This document shows positions 1-40,044 of a stretch of DNA of 40,044 nucleotides, in pieces. Under the pieces are notes generated by a model. It was not told where the DNA came from. It ran no database searches and saw nothing but the letters and a program-made list of their open reading frames with translations. This DNA is from Deltaproteobacteria bacterium (GTDB lineage Bacteria; Desulfobacterota; GWC2-55-46): assembly GCA_016234405.1 (NCBI GenBank), contig JACRCC010000059.1:1-40044 (forward strand), written 5' to 3'. Numbering within the stretch: position 1 is the first letter of the stretch; every line of letters begins with the position of its first letter. Made by a program: the position numbers and the translations under genes.

Positions 1-94
1 CCGTACTCGCTCGCGATCCGAGAGAGGGTCTTCTCCCCCTGACCGCCTCAAGCGCCGCCTTCGCCTTGAACGCCCCGTCGCGGTTCTTCTTCAT
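1..94 (-). pseudogene. IS3-family transposase OrfA, 5' fragment, frameshifted
   Basis: Reading the minus strand from an ATG at 94-92, the first codons give MKKNRDGAFKAKAALEAVRG, the typical N-terminus of an IS3-type OrfA helix-turn-helix protein. A GGAGG ribosome site lies just upstream. The expected continuation EKTLSRIASEYG is present but in another frame. The switch falls at a run of five C (plus strand 35-39), where one extra base would restore the frame. The gene leaves the window on the left, so I cannot tell whether the rest of the element is intact. The indel may be a real decay mutation or a homopolymer sequencing error. No clear terminal inverted repeat was recognised in 95-252. Confidence 0.6.
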
Positions 95-252
95 CCCGCC
101 TCCCTCATTAGGGTTAACGGCAGGCTGTCACACGCCGAATACCCTTGTCTGAATTTTGGGGAGTATTATGGCAGCCTCGATAGACTCAAAAAAAACCTCA
201 CAGATGGCATTAGAAAGGTTCTTAAACCGATAACCGTTTTAACTCACAGCCG
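95..252. other. intergenic region between IS fragment and Nudix gene
   Basis: It holds the ribosome site of the transposase fragment (about 100-106) and otherwise no convincing gene, terminator or terminal repeat. It is the likely left flank or end of the insertion sequence. Confidence 0.4.
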
Positions 253-738
253 TTAAAATTCAAACGCCTTCCAGCCCTCTTTTTTCCATCGGAAATAATC
301 TTTCAGTATCCTTGCGTGGTCGAAGGCCATGTCTTTGGGCAGGTTGTCTTCGCTGAAAATCCCTATGGCCTTTGCGTCGTCACGCGCCTTTGGCGCGCCC
401 ACGGCCTCGGCGACGAACACGACGGAAATCGTGTGCATGCGGGGGTCTCTCTTTGGGTCTGAATAAGCGCGCATCTGCGCCTTGAGGCCGACCTTCAGGG
501 AGGTCTCCTCAAATGCCTCCCTTACCGCCGCCTCTTCAAGCGTCTCACCACGGTCAACGAAACCTCCGGGTATGGCCCAACCGTAGGGAGGGTTTTTGCG
601 CTCTATGAGGACAATCCGAAGGGGGGTTTTGCCGCCTTCGGGGTAATCCCCCCCGTCTGATTTGAGTTCTATTATTATGTCAACGGTGGGGACGGGGTTT
701 TTGAAGGTTTTGTTCATTGTGGGGGGAATGACGGCCAT
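253..738 (-). CDS. Nudix hydrolase (ADP-ribose pyrophosphatase-like)
   Basis: The 161-residue product belongs to the Nudix family, which hydrolyses nucleoside diphosphates linked to another moiety. The Nudix box runs from [14 protein letters not shown] to REAFEETS (about residues 58-81). It carries the catalytic REAFEE core, but the usual Gly after EEx is Ser. The block [16 protein letters not shown] before it resembles ADP-ribose or NUDT-type enzymes; the substrate is inferred only. Residues 28-41 ([15 protein letters not shown] region) are an extra loop between two conserved strands and are encoded by a G/C palindromic element at 621-654. The start is uncertain: ATG at 738 or at 717 (MNKTF), neither with a good ribosome site. 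The gene is the last of a minus-strand run with galT and the rubrerythrin-like gene. Confidence 0.85.
621..654. repeat. G/C palindromic element, double form (in Nudix gene)
   Basis: Two adjacent G-run/C-run units: GGGGGGTTTTGCCGCC, then CTTC, then GGGGTAATCCCCCCC. They are read on the minus strand as [12 protein letters not shown]. The same double layout occurs at 37294-37326, 38475-38507 and 39997-40027. Confidence 0.7.
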
Positions 739-820
739 GATGCGTGATGAGGACGCGGCCGTTAAGTGATTTTTCCTTTACACGGTCAAACGGTCACGGC
801 CTCATCACGGCCGTCATTCC
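725..820. repeat. long inverted repeat across Nudix start and galT end
   Basis: The left arm is GGAATGACGGCC (725-736) plus GTGATGAGG (744-752), separated by a 7-nt insertion. The right arm is CCTCATCACGGCCGTCATTCC (800-820), the exact complement of both left parts. The arms include the presumed start codon of the Nudix gene and the stop codon of galT, so a galT-Nudix transcript could fold here. Confidence 0.6.
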
Positions 821-1812
821 ATCCGCGCCTGTCTCAGAAACTCCGCGCTCTCCTCAGGCATGGCGGAGTTTATGTATATGCCGCTGCCAAGCTCGAACCC
901 CGCGACCTTCGAGAGCCTCGGCATGACGCTCATGTACCAGTGGCAATAGTCGTTTGCGGCGTCATGGGGTCTGCTTGACCGTATCACGTAATTAAAATCC
1001 GGATTGTCCAGACCCCAGTGGAACTTCGAGAGGAGGGTTTTCAGATGCCTTGCCATGTCAACGGCCTCGATATCCGTGATGCCGGCAAAAGAAGCGCAGT
1101 GCCTCTTGGGAAATATCCACGTATGAAACGGAGAGAGCGCGGCGTAGGGTATGAACGTCAGGAAGCGCTCGGTTTCGAATATCACGCGGCTGCCTTCATC
1201 CTTCTCGCGCCTTAAGACCGCGCAGGACAGGCATTCGCCGGTGTCGTCGTAGTACTGCATGGCCGCCTGCACCCGCTCCCTGAACTGAACGGGCACGATG
1301 GGCGTAGCGATGACCTGCGTGTGGGGATGCTCGATGGTCGTCCCGGCCCCCTCGCCTGAGTTCTTGAAGACGATTACGTGCTCCGCCCTTTCGTCTTTGC
1401 CGGCCTCGATAAACCTGTCCCTGTATATTTGGATGAGTTCCTCGAGATGCTTTAAGTCGAGGAGCGCAGTGGGTATGTCGTGTTTAGGGCTCTCGACTAT
1501 GACCTCGTGGACGCCCACGCCCGTTACGAGACGTTTAAGGACGTCGCCCGTCCTCTTTTTATCGCCGACCGGCGAGAGCGCCGGATAGCTGTTGGCCACC
1601 ACGCGGATCTTCCACGCGCCCTTGTCCCCATTGACGCGAAGGCGTTCCTCCGAGGTCTTGTGCTCGTTTCCCGCGCAGAACGGGCATGTGTTGAGATACG
1701 CGGGAGGGGCGCGGTGGTTCATGCGCACGTGCATGAACTCGCCGGGACGTTTTGCGCGTTCGGTGGCGATGATGACCCACTCTCTGCTTATGGGATTGAA
1801 TCTTAGCTCAGG
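814..1812 (-). CDS. galT: galactose-1-phosphate uridylyltransferase
   Basis: The 332-residue protein is a GalT of the HIT superfamily. It transfers UMP between UDP-glucose and galactose-1-phosphate in the Leloir pathway. Visible signatures are a zinc-type CPFC near residues 43-46, the glycine-rich SGEGAGTTIEHPHTQ segment whose HPH includes the uridylylated histidine, and a second Cys pair region (CLSCAVL). The C-terminal half matches the family (FHTWIFPKRH, HWYMSVMPR). The start at 1812 (MPELRFNPISREW) is chosen because family homology begins there; an upstream TTG at 1866 adds 18 unlike residues. It follows the rubrerythrin-like gene by about 58 nt. Such small stand-alone GalT-like proteins are often annotated in lineages without a full galactose pathway, so the true nucleotide substrate may differ. 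Confidence 0.88.
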   Translation of the reverse strand, partial: PELRFNPISREWVIIATERAKRPGEFMHVRMNHRAPPAYLNTCPFCAGNEHKTSEERLRVNGDKGAWKIRVVANSYPALSPVGDKKRTGDVLKRLVTGVGVHEVIVESPKHDIPTALLDLKHLEELIQIYRDRFIEAGKDERAEHVIVFKNSGEGAGTTIEHPHTQVIATPIVPVQFRERVQAAMQYYDDTGECLSCAVLRREKDEGSRVIFETERFLTFIPYAALSPFHTWIFPKRHCASFAGITDIEAVDMARHLKTLLSKFHWGLDNPDFNYVIRSSRPHDAANDYCHWYMSVMPRLSKVAGFELGSGIYINSAMPEESAEFLRQARME

Positions 1813-1870
1813 CATTCCGTTCAGGGCGCCTTGCCGCGCTTTATTGCGCGGCGGCTTGACTTCCAATAGA

Positions 1871-2365
1871 CTAAGGCATACTAAGCGACGCGAGAAGCCC
1901 CTCTATGTGTTTGACGTGCCCCCGCTCCTCTTCCGCCAACTCCATGCAAATCTTTTTTCCGTCCTCGGAGATGGAGCTTTTTGCGAGACCCTCGAAATAC
2001 TCTACCGAGTATCTCTCCGTGTCGAGGGCCACGATGAGCGCTTTTCTCGGCTCGTCAACGAGCTTTATGAGTTTGTCAACGTCAATGCGTTTGGTGAATA
2101 AGTCCGCGGCGCCGGATTTTTTCAGATAATCTTCTATCATTATTTCTTCATCCGTAATCGTGTCCGTAAACCCCGCCTCCGGGAAATAGGTTTTTTCTAT
2201 TATCTTGAGATGCTTTTTTTCGTCGTTAGCGAGTGCCTTGAATACGGACTTGGTCTTTTTGTCGAGGGTCTTTTCCGCGAGCCTGCCGTAGAACTTATGG
2301 CCGTTAGTCTCGATGAGCGCCGCGCGCTTTACGGCCTCTTTTTCTTCTGCGTGGTCGAATAACAT
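1871..2365 (-). CDS. ferritin-like / rubrerythrin-type diiron protein
   Basis: A 164-residue helical protein with ferritin-like diiron ligands: an early Glu in ALIETNGHKFY, ExxH in NDEKKHLK, a central Glu in DTERYSVEYFEG and a final ExxH in EEERGHVKH. Proteins of this kind reduce peroxide or store iron in the cytoplasm. The C-terminal rubredoxin domain of classic rubrerythrin is absent, so electron donation would need another protein. The start at 2365 (MLFDHAEEKEAV) is supported by a strong GGAGGGAAGG site just upstream; the open frame extends 17 codons further without support. It is the first gene of the minus-strand group with galT and the Nudix gene. Confidence 0.82.
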   Translation of the reverse strand: MLFDHAEEKEAVKRAALIETNGHKFYGRLAEKTLDKKTKSVFKALANDEKKHLKIIEKTYFPEAGFTDTITDEEIMIEDYLKKSGAADLFTKRIDVDKLIKLVDEPRKALIVALDTERYSVEYFEGLAKSSISEDGKKICMELAEEERGHVKHIEGLLASLSMP

Positions 2366-2447
2366 TTGCCTTCCCTCCGATGATGCCACTCTATCAGAAA
2401 TCCCTCCGCCGCGCAAGAGACGGCGCGGACAAGGCGGGAAAAGGCAG

Positions 2448-2476
2448 TTGACACCCGTTTCTTTTGATGCTAAATT
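2448..2476 (+). promoter_or_regulatory. sigma70-type promoter for the Lys-rich peptide gene
   Basis: TTGACA at 2448-2453, a 17-bp spacer and TAAATT at 2471-2476 are close to consensus. The predicted transcript starts near 2483, about 38 nt before the ATG of the small gene. Confidence 0.7.
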
Positions 2477-2520
2477 TTACGCATAGTCTCATTAACCTAT
2501 CCATTGACAAGGAGGATATG

Positions 2521-2607
2521 ATGGCAACGAAAAAACCGGCCAAGAAAAAGGCCGCGGCAAAGAAGCCCATGAAAAAGGCCGCAAAGAAGTCAGGCCGCTG
2601 CTGCTGA
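2521..2607 (+). CDS. 28-residue Lys/Ala-rich basic peptide ending in Cys-Cys
   Basis: The short frame starts MATKKPAKKKAAAKKPMKKA and ends SGRCC. About half the residues are lysine and most of the rest alanine or proline, the composition of histone H1-like or nucleoid-binding tails. An AAGGAGG ribosome site (2509-2515) sits 5 nt before this ATG (an ATG at 2518 is too close), a near-consensus promoter lies upstream and a strong terminator follows, so the unit is fully framed for expression. The double Cys at the end is unusual and could bind metal or form a disulphide. Binding to nucleic acid is inferred from charge only. It may also be the remnant tail of a longer gene, but no upstream frame supports that. 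Confidence 0.65.
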   Translation: MATKKPAKKKAAAKKPMKKAAKKSGRCC

Positions 2608-2644
2608 GCGAAGCGAAGCATATGCTTCTTCCGTTTAAGGTGAG

Positions 2645-2691
2645 TAGCTCAGACCTCGTAGGTCTGAGACCATGTCAGTAAGGCGGACATG
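2645..2691. repeat. REP-like tandem hairpins
   Basis: A perfect 9-bp hairpin CTCAGACCT-CGT-AGGTCTGAG (2648-2668) is followed by a weaker one, CATGTC...GACATG (2671-2691). The first, with its GTAG prefix, matches the architecture of the element at 16482-16503 read on the other strand (GTAGCTCAGGGCT...AGCCCTGA), suggesting one interspersed repeat family. Confidence 0.6.
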
Positions 2692-2740
2692 AAAGGGAGT
2701 GAGGGGTTTTTTAAAAAGCCCACCGCTCCCTTTTCTTTTT
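2692..2740 (+). terminator. intrinsic terminator after the Lys-rich peptide gene
   Basis: AAAGGGAGTG (2692-2701) pairs with CGCTCCCTTT (2724-2733), including one G-T pair. An inner GGG/CCC stem supports the hairpin, and the T-rich tail TTTTCTTTTTT follows. Confidence 0.75.
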
Positions 2741-2757
2741 TATCACGAGGTGAAATA

Positions 2758-3549
2758 ATGAAAGCTGCATTCATCCAAACAGCGCCGGTGTTCGGCGATA
2801 TCGAAGCAAACGTCGAGGGGGCAATAAAAAAATCCTTGTCTCTCGGCGCGGACATTGTCGTCTTGCCCGAGCTTTTTTCCACGGGCTATCAATTTAGAAG
2901 CCGCGCCGAGGCGCTGAAACTCTCCGAAGACGCAAAGGATGGCCTCGCGTCCGTTCGCCTTATAGAGACCGCAAAGAAGGCACGCTGCCATATCGTCGCG
3001 GGCATAGCTGAAAAGGCCGGAGACCGCGTTTATAACTCCGCCGTCCTCATCGGCCCAAAGGGTCTTATCGCGGTCTACAGGAAGGCGCATCTCTTCTGGA
3101 ACGAGAAAAAGATATTCTCTCCGGGCAATACGCCGTTTGAGGTCTACGACATCGGGGCCGCGCGCGTGGGCATGATGATATGCTTTGATTGGATATTCCC
3201 GGAGGCCGCAAGGACGCTCGCCTTGAAGGGAGCGGACATCATAGCCCATCCCGCCAATCTTGTCTTGCCCTATTGCCCGGCGGCCATGCTCACGCGGTCA
3301 ATCGAGAACAGGGTCTTTTCCATAACGGCAAACAGGGTCGGGGTTGAGGAGAGGATTAAGGGCGGCAGGTTGAAATTTATCGGCAGCAGTCAAATTGTAT
3401 CGCCCACGGGCGAAGTTCTTGCCAGCGTCGGAAAATCAAAAGCCGCCGCGGGCGTAGCCGAGATAGACGTAAAACAGGCCCGCGACAAACACATAACGCC
3501 CCTGAACGACATCTTTAAGGACAGGAGAAGGGGGATGTACCTGGTTTGA
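2758..3549 (+). CDS. carbon-nitrogen hydrolase (nitrilase superfamily)
   Basis: A 263-residue cytoplasmic amidohydrolase of the nitrilase superfamily. The catalytic triad is visible as Glu38 (VVLPELFSTGY), Lys109 (VYRKAHLF) and Cys142 (MMICFDWIFPEA). The size and the CFDWIFPE motif fit the N-carbamoylputrescine amidase, omega-amidase and beta-ureidopropionase-like branches that cleave C-N bonds in small amides; the substrate cannot be read from the sequence. The start at 2758 (MKAAFIQTAP) fits the family N-terminus, with GAGGTGA just upstream. The longer open frame from 2689 would begin inside the preceding terminator. It stands alone between two terminators and would need its own weak promoter or read-through. 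Confidence 0.88.
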   Translation: MKAAFIQTAPVFGDIEANVEGAIKKSLSLGADIVVLPELFSTGYQFRSRAEALKLSEDAKDGLASVRLIETAKKARCHIVAGIAEKAGDRVYNSAVLIGPKGLIAVYRKAHLFWNEKKIFSPGNTPFEVYDIGAARVGMMICFDWIFPEAARTLALKGADIIAHPANLVLPYCPAAMLTRSIENRVFSITANRVGVEERIKGGRLKFIGSSQIVSPTGEVLASVGKSKAAAGVAEIDVKQARDKHITPLNDIFKDRRRGMYLV

Positions 3550-3558
3550 CTTTTTAGC

Positions 3559-3590
3559 GGGTTCAAGTTTGCAGCTTGAACCCTCCTTTT
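3559..3590 (+). terminator. intrinsic terminator after nitrilase gene
   Basis: Perfect 9-bp stem GGGTTCAAG (3559-3567) / CTTGAACCC (3575-3583), a 7-nt loop, then TCCTTTTT. Confidence 0.8.
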
Positions 3591-3851
3591 TGCCCCCTCC
3601 CATCCGCGGCCTCAAATTACTTCCATGACCCCGCCCATGCATTAAGGGGGGCTTTACTGCGGCGTCTGCGCTGTGGTATAGTTGCTCCCTCGAAGGGTTT
3701 GTTAAACTCCTTTGAAGTCCTCCGCCAGTCTTCCCTTTCGGCATCATCTCTCACCACTGTCGTCTCGCAGTCCCTTAAATACATATTGATTTTTCGCTTT
3801 GGATAAATTAAGTTATATATCTAATATCAAAAAGAATTTCACTCTATTCCT
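3591..3851. other. intergenic leader region before pheA
   Basis: No gene is supported here. The last 70 bases are AT-rich and hold the probable pheA promoter. I found no convincing leader peptide with a run of Phe codons or an attenuator. Confidence 0.5.
3799..3827 (+). promoter_or_regulatory. putative promoter of the aromatic block
   Basis: TTGGAT (3799-3804), 17-bp spacer, TAATAT (3822-3827), in an AT-rich patch directly upstream of pheA. The predicted start is near 3834, giving a very short leader. Confidence 0.45.
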
Positions 3852-4949
3852 ATGCGCGGAAAACAAAAAAACAAAGCGGCGGGCGCCGCAATCGAAAAAT
3901 TGAGAACCCGGATTGACAAGGTAGACCGGCATATACTCGAACTCCTGAACTCGCGGGCCTGCCTCGTCATGGACGTGGGACGCGCCAAGGCGCGTGAAAA
4001 GAGCGATTTTTACGTACCGGAAAGGGAGAGGGAGGTCTACAGGAATCTTCTCGGCCGCAACAAAGGGCCGTTTCCGAATAACGCCGTCAAGAGCGTATTC
4101 AGGGAAATAATGAGCGCGTCTTTGTCGCTTGAACACCCGATAAAGATCGCGTTCCTTGGGCCCGTTGCCACGTTCACGCATCAGGCTTGTTTGCAGCACT
4201 TCGGCTCTTCGGGCGATCTTCTGCCGAAAAAAGAAATAGAAGACGTATTCGACGACGTTGAAAAGGGCAGGGCCGACTTCGGCGTGGTGCCGATTGAAAA
4301 CACCATCGAGGGGGTCGTGAACCACACCCTCGACATGCTCGCCACGTCGTCTTTGAAGATTTGCGCCGAGGTGATGCTTGAGGTCTCGCTCGCCCTCATG
4401 AACAAAAGCGGAAAGATGCAGGATATAAAAAAGGTCTGTTCGAGGCCGCACGCGCTCGCGGAGAGCAAAAATTGGCTCAAAAATAATCTGCCCAGGGCCG
4501 CGCTGATTGACGTTTCTTCGACCGCGCTCGGCGCGCAGATGGCTTCCGTTGACGCTGAGACCGCGGCCATAGCGTCCTTGGCCGCTGCCCCGCTCTATGG
4601 GCTTCGCATAATCGAAAAAAACATTCAAGACAGCGCAAACAACATCACCAGATTTCTCGTGATATCGAAGAGGCAGCACAAAAAAACCGGTTCCGACAAG
4701 ACCTCCATCATGTTTTCGGTGAAGGACGCGCCCGGCGCGCTTTACGCCATACTCAAGCCTTTTGCGAAAAAAAACATAAACCTCACCAAGATAGAATCGA
4801 GGCCCGTGAAGACAAAGGCGTGGGAGTATCTTTTTTTCGTTGACCTCGACGGCCACCTGAGCGACAAAAAGGTCAAGGACGCCCTTGCCGAGCTTGAACG
4901 CGGATGCTCGTTTCTGAAGGTGCTCGGCTCGTATCCCAAGTCGCAGTAA
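3852..4949 (+). CDS. pheA: chorismate mutase / prephenate dehydratase (P-protein)
   Basis: A 365-residue bifunctional enzyme that converts chorismate to prephenate and then phenylpyruvate for phenylalanine synthesis. Residues about 12-95 are an AroQ chorismate mutase helix bundle (LRTRIDKVDRHILELLNSRA). Residues about 97-275 form the prephenate dehydratase domain (AFLGPVATFTHQA; NITRFLVI near its end with the Thr-Arg-Phe motif). The C-terminal 80 residues are an ACT domain with GALYAIL and IESRP, the Phe-binding feedback site. Length and domain order match the family. No clear ribosome site precedes the ATG and the predicted leader is short, so initiation may be weak or near-leaderless. It opens a plus-strand series of aromatic genes, with hisC 15 nt downstream. 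Confidence 0.95.
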   Translation: MRGKQKNKAAGAAIEKLRTRIDKVDRHILELLNSRACLVMDVGRAKAREKSDFYVPEREREVYRNLLGRNKGPFPNNAVKSVFREIMSASLSLEHPIKIAFLGPVATFTHQACLQHFGSSGDLLPKKEIEDVFDDVEKGRADFGVVPIENTIEGVVNHTLDMLATSSLKICAEVMLEVSLALMNKSGKMQDIKKVCSRPHALAESKNWLKNNLPRAALIDVSSTALGAQMASVDAETAAIASLAAAPLYGLRIIEKNIQDSANNITRFLVISKRQHKKTGSDKTSIMFSVKDAPGALYAILKPFAKKNINLTKIESRPVKTKAWEYLFFVDLDGHLSDKKVKDALAELERGCSFLKVLGSYPKSQ

Positions 4950-4964
4950 TGGCGGGTTCAAGGT

Positions 4965-6098
4965 ATGATTACGAGAGAAAAAAAATTCAAACTCAAGGTC
5001 TCAAGTGAGATTTCGTCGCTTGTGCCTTATCCGCCGGGCAAACCCATCGAGGAACTTGAGCGGGAGCTCGGCATAAAAGGCTCGATAAAACTCGCGAGCA
5101 ACGAAAACCCGCTTGGGCCTTCAAAAAAGGCGCTGCAGGCAATAGGAAGGGAGATTGCGAATCTGCACAGGTATCCCGACGGGTCGTGCTTTTATCTCAA
5201 GGAAAAACTCTCTTCAAGGCTCGGCGTATCAGGGGACGAGCTTATATTCGGCAACGGGTCCAACGAGATAATAGAGCTTCTCATAAGGACTTACCTTAAA
5301 GCCGGAGACGAGGCCATGATGGGAGACCCGTCCTTTGCCGTTTATCCGCTCGCGGTTCAAGCCGCAGGAGGAAGGGCGGTAACCGTGCCTCTTACGAAAG
5401 ATTTTAGACACGACCTCGTGAAGATGGCAAAGGCCGTCACAAAAAAGACGCGGCTCGTATTTATCGCAAATCCGAATAACCCCACCGGTTCCATAGTTAC
5501 GCGGGGCGAGTTCAGGGCATTTATGGACAAGATGCCGCCGGAGGTTATCGTATGCGTTGATGAGGCGTATATCGAGTTCGTAGAAAACGCGGAATTTCCG
5601 AAAACCCTCGACTTCGTAAAAGAGGGGAGAGCCGTGGTGGCGCTTCGCACGTTCTCGAAGATATACGGGCTTGCGGGACTCCGCGTGGGTTACGGCGTGG
5701 CCGATAAGGAAATAATCGGTTATATGCACCGCGTCAGGCAGCCCTTTAACGTGAATTCGTTGGCGCAGGCCGGGGCAATAGCCGCGCTCGACGACGATGA
5801 ACACCTGCAAAAGACCCTAAAGAACAACAGGGAGGGCAAGAAGTATCTCTTTGCCGAGTTGTCCGCGCTCGGTTATCCGTGTGTGCCGACCCATGCCAAT
5901 TTTTTTCTCGTTAACGTCGGCGACGGACCGGCGGTTTATCAATCGCTCCTTAAAAAAGGCGTCATCGTCAGACCTATGGCGAGTTACAATATGCCGGGAT
6001 ACATCCGCGTTACAATAGGGATGCCGGAGGAGAACAGGCGTTTTGTCGCGGCGTTTGCACGGATTGTAAAGACAGGACGTCAATATAGAGCGAGGTGA
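4965..6098 (+). CDS. hisC: histidinol-phosphate / aromatic aminotransferase
   Basis: A 377-residue PLP-dependent fold-type I aminotransferase of the HisC family. Typical segments are KLASNENPLGPS near residue 40, NPNNPTG near 170, the DEAYIEF segment, and the PLP lysine in TFSKIYGLAGLRVGYG. The C-terminal Arg region (GYIRVTIGMPEENRRF) binds the substrate phosphate or carboxylate. HisC homologues placed between pheA and tyrA often transaminate phenylpyruvate, hydroxyphenylpyruvate or prephenate as well as imidazole acetol phosphate. Because no other his gene is nearby, a role in aromatic amino acid synthesis is likely here (inference). It starts 15 nt after pheA and ends 4 nt before aroF. Confidence 0.9.
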   Translation: MITREKKFKLKVSSEISSLVPYPPGKPIEELERELGIKGSIKLASNENPLGPSKKALQAIGREIANLHRYPDGSCFYLKEKLSSRLGVSGDELIFGNGSNEIIELLIRTYLKAGDEAMMGDPSFAVYPLAVQAAGGRAVTVPLTKDFRHDLVKMAKAVTKKTRLVFIANPNNPTGSIVTRGEFRAFMDKMPPEVIVCVDEAYIEFVENAEFPKTLDFVKEGRAVVALRTFSKIYGLAGLRVGYGVADKEIIGYMHRVRQPFNVNSLAQAGAIAALDDDEHLQKTLKNNREGKKYLFAELSALGYPCVPTHANFFLVNVGDGPAVYQSLLKKGVIVRPMASYNMPGYIRVTIGMPEENRRFVAAFARIVKTGRQYRAR

Positions 6099-6102
6099 GA
6101 CG

Positions 6103-7116
6103 ATGATTATAGTCCTTAAAAAAGACGCCACTCAGGCGGAGATAGACCACGTCGTTGAAAAGATAAAGGCCACGGGGCTTGCGGTTCACATATCAAAGGG
6201 CAAGGAGCGGACGATAATCGGCGCGATAGGCGACGAGGCGCTTCTAACGCAGGTGCCGCTTGAGACCATCGCCGGCGTTGAGAGCGTAATGCCCATAATG
6301 AAGCCCTACACACTCGTCAGCAGGGAGTTCAGAAAAGAAGCGACGGTCGTGGAGGTCTGCGGCGTTAAGATGGGGGAAGCGGCCCTTCAAGTCATAGCAG
6401 GGCCGTGCAGCGTCGAGAGCATGGCCTCGCTCATTGAAACCGCGAAACAGGTTAAGGCATCAGGCGCGCGGATTTTACGCGGCGGGGCGTTCAAACCCCG
6501 CACCTCTCCGTACGATTTTCAAGGGCTTGGACTCGAAGGGTTAAAATATCTCGCGGAGGCCAAGAAGGTTACGGGACTGCCCATCATCAGCGAGTTGATG
6601 GACCCGAGGGATACGGAGCTTTTGTGCGAATACGTTGACATCATCCAGATAGGCGCGCGCAACATGCAGAACTTCCGGCTCCTCACCGAGGCAGGTAAGA
6701 CTAAAAAACCCGTGCTCTTAAAGCGCGGTCTCTCGGCTACGTTTAAAGAGTTTTTGATGTCAGCCGAATACATCGCGGCACAGGGCAACGACAATATCAT
6801 CCTCTGCGAGCGCGGCATAAGGACTTTTGAGACGGCCACGAGAAATACGCTCGACCTCTCGGCGGTGCCGGTCTTGAAGGAAGAAACGCACCTGCCTGTC
6901 TTCGTTGACCCAAGCCACGCGGTCGGAAGGTGGGCGCTTGTCGCGCCTTTGGCTCTTGCCGCGGTGGCCGTGGGCGCGGACGGGCTTATGATAGAGGTGC
7001 ACATTGACCCGGAAAACGCCCTTTGCGACGGCGCGCAGTCGTTAAAACCCAAGAAGTTTGATTTACTCATGAAGGACATTAAAAGGGTGGCGGCAGCGGT
7101 CGGAAGAGGCGTATGA
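6103..7116 (+). CDS. aroF: 3-deoxy-7-phosphoheptulonate (DAHP) synthase, type I-beta
   Basis: A 337-residue enzyme for the first shikimate step, condensing phosphoenolpyruvate and erythrose 4-phosphate. The first 80 or so residues are the ferredoxin-like regulatory domain of the I-beta class (MIIVLKKDATQAEIDHVVEK), as in Thermotoga DAHP synthase. The barrel begins at VIAGPCSVES and contains GGAFKPRTSPYDFQG, LLKRG and FVDPSHAVGR, which together hold the metal and substrate ligands. A GAGGTGAG site precedes the ATG by a few bases. The stop overlaps the next gene by 4 bp (ATGA). Feedback control by Tyr or Phe through the N-terminal domain is known in the family but not shown here. Confidence 0.94.
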   Translation: MIIVLKKDATQAEIDHVVEKIKATGLAVHISKGKERTIIGAIGDEALLTQVPLETIAGVESVMPIMKPYTLVSREFRKEATVVEVCGVKMGEAALQVIAGPCSVESMASLIETAKQVKASGARILRGGAFKPRTSPYDFQGLGLEGLKYLAEAKKVTGLPIISELMDPRDTELLCEYVDIIQIGARNMQNFRLLTEAGKTKKPVLLKRGLSATFKEFLMSAEYIAAQGNDNIILCERGIRTFETATRNTLDLSAVPVLKEETHLPVFVDPSHAVGRWALVAPLALAAVAVGADGLMIEVHIDPENALCDGAQSLKPKKFDLLMKDIKRVAAAVGRGV

Positions 7117-7580
7117 CTGGTTTAAAAAGAGGATTTTTCGAGGGCCGGTTTTTTGTATTTTTACCGATGCTTTCTTTCGTTCTTGTCGCCGGATGCGCCG
7201 GGTCTCTTTTCAAGGCCGCCGGGGATGGGGATGTCGCGGCCATCAAATCCCTTGTTGCTTCAGGCGAAGGCATCAACGCCTTTGACGGGATGATATATCT
7301 CTATACGCCGCTTATGGCTGCCGCAATTAAAGGCAAGATGGATGCCGTAAAAACCCTCCTTGAACTCGGTGCCGATCCTCTGGCCGAGGATGACGACGGA
7401 TTTACCGCAGCCAAATTGGCGCGGAAAAGAGGTCATACGGAGATAGCCGATATCCTTGCCGAGGCCGAGACTAAACGCCGTTTAGAATTTGGGCCGAGTG
7501 CGCCTGTGGCCAGACCGCCGTCAAACTCGCCGGAGGACGCGGAGTTCGCCCTTCCGCCCCCTCAAGGTTTTGGCCCGTAG
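7113..7580 (+). CDS. ankyrin-repeat lipoprotein
   Basis: A 155-residue protein with an N-terminal signal and lipobox (VLVAGC, Cys near residue 28), then two to three ankyrin-type units: a start like DGDVAAIKSLVASGEGINAF, TPLMAAAIKGKMDAVKTLLE with ADPLAEDD, and FTAAKLARKRGHTEIADIL. The tail is Pro-rich. It should be anchored in the envelope facing the periplasm and bind a protein partner. It overlaps aroF by 4 bp and precedes tyrA by about 60 nt, so it is transcribed with a cytoplasmic amino acid pathway to which it has no evident link. The function is unknown. Confidence 0.8.
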   Translation: MTGLKRGFFEGRFFVFLPMLSFVLVAGCAGSLFKAAGDGDVAAIKSLVASGEGINAFDGMIYLYTPLMAAAIKGKMDAVKTLLELGADPLAEDDDGFTAAKLARKRGHTEIADILAEAETKRRLEFGPSAPVARPPSNSPEDAEFALPPPQGFGP

Positions 7581-7582
7581 CC

Positions 7583-7600
7583 GCGGACATGCATGTCCGC
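7583..7600. repeat. 18-bp perfect palindrome between ankyrin gene and tyrA
   Basis: GCGGACATGCATGTCCGC is a perfect palindrome in the only sizeable gap of the aromatic block. Half of it (GCGGACATG) also occurs at 2683-2691. It could be an mRNA processing hairpin, a weak terminator without T-run, or a protein site. Confidence 0.5.
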
Positions 7601-7642
7601 CAAAAAGCAACAACCATAATAACGCGGCGCCCTGAAAGGTAT

Positions 7643-8590
7643 ATGACAAACAAACTTTATTTTGAAAAAGCGGCAATCATCGGCGTTGGCCTCATCGGAG
7701 GCTCGCTCGCCATGATAATGAAACAAAAAGGCATCGCAGGCCATATAACCGGCGTTGGCAGGGGAAAGGAAAATCTAAACACGGCCAAGAGGCTCGGCCT
7801 TGTTGACGAGTGTACCCTCGAAGCCGCCGAAGGCGTCAAAGACGCGGACCTCGTTATCGCAGCGGTGCCGGTGTTAAAGATAGAAGCCGTAATTAAGGCC
7901 GCTGCGCCGCATCTTAAAAAAGGCTGCATCGTTACGGACGTGGGCAGCGTCAAGCAGGCGATAGTGGACATCGTAGAACCACTTATGCCCGAAGGCGTTC
8001 ACTTCGTGCCCGGTCACCCCATAGCCGGAAAGGAGGTCTCAGGCGCGGCTTGTGCGGATGCCGATCTTTTTGTCGGCAAAAGATGCGTGCTCACGCCCAC
8101 GGAAAATACCGATAAGGGGGCGTTGGCGAAGATACGGACGCTTTGGCAGGAGGCAGGCTCCGAGGTCGTCATAATGGACGCCGAGAGTCACGATTGGATA
8201 CTCGCCGCCACAAGCCACCTTCCGCACGTCGTCGCATACATGCTCGTCAATACGGTTTCCGAGGTCGGCGGGAGCGGCAGGAAGGGGATGGATATATTCA
8301 AATTATCCGCCGGAGGTTTCCGCGACACCACGCGGATAGCGTCAAGCCCGGCCGAGATGTGGAGCGATATATGCGGCATGAACAAACGGGCGCTCTCCGA
8401 GATAATGGAGAACTTTCAGAAAAGGCTCGACGTGATGAAACGCCTGATACAAAGCAATGACATAACGGGCATAAATAAAGAGTTCGCAAGGGCAAAGTCC
8501 TTCCGCGATTCTTTTAATCCAAAACCCCGCGGCCACGAGGGGCCTTGTGAGCATGAACATAAACACGACCATGATTGCGACCACGACTAA
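7643..8590 (+). CDS. tyrA: prephenate dehydrogenase with His-rich tail
   Basis: A 315-residue NAD(P)-dependent prephenate dehydrogenase making 4-hydroxyphenylpyruvate for tyrosine. The Rossmann start is AAIIGVGLIGGSLA, followed by VTDVGSVK, PGHPIAGKE and SHLPHVVAY, all usual for the TyrA family. The chosen ATG (MTNKLYF) has a GAAAGGT site; a longer frame from 7589 runs through the upstream palindrome. The last 20 residues are extraordinary for the family: His, Asp, Glu and Cys in EHEHKHDHDCDHD, a likely metal-binding tail. This tail lies in DNA that also encodes the first residues of aroA in another frame. Confidence 0.92.
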   Translation: MTNKLYFEKAAIIGVGLIGGSLAMIMKQKGIAGHITGVGRGKENLNTAKRLGLVDECTLEAAEGVKDADLVIAAVPVLKIEAVIKAAAPHLKKGCIVTDVGSVKQAIVDIVEPLMPEGVHFVPGHPIAGKEVSGAACADADLFVGKRCVLTPTENTDKGALAKIRTLWQEAGSEVVIMDAESHDWILAATSHLPHVVAYMLVNTVSEVGGSGRKGMDIFKLSAGGFRDTTRIASSPAEMWSDICGMNKRALSEIMENFQKRLDVMKRLIQSNDITGINKEFARAKSFRDSFNPKPRGHEGPCEHEHKHDHDCDHD

Positions 8591-9929
8591 AGAGACAAAA
8601 GGGCCCGTTACAATAGGCAAGGCGACAAAGGGGCTGAGCGGGGCTACGGTCGCGCCGCCAGACAAGTCCGTATCCCATAGGGCCGTAATCCTCGGCTCCA
8701 TCGCGGAAGGCGCGACAAAGGTCGAGGGCTTCCTCGAAGGCACGGACAACATGAGCACGCTTAACGCCTTCAAACAAATGGGCGTAGCGATAGACCGTTC
8801 CGGCTCAACGGCCCTAACTTCAACGACGATGGCAAGCAGGCTGATGATTCACGGCGTAGGCGCCCTCGGCCTCAGTGAGCCTGAAGACATAATAAACGCC
8901 AACAACTCCGGCACTACAACGCGCCTGCTGACGGGACTCCTCTCTGCCCAGCCGTTCTTCTCGGTCATCACAGGCGACGCCTCGCTGAGAAGGCGTCCGA
9001 TGCGCAGGGTCGTTGACCCGTTACGCCTGATGGGTGCGCGCATAACAGGCAGAATGGATGGCGGGCTGTTGCCGCTCTCCATAGAGGGACAAAGGCTCAA
9101 GGGCATTGAATATAAGATGCCTATAGCAAGCGCGCAGGTGAAATCAGCCTTACTTCTCGCTGGGTTATACGCGGAAGGTGAGACGATAGTTGAAGAACCG
9201 GCAAAGACACGCGACCATGCCGAACGCATGTTAATGGCCTTTGGCGCCGACATAAAGGTTGACGGTCTGCGCGTCAGGATTACATCGAAGAACAAACTGA
9301 ATGGGTGCGAGGTCAACCCTCCGGGCGATATCTCCTCTGCGGCCTTTTTCATGGTGGGCGCGATGATAACGCCGAGGTCGGACCTCTTGACGATGTTCGT
9401 GGGCATAAATCCGACGCGCACGGGCATTATTCAAATCTTGAAGAAGATGGGCGGCGTGGTCATTGTGGGGAAGGAGGATGATTTCACCGGCGAGCCGGTG
9501 GCCGGTATCCGCGTTAAAACATCATCACTTAGAGGCGTGGATATCAATGCGGCCGAACTTCTGCCGGCAATAGACGAGTTTCCGATAATCTGCATCGCCG
9601 CCGCATTTGCCGAAGGCACGACAAGGATACGCGGGGCAGGGGAGTTGCGCGTAAAGGAGAGCGACAGGATAAAGGCAATGGGCAACCTCTTGACCACCAT
9701 CGGCATATCCAATAAGGAGACGGATGATGGTATAGTGGTAGAAGGCGCAGGCTCAAAGACCATAAAAGGCGGCGTGGTGATAGACAGTCTCGGAGACCAC
9801 CGCATCGCCATGTCGGCAGCCATTGCGGGTTTGCGCGCTGAAAACGGCATAACCATACTCGACCCTGAGTGCGCCAATGTGTCGTTCCCCGGTTTTTACG
9901 AGCAACTCCGTAAAATCAGCGGGCGATGA
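8547..9929 (+). CDS. aroA: 3-phosphoshikimate 1-carboxyvinyltransferase (EPSP synthase)
   Basis: A 460-residue enzyme of the sixth shikimate step, joining phosphoenolpyruvate to shikimate 3-phosphate. Diagnostic segments are PPDKSVSHRAVILG, NNSGTTTRLLTGLL, SAQVKSALLLAG, RVKESDRI and GDHRIAMSAAIAGL near the C-terminus. The two-lobed enzyme is complete. The start is uncertain: GTG at 8547 has GAGGGG 5 nt upstream, with ATGs at 8553 and 8571 also in frame. Whichever is used, it overlaps the His-rich end of tyrA by 20-44 bp. The gene overlaps cmk by 4 bp at its end, so tyrA-aroA-cmk are translationally coupled. Confidence 0.94.
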   Translation: MSMNINTTMIATTTKETKGPVTIGKATKGLSGATVAPPDKSVSHRAVILGSIAEGATKVEGFLEGTDNMSTLNAFKQMGVAIDRSGSTALTSTTMASRLMIHGVGALGLSEPEDIINANNSGTTTRLLTGLLSAQPFFSVITGDASLRRRPMRRVVDPLRLMGARITGRMDGGLLPLSIEGQRLKGIEYKMPIASAQVKSALLLAGLYAEGETIVEEPAKTRDHAERMLMAFGADIKVDGLRVRITSKNKLNGCEVNPPGDISSAAFFMVGAMITPRSDLLTMFVGINPTRTGIIQILKKMGGVVIVGKEDDFTGEPVAGIRVKTSSLRGVDINAAELLPAIDEFPIICIAAAFAEGTTRIRGAGELRVKESDRIKAMGNLLTTIGISNKETDDGIVVEGAGSKTIKGGVVIDSLGDHRIAMSAAIAGLRAENGITILDPECANVSFPGFYEQLRKISGR

Positions 9930-10597
9930 AAAAGGGCGCGGTAATAGCCATTGACGGCCCTTCGGGCGTGGGCAAGACGACCGTCAGTAAGCGGGTGGCA
10001 ACACGTCTCGGATATCGTTACGTTGACACCGGCGCCATGTACAGAAGCCTGGCCCTCGCCGCATCCGACGCCGGGGTTGATATTAATAGCGACGCTGCCC
10101 TGCGCGACTACTGCGCAAGGGTGGATATTTCTTATAACGCCGCCGGAAACATGCTCTTGGACGGGGTTGACTACTCGGGACGCATTCGCACCGAAGAAGC
10201 AGCCTCTCTTGCCTCGATAACGTCAGCCAAAAAGCCGGTGCGGGATTTTCTCGTCGCCTGCCAGAGGCGTCTCGGCGATGAGGGGGATGTCGTGATGGAG
10301 GGCAGGGACATAGGCACGGTCGTGTTCCCCGACGCGGACGTAAAGATAGTCCTCGATGCTCCGCACGGCGTAAGGGCAGAGAGACGCCAAAAGGAGTTCG
10401 AGGAAAAGTCCCTTGCAGCGTCTGACGTCGGCAAAAAGATAGCGGAGCGCGACAGGCGCGACATTGAGCGCAAGAACTCGCCTCTGAAGGCCGCGGCGGA
10501 TGCCGTCGTCATTGACACCGGCTCCCTTGACATTGACGGCGTGGTGAATAGGATATTGAGCGGGATAAAAAATAGGTTTCATATTGGAGAGGCTTGA
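9926..10597 (+). CDS. cmk: cytidylate kinase
   Basis: A 223-residue CMP/dCMP kinase of nucleotide metabolism. The P-loop is IDGPSGVGKTTVSK at residues about 9-22, followed by the CMP-binding YVDTGAMYRSLAL. The family's GRDIGTVVFPDADVKI and the lid-region Arg residues (RDRRDIERKNSPLK) are present. The length is usual. It overlaps aroA by 4 bp. An aroA-cmk-ispH-rpsA order is a common neighbourhood in several phyla. Confidence 0.94.
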   Translation: MKKGAVIAIDGPSGVGKTTVSKRVATRLGYRYVDTGAMYRSLALAASDAGVDINSDAALRDYCARVDISYNAAGNMLLDGVDYSGRIRTEEAASLASITSAKKPVRDFLVACQRRLGDEGDVVMEGRDIGTVVFPDADVKIVLDAPHGVRAERRQKEFEEKSLAASDVGKKIAERDRRDIERKNSPLKAAADAVVIDTGSLDIDGVVNRILSGIKNRFHIGEA

Positions 10598-10599
10598 GA

Positions 10600-11457
10600 T
10601 TGGAGATATTCGTAGCTAAATCATCGGGGTTCTGCTTCGGGGTCAAGCGGGCGATAAACATGGCCGACAGGTGCGCAAGCGAGACCTCCGGCGGCATCTA
10701 TACGCTCGGCCCATTAATCCATAACCCTCAGGTCGTAAAAAGACTCGAGGACGCATCCGGGGTTTACGCGAAAAACACCGTTGATGAGATTGTCAAAGGC
10801 ACGGTCATCATACGCTCGCACGGCGCAAAACTCGAAGAATTGAAGGCCGCCAAAGACAAGGGGCTTAATATCGTTGACGCCACTTGTCCGTTCGTCAAAA
10901 AGGCGCAGGAACTCGTAACCGAGCTGACCCGAGAGGGCTATTTCGTGGTGGTCGTCGGCGAAAAGGACCACCCTGAGGTCAAAGGGTTAAAGAGCTTCGG
11001 CTCGACTGAGATAAAGGTCGCCGAATCCCCGGAAGAGCTTTTGGATATGCCGAGGATGAAAAAGATAGGCATAGTGGCCCAGACCACGGTGCCCATTGAA
11101 AAACTCGAATCGGTCGTCCGTTACTGCCTCCTGAAGGCAACCGAGATGAAGGTCTTCAACACCATCTGCAACGCAACGTCCATCAGGCAAAAAGAGAGCG
11201 CCGAGCTTGCAAGGCACGTTGACCTCATGCTGGTCGTAGGCGGCAAGAACAGCGCCAACACGCGGCGTCTTGCCGAGATATGCTCCACCATCCAACCATG
11301 CACCCGTCATATCGAGGTGGCCGGCGAGATATCCCCTGAGTGGTTGGACGGCGTTCAAAAGGTCGGCGTAACTTCCGGCGCATCCACGCCTGATTGGGTC
11401 ATCGCCGAGGCAGTGGACAAGCTCAAGGCTATTTGCTGCACTCCTTGCGTGAAATAA
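10600..11457 (+). CDS. ispH: 4-hydroxy-3-methylbut-2-enyl diphosphate reductase
   Basis: A 285-residue iron-sulfur enzyme (LytB/IspH) for the last step of the MEP isoprenoid pathway, yielding IPP and DMAPP. The three cluster cysteines are in SGFCFGV, DATCPFV and NTICNATSIRQ. The substrate-binding His residues are in LGPLIHNP, RSHGA and EKDHPEVKG. The likely start is TTG at 10600 (MEIFVAK), 7 nt after GGAGAGG. A TTG at 10594 overlapping the cmk stop is too close to that site. The C-terminus ends CCTPCVK, with three extra Cys residues that are not cluster ligands. Confidence 0.93.
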   Translation: MEIFVAKSSGFCFGVKRAINMADRCASETSGGIYTLGPLIHNPQVVKRLEDASGVYAKNTVDEIVKGTVIIRSHGAKLEELKAAKDKGLNIVDATCPFVKKAQELVTELTREGYFVVVVGEKDHPEVKGLKSFGSTEIKVAESPEELLDMPRMKKIGIVAQTTVPIEKLESVVRYCLLKATEMKVFNTICNATSIRQKESAELARHVDLMLVVGGKNSANTRRLAEICSTIQPCTRHIEVAGEISPEWLDGVQKVGVTSGASTPDWVIAEAVDKLKAICCTPCVK

Positions 11458-11458
11458 A

Positions 11459-11487
11459 TTGCACTATGCCGGACGCTGTGGTATCTT
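11459..11487 (+). promoter_or_regulatory. putative rpsA promoter
   Basis: TTGCAC (11459-11464), 17-bp spacer, TATCTT (11482-11487), in the 63-nt gap between ispH and rpsA. An additional promoter for a highly expressed ribosomal gene is expected here. Confidence 0.55.
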
Positions 11488-11520
11488 ATTGATATTCAAA
11501 CAATAAAGACGCGGGGGCAA

Positions 11521-13245
11521 ATGTTGATGACCGTGAGCGACGATAAAGATCCGTCTAAGACTCGGCAGAGGGACGCGCCATCTTTGCCGGAGGCGAACTT
11601 CAAGGAACTCTTTGAGGCTGAATTAAAAAAACCTCAGGAAGGCGACATACTCAAGGGCAGGGTGGTGGCGATCACTCAGGACTTGGTCATGATTGACATC
11701 GGTTACAAATCCGACGGCCATGTGCCCATCCGCGAGTTCATCGGTAAAGACGGGGGCATCGAGGTTAGCGTGGGCGACGACATAAAGGTGCTCCTTGAAA
11801 GATGGGAAGACGACAAGGGCTACTTTGTGATTTCAAAGGCAAAGGCGGACGGTTTTAAGGTATGGGATGAAATAATCGTTGCCGGGGATTCCGGAATGCC
11901 CATCGAGGGCGTCATAACGGAGCGGATAAAGGGCGGATTTTACGTAAATTTAAAAGGCGTTACCGCGTTTCTGCCAGGCTCTCAGGTGGATTTGAAACCC
12001 GTCAAAAATCAAGACAAGCTCGTAGGTCAGAGTTTTCTATTCAAGGTGCTCAAATACAACAAGCGCAAGAATAACGTCATAGTCTCGAGGAGAGTGCTCC
12101 TTGAAGAAGAAAGAGAGGTCATTAAAAAGACCACCCTTACCCACATAGCCGAAGGGGCGCTCGTTCAGGGCACGGTTAAAAACATCACCGATTACGGCGC
12201 ATTTATAGACCTTGGCGGCGTGGACGGCCTCGTTCACCTGACGGACATGTCTTGGGGAAAGGTTACTCACCCGTCTCACGTGCTTAAAATCGGCGATACC
12301 GTTACCGTGAAGGTGTTAAAGTATAACAAAGAAGACGGTAAAATTTCGCTGGGCATCAAGCAGACTACGGTTGACCCGTGGACGGATATCGGCGCGAAAT
12401 TCGCCCCCGGCGCGCGGGTTAACGGCCGGGTCGTCAACCTGACCGATTACGGCGCCTTCGTGGAGATAGCCCCGGGCATAGAGGGACTTGTTCACATATC
12501 CGAGATGTCGTGGACCAAACTCAAACATCCGTCGCAAAAATTCAAGGTCGGCGATTCAGTTGAGGTCGTGGTGCTCGACGTTGACGCGGCAGGAAAACGC
12601 ATCTCTCTCAGCACAAAACAGTCCGAGGGCAATCCGTGGAAGGAGTTGGAAAAACGCTGCCCCAAGGGGACCCGCATCAAGGGCCGCGTTAAAAACATCA
12701 CGGACTTCGGTGTATTCATAGGCGTGGAGGAGGGCATAGACGGTCTCGTGCATGTCTCCGATCTTTCTTGGAAAAAGACGGCCAATCCCTCCGAGGTCTA
12801 CAAAAAGGGGCAGGAGATCGAGGCAATCGTAGTCAACGTTGACGCCGTGGGCCGCAGGTTTTCCCTCTCCACCAAACTCCTTGAAAAAAATCCGTGGGAG
12901 GGCGTCGAGGAGAAATACAAACCCGGCATGACGGTCGAGGGCAGGGTTACGTCGCTGGCGGAATTCGGCGCCTTCGTCGAGTTGGAAAGCGGTCTTGAGG
13001 GTCTCGTGCACATATCGGAGCTGAACCGCGGCAAGAAAAAAGGCTCTTCGGTGCAGGCCGGGGACATCGTCGAGGTCGAGGTCTTGAACGTTGACCGCGA
13101 AGACAGTAAAATAGGGCTGAGCATCAGAGGCATAAAAAGACAACAAGAGATTGCCCCCGCCGCATCCAAGACCGTTGAAGATAACGCGAAGGACAATCCC
13201 GATACAGCGGGTAATTCTCAAGTACAAGGGAAAAAGGCTCAGTAA
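11521..13245 (+). CDS. rpsA: 30S ribosomal protein S1
   Basis: A 574-residue, six-repeat S1 protein that binds mRNA on the 30S subunit. After an acidic N-terminal arm, S1 OB-fold domains follow, each around 85 residues. The last four show the repeated pattern G-x-V-x-N-(I/L)-T-D-(Y/F)-G-(A/V)-F then GL(V)H(I/V)S(E/D)(M/L)SW. The first two are diverged as in other S1 proteins (GDILKGRVVAITQDLVMIDI; IEGVITERIKGGFYVNL). The tail is charged and lacks structure. Length and domain count match proteobacterial S1. The ATG is preceded by a G-rich GCGGGGGC. sppA follows at once. Confidence 0.96.
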   Translation: MLMTVSDDKDPSKTRQRDAPSLPEANFKELFEAELKKPQEGDILKGRVVAITQDLVMIDIGYKSDGHVPIREFIGKDGGIEVSVGDDIKVLLERWEDDKGYFVISKAKADGFKVWDEIIVAGDSGMPIEGVITERIKGGFYVNLKGVTAFLPGSQVDLKPVKNQDKLVGQSFLFKVLKYNKRKNNVIVSRRVLLEEEREVIKKTTLTHIAEGALVQGTVKNITDYGAFIDLGGVDGLVHLTDMSWGKVTHPSHVLKIGDTVTVKVLKYNKEDGKISLGIKQTTVDPWTDIGAKFAPGARVNGRVVNLTDYGAFVEIAPGIEGLVHISEMSWTKLKHPSQKFKVGDSVEVVVLDVDAAGKRISLSTKQSEGNPWKELEKRCPKGTRIKGRVKNITDFGVFIGVEEGIDGLVHVSDLSWKKTANPSEVYKKGQEIEAIVVNVDAVGRRFSLSTKLLEKNPWEGVEEKYKPGMTVEGRVTSLAEFGAFVELESGLEGLVHISELNRGKKKGSSVQAGDIVEVEVLNVDREDSKIGLSIRGIKRQQEIAPAASKTVEDNAKDNPDTAGNSQVQGKKAQ

Positions 13246-14151
13246 TTGAATATTCGATTTGAAAGGACTAAAAATATCCTCGCCGCAATTGGGGCTTTTT
13301 TCACCGCTATAATAGTATTAGCGCTCCTCATTGCCTATTTCACGGCGGGCGGACGTTTAAACTCGTCCGAAAAAGTCGTCGTCGTCAAGCTCGACGGCGT
13401 GATACTGGATTCCATCGAGTTCAGCAGGGAGTTGAAAGAATTCGAAGAGGACGCCAACGTAAAGGCAGTGGTCGTCAGGATTGACTCGCCGGGGGGCGCG
13501 GTCGGCCCGTCTCAGGAGATATATAACGGCATCAAGCGGCTCAAGTCGGTCAAGCCAGTGGTGGCCTCGATGGGCACGATCGCCGCGTCAGGCGGTCTTT
13601 ACGCGGCGGTGGCGGCAAACAAGATAGTGGCAAACCCCGGAACATTGACCGGCTCCATCGGCGTCATAGTGGAATTTATAAACGCCGAGGAGCTTCTCCA
13701 GAAGCTCGGCCTTAAAGGGTCGGTCGTTAAATCCGGCAAGTTCAAAGACACGGGCAGCCCGCTCCGGCAGATGAGCGAAGAGGAAAAGGCGCTTTTGCAA
13801 TCCGTGATAGACGACGTCAACAAACAGTTCATAAAAGCGGTAGCCGACGGCAGGGGGATGAAAATAGAGGACGTGGAAAAGTTCGCCGACGGCAGGATAT
13901 TTACCGGGTCTCAGGCAAAGGAAAAAGGGCTTGTGGACAGCCTCGGAGATCTTTCGGATTCAATCGAACTCGGCGCGAAACTCGCCGGCATCAAGGGCAA
14001 ACCCTTCGTGGTCTATCCTGAAAAAAAGGGGTTGAAACTCCTCGAATATCTCTCGGGAGAATCCATCGTAAGGGGTATCTCAGGCATTATTGCCGGCTAC
14101 GGGGGAGATACCCCGGTCCGCATCATGTATCTGACGCGCGGCGTCCGGTAA
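13246..14151 (+). CDS. sppA: signal peptide peptidase SppA, short form
   Basis: A 301-residue membrane-anchored serine protease of family S49 that degrades cleaved signal peptides. One transmembrane helix lies at residues about 10-32, with the protease domain outside. The dyad is Ser115 in AASGGLYAA and Lys167 in SGKFKDTGSP. The spacing of 52 residues equals that of the short Bacillus-type enzymes. The start is a TTG directly after the rpsA stop codon (MNIRFERTKN), so translation is probably coupled to rpsA. Near the end, GGDTPVR (residues 286-292) is encoded by one of the G/C palindromes and lies beyond the conserved domain. Confidence 0.92.
   Translation: MNIRFERTKNILAAIGAFFTAIIVLALLIAYFTAGGRLNSSEKVVVVKLDGVILDSIEFSRELKEFEEDANVKAVVVRIDSPGGAVGPSQEIYNGIKRLKSVKPVVASMGTIAASGGLYAAVAANKIVANPGTLTGSIGVIVEFINAEELLQKLGLKGSVVKSGKFKDTGSPLRQMSEEEKALLQSVIDDVNKQFIKAVADGRGMKIEDVEKFADGRIFTGSQAKEKGLVDSLGDLSDSIELGAKLAGIKGKPFVVYPEKKGLKLLEYLSGESIVRGISGIIAGYGGDTPVRIMYLTRGVR
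14101..14114. repeat. G/C palindromic element, single (end of sppA)
   Basis: GGGGGAGATACCCC, read as Gly-Gly-Asp-Thr-Pro, the same peptide as the copy at 38788. The centre is 5 nt. Confidence 0.5.
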
Positions 14152-14163
14152 TAACCGAGGCCG

Positions 14164-14192
14164 TTGCTCGCAATATTTTGAACGCATAATAC
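14164..14192 (+). promoter_or_regulatory. putative promoter of the HU/IHF gene
   Basis: TTGCTC (14164-14169), 17-bp spacer, TAATAC (14187-14192). An alternative -10 is CATAAT two bases earlier. It lies in the 75-nt gap after sppA. Confidence 0.45.
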
Positions 14193-14226
14193 GGCGAAAA
14201 ATTGGCGCAAACAGGAGGCTTATGAA

Positions 14227-14511
14227 ATGACAAAGAGCGATCTCATCGAAAAGGTATCCTCGCGCGTTACGGCGTTTTCAAGAAAAGACGTCGAGATAAT
14301 CATAGATACGCTCTTCGAGAGCATGACGGAGAGCCTCATAAAGGGCGGCAAGGTCGAGATACGCGGGTTCGGCAGTTTCAAGATAAAAAAACGCGACGGC
14401 AGACAGGGGAGAAACCCCAAGTCCGGAGAAAATATTTTCATCGGCGCCAAAAAGGTTCCCTTCTTCAAGGCCGGCAAAGAGATTAAGGAACGGCTCAATA
14501 AGACTTCGTGA
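14227..14511 (+). CDS. ihfB: HU/IHF-family nucleoid protein (IHF-beta-like)
   Basis: A 94-residue histone-like DNA-bending protein. It has the family N-terminal helices (MTKSDLIEKVSSRVTAFSRK), the beta-saddle motif EIRGFGSF and the DNA-contacting arm GRNPKSGE. The position after rpsA-sppA is the classic place of ihfB, which favours IHF-beta over HU. An AGGAGG site at 14213-14218 serves the ATG at 14227. A mini frame ATG-AAA-TGA begins at 14222 and its stop overlaps the real start codon. It is followed by the HIT gene after 19 nt. Confidence 0.93.
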   Translation: MTKSDLIEKVSSRVTAFSRKDVEIIIDTLFESMTESLIKGGKVEIRGFGSFKIKKRDGRQGRNPKSGENIFIGAKKVPFFKAGKEIKERLNKTS

Positions 14512-14523
14512 GGGGGATATACC
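14512..14523. repeat. G/C palindromic element, weak single copy
   Basis: GGGGGATATACC followed by C, in the short gap between ihfB and the HIT gene. The C run is shorter than in other copies, so membership is tentative. Confidence 0.35.
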
Positions 14524-14530
14524 CGACGAC

Positions 14531-15034
14531 ATGAAACAATTATGGGCGCCGTGGAGAAGTGAATATATAAACTCCGGCCGATTGATGGAATGTTTTTTTT
14601 GCTCGTCGCGCAAAAAGGGGGTTATCCCCCCGTTGTCTGACGAGAGTAAACCCCTTATCCTCTTTTGCGGCCCTTTGACGATGGTGCTCCTCAACAAATA
14701 CCCCTACAACAACGGACACCTGCTCGTGGCCCCGGTTAGACACATTGCAAAGTTCGAGGAACTCACCCCTGAGGAGGGCATTGACTCCTTCAAGATGCTC
14801 CGGGCCGCAATAGCCGCGCTCACCGAAAAAATGAAGCCCGACGGGTTCAACGTCGGGCTTAATCTCGGCAAGGCCGCGGGCGCCGGTGTTGAAGACCATA
14901 TACACTGGCACGTCGTGCCCCGCTGGCACGGAGACGTGAACTTCATGCCGGTCATGTCGGAGGTAAAGGTAATGCCCCAGCACCTCCGAGAAACTCTTTC
15001 GCTGCTCCTCCCGTTGTTTGAACGACACGATTAA
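14531..15034 (+). CDS. HIT-family nucleotide hydrolase / AP4A phosphorylase-like
   Basis: A 167-residue histidine-triad protein. The triad is HIHWHVVP near residue 120, after the family's YPYNNGHLLVAPVRH block. The start MKQLWAPWRSEYI and CFFC pair are typical of the branch called AP4A phosphorylase or HIT hydrolase, which splits dinucleoside polyphosphates or nucleotide conjugates. Residues 29-34 (GVIPPL) lie in a variable loop between the CFFC turn and the first conserved strand and come from a G/C palindromic element. A GAGGGGGAT sequence upstream gives a fair ribosome site. It closes the plus-strand block that began with pheA. Confidence 0.9.
   Translation: MKQLWAPWRSEYINSGRLMECFFCSSRKKGVIPPLSDESKPLILFCGPLTMVLLNKYPYNNGHLLVAPVRHIAKFEELTPEEGIDSFKMLRAAIAALTEKMKPDGFNVGLNLGKAAGAGVEDHIHWHVVPRWHGDVNFMPVMSEVKVMPQHLRETLSLLLPLFERHD
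14617..14631. repeat. G/C palindromic element, single (in HIT gene)
   Basis: GGGGGTTATCCCCCC, in frame as Gly-Val-Ile-Pro-Pro. It is identical to the second half of the double element at 38475-38507. Confidence 0.65.
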
Positions 15035-15043
15035 ATTATGTCC

Positions 15044-15072
15044 TTGACAGTAAAACATTCTTCTGCTAACAT
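15044..15072 (+). promoter_or_regulatory. sigma70-type promoter of the exported-protein pair
   Basis: TTGACA (15044-15049), 17-bp spacer, TAACAT (15067-15072). The predicted start is near 15079, about 20 nt before the ATG. Confidence 0.65.
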
Positions 15073-15098
15073 CGCGTCATATCTTGGTTGCGCTGAAA

Positions 15099-15650
15099 AT
15101 GAAAACCCTTTACGTCAAGATGCTTTTATCGGCTGCCCTTGTGTTGTTTTGGACGGCCGGCGGAGTAAGGGCGCAAGGATCTCAATTTCCGGCCACACAG
15201 CCGGTCAAGCAAATAGCCCCGCCTCCGGCTGGGCAGGATGGAACGCTCCCGAAGGTGCAGGTCGAGGTAATAAAACCCGAAAAGAATTCCCCCGGCAGGG
15301 TCTTCATAACGAAGAAGCCGCACGAAGCAACGATGACCGAGACCTTCGACTGCAAGGACACGGTCTACGTGCTCCTCTCCGGCATAACCCAGCGCGGGCA
15401 GCACAAGTTCGAGGTCTACTGGAACGCCCCTGACGGCAAAAGACAGGAATATTCCAAAAGCCTCTTTACCGTAGACTCGAAGTCAGCAGACGCTTACGTT
15501 TGGCTCGAAGTGCAGCCGGGCGTTGGAGGTAAGTTATTCTCGACAATAGACCCTTCGGCGGGTCTTGAGGGATCGCTTGGACGCTGGAACGTCAAGGTCT
15601 ATATGGACGAAAAGCTGCTGGCCGACAAATTCTTTTTTATCGCGTGTTAA
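15099..15650 (+). CDS. exported protein of unknown function
   Basis: A 183-residue protein I do not recognise. Residues 1-26 are a signal peptide (KMLLSAALVLFWTAGG, then VRAQG as the cleavage area). The mature part starts Pro-rich, then forms an apparent beta-sandwich of about 120 residues with HKFEVYWNAPDGK, AYVWLEVQPG and GRWNVKVYMDEKLLADKFFF, the last resembling the C-terminal strand of an Ig-like periplasmic domain. One cysteine pair candidate is CKD and the final IAC. The start is ATG 15099, not the upstream TTG, because the signal peptide begins there. It is followed after 19 nt by a lipoprotein gene and probably shares its promoter. Confidence 0.7.
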   Translation: MKTLYVKMLLSAALVLFWTAGGVRAQGSQFPATQPVKQIAPPPAGQDGTLPKVQVEVIKPEKNSPGRVFITKKPHEATMTETFDCKDTVYVLLSGITQRGQHKFEVYWNAPDGKRQEYSKSLFTVDSKSADAYVWLEVQPGVGGKLFSTIDPSAGLEGSLGRWNVKVYMDEKLLADKFFFIAC

Positions 15651-15669
15651 AAAAACAAGGAGATTACAG

Positions 15670-16035
15670 ATGAAAAAACGCATCAAGGCAGTGTCGCTGG
15701 CAATAGGTTTCTTCGCGGTCGCCGGAGTTCTGACGAGCTGCGGCGTGTTCGGCGACGACTTCCCGATTACGGGCATGGGTTTCAGAAAGTGCGAATATAA
15801 CAACTACGGGTATATCACATACCAAAACAAATCCTCAACCTACAACTACGATGTCAAATTGGGATACGATGCGCTTGTACGGGTCAATCTCGGGCAGACG
15901 AGTTCAAAGATACAGAAGGATACAGGCTCGTACAGTCTTTATTTTTACCGAGCCGGCACCTCTACGCTTGCGTGCTCCGGCACGACCGCTACCATAAAGG
16001 AGTGCGAGACGATAAACTACAGCTGCACCGGTTAG
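15670..16035 (+). CDS. putative lipoprotein of unknown function
   Basis: A 121-residue protein with a lipoprotein signal: MKKR, a hydrophobic stretch and the lipobox LTSCG (Cys near 25). The mature part is rich in Tyr, Asn, Ser and Thr (EYNNYGYITYQNKSSTYNYD) and has five cysteines in total; the pairs near the end (LACSG, KECETINYSC) may form disulphides. The start has AAGGAG 7 nt upstream. No family is recognised. It probably works in the envelope with the preceding exported protein. Confidence 0.7.
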   Translation: MKKRIKAVSLAIGFFAVAGVLTSCGVFGDDFPITGMGFRKCEYNNYGYITYQNKSSTYNYDVKLGYDALVRVNLGQTSSKIQKDTGSYSLYFYRAGTSTLACSGTTATIKECETINYSCTG

Positions 16036-16058
16036 CGTAACGGCGTTTCAGGCAATCA

Positions 16059-16101
16059 GACAAACGGCGCGTCCATCGTGGAAAGGGGCGCGCCGTTTGT
16101 C
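16059..16101 (+). terminator. strong hairpin after the lipoprotein gene
   Basis: GACAAACGGCGCG (16059-16071) pairs perfectly with CGCGCCGTTTGTC (16089-16101), with outer CAAT/ATTG extension. No T-run follows, so it may be an mRNA 3' stabiliser, a bidirectional site or a weak terminator. Confidence 0.55.
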
Positions 16102-16156
16102 ATTGATACGCGCCTTGTCCCGCAAAACCCTTGAGCCGCAAACAAAAAAACTCTCC

Positions 16157-16185
16157 TTGACAATATCCCTGTATTTTGTTATAAA
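16157..16185 (+). promoter_or_regulatory. near-consensus promoter for the isocitrate dehydrogenase leader
   Basis: TTGACA (16157-16162), exactly 17 bp, TATAAA (16180-16185). This is the best promoter match in the window. The predicted transcript start is about 16192, about 334 nt upstream of the coding start. Confidence 0.75.
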
Positions 16186-16191
16186 AGACCC

Positions 16192-16414
16192 CTCAAAATT
16201 TAATAGACGATTATGCATCCTCTGTAACTGACGGAATCATGGAACGCAAAAAGAGCGGCATATGCCGCCTGAAAAATGCCTTCCATAAAAGGTGGTCACC
16301 ACCGGGGAACGGAGGTTTTAAATCTCCCGCCTTATATATCAAGGCAGGCCGACCGTCTGGGCAAAACTAAAGATAGATTGCCGCGCTATTTTTATTTGCC
16401 TTGGCGGTTTTTTT
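16192..16414 (+). ncRNA. structured leader or small RNA upstream of icd
   Basis: Between the promoter and a T7 run (16408-16414) lies about 220 nt of non-coding sequence with several stems. GGAA-c-GC (16241-16247) pairs with GC-c-TTCC around an inner GCGGCA/TGCCGC hairpin, flanked by A-rich internal loops. GGTGG/CCACC forms a stem at 16291-16303. GGCAA/TTGCC pairs 16360-16364 with 16378-16382. The strand TGCCTTGGCGG just before the T-run can pair with CCGCC (16327-16331) plus AAGGCA (16341-16346). Those same bases can instead form a local GCCTT/AAGGC hairpin, so two exclusive folds are possible, as in an attenuator. It matches no riboswitch I can name. It could be a cis-regulator of icd or a separate small RNA. 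Confidence 0.4.
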
Positions 16415-16429
16415 GTGCGCGGGACATGA

Positions 16430-18745
<2,316 letters not shown>

Positions 18746-18878
18746 TGATAAGGGCTGGTAATTACGTGAGACTTGGACAGAGGGAAGGCGCTTAAACCTG
18801 CAGAGAGAGGTGAAAATATAGGGGAAATATAGCGACACTTTTCATATTTCTTTCTCCGAATAATATCCTGATAATCCC
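18746..18878. other. gap between icd and toxin gene
   Basis: No gene is supported. Base composition shifts from GC-rich to AT-rich across this stretch, consistent with the left edge of an inserted toxin-antitoxin unit. No terminator was recognised. Confidence 0.4.
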
Positions 18879-18916
18879 TTGACTTATCAATATGGATAAG
18901 TTATTATTTTTAATAA
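18879..18916 (+). promoter_or_regulatory. promoter and operator of the toxin-antitoxin pair
   Basis: TTGACT (18879-18884), 17-bp spacer, TATTAT (18902-18907). The spacer holds the inverted repeat ACTTATC-N6-GATAAGT (18882-18901), and a second one, TTATTA-TTTT-TAATAA (18901-18916), covers the -10. These fit operators for antitoxin autorepression. The predicted start is about 18914, only a few bases before the toxin ATG. Confidence 0.65.
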
Positions 18917-18917
18917 T

Positions 18918-19190
18918 ATGTGGCATATCAGAGAGCGCCGCAATATTGCGAAGGATTGCCGTAAGTTACCGTTAGATGTTATAAAAAAATATGAACTTTG
19001 GAAAGACATCGTATTCCGGCATGGCCCGGAAAAACTCCGAGAGTTTCCCGGATTCCATGACGAAAAATTAAAAGGCGCGCGCAAGGGACAGCGTTCGTCA
19101 CGTTTGAATATCCAATACAGGGTAATATACACGGTAAAACGCGATGTTACTGCGGTTTTTGTCTTGGAGATAACACCGCATGATTATTAG
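18918..19190 (+). CDS. higB: HigB/RelE-family toxin
   Basis: A 90-residue basic protein of the RelE/ParE superfamily, HigB-like branch, which cleaves mRNA on the ribosome. The recognisable C-terminal half is EFPGFHDEKLKGARKGQRSS, then RLNIQYRVIYTV and the terminal TPHDY. The N-terminal helices (RERRNIAKDCRKLPLDVIKKYELW) fit the fold. It comes first in the pair, the higBA order. The promoter -10 ends about 10 nt before the ATG, so the mRNA would be leaderless or nearly so. Local AT content is higher than in the neighbouring genes, a sign of horizontal gain between icd and the ATP-citrate lyase genes. Confidence 0.85.
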   Translation: MWHIRERRNIAKDCRKLPLDVIKKYELWKDIVFRHGPEKLREFPGFHDEKLKGARKGQRSSRLNIQYRVIYTVKRDVTAVFVLEITPHDY

Positions 19191-19200
19191 GGAGGAACAA

Positions 19201-19473
19201 ATGAGAAACCAGAGCGAGTTTGTTTCATCAAAGTCTTATGCCGCGCTTTCAACTGGAGAAGTTATTCGAATGCTCCGTGAGTTAAAAGGTTGGACTCAGG
19301 GCGAACTTGCCAATCACTCCGGAATCAGCGTTACGAATCTCAGCCTTTTAGAAAATGAAAAAGTTGAAATCGGCAAAAAGCGCGCCGAGCATCTTGCAAA
19401 GGCTTTCAACGTTCATCCTGCTATTATCATGTTTCCCGAGTACGAGGCTAAAGAAATTGGTAAGGCCGCCTGA
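19201..19473 (+). CDS. higA: HigA-type antitoxin (XRE helix-turn-helix)
   Basis: A 90-residue DNA-binding antitoxin. The helix-turn-helix spans about residues 22-75, with MLRELKGWTQGELA, SGISVTNLSLLENEK and RAEHLAKAFNVHP. It should neutralise the toxin and repress the shared promoter through the inverted repeats upstream. The start at 19201 has GGGAGG about 7 nt before it; a 7-codon longer frame begins in the toxin end. It follows the toxin by 10 nt. Confidence 0.85.
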   Translation: MRNQSEFVSSKSYAALSTGEVIRMLRELKGWTQGELANHSGISVTNLSLLENEKVEIGKKRAEHLAKAFNVHPAIIMFPEYEAKEIGKAA

Positions 19474-19550
19474 CAAAAAAAATCGGCGGATGGCTGACAG
19501 CCGCTAAAACTCCTGTCGGCGCGAAAGATGCGAACAAAAGAGAAATTGAT

Positions 19551-19745
19551 ATGAAACTGCGAGACTTGAAAGTCTTGATGTTGTTTGGTTGTGGGGCATA
19601 CTTGATGGTTGGTTGTGGCGCCGCCCCTTCCAATATGAAATTTGAAAATCCAGTTAAGGTGGCCCGGGACGTCAAAGAGACCGCAACTGCTTTAGCGGAC
19701 ATTATCGGGAGGGCGTCGGTCTTTCCTGCAATGTGTATCCATTAG
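19551..19745 (+). CDS. small putative lipoprotein, entericidin-like in form
   Basis: A 64-residue frame with a hydrophobic signal and lipobox LMVGCGAAP (Cys near 23), then a short charged helix (KVARDVKETATALADII). The size and layout recall entericidin-like lipoproteins, but the sequence is not a clear member. The ribosome site is weak (AAGAGA). It lies in an AT-richer stretch behind the antitoxin and may belong to the same acquired segment. It could also be a chance or decayed frame; the tail RASVFPAMCIH looks non-native. Confidence 0.45.
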   Translation: MKLRDLKVLMLFGCGAYLMVGCGAAPSNMKFENPVKVARDVKETATALADIIGRASVFPAMCIH

Positions 19746-19902
19746 GCTGGCAGGATTGGTGCGATTGGGCGCTGTGGATTTCTCGAACGCCTATTCCTGA
19801 GTAGATGGGTGCGCGGAGTTTACCCTGAAGTGTTGCGAATGGGCTTCATCCATCGTTTCTTTGCTCGGCCGTTATTGATAAATCAAAATTACGGAGGCAG
19901 TT
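19746..19902. other. gap before aclB
   Basis: No coding frame or strong promoter is recognised. The ribosome site CGGAGG of aclB lies at about 19892-19897. An AT-rich patch TTATTGATAAATCAAAATTA at 19871-19890 may carry the -10 region. Confidence 0.35.
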
Positions 19903-21177
19903 ATGCAGCTTACAGGTCTGCTCTGGGGCCAAAAGCTTTTAAAGCGCGTCGAGTTCCCGTCGGCTGAAGTGTTAGGCCCTGAGGCGAGCGTTGACGAGAT
20001 AAAAGACCTCATCAAAAAATGCGGCTCGGTATTCATAAAGCCCATCTTCAAGGGCGGGGTCGGCAAAAAGGGCAAATCCGGCCTCATCGGCAGGGCAAAG
20101 GACATCGGCACAGCGCTCAAGGAAAAAGAACGCCTTTACTTCGTGGAGCATACGCACGGCAACTCGGTATCCAAGGCCGACGGAGTTACCTTCGAGGGCG
20201 GGGTCCCGGCGGAGCACGAGGTCTATTTTTCGCTTTCGGACTCAACGGTCTTCCGCGCCCCGACCATGACCATCACGCATCACGGCGGCATGGATATAGA
20301 AGAGCTGCCCAAGAATAAAATCCAGGAAGTCCCCTTCGACCCGCTCACGGGGCTGAAGAGTTTTCACGTGGCCAACGCGCTGTTCGACCTGGGCGCGCCG
20401 AGCGAGATAATAAGCCCGCTCGTTCAGAATCTGCCCAAGCTCTGGACCCTTTACAACAACTACGGCATGAGCACGCTTGAATTGAACCCCATCCGCATGT
20501 CTGCCGACAAGGCCGGCAGACTCGTGCCGGTGGCGTGCGACTTCAAGTGCGGCTTCGACATTGACAACCCGGCGTGGAAGAGGCTTTCCCTCCCGTCCCA
20601 CCTCTTTGCCTCGGATTATTCGGAGTTCGAGCAGGAGATAAACTCTCTGCGCACCTATCAGGGGCAGAGCGACGTATTCGTAATCAACCCCAAGGGGACG
20701 ATTACGTCGCCGACCTTCGGCGGAGGCGCCAACGCCCTCGTCACGGAACTCCTCGGCGAGAGGGCCACCATATCGTCGGACTTCGGAGGCAACCCGCCGT
20801 ATGAGAAGATGTACCAGATTTCCCGCATCGTCTTCAAATACTGGCTCAAGCAATCCAACGTCCTTTTTATCATCGGCGGCAAGGCCAACAACACCGACAT
20901 ATACGAGACCTTCAGGGCAATGGCCGACGCCTTGAGGGAGTACTTCAACGCAAAAGGCCCCACGCCCCTTTTCGTGGTCATCGGCAGGGGCGGGCCCAAC
21001 CTCATACGCGGGATGGGCTACATGAGGGACACCCTCGACAACCTGAAACTCCCGTACAGGATATTCGGGCACGACAGCGCCATGAGCGAGGTCGTGAACT
21101 TCGCCCTCAAGACCGACCTATGGATGGACAAAGAGGGCCGAAGGCAGATAGCGGCCAAGTTCGGCGTTACGGCGTAA
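19903..21177 (+). CDS. aclB: ATP-citrate lyase, small (beta) subunit
   Basis: A 424-residue protein matching the N-terminal third of eukaryotic ATP-citrate lyase and related to succinyl-CoA synthetase beta. It contains the ATP-grasp part (FIKPIFKGGVGKKGKSGLIG), HHGGMDIEELP, the metal and substrate segment YGMSTLELNPIRM and the citrate-binding half with NPKGTITSPTFGGGANALV, FIIGGKANNTDIYETF and GRGGPNLIRGMG. With AclA it cleaves citrate to acetyl-CoA and oxaloacetate using ATP and CoA, the signature step of the reductive TCA cycle. It lies 31 nt upstream of aclA in the order known from green sulfur bacteria. Confidence 0.9.
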   Translation: MQLTGLLWGQKLLKRVEFPSAEVLGPEASVDEIKDLIKKCGSVFIKPIFKGGVGKKGKSGLIGRAKDIGTALKEKERLYFVEHTHGNSVSKADGVTFEGGVPAEHEVYFSLSDSTVFRAPTMTITHHGGMDIEELPKNKIQEVPFDPLTGLKSFHVANALFDLGAPSEIISPLVQNLPKLWTLYNNYGMSTLELNPIRMSADKAGRLVPVACDFKCGFDIDNPAWKRLSLPSHLFASDYSEFEQEINSLRTYQGQSDVFVINPKGTITSPTFGGGANALVTELLGERATISSDFGGNPPYEKMYQISRIVFKYWLKQSNVLFIIGGKANNTDIYETFRAMADALREYFNAKGPTPLFVVIGRGGPNLIRGMGYMRDTLDNLKLPYRIFGHDSAMSEVVNFALKTDLWMDKEGRRQIAAKFGVTA

Positions 21178-21208
21178 AAAAGACAACCTCATAAAAGGGT
21201 GAAAATAT

Positions 21209-23917
21209 ATGCATAAAGAAGGCGTCAAAAATCTTCCGTACTACGTCGGAGTGAAGTCTCTCGCGGACATCGCCACAAAGTCCGACAGGGTATGCGTCCT
21301 GAACATCCTCGGAAACGAGAGTAAAGCGGTAACGCCGATCAGCCACGTCTACTCCGGCGGAAACGTTGTCTTTGGCACCGGGCCGGGGAGGACGGGGCAA
21401 ACCCTTGAGACAAAGATAGGCAACATACCCGTCTACAACTCGATAAGAGAGGGCATCAAGGCGGGTCTTAAGTTCAACACCGCCGTCATATACCTTCCGC
21501 CGTCCGGCGTAAAAGACGGCGTTGCCGAGGCCGTGAGGCACAACCCGGACATCAAGAAGGTGATAATACTCACCGAAAAGGTCTCGGCAAGCGACGCGCG
21601 CATCATTAGGGCTGTTTGCCAGGCCAACGGCGTGGACGTATTCGGAGGCAACTGCCTCGGGGTGGCGGACGCTTGGAACAAGGTGCGGCTCGGCGGCGCG
21701 CTCGGCGGCAGCAAACCCGATGAATCCCTCGTAAAAGGCTCGATAGCGTTATTCTCGAATTCAGGCAACTTTACGACTACGATAGCCGTTTATCTCCTTA
21801 CAAAAGGTTGGGGCACCACTACCTCTATATCGAGCGGCAAGGACGTCTACATCCATTTTGGGCCTAAGGAATTCTTCAACGCACTCGACAGCGACGACAG
21901 GTCAAAGGCCGCCGTAGTCTACGTGGAGCCGGGCGGATATTACGAGGCCGGACTCGAAATAAACAAACCCACGGTCGTATGCGTGGTGGGCCGCTGGAAG
22001 GCGCGGCTCACGAAGGCGTGCGGACACGCGGGCAGCCTCGCTGGTTCGGGCGACGACGCCCGCGCCAAAGAGAACTGGTTCATGGATTACTTCGGCGTCA
22101 AGGGCATATATACGCCTTCCACCCCGATATTCTCGAAAAAAGGCGCGGTGGTGACCAACATCGCCGACATCCCGGCGGCGCTCACGAAGGTGATGGAATT
22201 AAACGGCGTCAAGTCCGACTTCGAGCCTAAAGGGGACCTCTCCTTGAAGTGCTGGTTCTCTAATAACGCCGGCATAGACATACCAAGAGATCTCGACGTG
22301 GCCGTGGTAAAGGCGGTATCTCCCTATGACGAGCAGATAGAGCACATAAACTCTCAGGTGGGCGCGCAGTATCCGAGACAGACGATGAAGGACTCAAGCG
22401 GCGCCTCGCTGATGGACCCCGTTACTCAGGTTACGCGGATCCACGGGGTATCCATATTGGACGCCTCAAAACGCTCTTTTGAAGAAAATCTTTATCAGTC
22501 GCTCCTCAAGAAATATCCTTCCGAGTACGACAAGGCGCTCGTAAACGTCGGCCTTAACGCCTTCGTAAATCACCACGACGACCCGGCCTGCTCTGCCGCG
22601 GACGCCGCGAGGGAGGCGGGAAGCTCCCCTAATACGGTACTTGCCGCGGCAGCCGCCGTTATCGGCAAAAAAAAGGCGCAGGCCTCGATTGACGCGGCGA
22701 ACACGCTCCTTGAACTTTTCCAGCGCTCAGGGTTGTCTAATGCCACCGACAAATTCGATTATTCCTCTATCATCAAGGGACTTACAAAAGAGCGGAAGGC
22801 CGCCCTTGTCGCCAAGGACGATCCAGCGGCTTCCGTGATGCTCGCCGCGGTGGAATCGCTCAACAGGAAATCCGTCTTCGTGGAGTTCGTCAAGGAGGCA
22901 GCTAACGGCAAGCCATCGAGTGACGCGCTCTTGGCCGCTATATGGACGACGCTCGGTTGGGAGCCTCTCGTAAGACGCGATATCTCCAAGATAACGCTCA
23001 CCGCGCTGCCGTGGTACGGAAGGCTCTTTTCAACGCTCGTGGGATGCTCGGTCTCGGCGGACAAACACGCGAAAAAGACCTTTTGCGGCGTCAAGAACGA
23101 CGAGATAATCCAATCGTGGTCTTTCACGGACGTTGCCTTCCTCGCCCTCATCGGAAGAAGGCCCGATGCAAAGGAACTCTTTGAGTTCTCGATGCTTCTG
23201 GGGCTTATAATATCGAACGGCCCCGGCACCATCTCTGCACAGGGCTGCAAGGGCGCGGTTTCATCCGATGGCCCGGAAGACCCGCACAGGGTGCAGATAA
23301 ACAAGGGTTTCATCGGTTTTCTCACGCACACGGGATTCGCGCACGGCGGCAACGGGTACGAGGCCATCGAATTCCTGATAGAACGCTTCAAAAAATCAGA
23401 CCTCAAAGACCCTTCGAGGAAAGACCACGGCATAAATCTCAAGGCCATAGCGGATGAATACGGCAAGTCCTACGCTAAATACAAGGCCGAGCAAAAGGCC
23501 TTCGGCAACGTCGAGTACATAAAGATACCGTGCGTCAACCACCCCATCTTCAAGGGTAAAGAGGTCAACTACGACCCGAGGGAAAGGTTCGTGAGCGCGC
23601 TCTTTGAAGAAAAGGGCATCTATAACGTATTTTTGGATTTCTATCACAAGCTCGTATGGTCGCTCTTCGAGACCAAGGTCTCCGCGAACGTTTATTGCGT
23701 GAACGTTGACGCGGTTATCGCCGTGATACTCTTAAAGATTGTATGGGAGGCCTTTAGAAACGGCGAGATGACCGGCAAGACGGTGGAGTCCGCCGCGTTC
23801 ACGACCTTCCTCTTCGGCAGGATGATAGGCTGCGCCGCAGAGATAGACGACCACATCAACAGGGGACGCAACATGGACACAAGAACCCCGGCCTCGAAGT
23901 GCATGTTCGTGGGATAA
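21209..23917 (+). CDS. aclA: ATP-citrate lyase, large (alpha) subunit, divergent long form
   Basis: A 902-residue protein. Residues 1 to about 330 are succinyl-CoA synthetase alpha-like: CoA-binding FGTGPGRTGQT, GSIALFSNSGNFTTT and the phosphorylated His273 in CGHAGSLAG. The last 300 or so residues are a diverged citrate synthase-like lyase domain. It shows LIISNGPGTISAQGCKGAV, NHPIFKGKEVNYDPRE where standard enzymes have GHR, and NVDAVIAVIL where they have NVDG, so a His and the Asp are kept. The middle (about 400-600) is extra or poorly alignable. Chlorobium AclA has about 610 residues, so this form is some 290 longer. Expression with aclB makes the ATP-citrate lyase assignment firm; the exact subtype is not. 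Confidence 0.85.
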   Translation: MHKEGVKNLPYYVGVKSLADIATKSDRVCVLNILGNESKAVTPISHVYSGGNVVFGTGPGRTGQTLETKIGNIPVYNSIREGIKAGLKFNTAVIYLPPSGVKDGVAEAVRHNPDIKKVIILTEKVSASDARIIRAVCQANGVDVFGGNCLGVADAWNKVRLGGALGGSKPDESLVKGSIALFSNSGNFTTTIAVYLLTKGWGTTTSISSGKDVYIHFGPKEFFNALDSDDRSKAAVVYVEPGGYYEAGLEINKPTVVCVVGRWKARLTKACGHAGSLAGSGDDARAKENWFMDYFGVKGIYTPSTPIFSKKGAVVTNIADIPAALTKVMELNGVKSDFEPKGDLSLKCWFSNNAGIDIPRDLDVAVVKAVSPYDEQIEHINSQVGAQYPRQTMKDSSGASLMDPVTQVTRIHGVSILDASKRSFEENLYQSLLKKYPSEYDKALVNVGLNAFVNHHDDPACSAADAAREAGSSPNTVLAAAAAVIGKKKAQASIDAANTLLELFQRSGLSNATDKFDYSSIIKGLTKERKAALVAKDDPAASVMLAAVESLNRKSVFVEFVKEAANGKPSSDALLAAIWTTLGWEPLVRRDISKITLTALPWYGRLFSTLVGCSVSADKHAKKTFCGVKNDEIIQSWSFTDVAFLALIGRRPDAKELFEFSMLLGLIISNGPGTISAQGCKGAVSSDGPEDPHRVQINKGFIGFLTHTGFAHGGNGYEAIEFLIERFKKSDLKDPSRKDHGINLKAIADEYGKSYAKYKAEQKAFGNVEYIKIPCVNHPIFKGKEVNYDPRERFVSALFEEKGIYNVFLDFYHKLVWSLFETKVSANVYCVNVDAVIAVILLKIVWEAFRNGEMTGKTVESAAFTTFLFGRMIGCAAEIDDHINRGRNMDTRTPASKCMFVG

Positions 23918-23946
23918 CGGCTTTTAAGGATAAAAAGCTGCAAACT

Positions 23947-23980
23947 AAAACCCGGTCTAAAAGACCGGGTTTTTTTATTT
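23947..23980 (+). terminator. intrinsic terminator after aclA
   Basis: AAAACCCGGTCT (23947-23958), a 3-nt loop and AGACCGGGTTTT (23962-23973) form a 12-bp stem whose 3' arm runs into a T-rich tail (TTTTTTTATTTTT). It closes the carbon-metabolism group. Confidence 0.9.
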
Positions 23981-23997
23981 TTATCCGGCGCAGGGGA

Positions 23998-24025
23998 TTT
24001 ACATCCCAGAATTTCGGCATATACT
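23998..24025 (+). promoter_or_regulatory. putative promoter of the pilus locus
   Basis: TTTACA (23998-24003), 16-bp spacer, TATACT (24020-24025). The predicted start is about 24032, 26 nt before the mshE ATG. Confidence 0.55.
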
Positions 24026-24057
24026 TATACCAGCAAAATATTTTTTTACGGTGAAAG

Positions 24058-25755
24058 ATGCCGTTGCTCAAAAAAAGAAAACCCTTGGGCGAGATACTCA
24101 TCGGGAAAAAGATAATCACCCAGACCCAGCTTGAACAATCCCTCCAGAGCGCAAAAAAAACCAACACGCGGGTCGGCAGCGTCCTCGTGAGGCTCGGCTA
24201 TTGCTCAGAGGAAGACATCGCAAGGGCGCTCGCTGAGCAGTATGAACTCCCGTACGTGATGCCGAGTTCCTCACCCATTGACCCAAAGACGATAAGGCTC
24301 ATACCGGAGGCAACGGCCAGGCGCTTCATGGCCGTTGCGGTTTCAATCGAGCGCGGCGCGCTCAACGTAGCCATGCTCGACCCGCTTAACGTCATCGCGG
24401 TAGACGAGATAAAAAAACTTACCGGCCTTCCGGTAAACCCCCTTGTTACCACGGAGACGGAGATACTAAAGTCCATTAACCTCTACTACGGCATGGAGGT
24501 TTCGTTCGATGAGATGGTCAAGCGGGTTCAGGCATCGGGGATAGAATTTTTGAAGGGCGAGGACGAACTCCCTGAGATGTTGGAGAAGGCGGCGGGAGAA
24601 TCATCCATCGTGCAGCTCGTTGACATGCTCGGCGCGCGGGGCGTGATGGAAAACGCCTCTGACATCCATATCGAGCCTGACGAGGACACCCTGCGGGTCA
24701 GATACCGGGTTGACGGGCTTCTTCACGAGACCGTAACCCTGCCCCTGAAGATACACCCGGCCGTGGTCTCAAGGGTGAAGATATTGAGCGACATAAACAT
24801 CGCGGAAAAAAGGGTCCCGCAGGACGGGAGGTTTATCGCCAAGATAGCAGGACGCGACATTGACGTGCGCGTCTCTACGCTGCCGACCATATTCGGCGAA
24901 AAGGTTGTGCTGAGGCTTCTCGATAAATCCCGCAATATACTTGAGATCGAAAACCTCACGCCCATGCCGGATACCCTTGAGGTCATAAAAAAAATCATAA
25001 AGCGCCCATTTGGTCTTATCCTCTTGACCGGCCCCACGGGCAGCGGAAAGACCACCACCGCTTATACCCTTTTGAACATGCTCAACACCATGGACAAAAA
25101 TCTCGTCACGGTGGAAGACCCAGTTGAGTATCACTTGAAAAGGATCAATCAGGTTCAGGTAAACACTAAGGCGGGGGTGACCTTTGCGGGCGCGCTTAGA
25201 CACATCCTGAGGCAAGACCCCGACATCGTGATGATCGGCGAGATACGCGACAGGGAAACCGCCGAGATATCCATTCACGCGGCCCTCACGGGGCACCTTG
25301 TCATATCAACCATTCACACGAATGACGCGGTGGGCACGGTTTCAAGACTCCTTGACATGGGCATCGAGCCGTATCTCATATCATCCTCCGTAACCTGCAT
25401 AGTGGGGCAAAGGCTCGTCAGAAAAATATGCGAGGGCTGCAAGGCCCATTACGACGCCGACCCAAAGATACTCGAAGGAATGGGAGCCGCCGCGGGCGCG
25501 CGCATCCTATACAAAGGCAACGGGTGCGCCGCGTGTAAGGGAACCGGGCTTAAAGGGCGGATAGGCATATTCGAGGTGTTGACGCTCGACGATGAATTGA
25601 GAGGTCTAATAGTTGCCAAAAAAGAAAACAGCGTAATCCTCGACGCCCTCAAAAAAAAGGGTTTTGCGCCGCTCAGGACGCAGGGCATTAGGGCAGCGAT
25701 GGCAGGCCACACCACGCTTGAAGAGGTGTTTCAGGCCACGCAGGCCGTGGAATAG
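24058..25755 (+). CDS. mshE: pilus assembly ATPase, MshE/PilB/GspE family
   Basis: A 565-residue cytoplasmic hexameric ATPase that powers pilin polymerisation. The N-terminal 150 residues are an MshEN-type domain (LGEILIGKKIITQTQLEQSL), which in MshE binds cyclic di-GMP; binding here is not proven. The motor part has Walker A GPTGSGKTTT at 325-334, Walker B IVMIGEIRD near 390-398 and the His box. A four-cysteine zinc site (CEGCKAHY and CAACKG) lies at about 455-490. It opens the locus, with mshG 24 nt downstream. Full length. Confidence 0.92.
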   Translation: MPLLKKRKPLGEILIGKKIITQTQLEQSLQSAKKTNTRVGSVLVRLGYCSEEDIARALAEQYELPYVMPSSSPIDPKTIRLIPEATARRFMAVAVSIERGALNVAMLDPLNVIAVDEIKKLTGLPVNPLVTTETEILKSINLYYGMEVSFDEMVKRVQASGIEFLKGEDELPEMLEKAAGESSIVQLVDMLGARGVMENASDIHIEPDEDTLRVRYRVDGLLHETVTLPLKIHPAVVSRVKILSDINIAEKRVPQDGRFIAKIAGRDIDVRVSTLPTIFGEKVVLRLLDKSRNILEIENLTPMPDTLEVIKKIIKRPFGLILLTGPTGSGKTTTAYTLLNMLNTMDKNLVTVEDPVEYHLKRINQVQVNTKAGVTFAGALRHILRQDPDIVMIGEIRDRETAEISIHAALTGHLVISTIHTNDAVGTVSRLLDMGIEPYLISSSVTCIVGQRLVRKICEGCKAHYDADPKILEGMGAAAGARILYKGNGCAACKGTGLKGRIGIFEVLTLDDELRGLIVAKKENSVILDALKKKGFAPLRTQGIRAAMAGHTTLEEVFQATQAVE

Positions 25756-25779
25756 GGCAGGGGTGAAGGGGATAAATAT

Positions 25780-26994
25780 ATGCCATCATACACATACAGG
25801 GCGCGAAATAAAATCGGGGCGCTCGTAACGGGCGCCCTCGATGCCCCGGATATGCGGGGACTCGAAGACGCGCTTGACAGGATGGGGCTTATCCCCGTGT
25901 CCGCTGTCCCGCGCGGTAAGGCATTAGCCCGCTCATATTTAAAGCGAATCTTCACGACCATCCCGGAGCACGAGGTCATTTTATTTTCTCGCCAGCTCTC
26001 CACGCTTTTCGGGGCCGGGGTGCCGCTTACGCGGGCGCTGATGACCCTTGAGAGGCAGGCCGTTTCACCCCGGTTCGGGGAATTGGTAAAAAAAGTCCGC
26101 GAGGAGGTCGAGGCAGGCGGCACGCTGTCATCGGCCATTTCCAAACATCCCCGCGTATTCCCGGAGCACTATTCCCACATGATAGAATCCGGCGAGGCCG
26201 GCGGCATACTCGAAGGCGTCCTCGACAGGCTCGCCTTGTTGCTCGAAAAAAATTCCGAGAATAGGGCGAAGGTTAAATCCGCAACGCTCTATCCCAAGAT
26301 AGTCGTGCTTTTCATCGTCATGGCAATCGTCATACTCATGAACTTCGTCGTGCCTCAGTTTGCCAAACTCTACTCCACTTTCAAGATAGAGCTTCCGCTT
26401 CCGACGCGCGCGCTTATTATTTTCTCAAACTGGTTTACGTCTTACTGGTATCTTGCGCTTGCAGGCGCAGCCGGCGTTTATCTTATGATGAAGGTTTGGT
26501 TCTCGACCGCTGCCGGAAAAAAGATGCTCGACGGGGCGTCCCTGATGACGCCGGTATTCGGCCCGATAATCCTGAAATCCCTGCTGTCCAGATTTTCAAG
26601 GGTCTTGGGGTCATTGTATAAAAGCGGGGTGCCGATACTTCATGCCCTCGATATCGCGTCAAGGGCCGTGGAAAACACGGTCATATCCGGCGAGATAAAG
26701 GCGATGGAGGCGGACGTAAGGGCAGGGAAGGGTCTGTCCGGGCCGATGTCCGCGAGCGCGCACTTCCCGCCGCTTGTGGTTCAGATGGTGACGGTCGGCG
26801 AGGAGACCGGAAGACTCGACTTGATGCTTGAAAAGGCCGCGCAGTATTATGATCAGGAGGTGGACTCGGCCATAAGAAACCTCACCACCACGCTCGAACC
26901 GCTCTTACTCGTCGTCGTATTCGGCGTTGTGCTCTTCCTTGCCCTCGCAATATTCCTGCCCATGTGGGACATCATAAAGGTCGTGAAGAGATGA
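25780..26994 (+). CDS. mshG: pilus inner-membrane platform protein, MshG/PilC/GspF family
   Basis: A 404-residue polytopic platform protein that connects the ATPase to the growing pilus. It has the two T2SSF repeats: the first with FSRQLSTLFGAGVPLTRAL, the second with RFSRVLGSLYKSGVPILHAL. Three transmembrane stretches follow the usual plan (VLFIVMAIVILMNFVVPQF; YLALAGAAGVYLMM; a last one LLVVVFGVVLFLALAIFLP). Length is normal. Its stop overlaps the next gene by 4 bp. Confidence 0.92.
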   Translation: MPSYTYRARNKIGALVTGALDAPDMRGLEDALDRMGLIPVSAVPRGKALARSYLKRIFTTIPEHEVILFSRQLSTLFGAGVPLTRALMTLERQAVSPRFGELVKKVREEVEAGGTLSSAISKHPRVFPEHYSHMIESGEAGGILEGVLDRLALLLEKNSENRAKVKSATLYPKIVVLFIVMAIVILMNFVVPQFAKLYSTFKIELPLPTRALIIFSNWFTSYWYLALAGAAGVYLMMKVWFSTAAGKKMLDGASLMTPVFGPIILKSLLSRFSRVLGSLYKSGVPILHALDIASRAVENTVISGEIKAMEADVRAGKGLSGPMSASAHFPPLVVQMVTVGEETGRLDLMLEKAAQYYDQEVDSAIRNLTTTLEPLLLVVVFGVVLFLALAIFLPMWDIIKVVKR

Positions 26995-27398
26995 CGCGGG
27001 TGCGTGGAATCGAGGCCTTGGTTGAAACGCTCTCTGTCATGGTCTTCATCTCGGTATTGCTCGTAATCGTTATCCCGCGTTTTTATTCGTCGTCACGCGA
27101 CATCAAAGAGACGGCCCTTCGCATCGAACTATCCAATCTGAGGGGCGCGATAAATTTCTTTGCTATGCTGGAAAAACGCCTGCCGGCGTCTCTCGCGGAA
27201 TTGGCCGAAAAAAAAGCCGTAATATCAAAAAGAGACGTTGAGGGCAGGGATTACAAGGTCGTTTTCGAGGGCAGGTTCGTGGAGGCCATGACCGAGGACG
27301 CGGGTGGCCGCATCACGGATACCTTCGGAAACCCATACGTCTACGACCCTAAGACGGGCAGGGTTGCGTCCACGACCAAGGGCTATGAGGGCTGGTGA
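26991..27398 (+). CDS. GspG-like pseudopilin with a non-standard N-terminus
   Basis: A 135-residue protein with one N-terminal helix (VETLSVMVFISVLLVIVIPRF) and a C-terminal half typical of GspG or MshB-like pilins (DTFGNPYVYDPKTGRVAS). The prepilin peptidase site is unusual: in place of G-FTLIE it has RG-IEALVE, so Glu lies at +2 and +6 after the only plausible Gly, not +5. It may be processed poorly or stay membrane-anchored. It overlaps mshG by 4 bp (ATGA), where MshF/MshB would be expected in an MSHA locus. Confidence 0.75.
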   Translation: MTRVRGIEALVETLSVMVFISVLLVIVIPRFYSSSRDIKETALRIELSNLRGAINFFAMLEKRLPASLAELAEKKAVISKRDVEGRDYKVVFEGRFVEAMTEDAGGRITDTFGNPYVYDPKTGRVASTTKGYEGW

Positions 27399-27403
27399 AG
27401 CCC

Positions 27404-27431
27404 TTGACAGGCTGAAAAATCATGCTCTTAT
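27404..27431 (+). promoter_or_regulatory. putative promoter of the major pilin gene
   Basis: TTGACA (27404-27409), 16-bp spacer, TCTTAT (27426-27431), immediately after the previous stop codon. A separate promoter for the most abundant pilus protein is common. Confidence 0.55.
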
Positions 27432-27470
27432 TAAGGCGTGGTCTTAAATACTGTCTCAAAGGAGGGGTTG

Positions 27471-27887
27471 ATGCACAAAGACCGGCAAGGCTTCACGCTG
27501 ATAGAGCTTGTGATGGTCATCGTGATTCTCGGCATACTCGCCGCGGTCGCCATCCCCAGATTCATTGACCTCCAATCCGAGGCCAAGGTCAGCACCGCAA
27601 AAGGCGTGGCCGGGGCCATATCCGGCGCGGCAAACGTTTTGCACGCGCAGTTTCTTCTCAAGGGAACGTCCTACACGCTCGGCTCAACCGAAGGGGAGAT
27701 CAATACCAATATGGTGCTCGGAGCGGCTAACATGGCCGGCGTTACGGTCGCGGTCAGCAACTCACTGGCCGCGCCGGATAACCTCTCACCGGCCATTATC
27801 ACCATCACGGTAAAAGACACGCCGTACACCATGACCTACACCTCAGGCGGCACGGGCAACGGGCCGAGATTCAAGTTCAATTTTTAA
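27471..27887 (+). CDS. mshA: type IV pilin, MshA-like (major pilin candidate)
   Basis: A 138-residue pilin with leader MHKDRQG and the perfect processing site G-FTLIELVMVIVILGILAA, Glu at +5. After the helix comes IPRFIDLQSEAKVSTAKGVAGAI, close to MshA-type pilins, and a small beta domain ending GPRFKFNF. No cysteine pair is present, unlike many MshA or PilA proteins. AAAGGAGG lies a few bases before ATG 27471; the open frame extends further upstream but is unsupported. It has its own putative promoter. Confidence 0.88.
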   Translation: MHKDRQGFTLIELVMVIVILGILAAVAIPRFIDLQSEAKVSTAKGVAGAISGAANVLHAQFLLKGTSYTLGSTEGEINTNMVLGAANMAGVTVAVSNSLAAPDNLSPAIITITVKDTPYTMTYTSGGTGNGPRFKFNF

Positions 27888-28033
27888 CCCCCACCCTGAA
27901 TATCATCCCGACTCTCTCCCTTTGAAAAACGGCTCTCCTAATCCGGCAATCGGCTTGTCCGTTGCCCTTGCGTATATTGTTATACGTGGCGGGTAGTGTA
28001 ATCCACTCTTTGCGGCTGATACCCACTGAGAAA

Positions 28034-30493
28034 ATGGCATCCTTAAGAAGTTTATCAACGGGAAAAACGACGAGTCCGACGATATTCATCTCCTTTCTCA
28101 TCATAGCCGCGCTTTACTTCTACCCGGCTATAGACGGGTCTAATCTCCTGACGGAGAGAGACCTCTCCGTTTTTTTCATACCGCCGCGAATACTTTGGAC
28201 TGAGGCGTTAAAGCGCGGCGAGTTTCCGCTTTGGAATCCGTTTTTTTACAGCGGGCATCCGCTCCTCGCCACGCTCCAGCCCGGCATATTCTATCCGTTC
28301 AATTTATTGCTCCTTATCCTGCCGTTTGACATGGCCTTCAATTGGATCATCATCGTTCACTTCGCCCTTGCCGGGACTTTCACATACATGCTCCTGTGCG
28401 AACTAAACGCATCCAAGCCGGGCGCAATAGCCGGGGCGCTGATTTTTATGCTGAGCGGCTATCTCTTCTCAACGCACAACGTCTTGAATACACTCCTTGC
28501 CGTTGCTTGGTCTCCGTTGACCGTCTACTTATCTTTAAAGGCCGTCAAACGCGGTTCTTACGGATATGCGGCTGCAACGGGCGTTGTGCTCGCGGTTATG
28601 TTTTTCGCCGGCGGGATAGAGGTCTTTTATGCGACTTGCGCGGTCTTATTCGCCCTGTCCGTCATGCCGCAAATACTTATAATGCGTCCAGACGAAGCCG
28701 AGACTCAACCTAACGGGGTTATTCTTTCCGGAATGAAAAAACGTCTTGCGCTTTTTGCAATTTCAATCTCCATGTTTTTTTCGATATCCGCCGTTCAGCT
28801 CTTGCCGTTTCTCGAACTTGCCCGCGCATCCACGCGCTCGGCAGGGCTGACGTATGCAGAGGCCACGACGTGGTCGTTCGATATCAAGGACTTCATACAG
28901 TTCGTCTTGCCAGACCCTTTTGGTTATGCCTCATCCGATGACAAATATTGGACAAACCAGAGTTGGCTGAAGACCGTCTATGTCGGCAGCATCCCGCTGC
29001 TGCTCTCGGTCTTTTTTTTCGTCGAGAACAAAAAAAAGACCCTCCCCTTTATCCTGTCTTCGATATTGGGGCTGACTGTGGCTATGGGCAAAAACAACCT
29101 GAGCTATCAAGCTCTCTTTTATTACCTCCCGCTCTTCAATAAGTTCAGGTATCCGGTCAAATTCCTTTTCATCCCTTTTCTATTTCTCTCGATTTCCGCA
29201 GGACTCGGATTTGATTCTTTTTTGCGTTTGTCCGAATCGAAAAAAAACCTCGTCTACAAAATAACAATCGCTTTTCTCGTCCTCTCGACCGTATCCGCAA
29301 TCGCGCTCGGCCTGCTCGTTTGGTTTGACGTTTCCGTAACGTCGTATCTCGTCAAAAACGGAATAGACTATCCGGCGTATAATTTTGCGAGCATAAACGT
29401 CTTTAACGCGAAACGCGGCCTCTTTTTCCTCACCGTCGCCGCCACACTCGTTTATGCCGCGCATACGTCCGATGGAATAAAAAGACTCTTCCCGTTGGCC
29501 GCCTGTCTTCTCCTTTTCGTTGACCTCTTCTTCGCCCATAACGGTTTTTACTTCATGACAAAGGCATCCGACTATCACGAAAAAAGCTCTGTCATGAAAC
29601 TCATTGAAAAAGACACGTCCATCTACCGCGTCTACGTGACGCCAAAGACCATGAGGGGGCAGATAAGCGTCGTAAACGCCAAAGGCACAGGCGCGCCGTT
29701 GAGGGGCATCGCCCTCGAAAAAGAGCGGATGAAGGGCTTTAACCTCGAGCACGGGATATTCGACATTGACGGACTTGAGGTAATGCTGCGCGGTGATTAC
29801 TCCGCGCTCATGGCCGTGTTGTCTTATCAGGAAGCGCCTGATTCGACGAACATCTTGTCAATGTTGAACGTTAAGTATCTTATCTCCACCCCAACGGTAA
29901 AATCCACGGAGTTTAGACTCTTGGGCGCCGCCGGAGAGGAATCAAACGGTGTCATTGAAAGGGACGGCGTTCTCAAGGTCTACGAGAACAGAAAATTCCT
30001 GCCCCGTTTTTTTGCGGTCAAGGATTGGCAAATCATGAATGACGACGCGGAGTGCATAAGGACGCTTTTAAAAAAATCGTTCAACCCGGCAAAGACCGCG
30101 CTGCTTTATAAAGAACCCGCCGCAGCTGCCGGCAAATTGGAGAAAAGCGCTAACGCGGAAAAATCATCCCCTTGGTCCGTCGAGGTGATTGAATACAAAA
30201 ATAACGCTATCCGGCTTAAAGCGCGTCTTCCGTGGCCCGGGCTTCTTGTGGCGTCAGAGAGTTATTACCCCGGATGGAAGGTCTACGTTGACGGGATGGA
30301 AGAAGAGATACTCAAGGCCGATTACGTCTTGAGGGCGGTGCCGCTTAAAGCGGGCGCGCACACGGTGGAATTTGTCTACAGGCCAGCGTCTTTTTACGCT
30401 GGAGGCGTCATCAGCCTTATCGGTGTAACCGGTCTATTTGCCTTTGCGTTTATCGGAAGAAAGTATGGAAAGAGAAATCCGAAAAACGATTAG
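28034..30493 (+). CDS. YfhO-type polytopic membrane protein
   Basis: An 819-residue membrane protein with about a dozen hydrophobic segments followed by a C-terminal soluble domain. The start (YFYPAIDGSNLLTERDLSVFFIPPR) and YSGHPLLATLQPGIFYP are typical of the YfhO family, GT-C-like proteins linked to glycosylation of lipoteichoic acid in Gram-positives. The end (VASESYYPGWKVYVDG and the following VDF-type strands) is the usual YfhO tail. ATG 28034 is preferred because the first helix follows; a TTG at 27962 also opens the frame. The role here may be glycosylation of pilin or another surface component (inference). It sits between the pilin and minor pilin genes and overlaps the next glycosyltransferase by 29 bp. 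Confidence 0.8.
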   Translation: MASLRSLSTGKTTSPTIFISFLIIAALYFYPAIDGSNLLTERDLSVFFIPPRILWTEALKRGEFPLWNPFFYSGHPLLATLQPGIFYPFNLLLLILPFDMAFNWIIIVHFALAGTFTYMLLCELNASKPGAIAGALIFMLSGYLFSTHNVLNTLLAVAWSPLTVYLSLKAVKRGSYGYAAATGVVLAVMFFAGGIEVFYATCAVLFALSVMPQILIMRPDEAETQPNGVILSGMKKRLALFAISISMFFSISAVQLLPFLELARASTRSAGLTYAEATTWSFDIKDFIQFVLPDPFGYASSDDKYWTNQSWLKTVYVGSIPLLLSVFFFVENKKKTLPFILSSILGLTVAMGKNNLSYQALFYYLPLFNKFRYPVKFLFIPFLFLSISAGLGFDSFLRLSESKKNLVYKITIAFLVLSTVSAIALGLLVWFDVSVTSYLVKNGIDYPAYNFASINVFNAKRGLFFLTVAATLVYAAHTSDGIKRLFPLAACLLLFVDLFFAHNGFYFMTKASDYHEKSSVMKLIEKDTSIYRVYVTPKTMRGQISVVNAKGTGAPLRGIALEKERMKGFNLEHGIFDIDGLEVMLRGDYSALMAVLSYQEAPDSTNILSMLNVKYLISTPTVKSTEFRLLGAAGEESNGVIERDGVLKVYENRKFLPRFFAVKDWQIMNDDAECIRTLLKKSFNPAKTALLYKEPAAAAGKLEKSANAEKSSPWSVEVIEYKNNAIRLKARLPWPGLLVASESYYPGWKVYVDGMEEEILKADYVLRAVPLKAGAHTVEFVYRPASFYAGGVISLIGVTGLFAFAFIGRKYGKRNPKND

Positions 30494-32165
30494 CCGTCCG
30501 CCAGTGCCGTTAATGACGGCGGCCGCGCTCCTGCTTGTCTTTTTGGCGCTGACCTCTTTTATTGCTTACAAGAAAAACAGCACGTGGGACGAACCCGCGC
30601 ATATACTCTCCGGTTGGGCGTATCTGACAAGGGGGACGGATTACCTCTCACCCCTTCATCACCCGGTCCTGGGGCGCTCCATAAACGCATCCATTCCCGC
30701 GGCTCTTCTCGACCTCGACTTCAACGCAGGCGTAAGGCCGGAGGAAGAACCGGGGTCGGATTTTTTCCCGTATTCGGTAAAATTCCTCTACAAAAATAAG
30801 TCCCCGGGCATGACCATACTTTTTCTAAGTCGCTTCTCGAATATCCTTTTGGGAATGATGCTCGGCATATATTTGTTCAAATGGGCGCGGGAGGTCTGGG
30901 GGGACAACGGCGCGATGCTCTCTCTATTTTTATATGCCCTGTGCCCCAACATACTCGCGCATTCTTCCCTTGCGACGACGGACATATCGCTCACGGCTTT
31001 TTTTTTCATATCGTCTTATTATCTCTATAAATCAGCCTCATCCGGCATTAGCATCCAAAACACGGCGCTTGCCGGGGTGTTTTTGGCGTTTGCATTTGCG
31101 GCGAAGCATACCGCTTTTTTGCTTGTTCCTGTTTTTATCGCGTCGTTTGTATTGAGGTTCAGGCGTGATAACGATAAACGTAAGGTAATCTTAAGCTACG
31201 CGGCGATCATACTGATAGTCTTCACGGTGATATGGGCGATATACGGTTTCAGATACCGAATGGACGGCCCCGCGTATGCGCCTCTTTTCTGGAATAGGTT
31301 TTTAGGGTCTTTCTTCGAGCCTCTCTTCACATTTTTAAGGGAGTGGAAGTTCCTGCCGGAGGCATACCTCTACGGCGTGCTCGGCGTGATAAGCGGGGCA
31401 GGGCGCGGCAAATCCGCATTTCTCATGGGACAATATTCGACATCAGGCTGGTGGTATTATTTTTTAACCGCTTTTCTGATAAAGACACCCGTAACGGTCT
31501 TCGTCTTTCTAACGGCGTCAGTCCTCTACGTCTTTTTTGACAAAACCTTGAGACCCGCGATTCTATGGGCAGGGCTGCCCGCCTTGCTCATATTCGCCGT
31601 CATGTCAACGCAAAAGGTAAATATCGGTCTCAGGCACATACTGCCGGTCTATCCGTTCATCTTTCTTCTATGCGGTTACGTGACTCGCATACGGACCAAG
31701 TGCATATCAACGGCCAAAATAATATTCGCGTCATTCATCGTCTGGTATGCGTATGCTGCGGCCTCGATTACGCCCCACCAGCTTGCATACTTCAACGAGT
31801 TTATAGGCGGGCCGAAAAACGGTTACAAGTATCTCGTGGACTCGAATTTGGATTGGGGACAAGACCTCGCGGGGCTTAAAGACTACATGAACGAAAAAAA
31901 TATAAAGAACATCAAACTTGCGTATTTCGGCCTCAACGACCCTGCGGACTTCGGCATCGTTTACGACTATATGCCGAGCTACGCAATCGTAAATCCAAAA
32001 AATGTGAACGAGAGCGTAAAACTTGAGGGCTGGTTTGGGATAAGCGCGACCATGCTTCAAGGGGTTTACCTCAACGACAAAGACCTCTATGCGATTTTCA
32101 GAGACATGCCGCCAGTTGACGTTATCGGTTACAGCATCTTCGTCTATAAGCTGCCGTCCTCTTAA
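30465..32165 (+). CDS. GT-C glycosyltransferase, ArnT/PMT (GT39)-like
   Basis: A 566-residue polytopic protein. The first periplasmic loop carries STWDEPAHILSGWAYLTRG, with the acidic Asp-Glu pair used by protein O-mannosyltransferase and ArnT-type enzymes, and then SPLHHPVLGR. About ten hydrophobic segments follow, and the C-terminal region SNLDWGQDLAGLKDYMNE is common in bacterial members of this group. The donor is usually a polyprenyl-phosphate sugar and the acceptor a lipid or exported protein. Its coupling to the YfhO gene inside a pilus locus suggests pilin decoration. ATG 30465 is chosen (MEREIRK). Confidence 0.8.
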   Translation: MEREIRKTISRPPVPLMTAAALLLVFLALTSFIAYKKNSTWDEPAHILSGWAYLTRGTDYLSPLHHPVLGRSINASIPAALLDLDFNAGVRPEEEPGSDFFPYSVKFLYKNKSPGMTILFLSRFSNILLGMMLGIYLFKWAREVWGDNGAMLSLFLYALCPNILAHSSLATTDISLTAFFFISSYYLYKSASSGISIQNTALAGVFLAFAFAAKHTAFLLVPVFIASFVLRFRRDNDKRKVILSYAAIILIVFTVIWAIYGFRYRMDGPAYAPLFWNRFLGSFFEPLFTFLREWKFLPEAYLYGVLGVISGAGRGKSAFLMGQYSTSGWWYYFLTAFLIKTPVTVFVFLTASVLYVFFDKTLRPAILWAGLPALLIFAVMSTQKVNIGLRHILPVYPFIFLLCGYVTRIRTKCISTAKIIFASFIVWYAYAAASITPHQLAYFNEFIGGPKNGYKYLVDSNLDWGQDLAGLKDYMNEKNIKNIKLAYFGLNDPADFGIVYDYMPSYAIVNPKNVNESVKLEGWFGISATMLQGVYLNDKDLYAIFRDMPPVDVIGYSIFVYKLPSS

Positions 32166-32179
32166 ATATTGAGGCAACG

Positions 32180-32776
32180 ATGGCAAAAAAAACGGGGTTT
32201 ACGCTCATAGAGGTCATCATGGTCATGGCAGTCGCGGCCATCCTCTTTGTTGCGGTCGCGCCGTCCATGCTAAAGGGCGCCGGCGCGGTCAGCGCGCTGT
32301 CCTTCGCCAAGAAGCTGCGCTCGGACATGCGATACGCGCAAACGCTCGCCATGACAAGATACAAGCTGAACACGCCGCCCTCCGTCAACCCTGAATTCAG
32401 ATACAGGATTCGCTTCAATGCGGCGGACGCCAATTGTCCATACGCATCTCAATACACGATAGTAAACGACGCGGACGGCAACGGTCTCTGGGGCGAGAAC
32501 CCTAACGCAGCGGGCGCGGTAGAGAGCGCGAGAGACCCATCCACCGGAGATGACTACTTTTGCGTGAGGCTCGATTCCGGAAATTTTTCCGGTTTTACGA
32601 TTAGCGCGAACTTCGGCGGGGCAGAGCCGGGCGTTTTGGAGTTCGACACCTACGGCAGACCCTATAACAGCGACAAGACCGCGTTGGCTTCCTCCGTAAC
32701 CGTTACGATAACAAGGGGAGTGGAGAGCGCGTCAATACTCGTGACCCCGAATACCGGAAGGGTCTACACACCATGA
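32180..32776 (+). CDS. minor pseudopilin, GspH/MshC-like
   Basis: A 198-residue pseudopilin with leader MAKKTG and processing site G-FTLIEVIMVMAVAAILFVAV. The following part (SALSFAKKLRSDMRYAQTLAMTRY) is the GspH signature, and the beta domain ends with the GspH-like ITRGVESASILVTPNTGRV. Two Cys (NCPYAS and YFCVRL) may pair. It begins the minor pilin series; the position equals mshC in the Vibrio MSHA locus. It overlaps the next gene by 4 bp. Confidence 0.87.
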   Translation: MAKKTGFTLIEVIMVMAVAAILFVAVAPSMLKGAGAVSALSFAKKLRSDMRYAQTLAMTRYKLNTPPSVNPEFRYRIRFNAADANCPYASQYTIVNDADGNGLWGENPNAAGAVESARDPSTGDDYFCVRLDSGNFSGFTISANFGGAEPGVLEFDTYGRPYNSDKTALASSVTVTITRGVESASILVTPNTGRVYTP

Positions 32777-33198
32777 AAAAATCGGGTTTTACGCTCATAG
32801 AAACCCTGATGGTCATAGTCATCATCGGCATAGCAGGAGCCGGGATACTGATGTATTTCACTTCCACACGCACCGCGCCCGACCAGACGCTTATCGCGCA
32901 GGCCGCAGGGCTTGCGCGGCAGCGTCTTGAGGAGATTATCGCAAATAAAAAGGCCAACGGGTTTTCCTCCATAGCGCTCTTGACCGCGCCAACCGCAGAC
33001 CCGGCGCTTGCGGCGCCGTTTAACAGGTTTGGGCGGTCGGTGGAAATCTATTGCGTAAACGAATCCGACCTCAACGCGAATAACGGCGACACTGCCGCCG
33101 ATTGTCCGGCCTCGGATATAACCTCCAAACGCATCAGGGTTATCGTGAATTGGGACACCGGTTCAATTGACCTTGTTTCTATAATATCAAATCATTGA
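32773..33198 (+). CDS. minor pseudopilin, MshD/GspI-like
   Basis: A 141-residue pseudopilin, leader MKKSG then FTLIETLMVIVIIGIAGAGI with Glu at +5. The segment QAAGLARQRLEEIIANKK after the helix is typical of GspI/PilV/MshD proteins. Two Cys in the C-terminal half (IYCVNES, ADCPAS) may form a disulphide. It overlaps the upstream gene by 4 bp. Confidence 0.85.
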   Translation: MKKSGFTLIETLMVIVIIGIAGAGILMYFTSTRTAPDQTLIAQAAGLARQRLEEIIANKKANGFSSIALLTAPTADPALAAPFNRFGRSVEIYCVNESDLNANNGDTAADCPASDITSKRIRVIVNWDTGSIDLVSIISNH

Positions 33199-33211
33199 AT
33201 AAACATTTATC

Positions 33212-33748
33212 ATGCCCAAAAAAAAACCAATCGCCGGATTTACCCTCATAGAGATGCTCATGGCAATAGTCCTTATGGGCATCATCGCAACCGTAACCGC
33301 CGTGACCATGTATCAGGGCGTAAGGGCATTTCATCAAACGGGGACAAGGAACGACCTCACGGAGGAGGCGCGTCTTGCGATTGACCGGCTCTCGAAAGAA
33401 TTGATGCTCACGCGCTGCACGCAGGCCGGGGCCGCTTGCGCCGCGCAGGCCGCCGACATAACACGGATGCTCGTCAATGACATGAGGTTCGTGAATATCG
33501 AAAACGCGGGCAGGGGTTTCAGGGTCAACGCCGGAAGTTTAATGATGAGAAGCGGCGTATTGGACGCAGACCCTGAGGAAACGTTGGCCGGAAACGTCAG
33601 CGCGCTGAGTTTTACATATCTTGACAGAAACGGGGGCGTTGCCGCAGTTGTCTCCGACGTTTGGTTGATAGGCGTAAACATCACGCTTTCCAATTTAGGC
33701 GAGACGCTTGATTTCACCGTAAATATCAACCCGAGGACATTCAGGTAA
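33212..33748 (+). CDS. minor pseudopilin, MshO/PilW/GspJ-like
   Basis: A 178-residue pseudopilin with leader MPKKKPIAG and FTLIEMLMAIVLMGIIATV. The helix continues with EEARLAIDRLSKELMLTRC, the GspJ/PilW-type segment; the C-terminal beta part is short. Position equals mshO. The next gene follows after one base. Confidence 0.85.
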   Translation: MPKKKPIAGFTLIEMLMAIVLMGIIATVTAVTMYQGVRAFHQTGTRNDLTEEARLAIDRLSKELMLTRCTQAGAACAAQAADITRMLVNDMRFVNIENAGRGFRVNAGSLMMRSGVLDADPEETLAGNVSALSFTYLDRNGGVAAVVSDVWLIGVNITLSNLGETLDFTVNINPRTFR

Positions 33749-33749
33749 A

Positions 33750-34493
33750 ATGACCGGATATTTAAAAAACCAAAAAGGCGCGTCGGTCGTTGCGGTTGCG
33801 CTCATGTTAGCGGTCATAACGTCCATCGGGATAGTCTTTGTCTCGCTCCTCTCGACGGGAGTCGAGATTTCGGTGACGGAGCTTAACTCTGCCCGCGCCC
33901 TCTACATCGCCGAGGCCGGCGCGGAGGTTGCCGCGGCAAAATTCAAAAACGACTGGCTGTGGAAAGACGGTTACTCGGCCAAGCAAATCGGCCCAGCGCT
34001 CTGGGGAGGGTCTTTCGACCTCGAACCTTTGCAAGGCGATATGTATCCCTCTCAGACAAGCGCATCCCCGTATTGCATAGCCTTTACGAGCGAGATGGTA
34101 AATACCGCCGCAAAACCGGCAAGGACCGTCCTCGTGAGGCTCGCATGGGACCCCGCCGTCAACCCCGCGAACCTCGGTTTAGAACTTTATAACTCGGACG
34201 TATCCGCTTCGTGCGCCGCGCCCGCGCCTGCCCCGGTTGCCGCGTCTCAAACTGCCAACAACCCGGAGATATTGAGATACAAGATACCTGAGCCCGGTTC
34301 ATTTCCGACGACCGTTACATATACGGTCAGGGTTACGGGGAACGCCGGCAACGCTCACAGCCTTTCGATAATCCACCCCGACATGCCGGGTTTTTCCACT
34401 GCCGACGTTTATCGCGCGCTTATCGTTCTCGGCAAAAGCGGAGATTCGAGGAGAGAAACGGTGATTACCGTCAGGAGACTGCCGTCTTGCTGA
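33750..34493 (+). CDS. MshP/PilX-like minor pilus protein
   Basis: A 247-residue protein with the PilX-type N-terminus NQKGASVVAVALMLAVIT, which keeps a Gly-like cleavage context but lacks the +5 Glu, as in PilX/GspK/MshP. ARALYIAEAGAEVAAAKF is the usual post-helix segment. The rest is a beta-rich domain with a Pro/Ala linker (CAAPAPAPVAAS). Position equals mshP. It ends inside the start of the next gene (7-bp overlap). Confidence 0.82.
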   Translation: MTGYLKNQKGASVVAVALMLAVITSIGIVFVSLLSTGVEISVTELNSARALYIAEAGAEVAAAKFKNDWLWKDGYSAKQIGPALWGGSFDLEPLQGDMYPSQTSASPYCIAFTSEMVNTAAKPARTVLVRLAWDPAVNPANLGLELYNSDVSASCAAPAPAPVAASQTANNPEILRYKIPEPGSFPTTVTYTVRVTGNAGNAHSLSIIHPDMPGFSTADVYRALIVLGKSGDSRRETVITVRRLPSC

Positions 34494-36979
34494 ACGTGAA
34501 AAAAACAGTATATTTAGCGTTCCTCCTCATCGGTCTTTTCGCGCCGACGCTTTCTTTTGCGGCCAAAACATTCACGCTGAGCGTTCCCGGGGGCACGGAA
34601 GTTACAATGGGGGACGCGGATGCGATTATCCCGGTTACGATTACGAACGGAAGCGCAAGCGGGAGCAACATAAGAGACATAACATTCACGATAAATACCG
34701 CTTCATACAACTTCTCCTCCTCGACCATTGCGCCGGTTGGGTGGTGCATCAACGGAACGCCGACAACGGGCTCGATTAGTTTTGCGATGCTGCAGGGTGA
34801 CGGGTCATGCAGCACCGCAAATAACGGGAGCCAGATAGTCCCCGGAGGAAGTCTTACGTTTAACGTAAAAGTCCTGCCGCTCTCAGCCGCTGCGGACGTT
34901 GCAGGGGACAGTTTTCTCGACGTTACCGTAGGTGGTTTTTCACGAGGCGCGCTTCCGGCTTGGACCCGAAGGGCGCTTTGGGCCGAACTCACGGCAACGC
35001 CGTCTTCGCTTGGCGCGGGTTCCGCGATAACGCTCCAGATGCAGGTTATAAACCGCTCGACCGTAAGCCAGTCTCTTATAACGACTGCGCCTACCCCACC
35101 GTCGTTTTCAAGCGCAATTGTGACGAACACGGCTGGGCCTTATTTCGGCTCTACAACGTTGAGCGCAACGCTTAACGCAACGTCGGCAACAATCACGGTG
35201 GTCTCGACAACGGAATTTCAATCGTCCGGAACGGTAAAAATTGACTCGGAACAGATTTGCTACACCGGAAAGACCGCCACAACCCTTACGGGCGCAACTC
35301 GCGGGTGCAATGCCACGACCGCGGCCGCGCACTCATCCGGCGCCGTTGTTTATAGTTTAACCGCTTTTACGCTTGCAAGCGGGGCAAGCGCCGCCATGAC
35401 GTGGCTCTACAGCGCGGATATCACCGGCGAAGGGTATTTCAGCGCAAGGGCGCAAAATTCCACTGCAACGGCCTCGTCGGTTCTTACAAATTCCAATACC
35501 GTAAACATCGGCTCTTTTACCGCAGCCATGTCAATTACGCCTGTAAGCGTCATCTCAGGCCAAACCGTTACGGTGAACATGACCGTAACGAACAACGGAA
35601 CTTCCGCGCTCATAAACGTCGTCCCCAATGCCCTTACCCCGTGCGCGGGCGGCGCAACGGAAACCTTCACTGCAGGTCCGTCTCCGGCGAGCATCTCATC
35701 CATCGCAGGCGGGGCATCAGGCGCGTTTACGTGGACGTATACCGTAACCGGGGCAACCGGACAGACTTATTGCCTGAGCGGCGCGGCTACAGCCAACGGC
35801 CCTGTTACCACGAACACGGCCTTGTCCAACGGCGGGACAGTGGCAAGATATGCGGTCTCAGTAAGCCCAAACGTCATTGCAAGCGCCACCGCGAATCAGG
35901 CGTTCACGTGGAGCGTTTTTAACGGAGGTAGTTTTACGATTAGAAGGGTGCGAGTCGCCACGCCAACGGCGGGCGGCAACTGGACGTGTTCGTCGGTAAC
36001 CCCTCCCGTTGGGTGGAGCGCGGTGTGCGCGGCAACGGTAAGTTTCACCTCGCCCGGTTTGGCAAGCGACATACCGGCGGGCGGCACAATGAATTTCACC
36101 ATAACGTTTTCAACGACAGAGACCGTAACGACCGACAAGACCGTTCCTTTTCCAGTAACCATCAGAGACAGAGGAGGCGCAGGGGCTTCAAACACGCTCG
36201 CGTCTTCCGTAATTGTCAGCGCATACGCCCTTACCGTTACCCACTCGCCAACGGGCCCGATTGACGCGGATGGTTCGAGCCGCTACACGATGACCGCTGC
36301 TCTCACGAGCGGGGGGAGTCCGGTATCAGGCAAGACGATTACCTTCACCACCACGAACGGAACGCTAACCCCGTCAACCGCAATTACAGGCGCAACCGGC
36401 GTTGCAGCCACGCTGCTCGTATCTCCCGTGAGCACAATCGCCGCCTCCGCAACAATAACCGCCGAATATCAAAACGCGGCTTCAACGGACACCGTATATT
36501 TTACCGGATTCGTAAAACCCAATATCGCGTACTGGGGAGGGCTTGCGCCCGTGTCAGTCACGTGCGGCGGCACAAGGTCATTTACCATGACGCTTAAAAA
36601 CATCAGCGCAATCGCCATGACGCTCACGAGCGCGAGTTATTTCGCGTTTAACGATGCGTCTTGGGGCGGGTGTTCCGTGTACAAGGCCTTTCTCAATGCG
36701 GCGGACGCCGGGGCAATAGCCGCAGGCGCAGTCAAAACCGTAACGTTCGGCTCACCGACAAGCACCGGCGCGGGAGGGGGAGTAACCGTGGCAGCGTCGT
36801 TCGCAGTAGGCACATACTCGCCTGCCGCAAACGCGGCCCCCCCGCCGGAGAGCGGTTTGTTTCTCACGGACGGCGGCGGCGTAAACGACCAGTATAGAAC
36901 GGTCACGGACACGGTGAGCGTTTCCGGCGGCTGCAACTCCGTAAAAATAAACGTCATCGAGTGGTGGGAATTCCGTTAA
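34487..36979 (+). CDS. large secreted Ig-like repeat protein (MshQ position)
   Basis: An 830-residue Thr/Ala/Ser-rich exported protein with a signal peptide (KKTVYLAFLLIGLFAPTLS, then FAA). It contains tandem beta-sandwich segments with repeated NxxTV-type strands. Residues about 245-285 hold FQSSGTVKIDSEQICYTGKT followed by a TGATRGCNATTAAAHSSG stretch, a short module also seen in phage and surface proteins. Residues about 585-680 resemble a bacterial Ig-like (Big_1, invasin-type) domain (SSRYTMTAALTSGGSPVSGK). Its place after the MshP-like gene matches mshQ, so an adhesive or tip role is inferred. TTG at 34487 is 9 nt after AGGAG; GTG at 34496 is the alternative. A hairpin follows the gene. 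Confidence 0.8.
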   Translation: MLNVKKTVYLAFLLIGLFAPTLSFAAKTFTLSVPGGTEVTMGDADAIIPVTITNGSASGSNIRDITFTINTASYNFSSSTIAPVGWCINGTPTTGSISFAMLQGDGSCSTANNGSQIVPGGSLTFNVKVLPLSAAADVAGDSFLDVTVGGFSRGALPAWTRRALWAELTATPSSLGAGSAITLQMQVINRSTVSQSLITTAPTPPSFSSAIVTNTAGPYFGSTTLSATLNATSATITVVSTTEFQSSGTVKIDSEQICYTGKTATTLTGATRGCNATTAAAHSSGAVVYSLTAFTLASGASAAMTWLYSADITGEGYFSARAQNSTATASSVLTNSNTVNIGSFTAAMSITPVSVISGQTVTVNMTVTNNGTSALINVVPNALTPCAGGATETFTAGPSPASISSIAGGASGAFTWTYTVTGATGQTYCLSGAATANGPVTTNTALSNGGTVARYAVSVSPNVIASATANQAFTWSVFNGGSFTIRRVRVATPTAGGNWTCSSVTPPVGWSAVCAATVSFTSPGLASDIPAGGTMNFTITFSTTETVTTDKTVPFPVTIRDRGGAGASNTLASSVIVSAYALTVTHSPTGPIDADGSSRYTMTAALTSGGSPVSGKTITFTTTNGTLTPSTAITGATGVAATLLVSPVSTIAASATITAEYQNAASTDTVYFTGFVKPNIAYWGGLAPVSVTCGGTRSFTMTLKNISAIAMTLTSASYFAFNDASWGGCSVYKAFLNAADAGAIAAGAVKTVTFGSPTSTGAGGGVTVAASFAVGTYSPAANAAPPPESGLFLTDGGGVNDQYRTVTDTVSVSGGCNSVKINVIEWWEFR

Positions 36980-37009
36980 GGCCGTAATGCGTTAAAACAC
37001 AAAACACCC

Positions 37010-37035
37010 GGCAGGGGGAGATCCCTCCCCCTGCC
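37010..37035 (+). terminator. hairpin after the Ig-like protein gene
   Basis: Perfect 11-bp stem GGCAGGGGGAG (37010-37020) / CTCCCCCTGCC (37025-37035), loop ATCC, no T-run. Its G and C runs make it look like a long relative of the G/C palindromic elements. Confidence 0.55.
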
Positions 37036-37036
37036 A

Positions 37037-37064
37037 TTGACTAATTGATTATTGGAATTATACT
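37037..37064 (+). promoter_or_regulatory. promoter of the second pilus gene group
   Basis: TTGACT (37037-37042), 16-bp spacer, TATACT (37059-37064), directly after the hairpin and 28 nt before the MshM-like ATG. Confidence 0.65.
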
Positions 37065-37091
37065 TTAGCAGGCACGGATGCGGGGTAACGG

Positions 37092-38006
37092 ATGTACGAA
37101 AAATTCTTTTATCTAAAAGAAAGGCCGTTTCACATAACGCCCGACCCCCAGTTTCTGTATCTCAGCAAAGGCCACGGCCAGGCGTTGGACCTCATGGCCT
37201 ACGGGATACGGGACAGGAGGGGTTTCATACTCTTAACGGGCGAGGTCGGCGCCGGAAAGACCACCCGGTGCAGGGCGCTTATGAAGAGACTACGGGGGGA
37301 CAACCCCGCAGGGGGCAATACCCCCCTGCGCAGCGCGCTTGTATTAAACCCGCTTATGTCGACCTACGACCTTTTAAAGACCATAAACGCGGACTTCGGC
37401 CTCGCCGCCCCTTTTGACACTTTAAGCTCGCACAACGGGGGGATAACCCCCCTCGGAACGCTTAACGGTTTTTTGTTGAAGACGGCCTCAACGGGAGGCA
37501 ACGCGGCGCTGATAGTGGACGAGGCCCAGACCCTTACAAAGACTTCTTTGGAGATGCTCCGTATGCTTTCAAACCTCGAAACCGAGAAACAAAAGCTCTT
37601 GCAGATACTCCTTGTGGGCCAGCCTGAACTTGACGAGAGATTGAAACTTAGGGAGCTGAGGCAATTGAATCAGCGCGTTGCCGTAAGATGCCGCCTCGCG
37701 CCGCTTGACCTCGCGGACACCGGCGCATACATAGAAAAACGCATCGCAACGGCAGGGGGAAGGGGGAGTGTGCTCATCAGCAAGGACGCGGTAAAACTCA
37801 TTCACGTAAAGAGCGGCGGGGTGCCGCGTTCGATAAACATCACCTGCGACAGGGCGCTTACCGCGGCCTTTGTGGAGGGTAAAAGGGTTGTAGACCGCCG
37901 TATAGCGGGCATGGCAGTAAAGGAACTTGAGAGCGAGGGCTTCTTGAAAGACGATTCGAGGGAAGGCCCGCTGCGCGCGCTAATCAGCTATATACACCGC
38001 ACCTGA
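37092..38006 (+). CDS. AAA ATPase, MshM/ExeA (GspA) family
   Basis: A 304-residue ExeA-type ATPase that helps assemble the secretin through the cell wall in type II secretion and MSHA systems. The start MYEKFFYLKERPFHITPDPQ is diagnostic. Walker A is GEVGAGKTT near residue 52 and Walker B ALIVDEAQ near 140, followed by MLRMLSNLETEKQKLLQILL and VGQPEL. Two loops absent from usual family members, RGDNPAGGNTPLR (about 67-80) and NGGITPLG (about 115-122), are encoded by G/C palindromic elements and lie between conserved blocks. The C-terminal peptidoglycan-binding region of ExeA is absent, as in MshM. Confidence 0.88.
   Translation: MYEKFFYLKERPFHITPDPQFLYLSKGHGQALDLMAYGIRDRRGFILLTGEVGAGKTTRCRALMKRLRGDNPAGGNTPLRSALVLNPLMSTYDLLKTINADFGLAAPFDTLSSHNGGITPLGTLNGFLLKTASTGGNAALIVDEAQTLTKTSLEMLRMLSNLETEKQKLLQILLVGQPELDERLKLRELRQLNQRVAVRCRLAPLDLADTGAYIEKRIATAGGRGSVLISKDAVKLIHVKSGGVPRSINITCDRALTAAFVEGKRVVDRRIAGMAVKELESEGFLKDDSREGPLRALISYIHRT
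37294..37326. repeat. G/C palindromic element, double (in MshM-like gene)
   Basis: GGGGGGACAACCCC, then GCA, then GGGGGCAATACCCCCC. Read as GDNPAGGNTPL; the minus-strand copy at 621-654 gives [12 protein letters not shown]. Confidence 0.75.
37437..37452. repeat. G/C palindromic element, single (in MshM-like gene)
   Basis: GGGGGGATAACCCCCC, in frame as Gly-Gly-Ile-Thr-Pro-Leu. Confidence 0.75.
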
Positions 38007-38007
38007 A

Positions 38008-38039
38008 GGGGGGGGTATCCCCGCTTGGGGTAATTTCCC
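38008..38039. repeat. G/C palindromic element, double, intergenic
   Basis: A run of eight G, TAT, CCCC, GCTT, GGGG, TAATTT, CCC. It begins right after the stop codon of the MshM-like gene. Confidence 0.65.
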
Positions 38040-38165
38040 TCGTTTTGACGCGCAAAAATTCCATCCGGTCAAGAGCGCCTTCACCAAGAAAATCATCCAA
38101 TCCCCGTTTAAAGCATGTCCTCTAACGCATTACCGGGGCACACGGGGATATGAATACCGGCGACA

Positions 38166-38178
38166 GGGGTAATCCCCC
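38166..38178. repeat. G/C palindromic element, single, intergenic
   Basis: GGGGTAATCCCCC, 13 nt before the MshN-like start codon; GAGAGGGG after it serves as ribosome site. Confidence 0.65.
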
Positions 38179-38190
38179 TGAGAGGGGTTC

Positions 38191-39036
38191 ATGAGCATAA
38201 TTCACGATGCCCTGAAAAAGGTCGAGGGGGGAGTTACCGTCTTAGACGGCAATTTTTCCAACGCAGGGGGTTTCCCCCCCGCAGCCGGACTGCGCGCGCC
38301 GCGAGGAGACACGTTAGCGCAAACGCAGGGTGAAAACGGCCCAAGGGGGGTATCCCCCCGCAGTTTGACCTTTGTCCTTTTGCTTGGAGTCCTTTTAGTC
38401 TCATCCGCCTCATGGGTTTTTCTCCAAAAGAGAAGCCTGTCAAACGCAGACCATTATCCGCCAGTAATTCAGGAGGGGGTTTGGCCCCCCTTGGGGGTTA
38501 TCCCCCCCTTGATGGCGGTAAAAACTCCGGTCGCCGCAATTGCCGATAACCCTCTAAAAAACGGCATAGAGCTTTACAGGGCGGGCAAACTCGATGACGC
38601 GCTCTCACAGTTGAAACTCGCGCTTGTTGCAGCGCCCGACAACCCCGTTATCCACAACAATATCGGCGCAGTTTATGCCGCTAAAAATGAATATACTATT
38701 GCGGAGCAGTTTTTCATAAAGGCATCCGAGCTTAACCCGAACTATGCCGAGGCCTTCAACAACCGGGGCGCGGTTGTCATCAAACAAGGGGGGGATACCC
38801 CCCTCGGACGGGGTGGTGAGGCGATAGGGTATTTCAAAAAGGCCCTCGCCATAAATCCCGGATACGTTGACGCGCATCTTAACGCGGCCTCGGCTTATGA
38901 AAAAAACGGAGACGCGGAAAGCGCCCTTACGCATTACAGGTCGTATCTTGAGCTGAGCACGGACAATGAAATTAAGGCGAAAATGGCGGAAAAAATCACG
39001 GCGCTCATGGGCGCAATTTTGTTGGGTCAGCGGTGA
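38191..39036 (+). CDS. MshN-like TPR membrane protein
   Basis: A 281-residue protein. The N-terminus MSIIHDALKKVE is the GspB/MshN-type cytoplasmic start, followed by one transmembrane helix (FVLLLGVLLVSSASWVFL, about 62-80) and three to four TPR repeats in the periplasm (NGIELYRAGKLDDALSQLKL, PDNPVIHNNIGAVYAAKNEY, ELNPNYAEAFNNRGAVVIK, INPGYVDAHLNAASAYEKNG). It carries four G/C palindromic elements, giving GGFPPA, RGVSPR, EGVWPPLGVIPPL and GGDTPLG. The third lies in the linker before the TPRs and the fourth inside a TPR turn. In MSHA systems MshN partners the ATPase encoded just upstream. Confidence 0.82.
   Translation: MSIIHDALKKVEGGVTVLDGNFSNAGGFPPAAGLRAPRGDTLAQTQGENGPRGVSPRSLTFVLLLGVLLVSSASWVFLQKRSLSNADHYPPVIQEGVWPPLGVIPPLMAVKTPVAAIADNPLKNGIELYRAGKLDDALSQLKLALVAAPDNPVIHNNIGAVYAAKNEYTIAEQFFIKASELNPNYAEAFNNRGAVVIKQGGDTPLGRGGEAIGYFKKALAINPGYVDAHLNAASAYEKNGDAESALTHYRSYLELSTDNEIKAKMAEKITALMGAILLGQR
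38266..38280. repeat. G/C palindromic element, single (in MshN-like gene)
   Basis: GGGGGTTTCCCCCCC, read as Gly-Gly-Phe-Pro-Pro in the cytoplasmic linker. Confidence 0.7.
38345..38359. repeat. G/C palindromic element, single (in MshN-like gene)
   Basis: GGGGGGTATCCCCCC, read as Arg-Gly-Val-Ser-Pro, just before the transmembrane helix. Confidence 0.75.
38475..38507. repeat. G/C palindromic element, double (in MshN-like gene)
   Basis: GGGGGTTTGGCCCCCC, then TT, then GGGGGTTATCCCCCC. Read as EGVWPPLGVIPPL. Almost identical to the copy at 39997. Confidence 0.8.
38788..38803. repeat. G/C palindromic element, single (in MshN-like gene)
   Basis: GGGGGGGATACCCCCC, read as Gly-Gly-Asp-Thr-Pro-Leu inside a TPR turn. 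Confidence 0.75.
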
Positions 39037-39061
39037 AATTAAGCGGTAAAAGGCTCTGATG

Positions 39062-40044
39062 ATGCCGTTCTTCCATGGGGCGCTATACCCCTCGAAAAAT
39101 CTTATTGGCATAGACGCGGGGGCATACTCAACGAAGATAGTCTGGCTCAAGGGGGGAGGCGCAGGCTCGTATAGGCTCAAATCCGCTTTCTACGCAAGGT
39201 CACCCGCCGATAAAAACGCGGGTTTTTTGCGCGCTATCGCCAATGCTCAAAGGCTGACAGGTAAAAAGGTTGCCACCGTTCTCTACGGCCCGGAACTCCT
39301 TGTAAGACGCATAACGCTACCGCCGATGCCCGACAAAGACCTGCGCGAAGCGGTCAAATGGGAGATAAGAAAAGAATCCGCGATACCCGCCGATGAACTC
39401 GTCTGCGACTACGTCGTGCCCGACGACAAGGCATCCGAGGGACTTCTCTCTATCATCGCGTTTGCGGCGAGGCGGGGCGCGGTGGACGGCATCATGTCCG
39501 AATTCAAATCCGCAGGCGTGGAGGTCAGGGTCGTCGAGACCGTGCCTACGGCGCTGCTCTCTTCCTTCGATGCCAATAACGTATGGGAAGAAGGCGTCAA
39601 CTACGCGTTCATTGATATCGGACTCACGGCCTCGACCCTTGCGATATTTAAAAACCGCAAACTCGTCTTTGTGCGCGAGATGGCCTTTGGGGGCGCCGAG
39701 ATAACGGGCGCGCTCTCTTCAGAAACCGGCAAAAACGAGGATGAATGCGATGAGATTAAGGCATCGTGTTCGCTCGAAAAGGGTGTCGCCCCATTTGCGG
39801 TTGTTGCGAAGTTCATCGAAAGGCTTTGCTCGGACATCCACAGGTCTTTTGAATACTATCAGGCCCAATATAGAGGCGGGCAGGTGGACCGTCTCTTTCT
39901 CTCAGGGGGTACCGCCCGCATGAAGCACATTGACGGTTTTATGACCGAGACGCTCGGCATCCCCGCCTTCGCCGATGACCCTTTGAGAAAGACCAAGGGG
40001 GTTTTGCCCCCCTTGGGGGTTTCGCCCTCTTCGACGGAGGAGAG
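39062..40044 (+). CDS. pilM: PilM/MshI-like actin-fold pilus assembly protein, right end cut
   Basis: An open frame of 327 codons that continues past the window. It has the actin-like first phosphate loop (NLIGIDAGAYSTKIVWLKGG), the PilM segment LPPMPDKDLREAVKWEIRKE, the second phosphate region (NYAFIDIGLTASTLAIF), REMAFGGAEIT and the adenosine-binding RLFLSGGTARMKHIDGFM. PilM forms a cytoplasmic ring that binds PilN and links to the ATPase and platform. The start may be ATG 39059 or 39062. A double G/C palindromic element encodes GVLPPLGVSP near residues 312-321, where homologues have the NPF/DP segment. PilN-, PilO- and secretin-type genes are expected to follow outside the window. Confidence 0.85.
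   Translation, partial: MPFFHGALYPSKNLIGIDAGAYSTKIVWLKGGGAGSYRLKSAFYARSPADKNAGFLRAIANAQRLTGKKVATVLYGPELLVRRITLPPMPDKDLREAVKWEIRKESAIPADELVCDYVVPDDKASEGLLSIIAFAARRGAVDGIMSEFKSAGVEVRVVETVPTALLSSFDANNVWEEGVNYAFIDIGLTASTLAIFKNRKLVFVREMAFGGAEITGALSSETGKNEDECDEIKASCSLEKGVAPFAVVAKFIERLCSDIHRSFEYYQAQYRGGQVDRLFLSGGTARMKHIDGFMTETLGIPAFADDPLRKTKGVLPPLGVSPSSTEE
39905..39917. repeat. possible degenerate G/C palindromic element
   Basis: GGGGGTACCGCCC lies within the conserved SGGTAR motif of PilM, so it may be ordinary coding sequence and not an inserted copy. Confidence 0.25.
39997..40027. repeat. G/C palindromic element, double (in pilM-like gene)
   Basis: GGGGGTTTTGCCCCCC, then TT, then GGGGGTTTCGCCC. 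Second half is degenerate. Close match to 38475-38507. Confidence 0.75.

Follow-up and report, generated by a model that had tools for sequence, protein, structure and literature searches.

The window, i.e., the whole stretch of 40,044 nucleotides that was analysed, is the entire contig C28 of the draft genome G000 (2.04 Mb) of a Deltaproteobacteria bacterium. Its right end carries three genes, which encode an MshM/ExeA-like AAA ATPase, a TPR protein (38191..39036), presumably MshN-like judging from its gene position, and a PilM-like protein cut by the contig end (Table 1). Judged by the ATPase gene, the nearest named relatives (53-58% protein identity) are metagenome assemblies labelled 'Deltaproteobacteria', one of which came from groundwater. 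Short palindromes, each with a G-run, a small A/T-rich centre and a C-run, are crowded into these genes and the DNA between them. The host frames in the 37.3-40.0 kb cluster all stay open (3/3), the third (PilM-like) ending at the contig edge, and the host genes therefore look functional.

A total of 16 non-overlapping matches to G{4,8}N{3,6}C{4,7} were found in the window, 11 of which lie within 37294-40012 (starting at 37294, 37311, 37437, 38008, 38166, 38266, 38345, 38475, 38493, 38788, and 39997), in line with a preliminary description that had placed at least eight copies in 37.3-40.03 kb. As was also described there, the doubles at 38475 and 39997 are nearly identical, and their first 25 bases match save one position. 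Outside the cluster, matches start at 640, 14101, 14406, 14617, and 25884. Among the outlying copies proposed earlier, the one at 14617 is genuine, while the one at 621 proved to be a degenerate copy just before a clean one at 640. The matches at 14406 and 25884 look like chance, since homologs align there without any insertion.

Table 1. Palindromes of the window and the genes that carry the 37.3-40.0 kb cluster.
Feature	Position	Strand	Context	Basis
Degenerate GGGGGGTTTTGCC + clean copy GGGGTAATCCCCCCC at 640	621..654		in minus-strand ORF 253-738	sequence
GGGGGAGATACCCC, doubtful member	14101..14114		near end of ORF 13246-14151	sequence
Single palindrome GGGGGTTATCCCCCC	14617..14631		in HIT-family / ATP adenylyltransferase-like gene	insertion relative to homologs
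Host gene, MshM/ExeA-like AAA ATPase	37092..38006	+		Pfam AAA_22, homologs
Double palindrome GGGGGGACAACCCC-GCA-GGGGGCAATACCCCCC	37294..37326		in MshM/ExeA-like ATPase gene	in-frame insertion relative to homologs
Single palindrome GGGGGGATAACCCCCC	37437..37452		in MshM/ExeA-like ATPase gene	insertion relative to homologs
Palindrome GGGGGGGGTATCCCC + degenerate second copy GGGGTAATTTCCC	38008..38035		intergenic, directly 3' of ATPase stop codon	sequence
Single palindrome GGGGTAATCCCCC	38166..38178		upstream of TPR gene	sequence
Host gene, TPR protein	38191..39036	+		Pfam TPR families
Single palindrome GGGGGTTTCCCCCCC	38266..38280		TPR gene, poorly conserved N-terminal part	weak homolog alignment
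Single palindrome GGGGGGTATCCCCCC	38345..38359		in TPR gene	homolog alignment, median gain 3 residues
Double palindrome, 18-bp period	38475..38508		in TPR gene	sequence, weak homolog alignment
Single palindrome GGGGGGGATACCCCCC	38788..38803		within TPR motif of TPR gene	insertion relative to homologs
Host gene, PilM-like, cut by contig end	39059..40044	+		Pfam PilM_2
Double palindrome, second half degenerate GGGGGTTTCGCCC	39997..40027		near 3' end of PilM-like ORF and contig	sequence

Genome G000, from a groundwater-type bacterium, holds more than 100 closely alike 18-bp palindromes, many of which lie in frame within ordinary genes. Strong copies, defined by arms totalling at least 10 and an AT-rich loop (n = 72), vary in arm and loop length, yet 59 of the 72 measure 15-16 bp. 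Loop statistics were drawn from copies whose arms total 9 or more; the loops have a mean A+T content of 79% and are diverse across copies, and several recur far beyond chance, such as CAATA/TATTG (13 times), ATAA/TTAT (7), and AATTA (6). AA is preferred before the palindrome and TT after it, each side independently; a one-sided (polar) TT linker was not supported, AA upstream and TT downstream occurring together 9 times versus 11.5 expected. Tandem copies in G000 are mostly spaced by 16-18 bp with a mode of 18, as at 38475-38508. Predicted single-strand DNA folding energies range from -7 to -12.5 kcal/mol, and the singles and most doubles give the expected hairpins. Copies with one arm mismatch are in excess (97 versus about 58), and those with two arm mismatches show no excess (630 versus 605-769); so few decayed copies suggest that the palindrome family is young or renewed.

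The window contains 37 overlapping matches, compared with 3.9 +/- 2.9 in dinucleotide shuffles and 13 for the mirror C..G pattern. Genome-wide, GGGGN3-7CCCC occurs 493 times versus 271 for its mirror pattern, and GGGGGN3-6CCCCC 136 times versus 57. About 58% of genome G000 was read, and the null analyses covered 1.18 Mb of it. AT-centred G5..C5 palindromes within genes numbered 52 there, compared with a mean of 5.4 and a maximum of 12 under synonymous-codon shuffling, and G5..C5 matches numbered 60 versus 2-7 in third-/fourth-order Markov sequence. The excess is therefore not accounted for by codon usage, the test by which the preliminary description was to be refuted.

The palindrome copies are over-dispersed among 10-kb bins (variance/mean 2.97), and the window cluster, with 11 copies in 2.72 kb, tops all 500 random placements (random maximum 5). 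A second dense stretch, on contig C30 (L071), holds 10 copies in 20 kb. Pairs of copies at most 20 kb apart that share an identical loop number 16 versus 6.3 expected (p ~0.004), for instance two TAATG copies in mutS separated by 216 bp and two CATAA copies separated by 459 bp. Self-copying, which the preliminary description had considered, is thus backed by both the recurrent centres and the loop sharing among neighbours; the latter suggests local copying, being a modest signal to which regional composition could contribute. For a role as protein-binding sites or recombination seeds, also considered there, the results speak neither for nor against. As for their placement, 86% of copies are in predicted genes versus a random expectation of 78%, and genic and intergenic copies roughly follow the length share of each.

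The comparison genomes came from the same family, the same order and more distant groups, all outside the genus of G000, and homologs are mostly 30-60% identical, so that empty sites are seen at the protein level only. At this level, occupied sites compared with empty ones speak for insertion, with homologs being without the palindrome-encoded residues. Of the 24 strong copies that homologs span in protein alignments, 19 coincide with a median gain of 5 or more residues, as do none of 11 weak look-alikes and 3% of random positions in those alignments, the p-value of this test being nominal because several copies lie in one gene; at five of the 24, insertion is not clear. In the ATPase gene, 40 of 40 homologs are without the 7-8 residues that the 37294 double encodes, and at 37437 in the same gene 36 of 40 homologs are without at least 4 residues (exactly 6 in 27 of 40). 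In the TPR gene, the 38788 insert is absent in 31 of 31 spanning alignments, amounting to exactly 6 residues in 30 of them, and the median gain is 10 residues at 38266, in a weakly aligned region, 5 residues per half for the 38475 double, likewise with weak alignment, and 3 residues at 38345. The 39997 double in the PilM-like ORF is spanned by one homolog, and at 14617 in the HIT-family gene 4 of 5 homologs are without at least 4 residues, mostly 6.

Across the genome, besides the MshM-like ATPase gene and the TPR gene next to it, the hosts include the genes for MutS, Adk (adenylate kinase), GlnD, and HrcA; a pilus operon is among the sites. Ten residues at the MutS palindrome are absent in 25 of 25 relatives and likewise in solved MutS structures, while around the palindrome Adk and RibD each exceed their best solved homologs by a net 6 residues. 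The gain is exactly 6 residues (18 bp) for the best-sampled singles, and 7-10 residues rather than 12 for doubles in G000. In-frame palindromic insertions in proteins are already familiar from RPEs and intragenic REPs; steps of 18 bp or 6 residues would amount to a quantised, genome-wide supply of small insertions in conserved genes.

Genomes of the same family mostly possess 0-17 G5..C5 matches, while G003, from another genus of this family, possesses 85, together with 252 of the mirror pattern. In G003, units resembling CCCCC-TGA/TCA-GGGGG-TTCAA are strung into chains, in which successive G-runs are mostly spaced by 17-19 bp; several of the copies lie within genes, and the best-aligned doubles add 12 residues (36 bp). 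Similar to the G000 palindromes, this family has G5/C5 arms, a unit of ~18 bp, tandem arrangement and in-frame insertions. Unlike them, it has TTCAA, CTGAG or TTGAA loops, TCA/TGA linkers and longer tandem chains. The sister genus thus carries a different sequence family on the 18-bp plan common to G000, and such a pair of relatives, with one plan but distinct palindromes, could serve as a system in which to test directly how tiny mobile hairpins originate and whether a transposase takes part. Two other genomes with high counts were rejected as kin. The G..C count of G033 reflects a REP-like array whose units are spaced by roughly 80 bp, and the C..G count of G001 a longer repeat (such as CCCTCCCCCTCGATGGGGGAGGG), apparently intergenic; in both, the repeats are longer and only the G5/C5 arms are common. 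A AAGGGGGNNNNNCCCCCTT pattern searched over 395 phylum genomes was too strict to be informative, giving 2 matches even in G000.

According to previous studies, yeast mitochondrial GC clusters (M1, M2, GC42) are G+C-rich palindromes of 30-80 bp with conserved stems, variable loops and a putative AG target duplication; they occur as singles and tandem arrays, mostly in non-coding DNA and sometimes in genes (rps3/VAR1, rRNA), and show clade-specific expansions (PMC4464245, PMC4478555). Presence/absence differences between strains are a further feature of these clusters. The G000 palindromes also have a conserved stem and a variable loop and occur as singles and tandem arrays. However, their units are 18 bp long, bacterial and mostly in genes, and no target duplication was found. 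REPs are 20-40 bp long with a loop of 4-5 nt and a tag tetranucleotide (GTAG/CGTC super-families), the GTAG type being linked to RAYT; their units are tandem or grouped and mostly intergenic, though some are intragenic, and they have been found in DNA-repair genes (PMC3733652). The G000 palindromes are likewise small, high in copy number, tandem or grouped and partly in genes, but their ~18-bp units have neither a GTAG/CGTC tag nor a repeat-flanked RAYT and are not mostly intergenic. RPEs are palindromic repeats of 105-146 bp that form in-frame insertions in conserved protein genes of Rickettsia (PMC2229807). In-frame insertion in protein genes was found in G000 as well, whereas its unit is ~18 bp, of other sequence and from another genus, with deltaproteobacterial assemblies as relatives.

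Since each of these known systems differs in at least one tested defining feature, we file the G000 palindromes apart from all three, as small palindromic insertion elements outside yeast GC clusters, REPs, and RPEs. The preliminary description knew of no named repeat with this form, which holds for the exact form within the papers searched, but not in kind, as intragenic REPs, RPEs, and yeast GC clusters come close. No account of an 18-bp bacterial element of such form turned up in the open-access papers searched, most subscription papers lying outside the search. As insertion-like repeats, the G000 palindromes are among the shortest seen in bacteria, and they closely parallel the yeast mitochondrial GC clusters.

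The palindromes probably represent a young, lineage-specific family of ~18-bp REP/GC-cluster-like insertion units, a reading that is also supported by a tandem period of mostly 17-18 bp. Each unit would consist of two arms, G5-6 and C5-6, on either side of an AT-rich loop of 3-6 nt (15-16 bp altogether), plus a linker of ~3 bp (often TTN/NAA), and units would have been added to genome G000 recently, singly or in tandem, in both genic and intergenic DNA. They may have spread through the copying of units already present, in part to sites close by. Their persistence in genes could be explained by the 18-bp length, which preserves the frame, and by the G/C arms, which seldom create stops, and the encoded residues (GGxTP, KGVIPP and similar) may sit where the fold tolerates them. 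Our preferred route of spread is that, during replication or repair, the G-run/C-run of the hairpin gives rise to template switching or microhomology-primed synthesis, which would need no dedicated transposase; taken by itself, this enzyme-free route is put forward tentatively. The same reserve applies to the wider picture, in which an 18-bp hairpin would multiply without an enzyme of its own through G-/C-run template switching and give rise to distinct families in sister genera and to repeated 6-residue inserts. If true, such an enzyme-free hairpin would be among the smallest self-propagating bacterial DNA units, and would be for bacteria what GC clusters are for mitochondria.

Alternatively, the units might be moved in trans by a non-RAYT or novel enzyme as a minimal MITE-like element, and the sharply defined insert length, the many loci and the young copies would all suit such movement. 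This route is somewhat doubtful, though nearly as likely as template switching: a length of 15-18 bp is very short for two-end recognition by a transposase, the diversity of loops speaks against a single master, and target-site duplication is not consistent. With empty sites seen at the protein level, no consistent flank repeat was found around the copies. A flank-repeat signal at distance 24 was rejected, because it stemmed from two copies; one of these lies in a FabF-like gene, and its motif is presumably native there, not inserted.

The palindromes might also be selected functional sites, such as binding sites of nucleoid, replication or regulatory proteins, or RNA hairpins, given that the arms are perfect while the loops vary, as if the arms were kept, and that the hairpins are predicted to fold. 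However, the copies are present in many unrelated genes and in all orientations, with a roughly random gene/intergenic share, relatives are without palindromes at equivalent sites, and the clusters have no common gene function, all of which renders this explanation improbable.

Mobilisation of REP-type elements in trans by a hairpin-recognising RAYT (Y1/HUH) transposase is very unlikely. REPs are known to form small hairpins and tandem copies, to include intragenic units and to lack a target duplication (PMC3733652), and one Y1_Tnp-family gene is present in G000. However, this lone gene matches weakly (27 bits), its adjoining sequence contains no G/C palindrome, and neither G003, with its sister palindrome family, nor G001 has a Y1_Tnp match. 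Within 8 bp of the 72 copies, GTAG/CTAC occurs 5 times (chance ~2.6) and CGTC/GACG 5 times (chance ~8.7), i.e., without enrichment, and the copies are not extragenic, with 86% of them in genes. Finally, the palindromes are almost certainly not a product of chance or a by-product of Gly/Pro G-run/C-run codons, which may account for some weak G4/C4 matches (14406 and 25884, both without insertion) but is refuted for the strong AT-centred copies by the codon-shuffle and Markov nulls, the recurrent loops and the insertion test.

The mutS gene of the Deltaproteobacteria bacterium genome (stretch L068) carries two palindromes, at 14905 and 15121, which are 216 bp apart and share the loop TAATG; REPs are likewise known within DNA-repair genes (PMC3733652). 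In addition, two direct copies of a stretch of >80 bp (AAACGCGTTTATCGCCGCAAACACCTGCTCGTCCG...) are located on either side of a Y1_Tnp-family gene at ~27.7 kb on contig C2 of this genome (L275).

Tandem G/C palindromes with a unit of ~18 bp, which form a separate family, are present in G003, a genome from another genus of the same family (stretches L291-L305 and L224). The unit is CCCCC-TGA/TCA-GGGGG-TTCAA-like, and the family includes in-frame insertions of 36 bp in genes. A longer palindrome, CCCTCCCCC-TCGAT-GGGGGAGGG, occurs in >100 copies in G001, also of the same family (L308-L314), where it is adjoined by a GGTGAAAACATTTTTTCACC-like stem-loop and looks intergenic. As well, G033, from the same order, possesses REP-like GCTTCAGGGGGTTTCACCCCCTGAAACCCCC units spaced ~80 bp apart (L276-L290).

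The inverted repeat of the window is terminator-like and lies outside the 18-bp palindrome family. Finally, the two ORFs following the isocitrate dehydrogenase gene would fit an ATP-citrate lyase of two subunits, and the genome therefore possibly encodes a reductive TCA cycle.

Further features of the window
Feature	Position	Remark
Monomeric NADP isocitrate dehydrogenase	16526-18745	
Two ORFs	19903-23917	Succinyl-CoA ligase and citryl-CoA lyase matches
Strong inverted repeat GGCAGGGGGAGATCCCTCCCCCTGCC	37008-37037	Shortly downstream of 34487-36979 ORF
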